The notes beneath the pieces are model-generated. The model had not been told where the DNA came from. It did no database searches and saw only the letters and a list, made by a program, of their open reading frames with translations. Made by a program: the position numbers and the translations under genes. Shown here one piece after another: positions 1-64,000 of a stretch of DNA of 64,000 nucleotides (position 1 is its first letter; each line of letters begins with the position of its first letter). Source of the stretch: Acorus gramineus (taxonomy: Eukaryota; Streptophyta; Magnoliopsida; Acorales; Acoraceae); assembly GCA_030737835.1 (NCBI GenBank), contig CM060853.1:8206134-8270133 (forward strand), given 5' to 3'.

Positions 1-1519
1 TCCTAAACCAATTAAGACTCCAAACAAATTATTTAGATAGTTTGTTCATCTCTCAACAGAGTTTGCCTACAATAACCTCAACGGTAAACCTTTTTCTCTA
101 GAGATTTACAATCAGCTCCCAACTCGCTAGATGGATGCTACATTTGCCCAACTTACCAACAAAACCATACATGTCCACAAATTCTCCCAATATGCAAATA
201 AATAGTCTCCAATTCTCTCTTAGGGCAGATGCTGGTCCACCAAGCTACATAAATTTTCTGAAATTTTCTAGATTTTCTTCAGATTTGGATTTGTTTTTAA
301 TTTTTCTTTTTCATGTGTATAACATGACATGGAACTACAATTCAGATCAATCTAATGCGCTGTTGACCAGGGGTATCGAGCAACACGTGGACAACAAGTC
401 ATATCATGACATAGTAATATTGGGTTTTCTTAAAAAAGGGTTACAAGCATATAAAAACACATGGAGAATAATCAAATATGTTGTCACTTTCCAAATAAAA
501 TTTTCCGCCAGCAGTGATATGAACTCCCGCTATTTATTGTTGAAGTACTAGTTTCAAACATGCTTCACACCTAAAATGGCCACATTTCAAATTACAACTT
601 GCCTTGATTGAAATGTTTAATGAACTATACAATATGAAGAACAATTTTTTATGCTGTCAAGCACAGGAATTAATGTTGGCATAAAAATGATGTGATACAT
701 TAAAGAAATACTAATTCAACTGAGCATAAATTACAAAATGACTTTCTATTTTAAAATCAAATGAATTACATATTTTTATATGATCAATGCTAAATGATGA
801 TACTAGATTTCTATAGATAAACAAAAACTTAAATTACTAGATTCAACTTGACAGCTTATTTCTTGATGGTTGGGGGCACCAAATATACTGAACTACTATA
901 AAAAGAATAAGCTAGCTATATAATTATAAATTTCATGTTTTTGTGCATTTTAAGATCTCGTGAGTGTGTTATCAAAATCTTATGGTTTAAAAATTGTGAA
1001 TGATCTGTTTCATTTCAAACCCTCTTGTTCTATGACATAACATGAATTTTAGAAATTAGAATATTAACCATCAATGCTAACTCAAAGGTTCATTTGAATT
1101 TCTGGATTGCAAATAGAATTATCTCTTAAAGTGGTTGGTTGTCATTGGTCAATTTGATGAGCTTCCCTTCTGTTCAAAGTTAAAAAAAATTGTCTGCATC
1201 GAGAACTGCCATTCTTCCCTTTTCTTGAAATTCTAGAGGTTTCCCATTTGAATTAAGGAGTCTCCAAAACCACCAAACATTATGCATTTGCATTTAACCC
1301 CTCCACCCTCTCCAGATAACAATTAGGAAAATCACAAAAAAAGATATCATAAAAAAGAAGAAAACAGAGCTGGTATTTTGCTTATTTGCGACAACTATTC
1401 AATCAGTTTTCTACAAAATTATATGAAACTACGGATTAAGAACTTAAAATGAGATGATGGCAACATAAGTTGAAAAAAATTCAAATTCTAAATATTCAAA
1501 ATTCTCAGTTTAACCGAAC
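1..1519. other. Intron 14 of the MLO gene, left edge
   Basis: AT-rich sequence downstream (on the minus strand) of the last MLO exon I can identify. I searched it by eye for the expected next MLO exon, which normally starts with a Met-Gly-Ser/Thr motif and carries the calmodulin-binding C-terminus, and did not find it. The gene therefore most likely continues beyond position 1. Nothing else is recognisable. Confidence 0.5.
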
Positions 1520-4500
1520 CTGTGTAACAATCACATTTAAGGGGAGCGTGCTGTAGCTACACCAGACCTGAACTAACAGCCTGCATTCAACAACCAAAAT
1601 ATTATCCACATGCTATTTTTTTCAATTAATTATACAGCTTATCATTTACTAGTGATTGCTGTCTATAGCAAGACATGGGAAACAATAACGTGTTTTCCTA
1701 GTCATTAGATAATAGAACCAAAAATTGTATAAATTAAACAACTAACTAAAAGGGAAAATGTAACAGAAAAAAGTTTTAGGACGTAATAAAGGAATACAAG
1801 ATTTCTTAAAACTAGATAACTAAAACTTGGCAATCAAGAATTCAGATAATAGGTAAATATCTTGCCCCGTGCACATATTTCAACTGACCTAAATCATAAT
1901 TTAATGTATGGGAGGTAACCTCATGCACATATTTCAATTTACCCATCACAATGTATTGAAAAAATCACCACCTGAATTCATTCAACCTACAAAAGGTAAC
2001 AGGGTCTAGTCCTTTTGTTGTAATTAATTGTATAAATTTTGTATGATTTGTTATTTTATTTAATTGTCAATAAAAATTTCACATTGTGTTCATACTGGTA
2101 CGGAAAGCTTTAATCATAATAATTTGTGTCCAGGATTTCTGCATAATGGGTATATCAATTCATTGATGAATGCATGCACTACGGAAAATCAGTCTAGATA
2201 TCTAACAATATTCTATTTGCACATTCTTTCTGAAAGCACCCAAAATCTCAATATCTGCTGTCTTGTTTCTTGTCTGTTGTAAGAGTTTATAGTGTAGATG
2301 AGAACAGCTTCAAAATTTGTTCAGGAAGTTAGTTTTGGGTGGGTTTTCAGTGGGAAAGAAATAAGTTTTCAGGTTCATTTCATTTCAAGTAACTACAGTT
2401 CTATAAGACCCTCATATTAGTTATTTGTAAGTTATGCACATCAATTTTAAGCATGAATACATGTGTGTTATTTTGTGTAGCAATCAAATAGAAAAAATCA
2501 AATTAAACCAAAGAAACTTACCCAGAAATCAAACGAATGGCAATCAATAAATGGTTCTTCAGGAGACAAGATCGCATATTCAACCCCCACTGGAAAAATG
2601 AAACATGGTTAGATCGTGAGTTTGTTGTGACTTTTTCCCAATAAAATATGTTTAGCATTATTGTGCATCTGAGCTTTCAATTTGAAAGGCCTTTGTTTCA
2701 ATTACTTCATAGTGGTTCAATGATAAGTAGTACATTATATCGCATCCATGTATGATGAAAGATGATATCCTGGGTATATCTGGATTTCCTCCTTGTAAGC
2801 TTCTAAATGGAATGACTTTCAGGCAGTCATGCCAATTTGGGTTATGATTTCTGTACAACATTGAAATTTATAACATATAATCAACTATTATGTGCGCAGT
2901 GGTTAGAAAATTGATAAATAGAAATCAATCATCGCAATTATCATTTCTAAACTCTGCTGCCAGTAGATGGGGAGGTTGTCTAAGGTGTAATACATATAAA
3001 GAGCACTTATGTTATCAACTATTGTATCAAGATATAAATTTGCAAATCTAATCATAAAGCACATTTAAACACTTCCTCGAAGTAGTTTACTTTATCGATC
3101 AAGTTTGCATTGCAATAGCATGTTTTAATTGCTCCAAAGAAATACGACCTGGAAATTGCATGGACTTACCAATGACCAGATGAAAGATGCCATTTCAAAA
3201 GCATTCTGCATACAAGAATAAAAGATAAGCAAAATGCAGCGGCAACAATATCATGAATTCATTGTATTTCCTAAGACAACCACAAGAACAATACCTGGAA
3301 TGATATAAAATGTATTAGCCATAACAGAATCTCTGGCCTTCGAAACCAGAAGAGACTATCACGTGGATTTAGTTGAGTGCCAACAAGTGGATCAGTTGTC
3401 TCCACAATTTCAAGAGCTAACTGGGCAACAACATGTTGAAGTTTGGTACCCACCAACATGGTGATCTATTATTTCATTCGAGGTAAACACAAACCAGGGG
3501 TTAAATTCAGTAACTTCTAGAAGTTCAAACAGTGATAGAGGATGACTAAGCCTTGACAACGTAGATGCATTTCAAAGTATTAACCAGAAATGTATCAGGA
3601 AGAAAACATGAGATACTTACAATGACAGGAATGAAAGACAACCAAAAATACATATTAAGACCTGGAAATAGAGACAATTTACGAAGAGTTGAGTCAAAAA
3701 ATTCATATGATACAAAACTGCATAAATGAAAGAAGCCATGGACAGATAGGCAAATTTACCATGAATATTTATGAATATGCAGAATATTGCATACCCCCAC
3801 AACGGCCAGCTGCAATATTAATGGATGTCAAGTTTCAACTCAGACTTTAGCAATACCATAATTAGGACAGAAAGAAAATTTAAGAGAGCTTGAGGAAACC
3901 AAATTTAGGCAATGGAATATTCAATAATATGATACAGATTCATCATAATTAAATTCTTCCTGGGAGTGGAGCCTATTCTATACATTATGACTACATTAGT
4001 AATAGTCCATTATTTCTGTATATAAACAACATTCTGTTTTGAATGGTTTAAACTTTTTTTTTATGAAACTTGAATAATTTAAAATACTCTGAAGTCCTCA
4101 TTTTTGTACGCATATTACAACAGATTGGATGTTTTGTGTCAAGATGTTACCTTGACATATCTGCTGTCCTGGCTGGAGTATATTTTGGATTTTTTTTCTT
4201 CTAATTATAGTTCTAGACTTCTAGGCAGCACCTAAAAGACTACTCAAGATGAAACGCGAAAAAGGTGCCCACTTCATCTACTCTTATCATTTGCTTAACA
4301 AACTTTGCACCCACGCAAAACTTATTGATTCTATGGAACAAAGGGAATATATGTAACTATGTATTCTAGTACTCTAACCCCCAGTCTCACAGCATCTTTA
4401 TGATTTGTTTAATGACTAAGGTTTAGCGATTTTAATCAGATTAGGGATTCTGATCTTAGTGAAACAACTTTGTTTATATGATGGGATAGGGATGTCTCAG

Positions 4501-7500
4501 AGTTTTTATAAAGGGAACTTAAGTGTTCTTTTTTCATGTCACTACAGAAAAGGCATGACAGGATTCCAAAATTTAGTAAAATTTCTTATATAACTAGTGA
4601 GATGCACATGCTTCTCACAATCCTGCTTAGAATTTTGATATTCAATTCACAAGTTTTGTCAGTACACTTTCAAACAGATATTTTATTTTTCTGAGGAATT
4701 CTGGAATAAAAACATTCTCCATCTCAGGGAAAAGTTACAATTCACTTAACTATGGTAAATAAACCAAACAGCTAACAAGTAGCTCAAACCGAATTCATGC
4801 AGAGCATGTTTGGCTCCTCTTATTTGATAAATGAAACAAGCTCAAACCTTCAGTTGAAGTAAGCATGAGAAACCAGTGGTTGGCTTGACTTGGCACAGTC
4901 AAACTTGAAAGTGAAATAGATGCCCCACAAATCTACAACTAAGTTGTTGCCTATCGAATTAAATTTAAAGAATATAATAAAATCATGTTCTCTATTGCTT
5001 TCATAAACATTTTTTCCATCTCATTCTCATATAACAATCCAATCATCATTCACCCTCTCATAAGTTTAAAACTTCTAAATTCTGTTTGACATTCAGTCAC
5101 TTGGTAGGAATTTAAAAAAAAAAAGATTACTGAATCATCACTGAAGATGCAAACTTGTTTTAGACCAACCAACGTGTTTGGAAACTAAATTATTTAGTTA
5201 ACTTACATCAAAATCCGAGGCTGATTAAATTTTGTTCACGCTTGTCTCATTTGGTAAGTGTTGAGATCAAGCTCAATTAGCTACTGAGGCTTTCCTTGTT
5301 GCACCCAAGCTCACATTTATGTGTGGTCTTCTAACAATTTTGCAAATTTTATTATTAAACAATCTGCAGCCAAACTATGATGTCAATATATAATCCAATA
5401 TAATTTCCTACCAAGCTCAATATAGCAATATATGTAATAAATTTTAGAATTAACCCATCTAGAAAGTAGAAACTTAACATCTGAATATATGTTCTCACAA
5501 TAAACTCATCATCGCCTGGCAGTATTCATTGTTTTAGCTTTCGTTAATGCATTCATAGTGATTCAAATAATGATATCACGGTTTGACTTCATAGGAGGCA
5601 CTAATAAAAACTCAAAGAAAGATAAAATATATCATTTATTCACCAAGTGTATTTTTATTTAATTAAAAGAAATATGAATTTTATTAGTGGGAAGGTCTTA
5701 TATACTTTAAAATTATCGTATTTACTATTTTTATTCAATTTTTGAAAATATTTATTCTCTAAGGCAGGGACCAACTCAATTTTGTTAAATATTAGCGATG
5801 ACTTCACTCATTCCCCTGAAGACCCTGAATCTGGCTAATCTGCTCATTAACCGCATCTATGGAGCTACTCGTTTTATGTGATTCATTCATCGCCAAACAA
5901 AACTTCACTGGGGACACCATTGCCCAAATCCCAAACACATGAGCACCAAACTCAAACATGAGAGTTCATGTGAATAACTTGCACTTTAAAAAAAATAGTC
6001 AAATTCAGGTGTACTCATACGGTCATACCTGATTCCAACTATTCCATGAAACTCATCCTCCATGCTCCGGACAATATATTTATGGAAATCATATGATGGT
6101 GGCAGTTTATGATTCTGAATAATAAAAATACAGTATCAGTGGATAGTTGTATAGGCACTAAAACAGTGGATGACAGTAACATGATTTTTTACGCTCTTTT
6201 GATCAGTAAAAAAAAAAATGGGGAAAGGGTACTAAATTGAGATATACAGTTATATTTTCAGTTAAAATTTCCCTGAGATTTCAAGGATCTACAGAGTTTG
6301 GCATGATCTTCTTAATATGAGCTTGAAGTCTGCAACTCTCTGCAACTCTTTGGTACAGTTTCTTTGAGAACATACATCAAAAAATGTAGCTCTTGAAGAG
6401 GTTCAACATCAGAGATCCAAACTATTACCGTTTGATAAATGAACCAGACTATAGTGTCCTTTATTTCTGAATGGCTCCCATTCACATAACATATGATATC
6501 ATGCCAATGTCGGATCGATATTAAGTTATAAAAATTTGGAATTCATGTTGCCCATATCATTTCACACCATATAGTGCAATGGATAATCAGCCACTATGGA
6601 TTGGGATACGACTTTCCTCTTTTTTCTCATTTTCTTGTGAGGTAATTAATCAGGCAAAATAAATTAACTCGCAAAACAAAGTCCAATAGCATGCTCAAAG
6701 TCAGAGAATAAATGAAACATTTCAAAAATAAAAGCAGTCATGGAAGCTTTGGCCAAGGTTACATGATCTCACTGTTCCATTTGGAATCCAGTATCTGATC
6801 TAACCCAAACTGTAAGTTCCGTTATTAATGATGCCAGCAGTAGGAATGATGAACAGTAGTGCACGTTATGGGTCCTGCTTCTTCCTCCAACAAAATAATG
6901 ATGGAACAAGTCAAAGGCTATGACATCCTATGATTAACATTCCATGTTACAAAAGAGATTCCATGTATATGAGTAAAGGATACATCCAATGGTACCGTCT
7001 TTGACATAAATTTTCATCCATAAACACAAATTACTATTATTAATTTCAGTTAATACTTCAGAGAGAAAAAAAAAAAAAAATAGTTACAATTCAACAAGGT
7101 CATGAAAGTCATTTATATTTAGGAAACCGAATACTGACCGTGATAAAACCCAAACGTATGGTCAGGTAGTCTGATTTTGCTATAGATCCCTTAAATTGGT
7201 GCACAAAACAAAGCTGCAGATCATATTGTGTTAACAATTCATCAATAGTGAAGAATGAATGGACCTATTTCACTATACAGTACTCACAAACCAATTGAGA
7301 CTTAATGGATACACAACCAGAAAAGGTATCCAGTGCTATAGAAACAAATAAGAAACAAGTTATATTATTCCTCTAATATTTGTGTTTGTGTATATCACAT
7401 GCAACAGAAATGAGCATATACAGCACAATAGTATAATAGTTAACCCCCCCCCCCCCCCCAACAAACACCCACACAAAAATAAAAGAGTGTAAAGCTAATT

Positions 7501-10500
7501 TAAAACATAAGATCTCACCATCCAAATGAGAATCTTGTTCTTGCTCCATGGATGAGATGTATGATGAAAAACAAATGTTGATTGCCTCCTCATTGTTGCA
7601 TTCCTCCTGGCTAATAGGATGAAGCAAAATAAACATCAACACGCCTACTCAAAGAACCATTCAAAATTAATATCAAAGATGGAAGTGGCATTGTGATCTA
7701 TTAAACATTATGTTGAAAATCTCAAATATTTACATGATATTTCTTGCAGACAAATATGCACACTCCTGGTATAGATCTAAATAGAAGACATAAAGAGAAC
7801 TAAACTTTGTAAGGTTAATCCAGTAGCCCTCAAACAACATCGAGCTTGGGCTTGGACAGTGGCTTGATCAAGCTCACATATTTTCCTATCAGTGAAGCTT
7901 GAACTTGATTTAGAGCTCAGTTGTTAAACAAGCTGAACTCAAACAATAATAGGCTCGGTTTGATTAGGTTCAGTAAGCATGCACGTATTAATTTAAACTG
8001 TTACAAGAGTGTCTTGGGCACAAACTCATATATTCAACTGGGAAAGTGTTAGGGGCAGTCATTCCTGCAGGCCCTTTTGCAGTCACTAGCATTTTTTTAA
8101 TGAAGTACATATGTTCAATATATATATATATAATCATATGATTAGAGTGCATGCATTTTTGCATTCTTCTACTGTAGTATATACTTGGTTAGGGGAACAT
8201 GAAAATGCAGGAATCACCAGGTGTATCGGCACTATTTCCTTTGGGCATTCCAACAAACACACAAATAAGTATCCTATAAGCAAAATGTTTTGGCCCACCA
8301 CTATTTAAGTGGCAGGCATATATAAGGCCTAAATACTCCTTGGCAATGGAAAACTCTAAACATACATCATAAACCCATATAATAGTTATGTGTCACTGAA
8401 AGATAAGAATAGGATTGATAATGGAACAAACAGTATATCAACTAGGAGGCCATTTGATAAAACACGACACGCTTTACTAAATTATAGAAAAATATGATCA
8501 CTCACAATGAACTTTAACTTCACAAGGGAAGCTCTAACGGTATAGCTAATCATATAGTTGGCTGCTCACCTTGCAAGTCCCCACTGGGCTGTTGGGGGGT
8601 CTGGTTCTCCCATTTCCTCCAGCCATACACCTGCAAAATAGTCGCAACAAATATATCTCCCCAATCAAAATTCTATCCCTAGACGTAACAAAATAATAGG
8701 GACATCGAATAAAAAACACCTTAATCATAGCAAGAACTACCGTTGCACAACTGTAAGAAACATGAGTGATCCCGAGAAGGAACAAGAAGCGGTTCAACTG
8801 CTCCAACCCCTGGTAGGAAACAAACGGCTCGTAACCCTGTAAAAGATCATCAACAAAATGATCATTCCAACTCCGTGTTCTATGAGATCGAAACAATGAA
8901 ATCCACCAAACAGTCATTCTACCTCGCCACAATTGTGCGGCAATATGTTGAACAGCCTCCGAGCATTCTCGGAAACAGTGTCATTCGCCCAACCCTCATC
9001 GCCATCAGCGGAACCGTAATCATCCTCCGAGCAGATGTAGAAACGGCTGGTGAAGAGTGATGATGGCACACAAATTTCTGACACCCACCTTGCCGTCTGC
9101 CCCAGCATCAATGACACGATCCCAAGCAACATGAGCTCTGAATCATTCCACAAACCCCGAAAACATCACATTGCGCCAAACTGCTGTGAGATGTCTTACA
9201 TTTTAGCATCAAAGGACCTATCGTCGAAGGCCTGAATTTTTGTTTCTGGATAGCTTATCCAGATATAAGATAATTTTACAAAGATAGAGGAGAATTAGAT
9301 GTTTTTCAATTTGATTGCTATTTTTATTGGTTTTCATAAATTTGTCTTTTGTGCTTGTTTTATTGTAATTTAGCAAAGTTTTTGGGGGGACAAGTAGGAA
9401 CAAACTATACGTTATCAGGGTTTATTCTAACTTGTCAAGATATACCTCTTACAGTTTATCCATACTAAATAAATGTATTTCTCAAATATTAAACCCAATC
9501 TTCTCTTATCTACCCTCTTATCCGCGAAAATAAGTGTGTTTTTTAGTAGGGTAACAGTTGTAAGGGATTGCATTGAGAAAAATGGGTGATGGTGAAGAGA
9601 GAAATCAATAAGGAATTGACTCCTACTCCATTGTATGCAAATTTGCCTACCCACATCCACATCTTGTTCTGTCTTTTCCTTTGCTTGGATTTGTCTGTCT
9701 TTCCACATTGTTCCGTGGATGTTCAGATCTAACCCCAAGCCCCCTTTTGGATAGTGGAATAGGGGAGGAATATGGGAGAATAAGCCCAAAAAGTTGTTTA
9801 TGTGCAAGGAATGGGTATGTATAGCTATAACAGAATATTTATTGGTATTTGATGTCCCCCCTCAAATTGTTTTATTCCACCAAATTCATTTTACTGGTAT
9901 AACAGGGGCTCATATGTCAAATCACTTATCATCACCTCATATAAATCAGGGGGTCTACATGTCAAATCAATTTTTTACCTTTTATAAATTCTTATCTACA
10001 ATTTATTTAAGGTCAATCAAACAACAAAAATTTCATTATTATGTTTCACAATAAGAATAATTAAAAACACAATCAAATAAAAAATGATTTATTCCTTATT
10101 TATCTTGAAATATATATCTATCCCGGAATAGCTTATGTCACTACCGAAATGGCGGTTAAGAGGCGACGTTGCATCAACAAAAACGAATACAGAGAAACAA
10201 AGATAAAAAAAGGGAAAATGTTACACTCGGTCATTTTTACGGTTCAGACCACACATGTTTTCATTTTTTTAAAATAGTAAGCATCATCTAATGAGATATA
10301 TGCTTTCATAAAAAGTGTATATTGCTCTAATCCGAGTTGAATGAACCCATTTTCAATAAGCGTAAGAAAACATTTAAGGTAAATAAGACTGCATTTTAGA
10401 CTATAAAAAAAAACTGAGTGTAACAGCGCTCAATTAAAAACACCGACCGCCGTACCTTCTCTGATCTTCTCCAGTGACGCGAAGAGTGCCTTCTTCTTCG

Positions 10501-10704
10501 TCCGCTGCAGCCACTACAAAAAATCGAAAAGGAAGGTCAGGATCAAAAACGATGGAGGATCGATCGATCTGACACGGCTTAGACCTTTCCGAAGCGATGG
10601 ATGGATCGCTCGACGACGAAGCAGACGGCGACCATGAATGTGGTGACGGTGGCGACCGACCACGTCGGGGTCTCGGCGAGGGACCTCCCCTCCTCGACCG
10701 CCAT
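1520..10704 (-). CDS. MLO: MLO-like seven-transmembrane protein (3' partial)
   Basis: Plasma-membrane MLO family protein; members act in powdery-mildew susceptibility, root thigmomorphogenesis or reproduction, and are calmodulin-regulated. Exons, from the 5' end: 10704-10585, 10513-10456, 9137-8923, 8836-8720, 8630-8570, 7610-7519, 7213-7139, 6114-6029, 3809-3760, 3661-3621, 3465-3295, 3205-3170, 2589-2522, 1580-1520. They total 1251 nt (417 codons) without a stop. The protein starts [17 protein letters not shown] with a first membrane helix at residues 16-34. Family motifs follow in order: ELMLLG, RWVSEIC and FYIC (conserved Cys), [74 protein letters not shown], and [16 protein letters not shown]. 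The long ITMLVGTK...FWF exon and the short N-terminal loop resemble the Arabidopsis MLO4/11/14 clade; this is a judgement from memory. The C-terminal calmodulin-binding exon lies off the left edge. Confidence 0.95.
7444..7459. repeat. Poly-C tract in MLO intron 6
   Basis: Sixteen consecutive C residues on the plus strand, between MLO exons 6 and 7. Simple homopolymer; on the transcribed (minus) strand it reads as poly-G and could form a G-rich structure in the pre-mRNA. Confidence 0.95.
8041..8232. mobile_element. Family A MITE copy in MLO intron 5
   Basis: Begins GGAAAGTGTTAGG and ends with GTGTATCGGCAC. The ends carry inverted CATTCCTGCAG-like segments. The interior has the family hallmark TAATGAAGTACATATG. 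It is one of about ten related elements in this window. Non-coding. The target-site duplication is not resolved. Confidence 0.6.
10213..10431. mobile_element. Family A MITE copy next to the MLO exon 2 donor
   Basis: Short inverted termini TGTTACACTCGG and CTGAGTGTAACA are nearly perfect complements at 10219 and 10425. The interior has the family motif TAATGAGATATATGCTTTCATAAAA. It sits in MLO intron 2, its edge about 24 bases from the exon 2 donor site. This is the clearest family member, and I used it to define the family. Confidence 0.75.
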
Positions 10705-10734
10705 AGCTTCACGAGATCGAATGGAATCTGAAAC

Positions 10735-11510
10735 ATTTGGGGGAGATCCAAAGAGAAATGATAAACTATTCTTCACTTCCAAAAAAAAAAAAAAAAAAAT
10801 TCTCGGGTTTTGCAAAAACAGAGAGAGAGAGAGAGAGAGGGTTTTTGAGAGGGAAGACTTTACTTTCTCTTTTTTTAGGGGGTAAATTAACTCCGGGTCC
10901 CTGAGACACCCTGCATTATTTTTAGATCCTTAATTAGTTTGGGTATTATTTCTAAAGTCATTCTATCAAATTGGGGTTATTTTATTTTATCTATTTTTCC
11001 AATTTTACTCTTCTCTCGTCCATCACGCTCGTTATTTCTCGCTTGTCTTCACAACCACCATGTGCATTAAATTTGATGACGAGTATGTCGCATCAATCAT
11101 AAAAATACAATAAATTTGGGTGGGATTCAAAGTGAGTTCTAAATGATAAATTATTCTTCTCTTTCAAAAATTTTATAAAAAAAATTCTCTGGTTTTGGAG
11201 AAACAGAGAGAAGGATTTTGAGAGGGAAGACTTTACTCTCTTTTTTTTAGGAAAAACTAATTCCTGATCCTTTAGAAATTTCTATATTATTTTCAGATTT
11301 TTAAAATATTTAAATTTATTATTATGTCCCAAATTAGTTGATGTATTATTGTTAGATCTTTCCATTGATAAATGATATTTTTTTCAATTTTACCATGTCT
11401 TCACTCTTTTTGGTATGCCCCCCCCTCTCCCATATCCGTACAGACAATCATCACACGTGTCAAATTTGAAGATGGATAGCCTACATCAATCCTAAAATAT
11501 AATAAATTTT
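10735..11510. repeat. Degenerate direct duplication in the MLO 5' flank
   Basis: Two units of about 385 bp in the same orientation, roughly 10735-11117 and 11118-11510. Both contain, in order: a GAG(A)TCCAAAG-like start, an A-rich run, TTCTC(G/T)GGTTTTG, a GA tract, TTTGAGAGGGAAGACTTTAC, a T-rich tract with AGG, CAATTTTAC, and a CATCAATC(A/C)TAAAATA-type end. The proximal unit covers the probable 5' leader and promoter of MLO, including a GA run at about 10820-10840. The units differ by many substitutions, so the event is old. Confidence 0.65.
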
Positions 11511-13476
11511 CAATGTGTCACAGTATATTGACATTCATAATACGAAAATTAATAACATACAAAACTCATCAATAAAGTACATAGACAGTTTAACAATGTA
11601 TACAAATAGTTTAACAATATATTCAGAGGGTGAAAAGGGGGTAAAAATGAAAAATATAACAATCGAATTAATGGTGTACGGACAGAAAGATTTGTAAATA
11701 ATACATAATGGATCTAGGGACTTAAAAATAAATCTAGATGTTATAAGGATCCAAAATTAATTTTCCCATTTTTTTGTAATCGATATTTGGGCGGGTTGAT
11801 GTATGACGACATGTGGTATGTTCTTGTGTAGCCACGTAGATAGAACACGAAAATTTAAACCGTGCGTGCAGAGTAATTTGATGGTACATGTGGGTTTGAA
11901 AAAATTATGGTACGTAAAAATCTTATTTCCTTCAACCTATTTCTAAACAGAAGAAAAAAAAAGTTATAATTTAATTAAAAACTACATACAAATTTTAACA
12001 AATAAGTACCAAAAGTTAGTTTTTTTTCGTAATATATGGAGTGATAGCTTTATGTAAACTCAATTTTAAACTCTACTTTCGAAGAAAAGCTAATTCTCAA
12101 ACCTATAACCAAACGCCAAGCGTGTGATATGCGGAGGAGGGTGTAACTTTATTTGTTTTGTCTACATGTGCGTTTGGTTGCGCGATTGTAAAATTGATTC
12201 TACAGAAAGCTTATCTCACAGCTTTTGAAAAACACAGTTTTTGAGCGCTATTTATCTGCAATTTGTTCACAATAAGTTGTTATAGTAAAACTGTTTGGTT
12301 GTACAATTACATAAATAACTTCTTGCAAATACAAAAACTATCTGATCATGCAACCAAACACTGTCTATGTGGTGTTTTTATGTGGGCGCATAGGATATGG
12401 GGTTCCTTTGTAAGTTGTGAGCATGGGCACATGGAGATCACGTGCTTTGAAATTGTGGTCTTTTAAAAACTATATGTTTTTGGGGCTAGTTTATTAGTTT
12501 AACATTTGTTCTGTTTATGTGTTTATAAACAGTATTATTTAATCAGTTTGTCCATGTGATTGAGATCTAATTAGTTTTTTTTTTTAATTTACTATTCCGT
12601 TAATACCCAAGAAACAGATGTCAACTCACATGGGAGCATTTCTAAATATTTTAGGGCCTGTTTGGATCTGCGGTGAAACGAATTATGCGACGATCGTTGG
12701 ACCAAAACTCATAAGGGTTTCAGACATGTTTCACGAGTATTATGTATAAAACAACCAGCTTTTGAGAAGTTCTCAAAATAATGCTTCTCAAATGCAAAAT
12801 TTCAACCCCTCGCTTTTTAAAATGCAAGATTCCCAAACAGGCCTCTCTGCGTTCAAAAATAATTGTTTTAAAGAAAACACTGAATCTGCAACGTTTGTGG
12901 AAAACCATTTTGATAAAAACTTTTTTATGTTAGACTTTGAAAGGACATAAACACTGAAGTTTGAAACCAAAAGCTAAAGTTCTAAAAAATATCAGTTTGA
13001 AACCAATTATCTAAAAACTGATTTTACAAAAAAAAGAAAATCATATGACAATTTGGTTCCAAATGGGGCCTGCATGCAACCAAAATATTGCTTATGCTGC
13101 TTATGTTGTGTCCCACAAGTTGCCTAGCAAACCTTCAAAGAATTCTAACACAAGCTTCATCACCATGAACTGCACATAAAATTAGACCTCTGTTCACATG
13201 GCCAGAGACCAAGTGCAGTAAATTTTCAAATAAACTACAAAATTCAAAAGAAATTCTCATATTTTCAGAAAGGGAAAATAATGAAAATTAAATATCATCA
13301 AAACATTATTAAGGTTTATTTCCCAACAGCTCATGCCCCAGTGATATGATCTCCTCTGGAAGTTGCCAACTCTATTTTCAAAAAGAAAAAGAAAAAAAAG
13401 AAGTTGGGGTAGATGCAAAGGACATGAAAAAGAAATTAAAATCAAATACATAACTCATATTATATCCCGCTTTCAC
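11511..13476. other. Spacer upstream of MLO with one foldback MITE
   Basis: No supported gene. About 12650-13073 looks like a foldback element: it opens AGGGCCTGTTTGGATCTG and closes with GGTTCCAAATGGGGCCTGC, typical terminal wording of non-autonomous plant DNA transposons. The rest is AT-rich. Confidence 0.45.
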
Positions 13477-13574
13477 CTGCATATTCAAAGGACCATCATG
13501 AACCTGCATCAAAGGCTGATTCATGTTTCTCCTGTATGTGTGGATGAGATCAATTCCTTTAGATGCAGCACTTT
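13477..13574 (-). other. Exon-like segment, unassigned
   Basis: On the minus strand a TTTTGCAG acceptor precedes an open stretch that reads SAASKGIDLIHTYRRN, then NQPLMQVHDGPLNMQ, followed by a CAG|GTGAAAG donor. It has normal codon texture for this locus but matches no family I know. It could be a downstream or alternative exon of the neighbouring exonuclease gene, or a relic. Confidence 0.3.
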
Positions 13575-13686
13575 CTGCAAAAAGTTTATACATTCAGTAT
13601 ATGTCCTTCACTGGTGAGTTTTCTTAGAAGTGAAAGGTTATTGAATCACTATCCAGTGGTTACTACTCAGTTTTCTTTCCCAACAA

Positions 13687-13902
13687 GAAAATGTTACGGT
13701 CGGTCCTTTTTGCAGCTCCATTTGCAGTCCGCACATGCTTTGATATTTTTTTTATATATACATGGCTAATGAAGTACATCATTCTATAAAAAAAAATGTA
13801 ATGCGTATTTTTTTAAAAAAATTAATAGATTATATTGACAAAGTGGAGTATGTATTGCGTTAGGCATGGCAACTGCAAAAAGGATAGAGTGTATCAACGC
13901 TT
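13687..13902. mobile_element. Family A MITE copy downstream of the exonuclease gene
   Basis: Starts GAAAATGTTACGGTCGGTCC and ends GATAGAGTGTATCAACGCTT. The subterminal segments TTTTTGCAGCT and AACTGCAAAAA are inverted. The interior contains TAATGAAGTACAT. Confidence 0.65.
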
Positions 13903-13981
13903 TAATCAGACGAGCGAGAAATTAGAAGTACAATGGGTGAGCTTAGATTCTTACCTTCCATCAAATTAGAAGTAAACACAG

Positions 13982-14153
13982 TTACATAGATCTTGTGGTT
14001 CGACAATACAGCGTCAGACTGAACTGTTCAAACAGCTCCTGGTTCTGCAGAAGCACATCAGAATCCAGGATGTTAGAATCTGATTCTTGAATCATAGTAA
14101 CAATTTTGTCCCAGTCAATTTTGAGATTTCGTGTCAATGTTACATGTTTAAGC
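13982..14153 (-). other. Exon-like segment ending in a stop, unassigned
   Basis: On the minus strand, an ATGACAG acceptor leads into about 57 open codons containing LKHVTLTRNLKIDWDKIV, QESDSNILDSDVLLQNQ and ELFEQFSLTLYC, then TAA. A strong donor-like CCT|GTAAGT lies just after the exonuclease stop codon at about 14312, so this could be a spliced 3' exon (untranslated in the annotated frame) or an alternative C-terminus. No family recognised. Confidence 0.35.
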
Positions 14154-14328
14154 CTGTCATGGTTATTTATGTCGCTTCAAATATTAAACAAACATGATGC
14201 CTAACATTTGAGGAATTTAATACATATCTATGAAATATATTAGGAAGTAAATCCACACATAAACCTAATGAAAGTTCCCAGAAAGTAAGTTTAAAAATGT
14301 TGTCTACTTACAGGCTGAACGATATATC

Positions 14329-17300
14329 TCAAGAGGATACATATCTCTGGTAGGTTAGACGCCCATCCAATGTTTTGAAGAAATTTGACAAAATGTCTGT
14401 GTCGTTACATGTTTCTCTCTCACATAACCAGTCCTCTTCAAGATGAACATCAACGTCCCTGTACAATAGGTATATGTATGTCATGGTCATCAATAAAAAG
14501 GATTGTAAACAAATAGATCTTTCTATACTCAAAACGTGGGAAAATACCTTCTTAGCCTAAGAACCTCGAAATATTTCCTCAACAGATCTGCATGCTTAAT
14601 AAGTGCATCCTGTGCATAGTGTTTCCCCACCGTTCTGATAGCACAAGCACTGAGCAAATTCTCTAATGAACCATGCTTTTTTAGGAGTTTCAGGGCCGTC
14701 TTGCGACCAAATCCAGGAGCCAGATGTTGAATTCCAGGAACACCGTCAGCCTCATCACCAACAAGACAGCCTAAAGAGTGAACATTTGGTCAAATATTTC
14801 CATAAGAAAAAAAAAGACAAGACAAAAAAGAACAACCGCAGCTATAATGACTTCCAATGTGTGTGCGAGCAAGTGATCGTGCGTGCGAACTCTCTTTTTA
14901 TTAAATCATTCATTATTCAAATGAGAACAAGCAAAAAAAAAAAAAATTTAAAGAACCTTGAGAACAAACAAATATTATCCTTATATTTTATCATTAGTTT
15001 GCTTATTAGTACAGTGTGGAACATTTATTAGATGATATTACAATAATCACTGGTTTTTGAGACATATCAGTTTGGAGCCCACTATATGTGATTTGATGCT
15101 CTTTTTGATAACTGTGGTGTGCACGCCCTGTGGAGAGAGTACTTATGGTTTCATACAAAGGGACAGCTTTTGAAACCTTAGTTTTTTAGCACTTGACATT
15201 TAGTTATCATTAGTAATCAACTGGAGGTGTGCTATTGAATGTTGTGCTCTATGACAATTCTAATAGTGCAAAGGTTGAGGTTTCAAAGGAAAACAAGAGG
15301 TACACTTAACAAGAGTTAATATGGCATGTTCTTGGCAACTTGTCAATCTAACACTTCACTGCAGAATCTTAAAATCTGATGACATGTATCACCAACTGCA
15401 AAATTCTAAAATTCAATTAATATCAAATCTACAATATACACAGTCCAGAATTCCTTAGAACTCTAAAAATAAGCACCAAAACTACCCAAGAACCTATGAT
15501 ATTTCAAATTCAGATTATAACCATCTAAGACTTTCCAATATTATTCTAACTCAAAACAGGACCATTAAAATAGCACGAAGCTCCTCTTCTGTAAGAGTTT
15601 AAATAATTCATTTTGGAGATTTACACCAATTTTGACTTTCTACAACCTCAACTCTGCATAACTCCACAAGATATTTTATTGGAAAAGTAATTTTATAAGA
15701 AAACTAAATGAAAGAGACTACCATACCACCTCATTAAGATATTCTAAGATCTAAAAAGATCAGCCATTAATTTAAGCTCCTAATCCATATGAATGATACA
15801 CAAAATTGGTGCCCCCAAATGGCAACATAGAAAGCCTCCACATACTGTGAGAATGTCATTATTGGGAAGCCCGGGAACTTGTTCAATACATGCTATCAAT
15901 TAGGCTCCTGGATTCATTGATTCAATGATTTTTCTCTGGTTCTTAAATGTTCTGTTTAGCCTTAGGAATGTCCTCTAGTTTTGGAGGTGCACCATGTCCC
16001 CCAAAAGGTTCACCAAGCCAGTTGATGATGTTTGGGTCAAGCAATCCTTGACCTGTATGAAATGGCTATGGTTTTTGTGTCTGGTTGCCAGTCCCAAATG
16101 AGTCTGATACATGCCTCCATGGAATCCTTACTTCTCAATTCACATCTTAATTTTTACACCCACAATAACTATCATGTTTTTTAATTGAAGAACCCAAATG
16201 AAGGCGAGTTACGAAAGGGGTCCAGTGGGTTGGTTGTTGTATGCCAAGTGAGCATTCTAATAGACCGTTCCATCTTATTATGGATTGTTTCAATAGATTG
16301 TTATTTTACTCTGGAAAAAAAATGGACAGGCTGATCAAATAGGCTGGAAATTGGTCAGCAGGTTTGGCCCATCAGTCTTTATGGGGTCAGCCTGCCATCA
16401 AGCCAGCTCGCATGTTAAAGAAGCTATCAGTCAGGCACTGACTTGTTGATATGCAAGAAAGACACAAACTTTGTCATAATACAATGACTTCAATGGATGT
16501 GGTTAGAATTACATTAAAAAAAATTAAAATAAGGATGACTTCAGAGGCAAACTCTGGCATAATGATTCTATATAAAGCTGCCACAGGTCATTAAGGAGCA
16601 TGCTCCTTCGAAGTTGATTTAAAGTTTACAATGATTAAGAAGCTAAATGAGATAGGAAACATATATACAAAATTATCAATAATGGCAGCATATAGTTTAC
16701 TTGCTTCTATGAGTAATGAAAGTTGACAGAACATCCTAAAAAGCACAATTTAAAAGGAATACAAAAAAAAAAAAATATTATAGAGGCACAAATATGAGGG
16801 CATGGAGCATATAAGTTCTGATGTCCACCACAAGACCATAACCCCCTTTTTATGTTCTCAAAATCAATTAAATAATAAAACTACATATAAGAAAAAAAAT
16901 GCAATATTCTTTGTTGATTTGCAGAATTGTTCTCATTCAAAAGGTTTGCAACATTACCGTCAATTATTCTATTATAGCAACGTTTAAAGCTCAGCCAGTG
17001 CAGCGCGTAGTGAATAGAAATCATGATTCGACATTCTCAAAGTCATAAAACATGGTAACACTAGCAATATTATTACGAACAGAAACAATAAACACAAAGA
17101 TACATATACTCACGAAGACTTAAATCAGAGCTCGGGTCACAATTGTACTGAGCTATATAATGCTTCAATGTGTAAAAGGACCAGCGTCCAAACTCTGGCA
17201 TGGGCATTACTATTTGGACATCCGTTGAAATCAATTGTTTGAAATCTTTGTCAGGCGAACCAATAACAACACGAAACCCTTTTTGCAAAACTTGATCTAC

Positions 17301-20300
17301 AAGTGTAGCTATCACATCATCTGCTTCATAATTGTCAACCTTAACAACCTGCAGTCATATAGTTTTAGCGCTGGTCCTGTGGAAAATTGGACACACTAAG
17401 AAAGTGCATATGTTTATCAAGTTCATACTTGAAACATGACTAATTTATATGCTTAAAGAATTATAATAATAAAAATTGCTAATGAGGAGATTCTGAAAAG
17501 CGTTTTCCATAATGCTTTATGCTAACCAATGTAATGAAGACCAATAAAAATATAAGTTCATCCTTAATATGGATTAATTATATTTTGGATGAATTAAAAC
17601 TAATCAAAACCATTCAATAGACTAAAATTTACTTTTTCAGACATTAATTTTGATAATTTAATCAAGGGCTGCACATGAAACTAACTTTTTGGCTGCAATG
17701 TGCAAAGCCAAAACCGCATTCAGTAATATAGCAACATTTACAAATACTGCCCTCTGTGCTCTGCTTCAGAATGAACAATTGTTCTTTTCGAACTAATATA
17801 TATCCCAACCTTCTTCCATGAGTTCAAGGCTAGCTTTCAAATCCTTCTCTGCTATTTCACACTAGGTTTTTTGAAGAAAGTATAAGAGCAATCTTATTAT
17901 TAAAAGATACCCCAAACCAAAGGAGGCGAGAGATTTCTGTACAATGACAAATGAAAGAAGCTAAAGCAAGGAAAGTAGATATGTAATTAGTTGGACCAGG
18001 AGTCCCCGTCACGTAAGAGACCAATTGTTACCCCCCAAACTAATGGTTGCCCATCCCATAAGAGACCGATTTACACTAGTCAATATTTTAACTTCTACAA
18101 ATCCATGTGTTACATGGATTTCCTCCTCATTTGAATGAGAACTCAAAAAGGCTTGCAATTACTAGTGACATTTTTTAAATAGATCACAAAATTTTGATGA
18201 TCATTAATCCATTCAGCCATAATAAAAATGAATTAGTTCATTCCTTGTTTTATGGAAATTAGTTCACTCCTTTTTAATTAAAATAAAAGAAAATCGTTGA
18301 GCCTTTTACATCTCTCTATGAAACTAACATTGCACTTTACCAAATGAAGAAAATAACCAAAATTCAACTAGAGTCTAGTGACAAAATGCAGTTCAGCTGG
18401 ATTAAAGGAAAAATATTCAATAAATGTAGTTCAGTTCAATCTCTATTCAAGAAGAAGCACAGCCAAGAGAATTAAAGATATGAAGACATACTGGCACATT
18501 GCATTTCCTTAGGACATCTATGATCTGTAACTCAGCAATCTGTGGACTTCCACCACCAAGGCCCCTTGAAAATGTTTTGGAAGGAGGCACCAGTATTTTT
18601 CTCCTGTGTGCTTTATATGAAGGCAATAACTGTCTTCGGAATTCATTTGCCTTATCTCCATCAAGAACCTGAGAATTTTCAATTCAATAGAAGCGAAAAA
18701 AATATGAGAAAAAAATTTCACAACTGCAAATGAATATTCTCTGCAGGCTTGATCACTTCACCAAAAGCCTGCTTCTTTAACACATAAATAAATTTTTTTT
18801 TTGGCATAAAGACTAACAAACCAGTCTTAACCAAACCATTTTGGATAATTTTCTTTTAATAAAGGAAACTATCATCCCAAAGTAGTTGCATTCCCGTTAA
18901 GAAAAAATGACAGTCGTGAAATCAATGCAATATCTAATCCACCAAATTCATCACTTAGAGAAGCCACACTCCACCAATATACTTCAAAGTAAATATTATA
19001 TGTTTTCTCAAAATCGAGCTTACAAATCAACTCATTCCTTTTGTCCTTCTTATTCCCATAGTCACAAATTCGGGATTCGGCAATAATTCGATAGGGGTTC
19101 AGTTCGGCTCTGTTCGGATTGTTTGGGGAAGGATTCATAAAAAAATACGGAAAAATTCAGGGATCTAAAAACAGTCCATGTTGTATCTACAAAACATGAT
19201 ATACAGGCATATCAACCAAAGTAGAACATCTACTAAACTTAAGTACACGACATGTTAGAAAGGTTCATAAACAAAAGCAACCAAACTTAAGTTGACTATT
19301 ACACATTAAAGCCAAAAAACAAACATAATTAAAGTTGAAAGATGATCATATAGACTCAGAAAATGTTACTCTTAATTTCCTGAATTGAAAAAAGGTAAAG
19401 TGAAAAAAAGTTGTGAGAACCATGACCAATTCATCATATCCAAGTCTAACAAAAACACACATCCATATGGCAAATACAAAATATTATCAAGTTTTAAATT
19501 CTTCGTAAATCCTAGACTCCAATTCCACTCCAAGTTATCCTTCTTCTTCTCTTTCATGTTCACCATCAACATCTAGCAATGCATCTTCTTCAACTTCATT
19601 GAATGCGGTAATATGGTCCAAATAAATTGATTTCACCACTGAATCTGAATTCTTTAAAAGAAACTTTTGTAAATGAATTTACAAATCTTATGGATCTTCT
19701 ACAAGGTGTGGAGTTAAAACAGGAAGATGAGGATGTGGTAAAATGGAAATTGGCACCTCTTCTTGGGTTCTCGGTGAAAACCCTTTATCGGAAGATCAAC
19801 AAAGTATCTTCTCCAATCCTGACTGCTAACAACCATATCCTTATTTGGAGTTCTCTAGCGCCTCTGAAAATCAGAGCTTTTATGTGGCTTCTCTCCATAA
19901 ATAAAGTGCTAACCAAGGTTAATAGGGCAAAATGGGTTCCCAACAGTGATACTTCATGTGTGCTATGTGGTGGTGCCGAGGAGGATAGGGAACATTTGTT
20001 CTTTACATGTCCATTCGTCTTATCGATTTGGGGATTGGTTGGGAAAGCGATTGGTTCGTCATGTAATTTCCTTAATATTGATGAAATGTGGGAGTTATTC
20101 CGTCATAGAAAGAAAAAAGGGGACCGTAGCAATATGGCTAAATTTCAGTTATTCATTCCTCATGCGGTTTGTTGGAGTATTTGGTTGATGCGAAATGAGT
20201 GTCTATTTCAAAGGAAGAGGGTGTACGTGGAAAACACTTGGGCGCATATTTCATTCTTGCTCATGGATTGGGTGAAGATGATCCTACAAGAAGATAATCC

Positions 20301-23300
20301 TACCACAGTTATGGGTCCATTTTGGTTCACAAGGAAGTGATTCAATTTATCTTCTCATTACTACGATTTGGGATTTCCTCAAATCGCACAATTTGTAACT
20401 ATTTGGAGATCCCTTGTCTCCTTTGTTCGGGGGCTTTTAATTAATAAAAGTTCCTATCCTTATTCAAAAAAAAAAACTTTTGTAAATGAAGGCTCACCCT
20501 CACATACACTAGAACATTTCAGAGTTTGTGGTTCCAATCTATTTCTTTTTTTGGTGTGTGCTGTATCAAATGCACTCCAATTCCTCTTGCAAGCTGAAGC
20601 AATGCATGGATGAGAGATACGGAATATTAGAAACTTGAATTAGCAAATAACTAAATATAAAATTTGATGTTAATTGAAATAAAACTTACTTCGATATTTG
20701 ACACAGAGAGTCATTTTTGCAAATGATGAGAATATATTGGAATCCATATCCATGTAATCCACTAGTTAACTGCTGAATGTTTCCTTTCCACAAAATGACA
20801 CCCGGCGCAAACATTTTTAGAAGAACCCAAAAAAAGGAGACGGGAAATCTCCATACAAATTAAATAAAAAAAAGGGAAAATACAAGAAATTATAAGGGAG
20901 CCAAGAATGTATTATCCCCTTCCCCAAACGTCACCCAAAATAGAGCCCGGCGAAGGCTACTCTAAAATGAATTTGACCCAATCCAATAGCATTGAAGAAA
21001 TCCCCATCCAAGCGTTTTCCCAATATACTCTTTTGTGCATGAAGATTTCTTCGTTACGTGCTAGCCCAATATTACATCATGTTTCACCAATTTATCATAA
21101 TGCAAATGTGGATTTAGGAGAGTGGCAATTACATGCATAGGATGGTGCAAAAGGATCCATCTTCTATCAAAGATAGTCCAATAGGGTTCATACTTAGCTA
21201 TCTCTCCACTGAAATATTTGGATATTGCTTCCTTTGCACGGTCCATGGCTTAAAAAATATATCCAAAAGTACCTCCCTTAAAATCTACCATTCTCAACAC
21301 TTTTATTAGAGGTTCCATGATATCTATAACTTCTCTTCCATCCTCCCAAAACAAATTATCTAGTATTAGTTGGGTGACTTCTCTTCCCTCTGTCATCCTT
21401 GCTTGTGATAAAGACCTCCATTTGTTTGAAGCAACCATGAATCTAGGTTACTCTAGTTTAATTATAGATTCCAACATAATAAAATTGGTTGCAAAACGAG
21501 TAGCCCACAGGTCTCTTGATTTCTCTCCCCTTTGTATGACTTCTCATACAATTGAAAACATGTGTGAACCTGTATATAACTTTTTTTTATTTCTCTAGCT
21601 TTCCTCACTGTCTCCCTTACTTTCTCAATTTCTTTATCAGTGTCTTCAAATAACAAGTCAATGCAATAAGCTGCACAATTTAACTTGAACACATGTGGCA
21701 TTCTATCTTCTAGAAGAGCCCACGCCACATTGTAACTTGAAGCATTATCTGTGATAATTTGCACCACATTTTCTCTACCTACATACTCATCAGTCCCCCT
21801 TCTAACAAAATCGGCAATAAACCTTCTATCCTTCACTTTCCTTATGTAGATTCAGAGCATAAGAAGACAGTGCCTTTAGATGATGATGCTAACAAGTTGA
21901 GGTGATTCGTGCTCCTCATATCTCCTCATCCATCGGACATGATCGTGCAACCCGTTTCTGTTCAAGATTCTTTTATTTCCTTAACATAATAGGCTAATTT
22001 CTCCTTAAGTGTATGCAATAGTGATGTCCTTATTGTCTCACTACTAGGAGGAACATAACCTAGTCCATGTTCTGCAACTTCTTTCGTGGCTCCAATAAAT
22101 TTTGGAGTCCTTGCTACATTGAATGCAATGTTGTTAGTACCGAAGTGTTTTACAATGGCAAAGTCAACATTTGTTTTTTTGGTCCTTCGTAGCTGAGAAT
22201 ACAAAGTGATCAGGTGTACTCTTCTTTCTCCATCAGTACCACCACTACCACTGCCACCTTGCTCTACAAACGTTGAATCAACTGAAGAAAGTTGATTCCC
22301 AACCCCAAACCTTGTAGATGATGCTGCTCTTTATGTTTCAAGGATATTTTTCTTTTTTTTTTCCAATCTCTACACATAAATCTCTAACTTGATTCGGAAA
22401 TGTTAAGTGCGGCATCATCTATAGGGTCTGGGGTTAAGACTCAACTTTCTTCAGTTGATTCAACGTTTGTAGAGCAAGGTGGCAGTGGTAGTGGTGGTAC
22501 TGATGGAGAAAGAAGAGTACACCAGACCACTCTATATTCTCTGCTACAAAAGACCGAAAAAGCAAATGTTGATTTGGCCATTGCAAAGCACTTTGTTACT
22601 AACAACATTGCATTCAACGTAGCAAGGACCCCGGAATTTATTGAAACCATCAAAGAAGTTGCAGAACATGGACCAGGTTATGCTCCTCTAGTAGTGAGAC
22701 AATAAGGACATCATTATTGTGTACACTTAAGGAGAAAGCAGTCAATTACGTGAAGGAAATAAATGAATCTTGAACAAAAACGGGTTAAGCAGTCATGTCC
22801 GATGGATGAAGAGATATGAGCAGGAATCACCTCAACCTGTTAGCATCATCATCTGAAGGCATTGTCTTCATAAGAGAGTGAAAGATGGAAGGCTTCTTGC
22901 CGATTTTATTACGAGGGGATTGATGAGCATGTAGGAAGAGAAAATGTGGTGCAGATTATCACTGATAATGCTTCAAATTACAATGTGACGGGGGCTCTTA
23001 TGGAAGATAGAATGCCACATGTGTTCAAGTTAAATTGTGTAGCTTATTGCATTGACTTGTTATTTGAAGACACTGATAAAGAAATTGAGAAAGTAAGGGA
23101 GAGAGTGAGGACGGCTAGAGAAACAAAAGAATTATATACAGGTTCACAAATGTTTTGACTTGTATGACAAGTCATACAAAGGGGAGAGAAATCAAGAGAC
23201 CTGTGGTCACTCATTTTGCAATCAATTATATTATGTTGGAATCTATAATTAAACTAGAGCAACCTCTAAGATCATGGTTGCTTCAAATGAATAGAGGTCT

Positions 23301-26300
23301 TTATCACAAACAAGGACGATAATACAAGATAATTTGTTTTGGGAAGGAAAGTCACCCAACTAATACAAGATAATTTGTTTTGGGAGGATGGAAGAGAGGT
23401 TATAAAGGTCCTGGAACCTCTAATAAAAGTGTTGAGAATGATAGATTCTGAGGGAGGTACTTTTGGATATATTTTTTAAATCATGGAGCGTGCAAAGGAA
23501 GCAATATCCAAATATTTCACTGGAAAGATAGGTAAGTATGAACCCTATTGGACTATTCTTGATAGAAGATGGGTCCTTTTGCACCATCCTATGCATGCAA
23601 TTGTCGCTCTCCTAAATCAGCATTTGTATTATGACAAATTGGTGAAACATGATGAAGAGACAGATAAGGGGATTGTTGAAGTTCTTCTAAAAATATTTGC
23701 GCCGAATGACATTCATGGAAAAGAAACATTCAGCAATCAACTAGTGGATTACATGGATATGGATTCCAATATATCTCATCATTTGCAAAAATGAAGCCAT
23801 TTTATTTGAAGCCATTTTATTTGGACCATATTAACAACAAAATGACTATCCGTGTCAAACATCCAAGTAAGCTTTAGTTCAATTAACAACAAAAGTTTAT
23901 ATTTAGTTATTTGCTAATCCAAGTTTCTAATATTCCATATGTTATGTGAACTTTTGAAGGTTTATGGTGGAAGGTAGTTGTTGCTTCTGATAAGTATGGA
24001 GAACTTAGAAGAGTTGCTATGAGGCTTCTCTCTCAACCATGTAGTGTTTCACCTTGCAAGAGGAATTGGAGTGCATTTGATACAGCACACACCAAAAAAA
24101 GAAATAGATTGGAACCACAAACTCTGAATGATCTTGTGTATGTGAGGGTGAACCTTCACTTACAAAAGTTTCTTTTCAAGAATTCAGATTCAGTGGTGAA
24201 GCCATTTTATTTGGACCATATTACTGCATTCAATGAAGTTGAAGAAGATGCATTGCTTGATGTTGATGGTGAACATGAAAGAGAAGAAGAAAGAGAACTT
24301 GGAGTGGAATTGGAGTCTCTTGTCTATGAAGAAATTAAAACTTGATAATATTTTGTAATTGCCATATGGACACGTTTTTTTTGTTATACTTGGATATGGT
24401 GAATTGGTCATGGTTCTCACAACTTTTTTTCACTTTACCTTTCTTAGGAGGAACATATTCTGATGTATTTCAGTGTCTATATGATCATTTTCCATTTTTT
24501 TTTTTTTTTTGCTTTAATGTGTAATAGTCAACTTAACTTTGGTACTTATGTTTAGTAGATGTTCTACTTTGGTTGTGCAGGATATACCTTATGCTTGTAT
24601 ATCAGATTCTGTGGATACATGGATTGTTTTTAGATCCCTGAATTTCTTCAAATTTTTTTCCAAATCCTTCCATGAATAATCCGAACCAAACCAAACTCCT
24701 ACCAAATTATTGTCGAATCCTGAATTTGTAACTATGGGTGAGGCTCCAAGAGCTTGAGAGGGAGAGTCGGGAACTGCCGGAGATGGAGAGGGAGGGTCTT
24801 TACTTCGTCAACCGCTCAATCGAACTACCAGAGATGGAGCCATGGAGGGAGAGAGAGGAACCATTCAGGGGTTAGGGCAGAGACCCATTCATGGGTTTTT
24901 TTTTTTCTAATATACTTGTCATTCCCGAAAATGCCCTTGAATTTTCTGAATGATACCCGATCCGTCTCAAATTCACCGAACAATAACTTCGCCAATTTGT
25001 TCGGCAAAGGCTCCATTCGCCAGATTTGGCTGAATATGTGCTTATCATTCGGCTTATTTGTGACTATTGTTATACCCACCACACACTCGCGAGCCACCAA
25101 GAAACCATCCAAAAGCAATTGACTGCCTGTGGATAATCCTTCCTCTACCCAAATACCTCTCTAAGGTAGCCATTGGAAACATGTTTGAAAAACAGTTTTT
25201 CACTTAAAGTCGCTTTTGAAATTAGACGAATCATGCATTTATAGAATTCATGAAAAGCTAATTTTTCAATGTTTATAATTAAGGTAGAGTTTGAAAATGA
25301 GTTTGAACAACTTTTAGAGATTCAGCTCACGCAAGTATCATATTTAAACCAAACTCATTTTTGCACGCCCTCAATGATCCCAAGCTTTTGAAGAAATCTT
25401 TTTAACTTTTCAGGAATCTAACTAAAGTATGCTTCCTAAAAGCCTAAAAGCTACATTCAAAAGTTGCTTTGAGTGAAAAATTGTTTTCCAAACTCATTTC
25501 CAAATGTAACCTAAAGCTACTTTGTAGCTTCCTTAATACGGCTATGACCATTTGGACTGTTTCGTAAAAAGCATGATCATCCAAACAAATTTCCAAATGC
25601 CACCTAAAAGTTGATTATCGAGAACTTTGGAGATGATTTTATAAGCAACATTGAGGAGACCATTCGAATGATAATCCCCAGTTTCCTCCACGTCGACCTT
25701 CCTTGAGATCAAACTAAGGCACCGTTTGGTTGCACGTTTGGGGCAGCTTTTGCTTTTTGAAAAGCTGAAAAGTTAAAATCGTATAGCCAAACGGGGCAGC
25801 TTTATTCAGAATCGGAAGCTGGATTCCTTTTAATTTTTCCTTCAAAATCCGTGTTTTGAAAAGCTCAAAAACAACGTTTTTTGGTCGGAATCGATTTTTT
25901 GAATTGAAAAGCAACTTTCTCTGCCAAACATCAACTGCTTTCAAATATTGATTCATGAATTAAAAAAAAACATCCCAATAAAAATCAAGGTCTAAAATCA
26001 TATTAAAAAGCAGCTTTATTCCAAAAGCTACTTTTCAATATGTGTTTCCAAACGGACCTTAAGGCATGCACACCCATGTCTTCTTTCCAGAACTACATTA
26101 TATGATTGGGCGTTGTTAAACACATTCCTTTTTACATCCCCGAATGCAGTCTCATATACCTTGTTAACCCATCCAATGAAGTATATAGCTTATTAATTTT
26201 TAATATTACATTTGAATCCATTTAATTCGAAACAGAGTGTATACATTTTTCATCAAAACATATAGCATTGTCTAACTGACTGCATATGGGGTAATCCCTA

Positions 26301-26690
26301 ACATTATCCTGTATAATTCACCATCCAATAACCCTAAATTTGAGATAGAAGCCATTGAAACCCTCCATAGAAATGCATTCAGAGAAAAAGAGAAGAACGA
26401 AGAAGACTCACGGCGATGACGGGGTCGCGGAGGGAGACTTGGGAGAAGAAGAGGGAGAGCCAGTGAGCGAATGAGCGGAGGCTGGGCCTCCTCGGCCTCC
26501 CGCCGTTGTTACTGTTGTTGTTGTTGCCTCCGTCGTCGGAAAACCTCTTGGTCGCGGTGGTCGATCGGAACCCTCGACGGACGGGAGAAGAAGCTTTTGA
26601 GGGGGTGAAGGCGATGGTTCTTGAAGGGCGAAGGCGGATTGGGAGGGGAAGGGAAGTCGGAATGGCTGCCCAAACAAGGGTTTCGGCCAT
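14329..26690 (-). CDS. 5'-3' exonuclease family protein (PIN/FEN-like), organelle-type
   Basis: Nuclease of the bacterial Pol I 5'-exonuclease/FEN type, close to Arabidopsis At1g34380 as I remember it. Exons: 26690-26412, 18668-18492, 17348-17114, 14770-14548, 14458-14329; 1044 nt, 347 aa, frame continuous. Residues 1-60 are Ala/Ser/Arg-rich like a transit peptide, then comes SLRSFAHWLSLFFSQVSLRD. Core: VLDGDKANEFRRQLLPSYKA (94-113), NYEADDVIATL with the metal-binding acidic pair at 162-163, GSPDKDFKQL with Asp185/Asp187, and the helix-hairpin-helix GDEADGVPGIQHL (235-). The C-terminus is RDVDVHLEEDW...SNFFKTLDG. Oddities: intron 1 is 7743 bp and filled with a hAT complex, and the first acidic motif expected before SLRSF (LDV-type) is absent, replaced by an Asn/Gly/Arg-rich run. 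The start codon is the first in-frame Met followed by the transit-like segment. Confidence 0.9.
15943..16130 (-). pseudogene. Coding-like relic in exonuclease intron 3
   Basis: On the minus strand one frame reads PFHTGQGLLDPNIINWLGEP, then FGGHGAPPKLEDIPKAKQNI, then TAA. Immediately upstream the same frame (DSFGTGNQTQKP) is closed by a TAG. Composition is protein-like, unlike the surrounding AT-rich intron, but I cannot assign a family. Most likely the 3' end of a retrocopy or a captured gene fragment. Confidence 0.35.
19678..20473 (+). mobile_element. 5'-truncated LINE insertion with target-site duplication
   Basis: About 796 bp with a poly-A end at 20466-20476. It is flanked by the 17-bp direct repeat aaacttttgtaaatgaa at 19661-19677 and 20474-20490. 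The homologous right hAT arm has one copy of this site (inverted, near 24165), so the empty site is visible. The insert keeps an open frame to 20340 encoding the reverse-transcriptase zinc-binding tail: FMWLLSINKVLTKVNRAKW, then SCVLCGGAEEDREHLFFTCP, then IPHAVCWSIWLMRNECLFQR. No RT catalytic domain is present. Confidence 0.93.
20828..21078 (-). mobile_element. Second LINE 3' fragment, opposite orientation
   Basis: Compared with the right arm, the left arm here has about 250 bp replacing a short stretch near its KHDEET-like sequence. Read on the minus strand it gives RNEEIFMHKRVYWENAWMG, then LLDWVKFIL and a stop, matching the tail of the LINE at 19678-20473 (RNECLFQRKRVYVENTW... LLMDWVKMIL). 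No clear poly-A or target duplication; probably inserted with a small deletion. Confidence 0.65.
22385..24736 (+). pseudogene. hAT transposase relic, right arm
   Basis: Same order of fragments as the left arm but on the plus strand: ANVDLAIAKHFVTNNIAFNVA (22565), VQIITDNASNYNVTGAL (22950), EPYWTILDRRWVLLHHPMHA (23540), then the hAT dimerisation-type end SPCKRNWSAFDTAHTKKRNR (24050), LNDLVYVRVNLHLQKF and an acidic tail ending at 24345. In-frame TGA at 22771-22773 and 22807-22809 corresponds to the stops of the left arm. The BED domain is missing. The 3' terminus is at 24736. Confidence 0.85.
24737..25069 (-). mobile_element. hAT 5'-terminal fragment
   Basis: Reading on the minus strand from 25069, CAATAGTCACAAATAAGCCG resembles the hAT terminus at 19057, followed by a purine/pyrimidine-biased leader up to copy B. 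Interpreted as the remaining 5' end of the element whose body is the left arm. Confidence 0.45.
25163..25513. mobile_element. Foldback MITE, AAAGCT-rich
   Basis: The ends GGTAGCCATTGGAAACATG and CATTTCCAAATGTAACCT are inverted versions of each other; the interior is rich in AAAGCT/AGCTTTT words. Related foldbacks lie at about 41250-41430 and 57295-57510. Confidence 0.5.
25715..26063. mobile_element. Foldback MITE with CCGTTTGG ends
   Basis: Left end AAGGCACCGTTTGGTTGC and right end CCAAACGGACCTTAAGGC are inverted. A TAA trinucleotide abuts both ends, as in Tourist/PIF elements, though the exact borders are uncertain. It lies in exonuclease intron 1, just upstream of exon 1 in genomic order. 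Confidence 0.5.
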
Positions 26691-27917
26691 GTCTGTGTTT
26701 CTCTTTGTCTGTTGAAGGTATGTATTTTGAGGTGTGTGTTCGGTTTGTGTATACAAAGAAAGAAAGAAAGAAAAAATGTCACTAATTTTAATTCTTTTGA
26801 AGTATTTTTTTTTAGTGTTATTTAAAAGGAAATTGATGTAACTGAGTCAGTTTTATAACACATGTGATCTTTAAATTTTAAGGAAATTAATTAGAATATC
26901 ATTGTGATAACAATAGGTTTCTTAATTCTTTTTACTTTTCTTTAAGTCCCTCCATCCATCCTTTTATTTTGTTTAGGTCCTTTAATCCATCCTTATTTCC
27001 GTGCCCTTTTGGGTTTGTTTGGATAGGAGTATTGGATGCCTGGATTGGGATTGAGAATCCCAATCCAGGTCAATAATTTGTTTAGATAATTTTAAAAGGG
27101 GATTGTGATTGGAAGAGAGGGATTGAGAATCCTTAATTAGGGGTTTAAGAATCTCATTTAAGAGGTGGTATTCCCCCAATCCCTATTTAAATGGATTGAA
27201 AAAAAACACTTTTTTACCCAAATTTTTCATCTCTTTTTTTAATAATTAACTTTTCTCTTACTCGTCAATCCCAAACCATTCTCATCGCAGGAACAATTTT
27301 TTCATCTCCACCGGTCCACCACCGGCCAATAATATATATAAAAAACAAAGAGAGAGGGGGAGGTGAGGGTTTTTGTTTTCAAGGGAGAGAGAGGGGAAGG
27401 GTTTATTTACATAACAGGGTAGAATAGGAAATTGAAACGGACGTTAGCGTCTGTTAGGTGAGAGGACCCAAATATAATAGGTTTTGGGATTTGAAGACTT
27501 ATTGTTAAGATAAAAAATTATAGGGATTAATGATTAATCGATGGATATCTCCAGGGACCCCTAATTAATTTCCCCTTAAATTTTTTATATTTATCATACT
27601 ATGTATTACACTATTTCGAGGGGTGAAAAATCAACGTACCGGACTCGGGTAGTCGATCCATCCGCTCTGCTTCCTCAGATGGGGTACCACTAAGTTGCCG
27701 ATAATCCTCCTCATCGAGCGCCGCAAATCAGCCGATCGGGTGGGGGTGACCTGCAGAAGACTCTCCGACTCTCAAATCAGCCGATGTTGTATAAGGGATT
27801 TAGTGGAAAAATATTTTTTACATCTCTCAATCGGAAGAGAACTGGTTAGAATTTTGGTGGGTGCCCTAGAATTAATGGTGGACCTCTCTTCATTGAACGG
27901 ATGAGGAGAGATCGATC

Positions 27918-27918
<1 letters not shown>
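26691..27918. other. Spacer with foldback and LTR-like sequence
   Basis: Upstream region of the exonuclease gene. About 27005-27190 is a foldback built from GGATTGGGATTGAGAATCCC words. About 27600-27900 contains CGATCGGGTGGGGGTGACC and GCAGAAGACTCTCCGAC with a GC content unlike its surroundings, resembling LTR sequence of plant retrotransposons, but no paired LTR is present. No gene supported. Confidence 0.4.

Positions 27919-28000
<82 letters not shown>
27919..28000. repeat. Compound (TA)n-(GA)n microsatellite
   Basis: A TA repeat with occasional TG interruptions (27919-27970) runs directly into fifteen GA units (27971-28000). Confidence 0.95.
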
Positions 28001-28003
<3 letters not shown>

Positions 28004-29839
28004 ACAGTAATTGATTATCCTTGATATATATATATTTTTTGTTTGAGATTTAATGGAATCAATTAATGATGTTTTCAAATTTAAAATATATTGCTGGGAT
28101 TTGATAATCAATTATTGATAGCTCGAAATCTAAAATATATATTGCTAGGATTTAAGAAATCAATCATTGATGGTCCTTAATTAAATATATATTATTGGGA
28201 TTTGAAAAATCAGTCAAGGATAATTCTGAATCCAATATATAATATGAGATTTGCATGAGATTCTGATATCTATGCATCGATAATTATATTTTTTGTTGGG
28301 ATTTGATATCAAATCTGACTTGATTTTTTTTGTCGTTGGATGTGAATGGACCAACGGGCCAGATTCATGGATCGTGGATGATTTGGGTCATGGGCCATTG
28401 TTAATCGGGTGATGGGCAGCGAGCATGTAAAGCATAGTTAGTGGGTTCACAAAATAGGCCCTACACTATTCCAAGTTCACGATGTATGAATTCAAATAAA
28501 AAAATACACTTAGTATATTTTATTTTTTTTATAACAATATATACTTCAATGGATATTGGGTGAGTGTATATTTGCTGCAAAACACCCCTTATCACTACAA
28601 AGCTTACCCTAACAATCTTGATCTTCATCTATGCACACATTTCTCCTCCCTTATAAGAGGGGAGGGTGCGCTAAATATTAGTCAGATTTGTGTCTATGTT
28701 AAGCAAGTCCAGCTTCTTTTACACCTCTAATCCTATCCAATAAAATTTATATATTAAAACATCAAATAATAATTTTTTATGTTATTATAATGTCAACTAG
28801 ATTAGCCACGGTGGTTCATAGGAAGGCCTTTTCTCCCACCCCTTCAGGGTGGAGCCCACCCCATTTGTTGAGGTGAGAAGAGGAAAAGAGGGAAAAAAAG
28901 GAGAAAGAGAGGGCGAGAGGGGGTAATGGAAAGCGGTGGAAGCGGGTGGATGAGGTAGAGGCAGTCGTGAAGGGCGGCAGGATGATGGGGAGAGAAAGAA
29001 AGAGGCCGTGGAGGTGGGAGGGCACATGGCGGTGTTGTCAGGGATGAGGAGGGCAGAGGATGTTGGTTGGTGGTATCTAAGGGGGGTGGCGAAGCCAGTC
29101 CGCACCATGATGAATCCCCATCACGTTACACAATTTTTTTTTTTTTTTTTTTTTGTGGAGAGAACCATTGAAAAATAGAGAGAGTAAGAGAGAAAGAGGG
29201 GGGGGTGTTTGGGGAGGGCAATAGGAGATGAGGGAGAGAGGGGTCACATGGGCAGTGGGTAGGGAGAGAGAGAGAGAGAGAGAGAGTGAGTGGTGAGCGG
29301 ATGAGGACAATGGGCAACCCTTGCTCCCCCTCCTTGGCCTTTCTCTCTCTTTCCCTCTCTCCCCTCCTTCTCCCATCATCCATTAGGCGCGTATATCCCC
29401 ACCCATCCTTTTACTTAATTCATCATCATTCTCTAGCCACCACATGTGCATTTTGTCAATCCACCACCATATAAACGCATCTCTATTGAATCACCATAGC
29501 CACCTCCGTCACATCTTTTACAGCAAACTCTCTCTTCCCTCCTTCACTCCCACCGACCGGGTGTTGCTCGCCGTTTGCGCGTGAGAGTAGGGGACGAGGG
29601 TTTTGAGGACAGTGTTTGAGGCACCCGGAACGAAGAGCAACCATCCGAGGGACAAGGAGGCGCCACCAGATAGATAGAGGACGGCCTGTGTGGGGGTCGC
29701 GTGGATGTCCTCCACGAATGCCTGACCTTAACATCCACGAGTGCCACGTGTGTCCATATTTCCATAGATATGTTATTGTTAGATACCATTAATTTTTGTT
29801 AGTTTAGCATGTAATAGTTTGGGCACCTATCAACACTGG
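28001..29839. other. AT-rich then purine-rich spacer
   Basis: 28001-28790 is AT-rich with repeated GATTTGAAAAATCA-type words. 28800-29500 is strongly purine-biased on the plus strand (GAGAGA and GGGAGG words, a T run at about 29132-29153, GA units at 29264-29285). The long open frames here come from this bias, not from protein coding. No gene supported. Confidence 0.5.
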
Positions 29840-30540
29840 AAAATTGATTGAACAAGTAACAATGGTCTGGAAGGGTTAGAAATTCCGAACTCTATTCAAC
29901 CAAGCTTAGTCAACCATCACATAAACGAGCGACTCTATGTGATTGATCTGGGATGTTTAAATCTCATTTTTCAGGTCTGGACTGTATTCGACCAATATTA
30001 GTAGACCATTACTTAAAAGTAGCGCATCCCTGATCATCCACACCCCCCCCCCCCATGATAGATATCTATCAATATCTATCAAATCCATAATGGTTTGACA
30101 ATGGTTTGTAGGATTGGTTGAATTAAAATGAAACGAAATGAACAATGAATAGAAAATGACATTAACATTGACATTGTTTATTGTTAATGGTTTTTAACAT
30201 TTGTGAATTTGTGTTTAGACCTAGGGTCAACGAGGGTCAAATAGTTCTGGATCCAATTCGACCAAGTTTAGTCGACCTGGGAGTGTAAACAAGTTCTGGA
30301 TCCTATTCGATCACGTTTAGTCGCCTAAAACCTACAATGACAACTACATTTGGTAGACGTGGGAGGTGTAAATCACATTTTTGGGTCGGACGGGGCTCAG
30401 GATCGGTCAGAAAGTTCTGGACCCTTTGGTCGACCAAAATATACAATAACAACTACATTTGGTTGACTTGGGAGGTTCAAATCTCATTTTTCAGGTCCAA
30501 CGGGGGTCAATAAGAGTGACATTGTTTGACAAAGTTTAGT
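29840..30540. repeat. Degenerate tandem repeat, TTCGACCAA(G/T)TTTAGT unit
   Basis: Recurring blocks of roughly 110-170 bp carry GTTCTGGATCC, ATTCGACCAAG, TTTAGTCGACC, TTGGGAGGT(T/G)(C/T)AAATC and TCATTTTTCAGGTC in the same order. At least four partial units are visible. Non-coding minisatellite-like array of unknown origin. Confidence 0.6.
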
Positions 30541-31316
30541 TGCAACCTAAAATTCCTTTTTTTTGTCGATGGTGGGTTAAGGGAATAACTTGGTGGGGAT
30601 AGACGCGCCCTTGTCCATTACCACCTTCTATGCCCATCGTTCACCGTGCTCCCAGGTTCCTCTCTCTCTCTCTTCCTCTCTTTTCTTTTAACTTGTCACC
30701 CAATCCCAAAAAATTTCTTGGGCGAGAGATTAATGGAGTGTTACTAAAAACCCCTCGTGACAAGCTTGGATGATGTAAAGTAACTACACTAGTTTACATG
30801 ATTCATCAAGCTATATTATAAGAGGAGTTGGGAGAAGCATTCATTATGGGTAGGTTGTGGGTGTGACACCCGACTTGTTGAGGGGTGGATCAGGATAGCC
30901 AAAAGGCCCAACAGTTCCAAGAGGTCCATGAATTAAGTGAGGGTAAGGTGTTTATTCTCATATGGAGGAGATATTCCGTGTTTATAGCTCTTACACAGTA
31001 AGATGCGTTTTAGAGCCCTGAGCCCACTTATGAGCGAACGCTCAATGCAGCTTTTGTCAGAAGGCCTGGTGCTTCACCAGTGATATGGAAAATGATACGG
31101 GCCCTGTATACAGTTCCGTCCATAGCTTCATTAGTTTTTTTTGTAAAAATTTTGCACTCATATCATTAAATACTTATTGTTATAAAATAAATAAATCATA
31201 TATTGAGATATACTATTATATTTTTTATTTTAAAAATATAATTTTGATTTTTATAGCCCCTTCAGTAGGCATTGTATGACGCTAAGAGTGAAAATATGAC
31301 TGAACGTGTATTACTT
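30541..31316. other. Intergenic spacer
   Basis: No gene or repeat border that I can support. Contains a TC run at 30660-30671 and moderately GC-rich sequence to about 31090, followed by AT-rich sequence. Confidence 0.4.
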
Positions 31317-31570
31317 GGAAAATGATGTTTAGGTAATCCCTTGTGCAGCCCATTTGTAGTCTACACTGATTTTCAAATTTTAAAAAATCACTCTCCCCCA
31401 TAATCCCGTTGGAGTACATGGTGTTATATGAAATGAAATATATACTGAAATATATTAAATTTTTTTAATTAAAAAATTAATAAGATTTTTTGCCTCATAC
31501 ATTTTGTAGACACACCATACATTATGGGACTACAAACGGGTCACAAAACGGATTGAGCGTATCCGCGCTT
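31317..31570. mobile_element. Family A MITE copy
   Basis: Opens GGAAAATGATGTTTAGG and closes GAGCGTATCCGCGCTT, with inverted ATTTGTAGTC / GACTACAAA-type subterminal segments. A second, truncated family member starts directly beyond it at 31576 (GGAAAATGATGTGCCCAGCC) and runs up to the element at 31769. Confidence 0.65.
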
Positions 31571-31768
31571 AGTAAGGAAAATGATGTGCCCAGCCCCCTT
31601 TGCAGCCTCAATTGCAGTCCGCATCTATTTTTTTTCAAATCTTAAACTCTTTCATTGAATTACATGCAGACTATGCAGTAAAATGAATGAAGTATACATT
31701 GAAATACATTAATGTATTTATTTTTTTTTTAAACAAAGCCCATTTTACTAACAATTAAATAAAATAAA

Positions 31769-32278
31769 GGGAAAAATCCATACAATCCCCTATAAAACCG
31801 TCCAAAATCCATATAACCCCCTGAAAACAACTGTATAAATCCAAATAGCCCATAAATTAAATTTTCATTGACAAATTATGATATTCTGTGAATATTTTGT
31901 CTGATCAAACCTAAATGAAATCATATTATACCAAAAACACCTTTACAATATGTAAAAAATACGAAAAATCCTTTGTAAATGATAATTTTGCCCTCTCTGG
32001 ATAGAGTTTTATAATCTATCTAGAGGGGTAAAATCATCATTTATCGGGAGTTTTCTTTATTTTTAACAAATTGTAGGGATTTTTTGGTATATTGTGTTTT
32101 TACTTAGAGTTAACCTAACAGAATATTTATAGAATATTCATAATCTGTCAATGAAAGTTTAACTCAATGAGCTATTTTAATTTACATGGATATTTTCAAT
32201 GAGTTATATGAACTTTAGAAAAAATCAAAGGGTTATATATTTTGAGACAATTTACAGAAAGTTATATGGATTTTCTCA
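31769..32278. mobile_element. Family B MITE upstream of the DHQ-SDH gene
   Basis: Terminal inverted repeats GGGAAAAATCCATA and TATGGATTTTCTCA. The interior shares order and wording with the element at 41529-41921 (GTCCAAAATCCATATA, TTAAATTTTCATT, ACAGAATATTC, AGGGGTAAAAT). Non-coding. It lies about 530 bp upstream of the DHQ-SDH start codon. Confidence 0.75.
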
Positions 32279-32812
32279 TATTACACTGTATTTTTATACG
32301 ATAAAAATGAACTCCCCTTATAATGAACGCCTCCACCTACCCGTGTCCATGTGAGTGCGGCGGTCTCTATGTCAATTTTTTTTAATATTTATTTGACAGC
32401 ATTTGATAACAGGATTATAAAACTCTGATTTTCTACAAACATTGAGTTTTAAACTGATTATACAAGAAGCTTGTCTAAAATCTATTTACAGTTGTAAGCT
32501 GTGATTGTAAAATTGATTGGTTGCACGATGATTGATTACAGAGTTTCAAACTGATTATGAAATTTATAGTTATAAAATGTGATTGTAAAATTGATTGGTT
32601 ACACGATGATTACATAATTAATTATCTGTAAACTCGAAATCTGTCAAAATCGCTTAACCAAACGCTAAACATTTTTTTTTTCCCTCTCCAACAACAAAAC
32701 CGATCGTCAGTCAAAAAGGCCAAGCTAAGAATCTCAAAACAAAAAAATCAATCTCTCCTTCCATCCCTCACGATCCGGAGACCTTCGAAGGGGGGAGGCG
32801 GCGGAGACGACG

Positions 32813-35800
32813 ATGAGGGAGCCGACGCTGCTGTGCGTGCCGTCGGTGGCGAAGTCCACCGATCAGATGGCGGCGGACATGCGTCTCGCCAGATCGAACG
32901 GCGCGGATCTGGTCGAGATCAGGCTGGACCACCTCCAGTCATTCGATCCGCAGAGGGACCTCCGGTTCCTCCTCAAAGACCCTCCCTTGCCCACTCTCGT
33001 CACATACAGGTCTCTCTCTCTCTCTCTCTCCTCCCCTTTTCAGTAATTTTTATAATATTGCATCGGTAGAGTGAATTTAGTGATGGATCAGCAAGAACAC
33101 TTGTTTTTGTTTTGATTTTTGAAACTATGGGTTTGATTAGTTTTTTTTTTTTTTTGTTCTGTCACATTTATAAGACAGTCATTCTTGTAGACGCCACACC
33201 ACCTAATGAATATATCGTAGTACATTAGTATATACTCTATTACTAAAAGGAAAATGTTAGACTCAGTCTTTCTTACTGTCCAAATATTGACCACATATGT
33301 TTTTATTTTTATTTTTAAATAGTAAAAGTAATCTAATGATGTATATGCTTTGATGAAAAATGTATATTGCTCAATTTTGAATTATAAATGTAAAAAATTT
33401 AACGATGCATTCACTAGATCTATAACAATGCATATAAGACTGTATGAGTGTAATAGCGACCTTATTGAAAATATAAAAATGTATGCATTTGAGTGTGTAT
33501 ATTTATGTATTCATAATATTACTACCTGACATTGGATGATTATTGGATGCCTTTATTCTCAATATTTTCTTAGTTTATACTTGCAATGATTTAATAAAAA
33601 CAAAGTCATTTCATTTTCAGATGAATCTATTCATGCCACTGAAGTGGCACTAATGCCAGTCTTTATTTATTTTAGGCCAAAGTGGGAGGGGGGTGAGTAT
33701 GAGGGCGATGATGAACCGAGATTCGAGGCGCTTTGTTTGGCCATGGAACTGGGAGCTGATTACGTGGACGTGGAGCTTAAGGTTTGCTTTTGTTTGGGTT
33801 TTTCTTTTGTTCCTTGTATTCCTATGATTTGGGTTTTGTGACATAATGATAGTAAACTATGGTGAGTTATTGCAAACAGTAAGCAATATATTGATACCAT
33901 GTTTGGCGGTCTTGAGTTTGAAGTCCAAAAGTCCAATGTTTTAATCTTCATAATGAGTTTCAAATGACATGTATAGACTTAAGGTTTTTTGATATGCAAT
34001 TGCAATTGCTATTCTTGTAAATATTTAGTCTTCTTGGGAAAAAGTAGCACTAAATCTGGTTTCACATGTGCTTATTTTCATTCACTGTGAAAAAATTGGT
34101 ACACTGAGTATACCCACTACAAAAGAGATATAACTGGAAAGGAATGGTTCATATGTTGATAAAGAAGAAAAGAAATAGTCAAGGGTAGTCAAGATTGGAA
34201 GCAGAAATTATATTTTAGTTATATTAAGTGCATGAATACGATGCATAAAAACATAAAGTGGCTACTTCAGATAAGAACGGGTGCCATTAAACAAGCTTTT
34301 ACAGACCTGAGTAACCACTTCTTACTTTTTTCTCTTTTTTTTTGACGAAGAGTGGGAGTGCATCACATACATTATATTAAGAGAATAAGATCATACATTC
34401 AGCAAGAGCAGAAGGGTCCAAACAGCCAAACCTCGGAAATAAAAGGGTGACAAGAAGCCTTCGAAAATCCAAATACATAGAAAGCAAAAACCAGAAGAAA
34501 AAAAAAATGGTAGATCACCCAATCCTTCTCACCACAAAAAACCCTTCCCAGCTTATAAATAGAAATAATATTTCGGCGATGTGAACCTAGGAGCCCTCAG
34601 GCATCCAAGAAACCATCCCATGTGTTTTTCAAATAAACTCTCTTCCCATGGAATACCTTTTCTTCTGTAAAACATATGCTCCAACACACTCCGTGCGGTA
34701 TAATGTTCCTAATCTTTTCAGCGAAGATGTTCCATTTCTTGTTGAAATGATGGAAAAAATTCCATGTATATTGAACAAATTGGAAAAAAAACTTCATTCC
34801 CTAATATAAACCCAACCTGCCCCACAACTTTTGTCTGAAAGGCTTTGAGTTGGAAGGTGGTCAATAAACTTTTCTACACCATCCAACACACACTTTTATC
34901 CTCATCCGGAAACTTTCTTAGAAGGACAAGCCACATGAAGGTCTGAACTTTTGCAGTAGCCACTAAAATCTCCTTGTATTTACTTCTATCTGCAGCTTAT
35001 TTGTTTCCTTGTTTTCATTCAAAATCTCCTTTTATTTCACCCGAAAAAAGTTTCTTTTAACATATTTGATGCAGATAGCTGGTAGAGGAGTTATTTGGAA
35101 GTCAAACATCTTCTCTGATATTTCCTTCCTTTCAGCCTCGGAAACTGCCCCTTCCCTTCCCAGACCTGTGGAATACTTCTGCAGCATTCTCATTTTTATT
35201 TAGCACCACATAAAGCAAATTCTAAAACACCTCAGCCAGCACTCCATTGTGCCATCTGCATACAAAGAATTTAACATTCCCTCCCATTTCCACCTCGAAG
35301 TGAATCTCCCTGTCATGAAACCGCTCTGTTTGTACACACCTTTCCAAAAAGATGAAAGGTTGTCTGTGATCTTCTGGACCATCTCAACCTTGCACCATCC
35401 GTAATACTGAGCAGTAACCAGTAACCACTTTTGCCCATAGGGCCTCTGAGTTGGAATTGAATCTCCGCAGTCATTTTCAGATAAAAGCTTTAGTGGTTCG
35501 AGTCCAGAACTCCCAGCCTCCATCTTTTTTTTTCCCACACATCTTCTTGCTTCCTCTTTCAGCTCCAGCTAAAAGAATTCTTCTATCTATGTTCCCCCCA
35601 GCGAGCTGAAACAGAGACATGGGTCAACTACTGATGAGAACCTTACATGAACAGTGATCCATTTTCTCTGGACTGCTTAAGCAGGCCACTTTCAAACTTG
35701 AGTGAGTTTTTAAGCAGCCATTTTGACATTACTAAGGCCAATCACTGATGAGAACCTAATATTTGAACTGGGTGTGAAAATTTCTATGAAGAAATGAGAA

Positions 35801-38800
35801 TCATATAATAGGAGCATAAATATGCATGAATCTCAGCTTCACTGTTTTTTCTTGATGTATAATAAACCCTTGAGAAACCATGCGGTGTTCAGAGGGAGCA
35901 ACCCATACGCGGAGAATATATGGGACTCAGTGATTAGATTGGTTTTGGACTGCGGTGTATTCTGTGTTGGTGCTAGTTCGGTGCGGCTGATTGATGGGGT
36001 GTTCAATGTGCAGGAATAATTGGTTGTTATTGCTGTTTTGCTCTTGTAAAGATGATCATGTCTGGTGTAGAGGACTTCTCTGTGTAGGCTGATCATCTTT
36101 GCAGCGTATATTCTTTGTTTGTAGTTTCCCATTGGGCGTTCTCTTTAATACATTAAAGGGCTAAAGCCTACCGTTGATATCAAAAAAAAAAAAAAAAAAC
36201 CCTTGAGAAATGGTTTGGCTACCAATTCAATGTGGTGTAGTTGTTTCCTTTGGCATGTTAAAAGCTATTGTCTAGAACTCTACCCTGCTTGGTGACATGT
36301 GGTACTTTTGCTTAATTCTTAGTTGTGCAAATCATCATGGGCTGCATGAACAGGAAACAGAGACAATGCTTGGATATGTCCACTCTTTAGAACTCACAAT
36401 GAGGGATTTACAAGGGAGTGCAGCAGATAGGAAATTAGAAATTTCCTGCAACTATGTTCATCTGAAAATCAAAGCGCTTTAGCCAATTTGAGAAATTTAA
36501 GATAACTATTTTTTTCCAAATGACATGTTCTCTTTTCTTGTTGGATATAAGTAACTCAAGTTATTTTGTTTCTTGCTCAATCTTTGTCATATGAAACTTT
36601 GTCTTGTTTCCTGTTTAAAGGTTGCCGACAAATTTTTCGCATCTATCTCTAATAAGAAGCCTGAAAAGTGCAAAATAATTGTTTCATCTCACAACTATCA
36701 ATTCACGCCATCCCTTGAAGATCTTGGCAACCTTGTGGCAAGGATACAAGCTACCGGAGCAGATATAGTGAAAATCGCAACAACTGCCGTGGACATCTCG
36801 GATGTTGCACGCATGTTTCAAATAATTGTGCATTGCCAAGTAAGTTGTAAATTTTATTCTTCACAATAAGTAGGACATGTAGACCTATTCAATTCTGAGG
36901 ACTTAGGCAATGTAAAGTAGAATTATTCCGAAAGTTTCAGTAACATGATTGCAAAAGTTAGATCCATTTTTGTTAAGACATTATATGTAAATGATTGTTT
37001 AGTGTACTCTCTTAGTATGACATCCAGAGCATCAATTTGTATGAGCAGAATCACTGAAGTATTCATAGTTCTCAGGGAAGATAAAACCTACTGATCGCCA
37101 CTGTTCATGAGTGTTCACAGTTACAAAAATGTGATGCGCGATTAACCCACCCTAGGACATTTAAAAGTTTCTTGCTTTTACAAATAGAAAATGATCAGCG
37201 AATTCTTGCAATGCCCTCATCCCCATGATTTTCTCCATTAGAAAAATCTTAAATTAATTTCTTGGCTAGTTCCCCCCCCATCTCTTGTAAGTTATGGTTA
37301 CAGAATTGGTTCTGTAGTTCATAAATCTTGTGGGATATGTTGCTTACATTATTATTAAACAGCATATAGCTTTTGTCATTTTTGCCTGTTGTAATGATAT
37401 CTTTGGGATTTGCTAATTTTTTTTATGGATAATGTTACATCCAGCCCTATTTCCAGCCTCAATTCCAGTCTACATGAATTTTAAATTTTTTAAAAAATAG
37501 TATACCCCATCTAATGAGATACATGCTTTTATAAAAAAATGAAGTTTATACTCCAATGAATTGCATGGATGCATTTATAGAAAATGTAAAAAAATTCTTT
37601 CGAAGCATATGCCTTGTTAACATGAGCATATGCGTCGATTTTCTATTGACACATATAAGGCTGGAACTGGGGTTGGAAATGGATTTGGGTGTAACAGCGC
37701 CCTTTTTTTTTTTATTGATTTTTATATTATTTTCGAGATTCTTTGATTTATTTCAGCTTCTTTATCCTTTTCTTGTAAAATTTAGCCTGAGCTTTGCAAA
37801 ATCCCTTATAAACGAGTGGTGAATTGGAAATTCAGGTCCCTATTATTGGATTGGTCATGAAGGAGAGAGGCCTGATCTGTCGGTTACTTTGTTCTAAGTT
37901 TGGTGGATATCTCACCTTTGGCACACTTGAATCTGGAAAAGAATCAGCTCCTGGACAACCATCAATCTCAGACTTATTGAACGTTTACAATATCAGGCAG
38001 ATAGGTCCTGACACCAAAGTGTTTGGAATTATTGGGAAGCCCGTTGGCCACAGCAAAGGACCTATTTTGCACAATGCAGCCTTTAGATCAGTTGGTTTTA
38101 ATGCAGTATATGTACCTCTTTTGGTGGATAACCTTGCCGACTTTTTCAATGTCTATTCATCACCAGACTTTGCTGGTTTCAGGTTCAATCTTTATCTACA
38201 ATATAATTAATTGCTTTACAGATTTTTATGATTATCTTTTGAATTATCTACTGTATTCTTTTTTTGAGAGAAATTACAGCAACCTTTTCAAAATTGGTTC
38301 TTCCAATACCTTTCTCATGTGGAATTTTATAAATTTGTGGCTATGTATTGCCATGTCATTTTTTAGATGCTTGCTTGAGTCACACAGACTGCACAATCTT
38401 TCACATATCAACTCATTTTCGGCTTCAGTTTCTTGTATGTAACTTTCAACTGATTCAAATGAGTTTCCAAACTGTATTCAGATACAAATTAATATATAAT
38501 TTCACATGTTTGTCCCTGTTTTGCCATACTGCCTGCAATTTTAGAATTGAGCTACCATAGGGACATCAATCGGCTTTCAAAACTATCCCCTAGATTTTCA
38601 TGGCTACTGATTTTTACTTGCTCTGTAGTTACTGGGAATTTTGTGTAGTGTGTGTGTGGACACAACTAAGTGCTTTGTTTGATTTGATATGCAGTTGTAC
38701 AATTCCTCACAAGGAAGCTGCACTCAAAATTTGTGATGAGGTTGACCCAATTGCTAAGGTAGCTGATCATATTTCCAACATTGACAATTATAAGATATTT

Positions 38801-40956
38801 TGGGCTTTGATATCCAACCTCTGATTAGTGAAGTAGTTGGATTCTGTCATCTTCAAGAGTCCAAGCAATTTCTCCCTGGGCAACTGACCTTTTATCCCTA
38901 TTCATATCTTTCCAGTCTATAGGGGCAGTAAATACAATTATCAGGAGGCCAAGTGATGGGAAACTAATAGGTTACAACACTGACTATGTCGGAGCTATTT
39001 CTGCTATCGAGGATGGAATAAAAGGTGGCTTAACTTAGTTTTCTCTGCAAAGCCTTGTTTGCATATTTATCAGAATGATGATCAAGCACCAATATTTTCT
39101 AACAATTTTAAACTGCTCGAGTAACCTTCAGAGTTAAAACTCTTCTTGTTTCTCTCATATGCAGTTTCCTCACATAATGCCGTGAAGGATGGAACAGGTT
39201 CACCATTAGCTGGTAAACTGTTTGTTGTTATTGGCGCTGGGGGTGCTGGTAAAGCGCTTGCTTATGGCGCCAAACAAAAGGGAGCAAAAGTTGTGATTGC
39301 CAATCGTACTGTAGGTATATATATTATCTGTATATTAAATGTCATTTTTTCATGTTTAAACAGAATTGTGTATTTCTGTAGGTACCACTTGCTATCCTTG
39401 GTCTTATTCTCTTTAAAAACATGACGTCAGATATTTCATGGGGGTTTTCCTCAGGAGATAATATGTTATTGTGTACTACTTGAAGTTCTTTGCTTATATG
39501 TCCTCTACATGTTTAATGTTTATATTTTGTTGTTTTTTTATTTGGATCTTGATCTATGTTTTGTATTGTGAAGATCGAGCTAGAGAGCTTGCCCGATGGG
39601 TTGGAGGAGACGCATTATCTCTTTCTGAGTTGGAAAACTTTCATCCGGAGGAGGGGATGATACTTGCTAACACAACTTCTATAGGAATGCATCCCAAAGT
39701 TGATGAAAGTCCAATACCGAAGGTTCGTCTTCTATTACCTTTTTTCAAGGTTCATCCATGCATTAGCTTAGATGGCCCATTCTTCTCATTTAAAGTGCTT
39801 AGGATGCTTGAAATTGGCAATTTTGCTCTTTTTTCATATTGTGAACTTTCCCATGAATTTTAATTTTTTTGATAAGTGTATAAGAACCATCATATTAAGT
39901 AAATGATGCCCCTCAAACATCGGAGATGAGGGATTCTAAAATTTGAAGCCTGTCCTAATTACATCTTTTCTGGTGTGGCAAGACAAAGTTCCAAGTGTAG
40001 GGGAAGACTTGTAATTTTGATTTTTTAGGTAAGATCTAGGACTTGAACCCATGACATCATGGTTGCAAATATGTTGTCAACTATTTGCACATGACGCAGT
40101 CTCCCCCTCCAATCTTCACATGACGCAGAGAGGAGAGTTGTTGGAAGTCCACTTTGCTCTATAGCTCAACAAATTGTTCTGATACATAACTACATAAGCC
40201 ACAAGATAGGTTAAACTTTGAGAGGCACCTGGACATGAAAGATGAAAAGTAGGAATGTGGAATGTAGACCTCCCCTGTGGCATGAATTTTCTTTTTAGTG
40301 TAACTTAGTTCTCTATCTAATAAAAGTTGTGAATATTACTCTTAGTTCATAAAAATCATATGTTTCTATAGATCCATCTATTAATTGGTGTGTGTGTTTT
40401 TTTTGTCTTTCCATATCAACAGCAAGCGCTTAGATTCTACTCTGTGGTCTTTGATGCTGTTTACAACCCAAGAATGACAAAGCTCCTGCTCGAAGCAGAA
40501 GAGTCTGGTGCAGTTGTCGTTAGTGGATTGGAGATGTTCATAAGGCAGGCGATGAGACAATTCGAGTTGTTCACCGGCTTGCCAGGTAAAAGAACTTACA
40601 ATATCTGAAATTCTTGTTTTTATGATCCGTTTGAACCCATTTTCAGAAGCAGCTTTTCTACAAAAGCTGCTCTCAACCAGATTTTTCATAAAATATACTT
40701 TTAACACACAACCAAAGGGCATGATTTCAAGTCCCAGCATTTATCTACAAGAAACACATAAAAATCAAAATCTGAAACCAAAAGCAAGTTTTTTCAACAT
40801 TTGGAGCCGATTATTGAAAATTGATTTTGCAGAAGAAAAGTCAATTTCACAATTGGTTTCAAACAGAATCACGTTAAAATCCTGAATTGTGTCTTGACTT
40901 TCCCTGGTGCAGCTCCGGAGCAACTTATGCGGGAAATTATGACAAAAAACGCATAA
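32813..40956 (+). CDS. DHD-SDH: 3-dehydroquinate dehydratase / shikimate (quinate?) dehydrogenase
   Basis: Bifunctional shikimate-pathway enzyme: dehydroquinate to dehydroshikimate, then NADP(H)-dependent reduction. Exons: 32813-33009, 33676-33781, 36621-36839, 37836-38182, 38695-38758, 38916-39024, 39165-39314, 39574-39722, 40423-40585, 40913-40956; 1548 nt, 515 aa. Dehydratase half: LVEIRLDHL, SSHNYQFTPS (His125), VKIATTA (Schiff-base Lys152). Dehydrogenase half: GKPVGHSKGPILHN (Ser247, Gly249), TIPHKEA (Lys296), GYNTDYVGA (Asp334), GAGGAGKAL nucleotide loop (371-), NRT NADP-type motif (394-396), and AVYNPRMTKLL. Odd points: most shikimate dehydrogenases have SKS where this has SKG, and the N-terminus MREPTLLCVPSV begins directly in the dehydratase fold with no transit peptide and no upstream in-frame ATG in the leader. 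Either a cytosolic or quinate-active paralogue, or a missed upstream exon. Confidence 0.95.
33010..33031. repeat. (TC)n tract at the DHQ-SDH intron 1 donor
   Basis: The intron 1 donor GT (33010-33011) opens directly into a run of TC dinucleotides. It is an unusual donor context (AG|GTCTCT), but the frame across it is exact. Confidence 0.85.
33249..33463. mobile_element. Family A MITE copy in DHQ-SDH intron 1
   Basis: Starts GGAAAATGTTAGACTCAGTC and ends GACTGTATGAGTGTAATAGCG. The inner motif TAATGATGTATATGCTTTGATGAAAAA is typical of the family. Confidence 0.65.
34330..35560 (-). mobile_element. Decayed LINE relic in DHQ-SDH intron 2
   Basis: A T run at about 34339-34347 marks a poly-A end on the minus strand. 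Near 34620-34720 the minus strand reads IIPHGVCWSICFTEEKVFHG, then KRVYLKNTWDGF, the same tail as the LINE at 19678-20473. The part toward 35560 has a broken open frame I cannot align. The 5' border and target duplication are not resolved. Confidence 0.55.
35878..36196 (+). mobile_element. Short 5'-truncated LINE tail with target-site duplication
   Basis: About 319 bp flanked by the 14-bp repeat aaacccttgagaaa at 35864-35877 and 36197-36210, with an A run at 36182-36199. The start reads FRGSNPYAENIWDSVIRLVL, the typical C-terminus of a plant L1-type ORF2, followed by a 3' untranslated tail ending CTAAAGCCTACCGTTGATATC. A different LINE lineage from the element at 19678. Confidence 0.9.
37427..37704. 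mobile_element. Family A MITE copy in DHQ-SDH intron 3
   Basis: Opens GGATAATGTTACATCCAGCC and closes GGATTTGGGTGTAACAGCGC, complementary at the ends. The interior TAATGAGATACATGCTTTTATAAAAAAATGAAG is the family core. It ends about 130 bp before the exon 4 acceptor. Confidence 0.7.
40620..40872. mobile_element. Foldback MITE in DHQ-SDH intron 9
   Basis: The ends GATCCGTTTGAACCCATTTT and CAATTGGTTTCAAACAGAATC are imperfectly inverted, with an inner GCAGCTTTTCTAC / TTTTGCAGAAGA pair. It occupies most of the last intron. Confidence 0.45.
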
Positions 40957-41528
40957 AGCATGGTGAGCCTCTACTTGTTGTTGTGCTATACCATTCTGAT
41001 TCATTCTAAACAATTGATGGGATGAGTTTATTTTTCTGGGTTCTAAATTTAAATTTCCCTTTTTTATTTTTCTTTTTTCACAATTTTGTTACACTGTATT
41101 TGTGTGCAATACCATGTTGTATCAATAATATACAATGTATTTATCAAGGCACATACAATGCAGATTAGATTCTGGAAGGCAGTTATTGAATAAAATTGCC
41201 CTTTGTGGTGCCCATTCAATTTTATTTAGATATTTTTCTGTATAACCAGATTTGTGAGATCTTTTCCCTTAAAACAGTTTTTGAAATTAGTTTTTATAAC
41301 CAGATTTCTTCAAAAGCTGGGATTGTTATGGGTGTTTATAAATGAGTTTTGATTAAATATGATTTTTGCAAATATAAAATCTCCCAACAACTATCCAAAC
41401 TCATTTTTAAACACTATCTTAGTTGCTGAAAGTCATTTGAAAACTTGTGCAGACCTAATAATTCCTTTTTACAGAGAGCAAAACCTTGTGCAGTATGGAA
41501 ACTCATCTGAAATTAGTATACCTTAAAT
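40957..41528. other. DHQ-SDH 3' region
   Basis: Probable 3' untranslated region; an AATAAA signal stands at 41189-41194, about 235 bp past the stop. A partial AAAGCT-rich foldback occupies about 41250-41430. Confidence 0.45.
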
Positions 41529-41921
41529 GGGAAAAATCCATATAACCCCCTGTCAACTGTCCAAAATCCATATATGTCAACTGTCAACACTCATGTAAAT
41601 CAAAATGGCCCCTTAAGTTAAATTTTCATTAACAGATTAAGAATATTCTGTTTATTCTGTTTGATTAACTCTGGTTGTAATCCCAATATATCAGAAACCC
41701 CAACAATGTGTCTAAAATACAAAAAATCTTCAATAAATGATTATTTACCTCTTCAGGTACGGTTTTACAATCTATTCAGATGGATAAAATCGTTATTTAC
41801 ATATGAAATTTTGCATTTGTAACACAATGTAACTGGGAAGGGTTAATCAAACGAAATATTCACAGAATATTCTTTATTTGTGAACAAAAGTTTTGTTCAA
41901 GGGGTTATTTGGATTTTTCCC
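41529..41921. mobile_element. Family B MITE downstream of the DHQ-SDH gene
   Basis: Terminal inverted repeats GGGAAAAATCCATATAACCCC and GGGGTTATTTGGATTTTTCCC. CTTAAAT occurs just outside both ends and is a probable target duplication. Partner of the element at 31769-32278, so the pair brackets the DHQ-SDH gene. Confidence 0.8.
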
Positions 41922-42953
41922 ATCTTAAATATCTTGGCATAATTTTATTTGCCTTTTTTTATTTTTTGCTAAGGCTCCTTATGGAAGTTGGAGGGCTGAG
42001 GATTACATATATTCGCTGACCCACGTGTGGAGTTAGCACATGATTTTTTTTTTTTTTTTTAAGTATATACATATATAAAGATGCATTCTTTTATAAGAGA
42101 ATAATGCGCATACTCTTTTGAATTGAATGCATGATTTTTATGTTTTTTATAATAGAATATATTTTGAGATAATGACTGCGCGTGGAGTCTCAAACATGGT
42201 TGAATGTTTCATTTTTCTTGTAGAGTATTATTAGCTCCCTTCACTCACTGCGACGAGATATATATCTTGTTGAATATTTATCACATTTTTAAAAAATGAT
42301 ATTATTCAATTTGTAAAAAAATACATTTCACTTTTTTTAAAGTAATACCTCATTAGCTAAGATACATGATTTTTTAAAAACATGAAAATATCGACATACT
42401 ACTTTTTGTACTGTAAAATTAACTATGTAACATTTTCCTTGTATATGAAAATCACAGATTTTCATTTCATTTATGTGACCCACCCACACATTTTTAATCT
42501 CACATAAATCTCTCTATCTGCCAAGTTTGTTAGTGGAGAAACAAACAAATCTAAGAGAACACTTGTTTAAATCCACATTTGGAAATCAGGTTTTGTGAAT
42601 GCTGTGATTTTATCCAAATGTGTCAAGTGAGAGTTACCTTTTTTTTGTTTTTTTCTTATTAAATAATTATACATTTAACAATAGATGTTGAAAGCAACTT
42701 CTGGAACATCCACCTACCAAATTGGATCTATACTCACACTTTAATCCTTGAGTTAGGATAATTTTTTCTAAGATTATGCATCTAATTTATTCAAATGTAT
42801 GCTTAATTTTTTTTGAATGTGTATACTTCGTAAAATAAATATTTACAAAAAAAAAAATTCAAACCATATTACTATTTGCAAAAAAATGTGTTCCTAACAT
42901 TTTTTTTATAATGAAATCTACATCATTAATTACATATTATGCAGTACATGCAT

Positions 42954-43257
42954 TAGGGCTGCAACTCGGGCGGATTGGGTTCTGGTTGACCTCAACCCGA
43001 ATTCCAAAATACTCAACCCTAACCCGACCCAACCCGATTTTCAACCCGAATTGGACCAACCCGAACCCAACCCGTAATTAAATAAACCAACCCGACCGAA
43101 CCCGATTTTCAACCTGAATTGGACCAACCCGACCCAATCTGATTTGTGAGTCAATCTGAATTGGTCAATCCGAACCCGATTTGGTCAACCCAATCCATAT
43201 AAAAATCGGATTCAACCAGTTGGGTTTGAGTTCAACCAGACCCAAATTGTAGCCCTA
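42954..43257. mobile_element. hAT-type MITE with AACCCGA repeats
   Basis: Termini TAGGGCTGCAACTCGGG and CCCAAATTGTAGCCCTA are inverted. The 8-bp flanks ACATGCAT (42946-42953) and GCATGCAT (43258-43265) match at seven positions, as expected for hAT. The interior is a degenerate array of CAACCCGA-like units. Confidence 0.8.
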
Positions 43258-44208
43258 GCATGCATGTAACACATCTAAACTCTGTGGGTGTAATTTTTTT
43301 TTTCATTTACTGATTTTCAAGCTTCCATTTATGACAAACTTATCCTGAATTGTCAACATGTGAAGCAACACATACAACTAATTCTTCCACCCACCCCTCT
43401 AACTCGACAAAAAAATAAAAAATAAATAAATAATAAAAAATGGAAAAAATAGTGGATCAGGGGGAGCCATAAAAAAAATAATTTAATTTCTTACTGGCTT
43501 GATATTGAATTGTTGTTCACATCTGTGTAGGACCCACCAAACACATCACTGGTGACTTTGTGTGTAGGCAAAGACTACATGTATTCTTGTTTTTGCTTTA
43601 AATTTACAGGTAATAGGGATAATGTCAGAGATATTCTTGTGTGCATGACTGCTGCTGCATGCAATCTTTACATGTTTTGTTTAAAAAATTATATTTCATA
43701 TAATGAAATATGTGTTTTCTATAAAAAATAAAAATGCATGATTTCGTTAACAAAGTGTTAAAAATTATAACATGTGTTGTATGAGAGTAATGACATCATA
43801 ACATCGTGGCCTTTTATTTCAGCAGATTATATTTTTATTGATTTTATCATGTTTATCAAAATCAAGAAAAAAGGGGATAATCATAGATATTATTTAATAT
43901 TTAAATAAAACAAAAATATTCAAATTTTAATTAGGGATAATTATCTGCATTTTAAATTCTTTTTAGTAAAATTTATTTTAAGACCACTTATTCTCTTACC
44001 AAACACACTATAATTGACTCACTTCATCCCTTTATCTTCAAACATCAATTATTCTGAATGAAATAAAAATCCCATACATTAATCTGAAGTGGATTGTTAT
44101 CCCATATTCACAAACCATATAGATTTCCTTCTTTTGACTGGCTAGGAATTCTTATCCATATTTCATCAACAATACACCAATTGAATTGGATTGACTATAA
44201 ATACGAAA
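43258..44208. other. AT-rich spacer
   Basis: No gene. About 43614-43805 (GGGATAATGTCAG start, ATGAGAGTAATGACATC end) may be another diverged family A element. Confidence 0.35.
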
Positions 44209-44466
44209 ATGATAATGTTACATCTAGTCCACTTTCCAATCATAAATTCCATCTAATTATTTTGAATTTTTTGAAAATAGCATACCTCATTTAATGAGGT
44301 GCATATTTTTATAAAAAAATGAAGCACATACTATAATGAATTGCATAGATGCATTTATAGAAAATGTATTTTTTTTTTATCGAAACATATATCTTACTAA
44401 AGTGAGTATATACTATGATAATTTTCTATTACATGACTGAAATAAAAACAATGTGTATAAGCACTC
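44209..44466. mobile_element. Family A MITE copy
   Basis: Starts ATAATGTTACATCTAGTCC and ends near ATGTGTATAAGCACTCG. The interior TAATGAGGTGCATATTTTTATAAAAAAATGAAG closely matches the copy at 37427. The right border is approximate. Confidence 0.55.
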
Positions 44467-44840
44467 GAAAGAAAATATCTCAAAATAACATTCAATGGCA
44501 GTTGTATTTCTAAAGAAGAAAAAAATTCTAGCCTCTCTCAAATATTAATGACATAACACCACAACTTTAGACAACATGCATGGAAAATATCCTCTTTTGG
44601 ATGTGAAAGGAGGATCTATTTAGAATATACTTAATTTTGTCTGACTTCATTGAAACTTTTTCCAGATGGCTCCCTTTCAACTGTTATAACGGAAAGTCAA
44701 TTTATTTATTTATTTTTGTATAACTTACATCAAACTTCGTAATCAAGCATTATCTGATTTTTGTTAGGAGAGATGTGTGGATAGACCCTCCAAAAATCTA
44801 GTATTTGCATGTGAATATATAACTCGAAATATTGTTTTTT

Positions 44841-46035
44841 AAAAAATGATACGTGGAACCCGTTTGCAGTTTCCAATTTATTTTGAATTTTTTAAAGGTA
44901 TTTACTCACCAATGAAGTAGATATTATTTTCACAAGTGAAGTATATATATCTAGATAAATATGTACGTAGTTTTATTTTTCTAAAAACTGAAACAATTTT
45001 AATTGAGCATATATTGCATTAACTGAGATTGTATGAGTATATATTATCTCAAGACAACGTATATTTCATTAGTGGAGTGTATAGTTGATTAGAGAATTCT
45101 CTCTGAACTGCAAATGAGGCTGCAAGCATGACTGAGTGTATTACTAGGCCTGTCAACGGGTCGGGGTGGACCGGGACCCAACCCGTGGCAAGACCCTGCG
45201 GGTCCGGATAAAAGTGGACCCGGACCCGTCGGACCCGGGTCGGGTCCGGGTTTGACCAGACCCGGATGGTTGGTGAAAAAAAAAAAAAAAAAAAACAAGA
45301 AGAGCTCATGTATTTGTTTGTCTTATCATTCTATTTGAAATTTTTTGTAATAAAACATTATTATTAATGAGACTATGTTTGAATATAATTTTATACAATT
45401 CAAAACAATAATCACTAACATAAAAAATATATTAACCTAAATAATAAACATAACTAATTATACAAACATTCAAAACAATATTAACCTAAACAACATTCAA
45501 AACAATAGACACTAACATATTAACCTAAATAATAAACATAAATCATGCAACAAACTAATTAATTATACAAATTCAAAAGCTAATAAGTTAATTGTCCAAA
45601 ACAAACCGACGACAATACATTACTAAGTTTATTACATATTAAACAATCAAGTTCTTGCAAGTTGCAACATCAACACAACGGAAAAAATGTTATGATTATG
45701 ATTATGACTTATGATTTCTGGGCTTGTTATGATTATGATTTATGAACTTGTGGATGCAAAAATAAGTTAAGTAAGAAATAAAATTATGTATCAACCAATA
45801 CTAATGGCCTTATAATATATGAACATATTTTAATAAAACAATCGGGTCTCGGGTCCAACGAGTCGGGACGGGGTGGACCCGGACCTGACCCGTTTGTTTG
45901 TTTGGGTCTACCGGGTCGGGTCCAACTCAGGTCAGATTCAAATCGGATCGAGTATATTACATGTGTAATCAGGTCCGGGTTAGGTCGGCTCCGGATCTGA
46001 ACCAGACCCGTTGACAGGCTTATGTATTAACACTT
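44841..46035. mobile_element. Family A MITE split by a hAT-type MITE
   Basis: The left part 44841-45144 starts AAAAAATGATACGTGGAACC, and near its end has inverted ACTGCAAATGAGGCTGCAAG and GACTGAGTGTATTAC. The right end of the family (GTATTAACACTT) resumes at 46024-46035, after the 45145-46022 insertion. The nested order is clear from the duplicated TGTATTA. Confidence 0.7.
45145..46022. mobile_element. Non-autonomous hAT element with GGGTC(C)GG arrays
   Basis: Termini TAGGCCTGTCAACGGGTC and GACCCGTTGACAGGCTTA are inverted. The flanks TGTATTAC (45137-45144) and TGTATTAA (46023-46030) form an 8-bp target duplication. Both ends carry dense GGACCCGG / GGGTCGGG words, and the middle is AT-rich. 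No transposase frame. Confidence 0.88.
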
Positions 46036-49000
46036 ATTTTTCTTTTTTCTTTTTTTTTATCTTGGGCCACTGTTGGGGGTGTGAGGGGATAGTCCCACTT
46101 GCCCACATGAAGTCCTTTTCACGTTTTAATGTTTAAAGAATATTTTCTACGTCAATTTTTTATCAATATATATTATCCATGTGTAGTGCGCATGTACTAC
46201 CCTAATAAGCATGATTATCATTTCTATGTAGGTGTGTATTACAATTTTTATTTTTCTTTACACTATTACAATACTGGTTAAATTAATATATTATTTTTTT
46301 AGCAGAAAAATATGCATTTTATTTGACAAACATATACATTAAAAAAATTCAAAACAAATTGGAGCTACAAAGGAAACAAGAGGAATGGTTATCTCTAACA
46401 TATAATTTTCCTTCCCCATTTGTTTCTATTGGTCTCATTTTGTAGTCAGTGGTCATCAACAACCATCCTTACCAAAAATAAAAATGGTCATCAACAACCA
46501 TTAACTATTAGTCTTACTGTTTTAGTCAATGATAATCAACAACTAATTTAGTCAATAAAGTATAGTGAATGATTTGGATTAAATTAGCTTACCCATGATA
46601 CAACTAATTTAATTATGGTTTGACTTCATAAAAAGAAATCTCAATGTAACTAAACTAGATATCATCCCATTAATTACATTAAAATATAAAAAAATCATGA
46701 TAAACTTTGCATGCATTTTAAATTTTCACTAGGGTTCTCTAGTCAAATTTTGTCATAAATTCTGTTGAATGTGACTCTTAGATATACCCTTTTTTGTTGG
46801 CTTTAGATATACCTTTTTTTATTCCTATGGCTATCCCTTTTTTTTTCCCTTTATGGAGACATATAGTTATAATTATCATGTTGAATTGAATATGAAGAAA
46901 AGTCTCCTCTTTAATAAAGAGAACCACATATTTCTATAATTTTTTTTTTCTGTAATTAAAACCCATAAGATTCCAAGGTCCATTTGGTGTTCATTTTCAT
47001 TCTCATTTTGCTGGAAAACAGACTCATAACTCTGATCAAAGAACCAGTCCCTTGTAGATTCCACAAATCTTAATTAGTGCTTGCTTATGTCTGTGTTATT
47101 ATAATTTATCATTATTGCTCTCGCTTTTCTCTACTATTCTCTCCTATTAAACCAAATTATTTATAAAAGATTATAGAAAATGCCACAAAGAATGAAAGAA
47201 ATCTTACTAATTTATATTTTAAATTGTGATTTTAAAAAGATGATTATATAATTTTCTGAAATTAATTCATGAAACCATTATTTATTTATTTTTTATAAGA
47301 AAATGTTGTGCTCAATGTATTTTGAAGCACTTTGCAGACTATATATATCCGTTTTGATATTTTAGTATATACTGGTTAATGAAATATTTTATAAAAAAAA
47401 TTCAATAATGCACGTATTTTTTCTTTTTTTGTCATATAACATATACTAACATAATAAATTATATATTGCATTAGACAATTTTATATGCTAATGTAGTTGA
47501 TGACGAACTAGCATGTGCTTTTAAAAAAATGAAATACATATTTGTGTACCTGAATTTTTATATTGGGATTTTTAGTTTTAAGTTCCTATAAACATGCCTA
47601 TTTAGGGATCGGTCCCTCACTTCTTCATTTTTTTTTAAGTCCCCATATTCAACCGCGTATTTTGTTTTTAGTCCCTACATCAAACGTCTGTTCATACACT
47701 GTTAATTTATGAAATGTGATTTTATTTTTAAGTCTCTATAAACTATGTTGTTGTCTTAAAAAATATAAAGACTATGAAACGCCACTCCAATCCAATCCGC
47801 ATCCAAAAAATTAAAAATATCCGATATTCTAATATCCGGAATGCGGATATGGATATCAGTGTATCCAGTGTATCTGATCCAAAAAATATATTATAAAATT
47901 AGATAAATTTGTATTATGTATTGTCCACATTTGATATCTTACATGATTAATCACAATCATAATATATTATATTACTATTAAATTTTCAATGCATTATATC
48001 TGAAAGAGAGAATAAGTCTTAAAATCTCAATTTAGATGTCATCTCTCTCTAAGGACCGGTTTGAAAAAAAGGTTCGGACAGCTTTTAGGTTTACAGAAAG
48101 CTGTTTTTCTCAAACCCGTTTTGAAACAAAATAATGGGGCAAAAAACTGCAGACATATTTTTATAAAAAAAATGTACAAAACCTGAGTTTTAGATCCAGC
48201 TTTTACATAAAATTTGTTTTGCAATTGTACAATCAAACACAGCCAACACAACCTTATTATTTAATTATCCAAATCAGTGCATGTTAATTATTTAAAAAAT
48301 ATCTGTATCTAACTTATAAATGAAGAAAGAGATCTAAATTCTAAAATATTAATATCAGTTTATGAATGATTATGATATGATACAGTTATTAACGTATCCG
48401 ATCTGTTGTCTGATTCATTAATAAGATGACACAGATGGCGACAAAAAGCAACGTCTCCTCTTTCATACGGCGTCCGTCTCTAGATTTTGTTCCCGTCTCC
48501 CTCGGTCCCACCCAAAATGACATAAATACCCCTCCAAACATCCTCCGTATCCGTATATATATACGGTCTCCATGAAGTCTGCATTCATGTCTTTAAAGTT
48601 TAAACCCATTCCTTAACCCCTCCCTTATATCTCACTCACTTTATACCATCCCAAAACTGCTCATTGTGGAACCGAGTTTCAAACCCCTTGCTTTTGAAAA
48701 ATAGAAGACATTTTTATTAAAAAAAAATAAATAGAAAATGCTAAAAGCATGGTGTTTAATATTATTTTGTTTGGATCTGTGTTTGACGTTGTTACTGTAG
48801 AATCAGCTTTGATATGAATCCAAACAGGGTCAATATTTTATAAATAAAAATTTTCGTTAAATTGAAAAATAAACAAATCATTGAATTAATGAGATTTGAA
48901 ATGTGATATTAAAGATATTAATTATTATAGTTAAATAATAATTTTATATTGTAATTTTTTTTTTTTGTAGAATTATCAAGTTTTGAAATTTTAATATCAT

Positions 49001-49189
49001 TTAAGATTTTACTTAATGTTTTAGCATGATTTGATTATATAAAATATGAATATTTTATGGGTCATTGATTTAACTATTGAATTAACCAAATTTAAACCGT
49101 GACATCATTATACATAACATATTATATATATATATATTCTAATGAATGACAAACTTATAAAAAATATAAAATATTTCAGAAAATTTGTG
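46036..49189. other. AT-rich spacer with diverged repeats
   Basis: No gene supported. A diverged family A copy starts at about 47298 (GAAAATGTTGTGCTCAATG). About 47780-47880 carries ATCCGATATTC / GATATGGATATC words like those in the PMD intron (60930-61400). 48420-48700 is a less AT-rich island with GTATATATATACGG; its role is unknown. Confidence 0.4.
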
Positions 49190-49252
49190 TAATTTTCAAA
49201 TTAAATTTTAATAATTTTTAAGTTTTTACTTAACTTCATTGCATGCTTTTAT

Positions 49253-49290
<38 letters not shown>

Positions 49291-49581
49291 ATCAACCCAC
49301 CAATAAAATAAATCTTTTTAATAACATGCAATGAGTTAATTAAACTGACTAATTTTTTTATATAAAAATTGTGATTAATTATTTATTAAAATGTTAAATT
49401 TATATATAAATATATATATAATAAAAGCATGCAACGAAGTTAAGTAAAAACTTAAAAATTATTAAATTTATTTAATATTTTAATAAATAATTAATCACAA
49501 TTTTATATAAAAATACCAGTCATTTTAATTAACTCATTGCATGTCATTAAAAACATTCACTTTATTGGTGGGTTGATTGAT
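49190..49581. repeat. Two interleaved inverted repeats (A B A' B')
   Basis: Segment A (about 49204-49260, TTTTTAAGTTTTTACTTAAC, then TTGCATGCTTTTATTATA) is inverted at about 49423-49467. Segment B (about 49288-49400, ATCAATCAACCCACCAATAA, then CATGCAATGAGTTAATTAAA) is inverted at about 49468-49581. The order A-B-A'-B' means the two foldbacks cross each other. An AT microsatellite (49248-49287) separates A and B. It lies about 220-600 bp upstream of the FAB1 leader. Confidence 0.8.
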
Positions 49582-49799
49582 TTTCACAAGCATTTTTATA
49601 TTATCAGATTTTGAGGATAAATTGAATTAAAATTCAAAACGCGTTAAGTTTTAACTTGTACTTAAAACAATGCTGACAAAGTTATTTTTCTTTTTTTTTT
49701 TTTCTATGGCCGTACAACGTATTGTTATCTTCACCACCGGTGATTGCACTCACCTTCTTGGGCTCCACTGGAACTCTCTCTCTCTCTCTCTATAAAGAA

Positions 49800-49925
49800 A
49801 AAAAATTTCAATTCATATTTTTGGATTTCCGAGTTCGAATCAAAAGCTGTTCTTTGGATTTTCGAACGGATTTGGAGACCCTTTTGAGAGCTGTTTCAAA
49901 GGGAGATCTTGATTTTGCTTTGCAA
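49800..49925 (+). other. Probable FAB1 5' leader exon
   Basis: Less AT-rich stretch ending at a consensus donor GCAA|GTAAGTAAC (49926). The next acceptors are at 51126 and 51143, just before the FAB1 start. Joined to the 51127 acceptor, the frame of the FAB1 start stays open upstream but contains no ATG, which supports 51170 as the first codon. The exon 5' border is a guess. Confidence 0.4.
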
Positions 49926-51169
49926 GTAAGTAACTCTCTCTCTCTCTCTCTCTCACTCTGTATATCTTTTGGTTTTAGAAACTTTGGATTCTTCGCGTAC
50001 GAATGAATTGTGTGTTTTTTTAATGAAATATCAGAAACCGCGTTCGTGTGCTGTAAAGATGAGTGTTTTCTGTTGATTTTTGTTTGTTTCTTTCATTGGG
50101 TCTTTGTTTTTGGATTTGGTTTTTGAGGGTTTGTGATTCTTTTGGATTTTTGGGTGATTTGAATATGTGGGTGAATCTGGTGGGGGTTTGGTTGTGATTG
50201 GCCAACTGGGTTTTGATTATTATTTGATTTTCTTCAAATACGACTTTAATTTGGTTTCTGGTTCCCTGAGAATTCCTTCTTTTGCATTTTGTTTGAGATT
50301 TAGTGGTTCTGTTTTGCTTCAAGTCTTAAAAGCTGCCTAAATTGATTTTCTTGGGTTCTTGCTTTGAATCTTTTTGGATTTATAATTTGGTATGGTTTTC
50401 TGGTGGGATTGATTTTTAAGTTCTTCCACCAGTTTCAGATTGAATATCAAGGTATTTGTCACTGGGTTTAATTTTTCAAGTCAAAATCTTTTTTTTTTTT
50501 TTTTTGGTTTTGAAATTCTTGATGTTTGTTTTTTTTATATCAAAATTCTTAATGTTTGTTCTGTTTTTTAATCTGGATTTCTAGGGGATAGGTTTTTGAA
50601 ATTTGGATTTCAACAAGAAATGTTTATAATTTCAATTTAAAACTCGGACCCTTCTGTTCGAGAAGGGCTGTTTAGGATCAGATGAATACAATGTGTCATG
50701 TTTTGTTGGTGTGGTGTTGACAAATTTGTCGGATTGGTGGCCGATTCTTATGTCAGGTGTGAGAGAAGAGACAAGTTGCTCGGCTATTAAGTAGAGAAGA
50801 GTCTTTTTTTTTGTTGCTGTAAAGTCTGCTGTTAAGTATTTTGGGTGCATTTTACAGAAGAAATGCAGAACTTCTTGAAGTTTATCATAGTAAAGATGAA
50901 AATTTAGCTCTAAACAAGATGATTTTGGTGACTTCTTTTCATATCTCAACTTATTGTATCAATGTGACTTATAATTAGTGTTGTGTCCTTTACCTTGCGT
51001 TTAAATTAACATATGCAAATAATTTGTTTTTTTAATTGCCGTGTCTAGATGGTCTGACCGTGTAAAGTGAAGTTTTTTCAATACATTCTAGAGTAATTAT
51101 GTGACTTTAGTTCATTAATTTTCCAGCTGCCGTCTGTTTTCAGGAGAAAAATCAACTGATGTTGAAAAG

Positions 51170-54100
51170 ATGACCGGGTATGCAGTTATTGAATCTCACA
51201 TCCCCTTTTGCTTAAAGAAAACTGAAATAATTGTGTGTGTGTTTTTTTTTTTTTAATTTTAAATTCGTGTTTCTCTATGCATTCACATGTCCTTGATGCT
51301 ACAGGGAACATGGAGATGGAGATCTGGATACTGATCAAGAAAATTGCGAATCAGGAGTCACAGTGGCAGACATTGACATACAACAAACTGATGTTAATAA
51401 CAATTTAAGTCTGTCAAGTTCCCACTCACAATTGGAAGATACTTCGTGTTCAATACCAATTGCGAATAATGATGGAGATGATTTGGAAAATACATTGGGA
51501 AGCACTAATCAATCATTTGCATCCTATAAAAAAGACGAAGAAACCCCACCACCTTCCAATATCGAAAAAGATCCCCTCATCTGGATGCCACCAGAACCAG
51601 AAAATAAAGAAGATGACATGGAGAGTGTGGCTAACTGTGATGATGATGATGAGTGTGGTGATGGTGTGAAGTGGGGCCAGCCATTGTCTTTAAGCTCTGA
51701 AAAGCAAAGCAGATCTTGGGTTAAAGAAGAGCGTAAGAAGGTTATGGGGTTAATGAAGAAAGATTTCAAATATGTCGTCAAGAAGTTTCTTTTGTCAGAA
51801 GGTATTAGGTTTTCGGAGGAGAATAGTGAGAGCTGGTTAGAAATCATTGCCTCTTTGACATGGGAGGCTGCACAAATCATTAAGCCCAATGAGGGAAAAG
51901 CAATGGATCCCGCGGCCTATGTGAAAGTGAAATGTGTGGCATCTGGTTCTCATAGTCAAAGGTATTTAAGCAGCTCCAATCTCCTTGTGTTTCTTGAAAT
52001 AGGTGTTGTTTCTCATCTTCTTCATCACTTGGACTTTGCAGCCAACTTATCAAAGGCTTAGTTTTCAAAAAGAATGCTGCTCACAAGCGTATGTCAACCA
52101 AGTACAAGAATCCTAGACTGTTGCTGTTTCTGGGCGTCCTTGGACAACGTGCAAATGAACTATCATCATTCCAATCGATGAAGCAGGTATGCTTATGGGT
52201 AGCTAAAATTGTTGGTTTTCTCATCTGGGTGAAGGTGTGTGCTCAGTCTCGTCTCTTCCTCACAGGATGATTATATGAAGTCCATTACTGATATTATTGA
52301 AATCTGCCATCCAAATCTGGTTCTGGTGGAGAAATCTGTATCTAGAGATGTACAGGAGTGGCTTCTTGCAAAAGGAGTTACTTTAGTATTTGATATGAAA
52401 CTTGGACGCTTAGAGAGACTTGCACAGTGTACTGGCTCCCAGATTGTTTCTTCTACTGATGCTGCAATGAATTTGAAATTGAAACAAATTGATTCATTCT
52501 ATATTGAGAAATATGTGGAGGAACATAATAGCTCTAGTGAAGGTGGCAGGAAGCCTAGAAAAACACTTATGTTTTTTGATGGTTGCCCCAGGCCTCTCGG
52601 TTGTACGGTGAGTCTTATTTTCCTATTTTCATTACCTGCAAAGTTAGTGAACTTCTCTGCCATTCCTGGTGTATCATTATGTTCCTTTTGTTGTTCCTCA
52701 GAGAAGTTAATCATTATCATCAATGTATTCTGTATTAACATCTGATTTCATTTTAAATGACCTTTTTTTGCATTTATCAAAAATAGAAGATCCTTAATAT
52801 CTCTTCTTTTATCTTTTATATGTTAATATGGAATGTGATTTAATTTATATCAATTTCTAAATCATTGTTACCCTAGGCTACAATTTGATATATATCCAAC
52901 TGGAGTACTAAGTGCTGCAGAACTGGACAATTTCTCTTGTAATTTGAAAGCTTACCTTAAAATCTGACTGAAATCTGGTGTTCCCCGTACCATTTGGAAA
53001 CTGAGAAAATTTGAAATTAAACATACTGTTGAAGATGACCACTTTAGATTTACTCTAGTTTTCCATGGTGACCAGCTACAGACTAATTGGGATGTACATT
53101 TGGGTTGCTTAAGAACTCGGAAAAACATATTGTGGGAGCAAGAATTTAGTGATGAATGGGTCCGGAAAACTTTATCACAGAATAGACAAATGGGTTAATC
53201 ATTCTTTTGTTATTTTTATTTTTCACGTTGTCTCATTTAGATAACTTATCTTCCCTGTTTCATAAGATTTGGTGGTTCATTAAAAAAAAAAAAAACCATA
53301 TAAAATCACTTCCTTGTTTTCCATCATATTATGAGGTTTTTTTGGTTTTTTTTTTTTTAATAATGATTTTATGGAGGTCTTGAGAAAATATGGGCTAAAT
53401 TAAATTTGTATTTAGAATCTCTGGATTACTTGCTATTTCATTTTATATGCCATAATATCTGCTGATCCTGTGGTTAGAACTGCAACATCGTCTGATTTTT
53501 AGTAATATACGTGAGCTTGTATGTGTATATTTGTGCTTTTGATATGTACAAGACTTACTTTCTTCTGTATTTTCTTCAATAATCTCTCATATGATCACAC
53601 CTAATGCCATATAGACCAATTGTCCTACCTTATCGCAGATTTTGTTAAGGGGAGCTCCGAGTGTTGAACTCAAGAAAGTAAAACGTGTGGTGCAGTATGC
53701 AGTCTTTGCTGCTTATCATCTGATTCATCAAACCTTTTATCTCATAGATCAAAGGGCAAACTTTTCTGGCATACATACTGTTAAAGGGAACGGCTCTGTA
53801 AGGGGTAAAAAAGTGGTTTCCAATGGACATGGTGCTGGATCTAGTTCTAGTATATCTAGTCTTGAAGGTTTCTCAGCTGATAAAGTTGCAGATCATACTT
53901 CAGACATTCCCATATCTGATAGACTTGGAGAAAGTGGTTCCTGTGGAAGAATGCGCATCCATTCTGATTTGAAGTCAGAAAGTAATTCTAATCACGGTGT
54001 TGATTCTCATGACAATTATCTTTACAAAAAAGATTTGCTGTTAACCATCAATGATGTTCCCCATTCAAAAAATCTTCACAGTCTAACAACACAGTTCATT

Positions 54101-57100
54101 CATCCTGGGCAGTTATTGTCATCTTTGCCAATATTTTCTGATGAGGTAACCTCTCCCCTACTTGTCTTTCTGATTTCCATTCATTTCATTTTCAGTTCCT
54201 TTAATTTCAATCAAACTGAACCAGATAGTCACAGGCTCACAGCAGTGTTTCCTTTCATTTTGTCTCCTTCAAATCAGAAAATGTGTGATGGTGAAGAGAC
54301 GCCTCGTGGCAAGACCTGTAATGGTGGTGAAGTGGATGCGTCACACAAAGCTAACATGATCAATTTCAGGAAACATGCATCGGGTATTGTTGATGGTAAT
54401 CCTGAAGTCCAAATGCCACAGGTGGATGGTAGTGGAAGTGTCTTAGATCCACAAGGTATTTTGGTTCTGCTGTCTAGGCGGAATGAAAAGAGTGGGGCTG
54501 TTTGTGAGCAGAGCCATCTTTCTCGTATTCAATTCTACAGAAATTTTGATGTGTCCCTTGGGCGATTCTTACATGATAATTTACTGAATCAGGTTGCTTA
54601 ATTTGTGGTCAGATATGTTTAAACTTTTTGAATGGTCATTTTGACTATTACTGGAGTATGCACTGATAGATTTTTTTTTTTTGTTGATCTCAGAGACATC
54701 GTTGCTCTGCTTGCGATGAACTACCAGAATCTCATTCTTACTGTTACACCCATCGGAATGGGAAACTTACTGTTCTAGTGAAGCGGCTTCCACGAAAACA
54801 GGTATTGCCAGGTGAGGCTGAAGGAAAACTCTGGATGTGGTCCCTATGTTTAAAATGTCAACTTGAAAATGGAGCTCCCAAACCCACGAGGCGAGTGGTC
54901 ATGTCTACTGAAGCATGTGGTCTATCATTTGGGAAATTTTTGGAGCTCAGCTTTTCAAGTCGCTCTCCAACTAGTAGGATATGTGGGCATTCACTTAACA
55001 GGGATTGTCTAAGATTTTTTGGGTAATCATCTCCTTTTCATCTCTCTTTACACGATTTGAATATTTTTTTTATTCTTATATTCTTAGTTAATATCTGTCT
55101 TCTTGATCTCTTGTCAACAAGCAGATTGGGTTCCATGGTTGCAATGTTCAGATACTCTTCTGTTGATATCTATGTGGCATCTATGCCACCGTTGATTGTG
55201 GAGTTCAATAATCCAAACGGACAGGAATGGCTCAGGAATGAAGCTAAAAATGTATATATCCTTATTACATAATTTTCTTCATTCCTGGTTTATTATGACT
55301 GACATTCTAAAAATCCTTCTCAAGGTGCAAGAAAAAGGAGAACGATTGTTCTCTGAAGTTGCAAACTTATTACAGAAGATAGCGTCTAAGTCATCTGGCT
55401 CACTTGTGGGTCCAATTAGAGAATTATCTGAAGTCGAGGAGATGTTGAGGCAGGAAAATTCTGAATTTGAGGTCTGCATCTCCTTTTTTGCATCAAGAAA
55501 GTCTCCTTGCCATAAGGCACAACAATGATCATTTTATTTTAACAAAGTGTCTCCTTTTAGAACTGCATTTGTTTTCTAAATTTGAATTTGATAATACTAA
55601 ATCTGTCTGTCGCCCTTTAACAATGTAGGCATCCTTGCTGAAAGCTATTAATAACAATGGACCGGTCGGAAGAAGTGTTTATGAGATTCTCGGTTTGAAT
55701 AGGTTGAACCAAGAACTTCTTCTTGAGCTATACGTTTGGGATTGTCGTCTGCATCATCTTTTGCACTCTACAAGAAATAACACCACTGAATTTGCGACGG
55801 AGGAAACTCAGCCGTGCCAACAGATGGGTGACACTTACAAAGATAACAAATCAATTGAAAACCAATATATTAAAAACCTCTCCGAGTTGGCATCCAACCA
55901 TGACGCTGGTAGACATGTCCAGGCTTCTAATCATGTCCCAGAAGGTCTGAATCTAGATTCAAGCACGGCAATTCTTAATTCCTTTAACACTGAGGGTGCT
56001 GAGATTCCTATTGTGGAGATTTCCGAAGTTGGGAATTCATCTGGGTCATCGAATGATGAGCTCAAATCAATTATTGCTGGACAAGATGGTGATGCTAATT
56101 TTTCCAGTGTTACTGTAAACCATGGTTTGAGCAGTTTGGATAATCAAGATTACAGTCTAAGTATCTCTGACATTCCAATAACTTCAGAAGAACCAAAGAA
56201 TATTTCTGACAGTACTGAAATGGTGCGTGATATTCTGATAACTTCAGAAGAACCAAGTGGTTCTCATTCTACTGACTCAGAGTTGAAACCTGAAGAAGTA
56301 GCCAATGAATCAGCTTTGAGGGAGCCATCCAGTACCATGTCCAAGGAACAACACCCAGGTGTAACTGTACCTGAATATTCATTGAGTACCAAAGCTCAAG
56401 AAGCTGAAGACTGGATATGGAAACCATTTTCAGAAACTCGCAAGGCATACAGGAAGGATCTCCATCGCGGTTACTCACAGAAATTTGAATTCATTCACAG
56501 TTATACTCCACTATACCTCTCTCATATGGATCAATTAGTCACACAAGAAAGGGCTAGATTGCACTTTCCGGTTGGTTCTGATGACATTGTATCTGTTTAT
56601 GAGGATGAATTTACAAGCATTATTGCTTGCGCTCTAGCCATATCTCAGGAGCAATATAATTCATCTGACAATCTGGTTGAAAAGGAAATGGGAACAACAA
56701 GCAAAGGAAAACGTGAAAAAACTTTTAAGAAATCACAAAGCTTGACATCGGAAGGTTCTACGGTTTCATCTTATTGGTCTTCGATGAGTTCTTTTGATGG
56801 AGAAGGAATGCGTTTGTCTTCGAGTGCGTCATCTGAAGAGTTGTCTACATCAGGTTCTGAGAGTTTCTTTTCGGATCCATGGCTATCCTCAGAATCTGTG
56901 CATCCTGAAATTCACGTCGGGGAAAAATGTTCTGTAAAGAGTAGATATTCGGTGGTTTGTATACATGCAAAACAATTCTATGCTCTTCGAAAACAATGCT
57001 GTCCATCAGAGATTTCTTATATCTCTTCTCTTAGCCGATGTAAGAAGTGGGATGCTCAGGGTGGAAAGAGCAAAGCTTTCTTCGCAAAGACGTTGGATGA

Positions 57101-58491
57101 TAGGTTTATTATTAAGCAGATAAAAAGAACTGAGCTTGATTCCTTTATTAAATTTGCCTCCAATTACTTTAAATACATCTCTCATTCTTTGAATTCGGGG
57201 AGCCAGACATGTCTTGCGAAAATTTTGGGAGTATATCAGGTACAATGCATCATTCTTCGCTATATTGTTTGATTTCTGACTGGTGTATTTCTAAGCCAAC
57301 ATTTGGAAATGGGTTTTTGCATGATTTCTACTTATCCAAACTCTTTTCCATATGCCCCCAGTGGTCTCAGCTTTTGATAAAAGCAAATAATGCTTTTAGT
57401 TATAAGAAAACAGCTTTTCAGAAATCTGACAAAAGTGAAAGTTGTTTTCAAAAGCTGCTGGAAGTGGAAAACTTCTTTTCAAACTCATTTCTAAACACAC
57501 CTAAAGTCTTGGATTCTCATTACAGGTTACTATCAGGCCATCCAAGAACAGCAAAGAACTGAAAATCGATCTGATTGTGATGGAGAATGTTTTATTTGGC
57601 CGAAACATCTCACGACAGTATGATCTTAAAGGTGCCACTTATTCACGTTTTGTTACGGATTCGGACGACCCGAAAGCAGTTTTTCTGGATGAGAACTTCA
57701 TCAAGGACATGGGTTCTTCTCCCTTCTATGTTGACGGAAAGACAAAACATTTACTACAACGAGCTGTCTGGAACGATACTGCATTTCTAACTGTGAGTGA
57801 ACGAAGCCCTTTAATTTTGTAATGCTATATAAATCAATATTCTAAAAACCGCTAGGCATTATTTGGGCAGTCGTGACTGTTTAGGATCAATCAATTAGGC
57901 GGGGATTAAGCAAGGACTATTCAACCACTTTTTATGAATTAATCAAATTAAACTTTGTTTAATCCCCGCCTAGCCGCCCACAACTGCTTGATCTCCTGGA
58001 TTAGGCAGGCTAAGTCGGTTATGCCTTGGCGCTCGCTTAATCACGTTTTAGAAAATTGAATTAAATTGAGCCATTCATGTCTAATGAATATTCTGTGCTC
58101 TTTTTTTTTTTGTGCGTGGGCACAGTTGATCAATGTCATGGATTATTCATTGCTTTTGGGAGTGGATAAGCAGCGACACGAGCTCGTCTTTGGAATCATC
58201 GATTACCTGAGGCAGTACACATGGGACAAACAACTCGAAACCTGGGTGAAGAGTTCTCTTGTCGTTCCAAAGAATGTAACGCCAACCATTGTTTCCCCGA
58301 AAGAGTACAAGAAGAGATTTAGAACCTACATGTCACAGTATTTCCTGACAGTCCCTGATGACTGGAGCTCGTCTGAGAAATGCTTGGATCCTTGCAACTT
58401 CTGCTGTAGTAATCAGTTCTCACAACTGAACACTACACATCAGTCAAAGAAGTCTGATATGGCAATAATCCCTTCAAATAATACAGGTTGA
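51170..58491 (+). CDS. FAB1: FAB1-type phosphatidylinositol-3-phosphate 5-kinase, FYVE-less
   Basis: Makes PI(3,5)P2 from PI3P on endosomes and vacuoles. Exons: 51170-51177, 51305-51961, 52042-52186, 52266-52607, 53639-54145, 54278-54592, 54694-55022, 55125-55251, 55325-55471, 55629-57239, 57526-57792, 58126-58491; 4821 nt, 1606 aa. Residues 1-150 are acidic and low complexity; no FYVE finger. Chaperonin-like (CCT) domain at about 205-440: VKVKCVASGSHSQSQLIKGL, MLFFLG-type strand, FFDGCPRPLGCTILLRGA. Cys-rich middle at about 625-770: CEQSHLSRIQFYRNFD, SLGRFLHDNLLN, RHRCSACDELPESH. PIP-kinase at about 1336-1585: FFAKTLDDRFIIKQIKR (ATP Lys), ISRQYDLKGATYSR, LINVMDYSLLLGVD, FGIIDYLRQYTWDKQLE. 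Architecture fits the plant FAB1C/FAB1D type. The first coding exon is only 8 nt, and intron 5 (132 nt) has no in-frame stop. Confidence 0.95.
52860..53198 (+). pseudogene. Coding-like relic inside FAB1 intron 4
   Basis: Two overlapping plus-strand frames form one protein-like text after a single frameshift at about 52970, where AAATCTGACTG is followed by AAATCTGG. Part one has QFDIYPTGVLSAAELDNFS. Part two has SGVPRTIWKLRKFEIKHTVE, then FTLVFHGDQLQTNWDVHLG and EFSDEWVRKTLSQNR, then TAA at 53196-53198. Composition differs from the flanking intron. I do not recognise the family; it is not part of FAB1. Confidence 0.45.
57295..57510. mobile_element. AAAGCT-rich foldback in FAB1 intron 10
   Basis: The ends ACATTTGGAAATGGGTTTTT and TCAAACTCATTTCTAAACAC are imperfectly inverted; the interior has AGCTTTTGATAAAAGC and CAGCTTTTCAG words. 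It fills most of the intron between the kinase-domain exons. Confidence 0.5.
57837..58056. mobile_element. GCCTAG-type MITE in FAB1 intron 11
   Basis: Starts CAATATTCTAAAAACCGCTAGG and ends CACGTTTTAGAAAATTG, with inner TTAATCCCCGCCTAGCCG. Same family as 63403-63777. The flanks ATATAAAT and AATTAAAT are a possible decayed 8-bp duplication. Confidence 0.6.
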
Positions 58492-60247
58492 ACTTTTTGT
58501 TTTTCTTTTCCAAAGACTGTATATAGGGATTAGTCACAGTTGATTCATTCCCAATTTTTTTGCGTCTTTTTAGCAAATTCTGGGGATAAAAATCTTTACA
58601 ATTCCTCAATGTTGAATTGATTCTTTTCTGTTCTTTTTGCCTCCATTACTGTTCAGTTGTTCATCAGTTTTTTTTGTAATGAAAAAAAAAACTATATATG
58701 CTGTGCAATAAAAGTGGTTCTCCAGTGAATATGGTTTCAGAATGTGATGTGTATTGTGGCATGTTGTATTCTCCAGTGCAGAATGTGATGTTGTATTGTG
58801 GCATGGATGCATGAATCTTGATGATGTATATTGTTTGCAAATTTTTAAGCCTTCATTTTGGGTAACGACATAAACTATTTCGGAATAGACAACTATTTTG
58901 GTATAGATGACTATACTGTCATGTTATGTATGGTTGTGATTTTTATTGGTTTCATTGGATACGTAATACTAAAAATTTTGTTATTTGATTGATCATGGAT
59001 AAGTTGTATATAAAAAGTGAATAAGATAATACATGGATAAATATTTATAAAATGTGAAACATAATTTGATATGTAAACTTATCTTATTTATGAGAGATAA
59101 TGACGATTTGATATGTGAGTCATCTTCATAGATCGAGTGGAACAACAATGAATAGGTATACCTCACCTCTTCCTTGCAAAGAAACATGTAATTTTAGCTT
59201 ATTCACCCCTATTTCATACATTCAGTTATTTCTGCAGTCTCCAATTTCCCTTAGCATAGTTTATACTAAGTCAGGTTAGTATATAAATGGGTTAGTAAAA
59301 AAAAACCAAAAGATATGCATTTCATTATATGGTATACATATCATTTTTTGTCAAGGTATGCAACAAAATGACTATTGATGGCTGTTTTGATAAGCTGCCT
59401 AAAGGCCTGTTTTTTTTTTGCTTTTCAGAACTTAAATCTGCCTATGGATGTCAGGGGTCAGCATGGGAATACAATACTATCAGTTTTTATGGAGAACAAA
59501 ATATTTTAAAAAAAATTTAAATAAACTTGATTGGCTTTTAATAAAATTTTATTTGAGCGTTTCAATTACCAGAATTGGTAGGCGGATATATAATTTATTA
59601 TTTTTATGTAAATGAGTACATTAAATTCATTGAAATATATTCCTGATTTGAATTTTTTTTTTTTTGTAAAAGTATGGACTTATAAAAATATTCATTGGAG
59701 TACATCTTTAAAAAAATCAAAATATATGAAACCTATAAATAATTTTTTTTTATTATAAAACAACAGTGGGATTAGTCATGGTACCATACAAATTCTATTG
59801 TCAACCATTAAGCTATTAAGTCCAATCCGAATTATAAAATATATACAAAATTGCATATATAACAATACTCTATTACACCAGTGCCACTGAATGTAATAAG
59901 ATGGCATATAACATGACTCCTATACATACATGCTACTGATGTAAACACAAGAAGAAATCCAATGAATCACAATAATTTCACATGTATCACCAAATACAAT
60001 AAATTTAGGCATAGCAGGGGCCAAAATTCTGCACTGACATTAATCAAATCTGACATCCTCAATCTAATTAGACAATGTGGTCTTACATAATGAACAGAGG
60101 AAGCATTCAATAACCCATTTTGGCTCAGTCAGTTTTTATTAGAAGAATTAGCACTTTAAAATTTTGCAAATAGGGTTAAACAAAATGATTAGGATGCAAT
60201 CAACTGTGGTAGAAAAAAAAATAATAATAAACAACAATGAAAAAAGC
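58492..60247. other. Convergent spacer between FAB1 and the PMD gene
   Basis: FAB1 3' untranslated region with AATAAA at 58707-58712, then AT-rich sequence. A TTTTTTTTTG-type run and AT-rich foldback words occur at 59640-59760. No gene supported. Confidence 0.5.
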
Positions 60248-63029
60248 TTACCAACCCTTCAGCTCAAACTGCAAAATGGCATCTCTTGCCTGGATCACCT
60301 GGCTTAGAATACCATCAACTTCGATATTCCGTTTCAACAATTCCTCGTCAATGTTATCGATATTCACTTCTCCCATCGTCACAGCTTCCTCGCCAATCTT
60401 GATTTGTTTGTTGTTTTCTTCCCTGCGACCCGGCTCAATCTCAGCCAGCTTCAGAGCTTCAACTCGCGAGAACAACTCATCCAACCGCAACGAGAGATCC
60501 TCATCTGAGACCCCCAAGTGCTTGAGAAAGGCAAGCAAGGCATCAGAGGCGGGTCTGAAACTCAGCCAGTCTTCGATTGGGCGTTTTGAGAGCTCACTCT
60601 TGAAGTCATTCAAGACTGTGTTTGCAGAAAGAACTGTCCATTTCTTTATTAGGGCTATCGTCCATGAATCAGATCCTCTGAGAGACTCGGAACAAGTTGC
60701 TATTGTCTTTGCAGGTATGGCCCATGATAATCCGCCTCCGCTTTGAACACATATTGAGGATTCAGGTTCGGTTGCAAGTACAAGCTGTTTTTGTAGATTT
60801 AATTCAGGTACCCCATTTTCTACTGCTGCAGTTGAGGTGGAAGCCTCCGTGGAGGATTCGGATGCTCTGATGGCTGCCACAAGTAAGCCAAAATCAATGT
60901 TTGTTCTAAAAGCTTGTCAACTTAGCGGATCTGCATGTATTCATCTCCGTATCTAAAAATTATTCATATTTGATATTCGACATATATTCAAAAATGTGTA
61001 TCCAATTCGAACATTCAGATTTGAACTCAGATTCGGATAATATTCTAAATATCTGAAACATCTAAACGGATGCAAATATAATTCAAATATCTGATTATCC
61101 GATATGGAAATTTCCAAATTATGTATAAAAATACAACCCCCCTCTAAAAACATAAATTTATAAGCATATACATAAATCTTTATATGGTTAAACATGTTAA
61201 AAATAACCAACAGCTCAGACTTATCATAAAATATAAGTATATTAATACAATCAATAACAATATATAACCTTGCATCAGATATGAATATTTTTCGGATTGA
61301 ATATAGTCATATCCATATCCACTCCGAAATATTTTGGAGACATAATTTATTTCAGATGTGGATTCGGATGAAATATAGATATATTTGGATAATTGATAGG
61401 CTTAGTTTGTTCAAGAGTACCATATACAAATTAAGCAATAATATAATCTCACCGTTGAATTTCATAGCCTTGTTGACCCGTTTCCGTGACCTTGTTCTAT
61501 CGTTCACATCGTTGCCAATGTTGATACTAGAACTTCGCTTCTTCTCATTTACTTGATCGCAGTAATTACTCGTGGAAGGATCGGGTGGTTGACGATCTTG
61601 TAAAGTACGAGATGTGTCCAATTGGAGAGATGCATGAGAGTCTTCGCCTTCAGGCTGAGTTGTCATTGCATGACATAATCCCGATGCATCTGGAAGTGCC
61701 CCATTGTTCAAGTGAATTAGACTACTCCATCTCCTCTCCCAATCTTCTATTTCGACTTTAAACTTGTCCATCCAACTCTTTTTCCGCACCCCTTGTGTTG
61801 TACTTCTGCATTTATTTGCATACCCTCTGGCCAGTGGATCTGAGTATTGATATCCAAATTGCTTGTAGCACTCATTTGGTAGGTGATGTTCGACAATCTC
61901 AAAACAAATCAAAGCTGTTTGGGCCCTTCCCAGTGCAATGGATGAACAGAGATGATCAGGCACAACTATCACCCTATTCTTGTAAGGTTCATATATGATC
62001 TGTTTTAAACATTGAAGAACTGTGAATTATGATTGTTGTTAATCTGTCTATATCATATAATAGAATAAAAGAAGGGGAAAAAATTCGAGTAAATCAAACC
62101 TCATCCTCCCGCATCTCGCTTATTTTCTTGACCCACTCATCCAGTCTTTGTTTGTGATGAACATCCTTCAAGGCTTTGCCACATTTTTCATGCCAAGCCA
62201 AACAAAGTGGTATTTCCACATTACCCGTAAAAACCACGCTATTCGGTATTGCAATAGGAAAATGCTCATATGCCCAAAGCTGCAAAATATATTCAACCAA
62301 CATTTTCAATATAAAACTAATATGTTTCAGATATACATGTAGATAAGAGTATATATGACTTACTTGTAAAAATAGCAGGCTGCCACCAATATTAGTCTTC
62401 GGCTTTTTAAATCTTTTTTTGTTAACCTGGATATCGCTTGTGAATTCAGCAAGCTCCCTGAACAAATAAGCTAAAGCAGCAGCTCCCCAGGCATATGTAC
62501 CTGCTTTGTCGAAATCCTCAAGAAGATAGAGATACCTATATGAGACCTTAAGCCCAGATGTCGAGAAAATCGTGCATCCAAGCAAATACAATAGGTATGC
62601 ACGTGTGTGCATTTCAACCGTGTTCTCCGGAGCAAACTCTTCCAAATTTTCAAACCTTTTCCTCAATTCAACTAGATGAAAGGATCCTTGTAACAGAAGG
62701 TCTTTTGTGTCTCCAAAATATTTTTGACACAGTCTTTCGGCATCCCCGTGATCGACATCGCATACAACTGGAACACCATCAGCAGGTAGCCCATATATAT
62801 AAGTCATATCTTCCAACGACGGGAAAAACTTACGATCACCGATTACAAACAGATTCCTTTCTTTGTCAAAAAACGAAAGTAGAGCGGTGATGAATGGTCT
62901 GTCAATTACTGTATCAGGGATTCTGGCAAGCATGTCTAACTTGGTGCGCTTCAGATAAGCTTCCTGTGCATCAGTAAGCTTCCATTTATGTAACATTGCC
63001 CTATGCTCGTTAGTCTTGATAAGCATCAT
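60248..63029 (-). CDS. Plant mobile domain (PMD / MAIN-like) protein
   Basis: Member of the aminotransferase-like plant mobile domain family; PMD proteins are related to transposon-encoded proteins, and host members (MAIN, MAIL) act in the nucleus in silencing and meristem maintenance. Exons: 63029-62364, 62279-62100, 61999-61453, 60873-60248; 2019 nt, 672 aa, frame continuous. PMD features: LHKWKLTDAQEAYLKRTKLD, PFITALLSFFDKERN, FFPSLEDMTYIYGLPADGVP, RAYLLYLLGCTIFSTSG, TYAWGAAALAYLFRELAEF, LLFLQLWAYEHFPIAIP, and RVIVVPDHLCSSIALGR. After residue 282 comes a Ser/Arg-rich linker with RTRSRKRVNK, then a helical, Glu-rich C-terminus ending QARDAILQFELKGW. The stop TAA overlaps a donor-like GTAAGC, so a further downstream exon cannot be excluded. 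Confidence 0.85.
60930..61400. repeat. GATATTCGGAT-rich foldback in the last PMD intron
   Basis: Dense, inverted and scattered ATCCG/CGGAT and GATATT words on both sides of an AT-rich centre (for example CAGATTCGGATAATATTC and TGTGGATTCGGATG). This looks like the subterminal repeats of a non-autonomous DNA transposon. Similar words occur at 47780-47880. Confidence 0.45.
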
Positions 63030-63196
63030 GGTTTATGGGAAATCTATTTGAAGTCTGTTTGTCCTTTTGCCTTCTTTTTAATATGGAATCCTGCCCCATC
63101 ACCACAATTTAAAATTCAGTGATTCAATTTAACCTCCCAGAAAGTGTCTTAAACATGTTCAGCAAGGATTTTCAAAGTATCAAATGTATTAAAAAA

Positions 63197-63811
63197 GGAT
63201 AATATTAGGTACAACCTCTTATGCAGTCCTCCAGACAATCTACACATGTTTTAATTTTATAAAAATTGTAAATCTCGTCTAATGAAATATATATACTTTG
63301 ATAATTAAAAGAAGTGTATCGCTCCATTTCGAATTGAATGGACTCAATTTTAGCAAGCGAAAAAAGAAAAACTTAACGAGATATATAAAATTGCATTTGG
63401 AGTAATGTTCTAAAAATCCCGCCTAGGCCCCGATTAATCCCCCGCCTAGGCCTAGGCTGTTCCAGCCCGCAACGCTTAGCGTCTAGCCGCTTTTTCAATT
63501 AATCCCCAATTGACTAAAAAGTTATTAAGTCACCTTATATATTATATATCTATTAATGAGTTTTTTATGCTATTCCTATTATGCTTATATTATTAATTTG
63601 ATTTTGATGTTATTTTGTTATTATTTTGTAGTCTAAAATCATTACATATATATCATGTATATGTATATGTATTGTATTTATTATTATAAAAAGTGATTGA
63701 TTAATCCCCGCCTAGCCGATTAATCCCTAGTCCCTCCTCAACCACTCGACTAACGCCTAGCACTTTTTACAACATTGATTTGGAGCTGTTAAAAAGATTG
63801 TGTAACAATGT
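63197..63811. mobile_element. Family A MITE split by a GCCTAG-type MITE
   Basis: The left part starts GGATAATATTAGGTACAACC and contains TAATGAAATATATATACTTTG. The right end resumes after 63785 with GATTGTGTAACAATGT, the family's GTGTAACA terminus. The interruption is the element at 63403-63777. It is upstream of the PMD start codon. Confidence 0.65.
63403..63777. mobile_element. hAT-size MITE with GCCTAG words and perfect 8-bp duplication
   Basis: Termini TAATGTTCTAAAAATCCCGCC and GCACTTTTTACAACATTG are inverted. ATTTGGAG stands at both 63395-63402 and 63778-63785. Multiple CGCCTAG(G) and GATTAATCCC words lie inside. 375 bp, no coding capacity. Confidence 0.9.
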
Positions 63812-64000
63812 CCATTCAAAATTTTCAATTATAACAACAAAAAAAAAAAACCAATAAGAGACACCAAACCAACAAAGAACCCAAATTGCAACCATGAGGA
63901 GACCCAAAAAACAAAAAACCCAACTTTTTTCAAGGAATTCAAACCAAACAAAAATTAGGATATTGTGGGCAAAATTAGAGTTCATCCTCAATGGGGAAAG
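63812..64000. other. Right edge
   Basis: A-rich sequence without a supported feature. Confidence 0.5.

Follow-up and report, generated by a model that had tools for sequence, protein, structure and literature searches.

The question raised by this locus is how two copies of one hAT transposase came to stand head to head inside an intron, and whether the resulting palindrome acts as a natural hairpin RNA locus that silences its own transposon family. The window, that is the whole stretch of Acorus gramineus DNA that was analysed (64,000 nucleotides; GCA_030737835.1, contig CM060853.1, positions 8,206,134 to 8,270,133), contains a 5'-3' exonuclease gene, whose later exons encode the Pfam domains PF02739 and PF01367. 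Intron 1 of this host gene is 7743 nt long, from the donor GTGAGT at 26411 to the acceptor CAG ending at 18669, and the junction of exon 1 with exon 2 keeps the frame. As originally predicted, the inverted hAT-transposase arms (19057-24736) lie inside this intron (26411-18669, minus strand). The features of the locus are the following:

18669 to 26411, minus strand: intron 1 of the host gene, with GT-AG ends and an in-frame exon join
19049 to 19056, no strand: putative left target-site duplication CTTATTCC, 6/8 to the right one
19057 to 25068, minus strand (sense of the transposase): compound hAT element, the outer unit, with a terminus at both ends that is the same in other copies of this genome
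19057 to 22396, minus strand: L copy with the loop, hAT sequence that begins shortly before the DUF659 region and ends at the 3' terminus
19662 to 20474, plus strand: LINE truncated at its 5' end, taken together with one copy of its target duplication (zf-RVT PF13966, E 6e-20)
22340 to 22396, minus strand: loop, collinear with the L copy and extending it in the 5' direction (own-genome query and alignment)
22397 to 24736, plus strand: R copy, the 3' part of the hAT a second time, inverted
24737 to 25068, minus strand: 5' end of the outer hAT copy, resembling a 5' UTR and matching the 5' ends of young copies
25069 to 25076, no strand: putative right target-site duplication GTTATACC, 6/8 to the left one

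Repeat finding in the window linked L with R in 22 of the 25 inverted pairs listed (of 39), and blastn gave an inverted match of 2636 bp at 85.7% with three more collinear pieces. With both methods, collinear inverted matches span 19055-24738. Long stretches of the arms had been noticed to read identically; in a gapped global alignment, 1908 of 2142 aligned columns are identical (89.1%), a count that omits one doubtful block (L 20827-21074). The 234 differences consist of 153 transitions and 81 transversions (K2P 0.119), with 24 gaps, and the two arms have 555 15-mers in common, against at most 2 in 200 single-base shuffles. DUF659 (PF04937) is found in L at 21462-21842 on the minus strand (E 8e-18) and in R at 22874-23158 (E 6e-16), and R also contains the hAT dimerisation domain (PF05699) at 23950-24345 (E 1e-12). 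Palindromes being a known class of assembly artefact, a foldback chimera of the assembly was considered as an origin of this structure. However, the arms differ at 234 of the 2142 columns and carry private insertions, one of them with a target duplication. This divergence and these insertions rule out a chimera, whose probability we regard as practically nil, and they bear out the palindrome as a real one.

A search of the whole genome (398.6 Mb, 137 contigs) with a 483-bp query gave 13 matches: two are the arms themselves, and the remaining 11 fall at nine further loci, each of which was fetched. Six of these loci (L009-L014) form a young group; five of them are complete (3.63-3.75 kb) and L013 is cut by a contig end. 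The young copies hold the family sequence without inversion, and their ends are CATAGTCACAAAT or close to it. Judged by eye, the target duplications of the five complete copies match at 8/8 in three, at 7/8 in one and are absent from one. An uninterrupted frame of 571-577 aa is present in three of the six young copies; in L011, whose frame has 577 aa, residues 9-44 form a BED zinc finger. Viral contigs and prokaryote genomes gave no relatives of the family, which is to be expected of a plant element. The centre of the palindrome, first put at about 45 bp, measures 57 bp (22340-22396). Used as a query, this loop matches all nine fetched loci, directly upstream of their L-arm homology. Hence, L simply continues into the loop and runs to about 22394-22396, its last 1-2 bases (22395-22396) being uncertain. 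In L014 coordinates, the L copy starts at about 1217 and the R copy at about 1272.

The family ends also define the outer limits of the element. Short terminal inverted repeats CATAGTCACAAAT are common to the window element and to the other copies of the family in this genome: the terminus CATAGTCACAAAT lies at 19057, with a near-match at 25056-25068. The 12-base core of the left end recurs inverted at 25056-25067, with 2 exact matches in 64 kb where 0.03 are expected. Outside these ends, whose positions are fixed by the family, CTTATTCC and GTTATACC form a putative target duplication of only 6/8, a level (at least 6/8) that random 8-mers of the window reach with a chance of 0.0078. They replace an outer duplication considered earlier, TTATTCCC/TTATACCC, whose 7/8 match was the best over 25 free offsets (null 0.016). 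When the left end is paired with the outer end of the R arm, the best target duplication is only 4/8. A genome search for an empty site found the left flank only once in this genome.

Furthermore, the region 24737-25068 has a counterpart at the 5' end of each of the six young copies and in none of the three divergent loci; it stops at about family coordinate 396. The original prediction described two truncated copies placed head to head. The inverted copies stand, but they belong to a single compound element, which keeps its 5' end at 24737-25068. The positions 19057 and 24736 were correctly named as outer ends of the arms and prove to coincide with the family's transposon terminus: the R arm stops at an exact terminus, directly adjoining the element's own 5' region (junction 24736/24737). 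This 5' region is identical to L011 at 240 of 326 aligned bases (74%), compared with about 90% for the arms, and could thus derive from another relative; the young copies, too, differ most from one another in this part (2.1-7.0%). Both arms begin downstream of the BED zinc finger and hold stops, and an open transposase frame is absent. Judged from its sequence, the element is a non-functional relic of a hAT of the DUF659/BED type, without a working transposase.

How the second copy arose can be addressed through the kinship of the arms. L and R form a clade with an ultrafast bootstrap of 100 in two column sets. At sites where at least two outgroups agree, 12 derived states are shared by L and R, against 4 by R and the young copies and 3 by L and the young copies; with at least one outgroup, the counts are 13, 4 and 4 (1177 columns dropped as ambiguous). 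Moreover, three in-frame premature stops are common to both arms and absent from all six young copies; at the second of these three sites, the divergent locus L016 is likewise interrupted by a stop. When the genome was queried again, the 42 matches listed contained no closer sibling of R than the six young copies (89%) and L (88%), the next being at 80%. Since the arms are sisters, share these stops and have no closer sibling among the matches listed, L and R are most likely duplicates of an already dead copy, made in situ. If two elements of the family had inserted independently, head to head, and a later deletion had joined them, this would agree with the dispersal of the family in this genome. 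This scenario is nevertheless improbable: the arms are sisters that share three stops missing from the six young copies, no third copy of their lineage occurs among the matches listed, a single pair of target-like flanks brackets the whole element, and R adjoins the element's own 5' region.

We therefore consider it probable that a hAT element inserted in the intron and that the relic results from a subsequent reverse self-insertion followed by loss of the palindrome centre. In this sequence of events, a hAT element would first have entered the intron, as shown by the family ends, with a target duplication that would since have decayed to 6/8. It would have lost its coding ability before the duplication, the three stops being present in both arms. 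A sister copy would then have inserted in reverse into the element's own 5' region, as the exact terminus at 24736 suggests, with a transposase supplied in trans from elsewhere. Next, the centre of the palindrome would have been lost. The present anatomy, in which the copies start near the same point and the BED-finger region is gone, is consistent with such a loss, and the inner target duplication of R would be invisible because its other side was deleted. Finally, the arms would have drifted without codon-position bias and L would have taken up a LINE. The main rival is template switching during replication, or a gap repair that was aborted, by which the 3' half would have been copied in inverted orientation. 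Such an event would likewise yield sister arms, nearly equal starts and a loop collinear with one arm, and it draws weak support from the two bases past the R terminus (GG), which equal the L flank. However, chance alone would give this GG match once in 16 cases, and template switching would hit the exact transposon terminus at the outer end of R only by chance; we hold it to be unlikely.

Self-insertion and central loss would have been followed by a long decay. Mismatches between the arms show no codon-position bias (32/379, 42/380 and 36/380), and the 3' non-coding part differs at 59 of 376 positions. At plant substitution rates of 5e-9 to 1.3e-8, the arms would have been decaying apart for about 5 to 12 million years. 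The mismatches are clustered (0 of 1000 permutations in a variance test and 14 of 1000 for the longest run; with trimming, 24 and 110 of 2000, respectively), which makes conversion between L and R possible, a process also able to spread the stops. The LINE in L is flanked by a 16-bp target duplication, AACTTTTGTAAATGAA, at 19662-19677 and 20475-20490, and R is uninterrupted at the matching position. Therefore, the LINE entered L after the duplication of the arms. L also carries a second, LINE-like block, and these private insertions make the arms unequal in length. Furthermore, C/T differences between the arms affect 23 of 61 CG, 26 of 96 CHG and 104 of 718 CHH sites (P 3e-5 for CG and 0.003 for CHG, both versus CHH). 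This CG and CHG enrichment reads as the footprint of past TE-type methylation. Given this deamination footprint, the present effect of the element is most likely local, the intron probably being a silenced, methylated block that is spliced out by the host.

A transcript through the element would form an imperfect hairpin of about 2.3 kb, whether it started at the host promoter or, as is conceivable, at the hAT 5' end that is still present. When the minus-strand RNA of 19058-25069 is folded by itself, its energy is -3407 kcal/mol, compared with -1385 to -1422 for three rough shuffles, made by dealing non-overlapping two-base blocks so that dinucleotides are only roughly preserved. In this fold, L pairs with 1986 of the 2342 bases of the R arm (73, 220 and 211 in the shuffles), and 35 helices run for at least 21 bp without a break (1220 bp in total). 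The expectation that the intron RNA should fold into a long duplex thus agrees with the model, which predicts a long imperfect hairpin. Such a hairpin is a plausible Dicer-like substrate if the RNA is made and is long-lived enough.

The further proposal, that this hairpin silences the hAT family in trans, fares less well. Exact matches to any of the six young copies are few: they involve 267 of the 2507 21-nt windows of L and 302 of the 2320 of R, and a single shuffle of R gave none. For the three divergent loci, the exact 21-mer matches number 41 to 62. The arms have 353 21-mers in common, 64 of which occur in all five complete young copies. Hence, siRNAs could reach the family in part. However, over the whole element the young copies are 0.38-1.95% apart (median 1.27%), and in the columns common to both arms they are 0.1-0.6% apart, versus 11.3% between the arms there. 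They differ by 0-2.3% in the 3' non-coding part and by 2.1-7.0% in the first 480 bp; their coding part was probably kept similar by selection, so that their spread is less recent than the coding part alone suggests. Even so, young copies 0.4-2.0% apart spread after arms that differ by 11.3% had split. The hairpin would thus not have been enough to halt the family, except in the case that it gave no RNA itself or was missing from the lineage where the copies spread. Some siRNA output from the arms is possible, without the family being kept silent by it. The young copies thus offer a natural test of hairpin silencing, one that points to no lasting effect, and a palindrome alone appears to be weak ground for inferring RNA silencing.

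In its layout, the element resembles Mu killer of maize, which dominantly silences active elements (PMC3440606). As in Mu killer, an inverted duplication of a transposase gene is found in a transcribed place (here inferred from the host gene), but Mu killer derives from MuDR and not from a hAT. Dominant silencing is indirectly contradicted for the window element by the spread of the young copies. Very doubtful, in our view, is a Mu killer-like locus in which intron dsRNA would be processed into Dicer-like siRNAs that silence the hAT family in trans. The length of the predicted hairpin, the host-gene transcription that must pass through it, the 64 of 353 arm-shared 21-mers found in all five complete young copies and the similar layout of Mu killer (PMC3440606) speak for such a locus. 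They are opposed by the later spread of the young copies, by the LINE and the other insertion that break the duplex and by the distance of about 10% between the arms and the young copies; moreover, for Mu killer itself the silencing RNA is reported not to have been read-through from the flanking gene (PMC3440606). A broader idea, a long shot in our judgement, is that reverse self-insertion of a dead hAT with loss of the centre is a route from cut-and-paste transposons to Mu killer-like loci, and that this element still gives rise, from host-driven intron RNA, to siRNAs that fit conserved stretches of the living family and partly damp it.

Inverted repeats derived from transposons, in or near genes, are also known from Arabidopsis: of 885 in one accession, 634 are no more than 3 kb away from a gene, and some 486 of the latter give rise to 24-nt siRNAs (PMC12595863). 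That study names particularly MITEs (PMC12595863), whereas the window element has arms of more than 2 kb with 11% divergence. Sirtrons, which are intronic siRNA hairpins, resemble it in having a hairpin inside an intron of a host gene (PMC5545994). A literature search by title and beginning of abstract, with partial coverage, found no hAT case of such a kind. The kind is ordinary and already known; the history of this element is unusually readable. The origin of an inverted transposon repeat can be followed stepwise here, from insertion and death to probable self-insertion, central loss and a later LINE. The maize double-Ds is a Ds inserted in reverse into an identical Ds. Like the window element, it is a hAT with a second copy reversed inside the first, both from one source, and the window element has the corresponding feature of a reversed second copy that ends exactly at its terminus inside the first (24736/24737). 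Unlike double-Ds, the window element is old and decayed, its centre is deleted and its inner target duplication is not visible. Its formation would also resemble the autointegration described for other transposons (PMC3952818).

Other inverted hAT pairs were sought in the same genome. The nine fetched loci all lack an inverted copy of their own hAT body and, among the 42 matches of the 3' end listed (40 of 61 candidates scored; by eye), the only opposite-strand pair within 10 kb is that of the window. A second inverted pair belongs to a more distant hAT family (67-68% to that of the window), on contig C32 at 4704028 (minus strand) and 4707839 (plus strand). It consists of a complete element (L041 4999-8171, termini CATAGTAACAAAG) placed head to head with an inverted copy that lacks both ends, and 2955 of the 3021 columns are the same in both arms (97.8%). 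Four single copies of this second family were fetched and showed no inverted hAT body in self-comparison. The geometry of the C32 pair is unlike that of the window element. This pair shows that inverted hAT pairs recur in the A. gramineus genome with differing geometry, and its closer arms would make it the better candidate for small RNAs.

A second inverted hAT pair in the genome of the same plant is a better hairpin candidate than the pair in the window:

Positions 2091-7933 of locus L041 (C32:4701300-4711200): second inverted hAT pair, head-to-head

This pair belongs to a hAT family more distant than that of the window, and one inverted match of 5871 bp spans its centre. The two arms are identical at 2955 of the 3021 aligned columns and both contain a 485-aa frame. 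The right-hand copy is a complete element whose terminal repeats lie at 4999 and 8159-8171. An older hAT relative (L016) is flanked by inverted matches (250-1942 and 5853-7668, 86-89% identity) and is perhaps another nested or paired element.

In the window, each arm carries changes of its own. The block at 20835-21074 in the left arm, which has no counterpart in the right arm and stands in place of about 27 bp that the right arm has, shows inverted likeness to the 3' end of the inserted LINE at 20404-20440 (repeat pair I23). Short duplications private to the right arm (23320-23385 and 23792-23833) include a 25-bp unit, 41 bp apart, and TGAAGCCATTTTATTT repeats. By eye, a further LINE-like 3' tail with poly-A lies in intron 2 of the same exonuclease gene (17870-17990, minus strand).

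The six younger copies of the window's hAT family (L009-L014) differ from one another by 0-0.9% in their main coding part, whereas their first 480 bp diverge by 2.1-7.0%. This contrast suggests either that the coding part is under constraint or that 5' ends were exchanged. Both hAT ends were also matched, about 1.1-1.2 kb apart, at four loci found by own-genome search:

C2:6689882-6691112, paired hAT-end matches
C2:6481876-6483104, paired hAT-end matches
C10:7940533-7941725, paired hAT-end matches
C3:1477200-1478296, paired hAT-end matches

These are probably non-autonomous elements that arose by internal deletion, either within the window's hAT family or within a related one. Elsewhere, the window carries an open frame of a protein type related to transposons:

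62094-63032, minus strand, Plant mobile domain (PF10536, E 5e-31)
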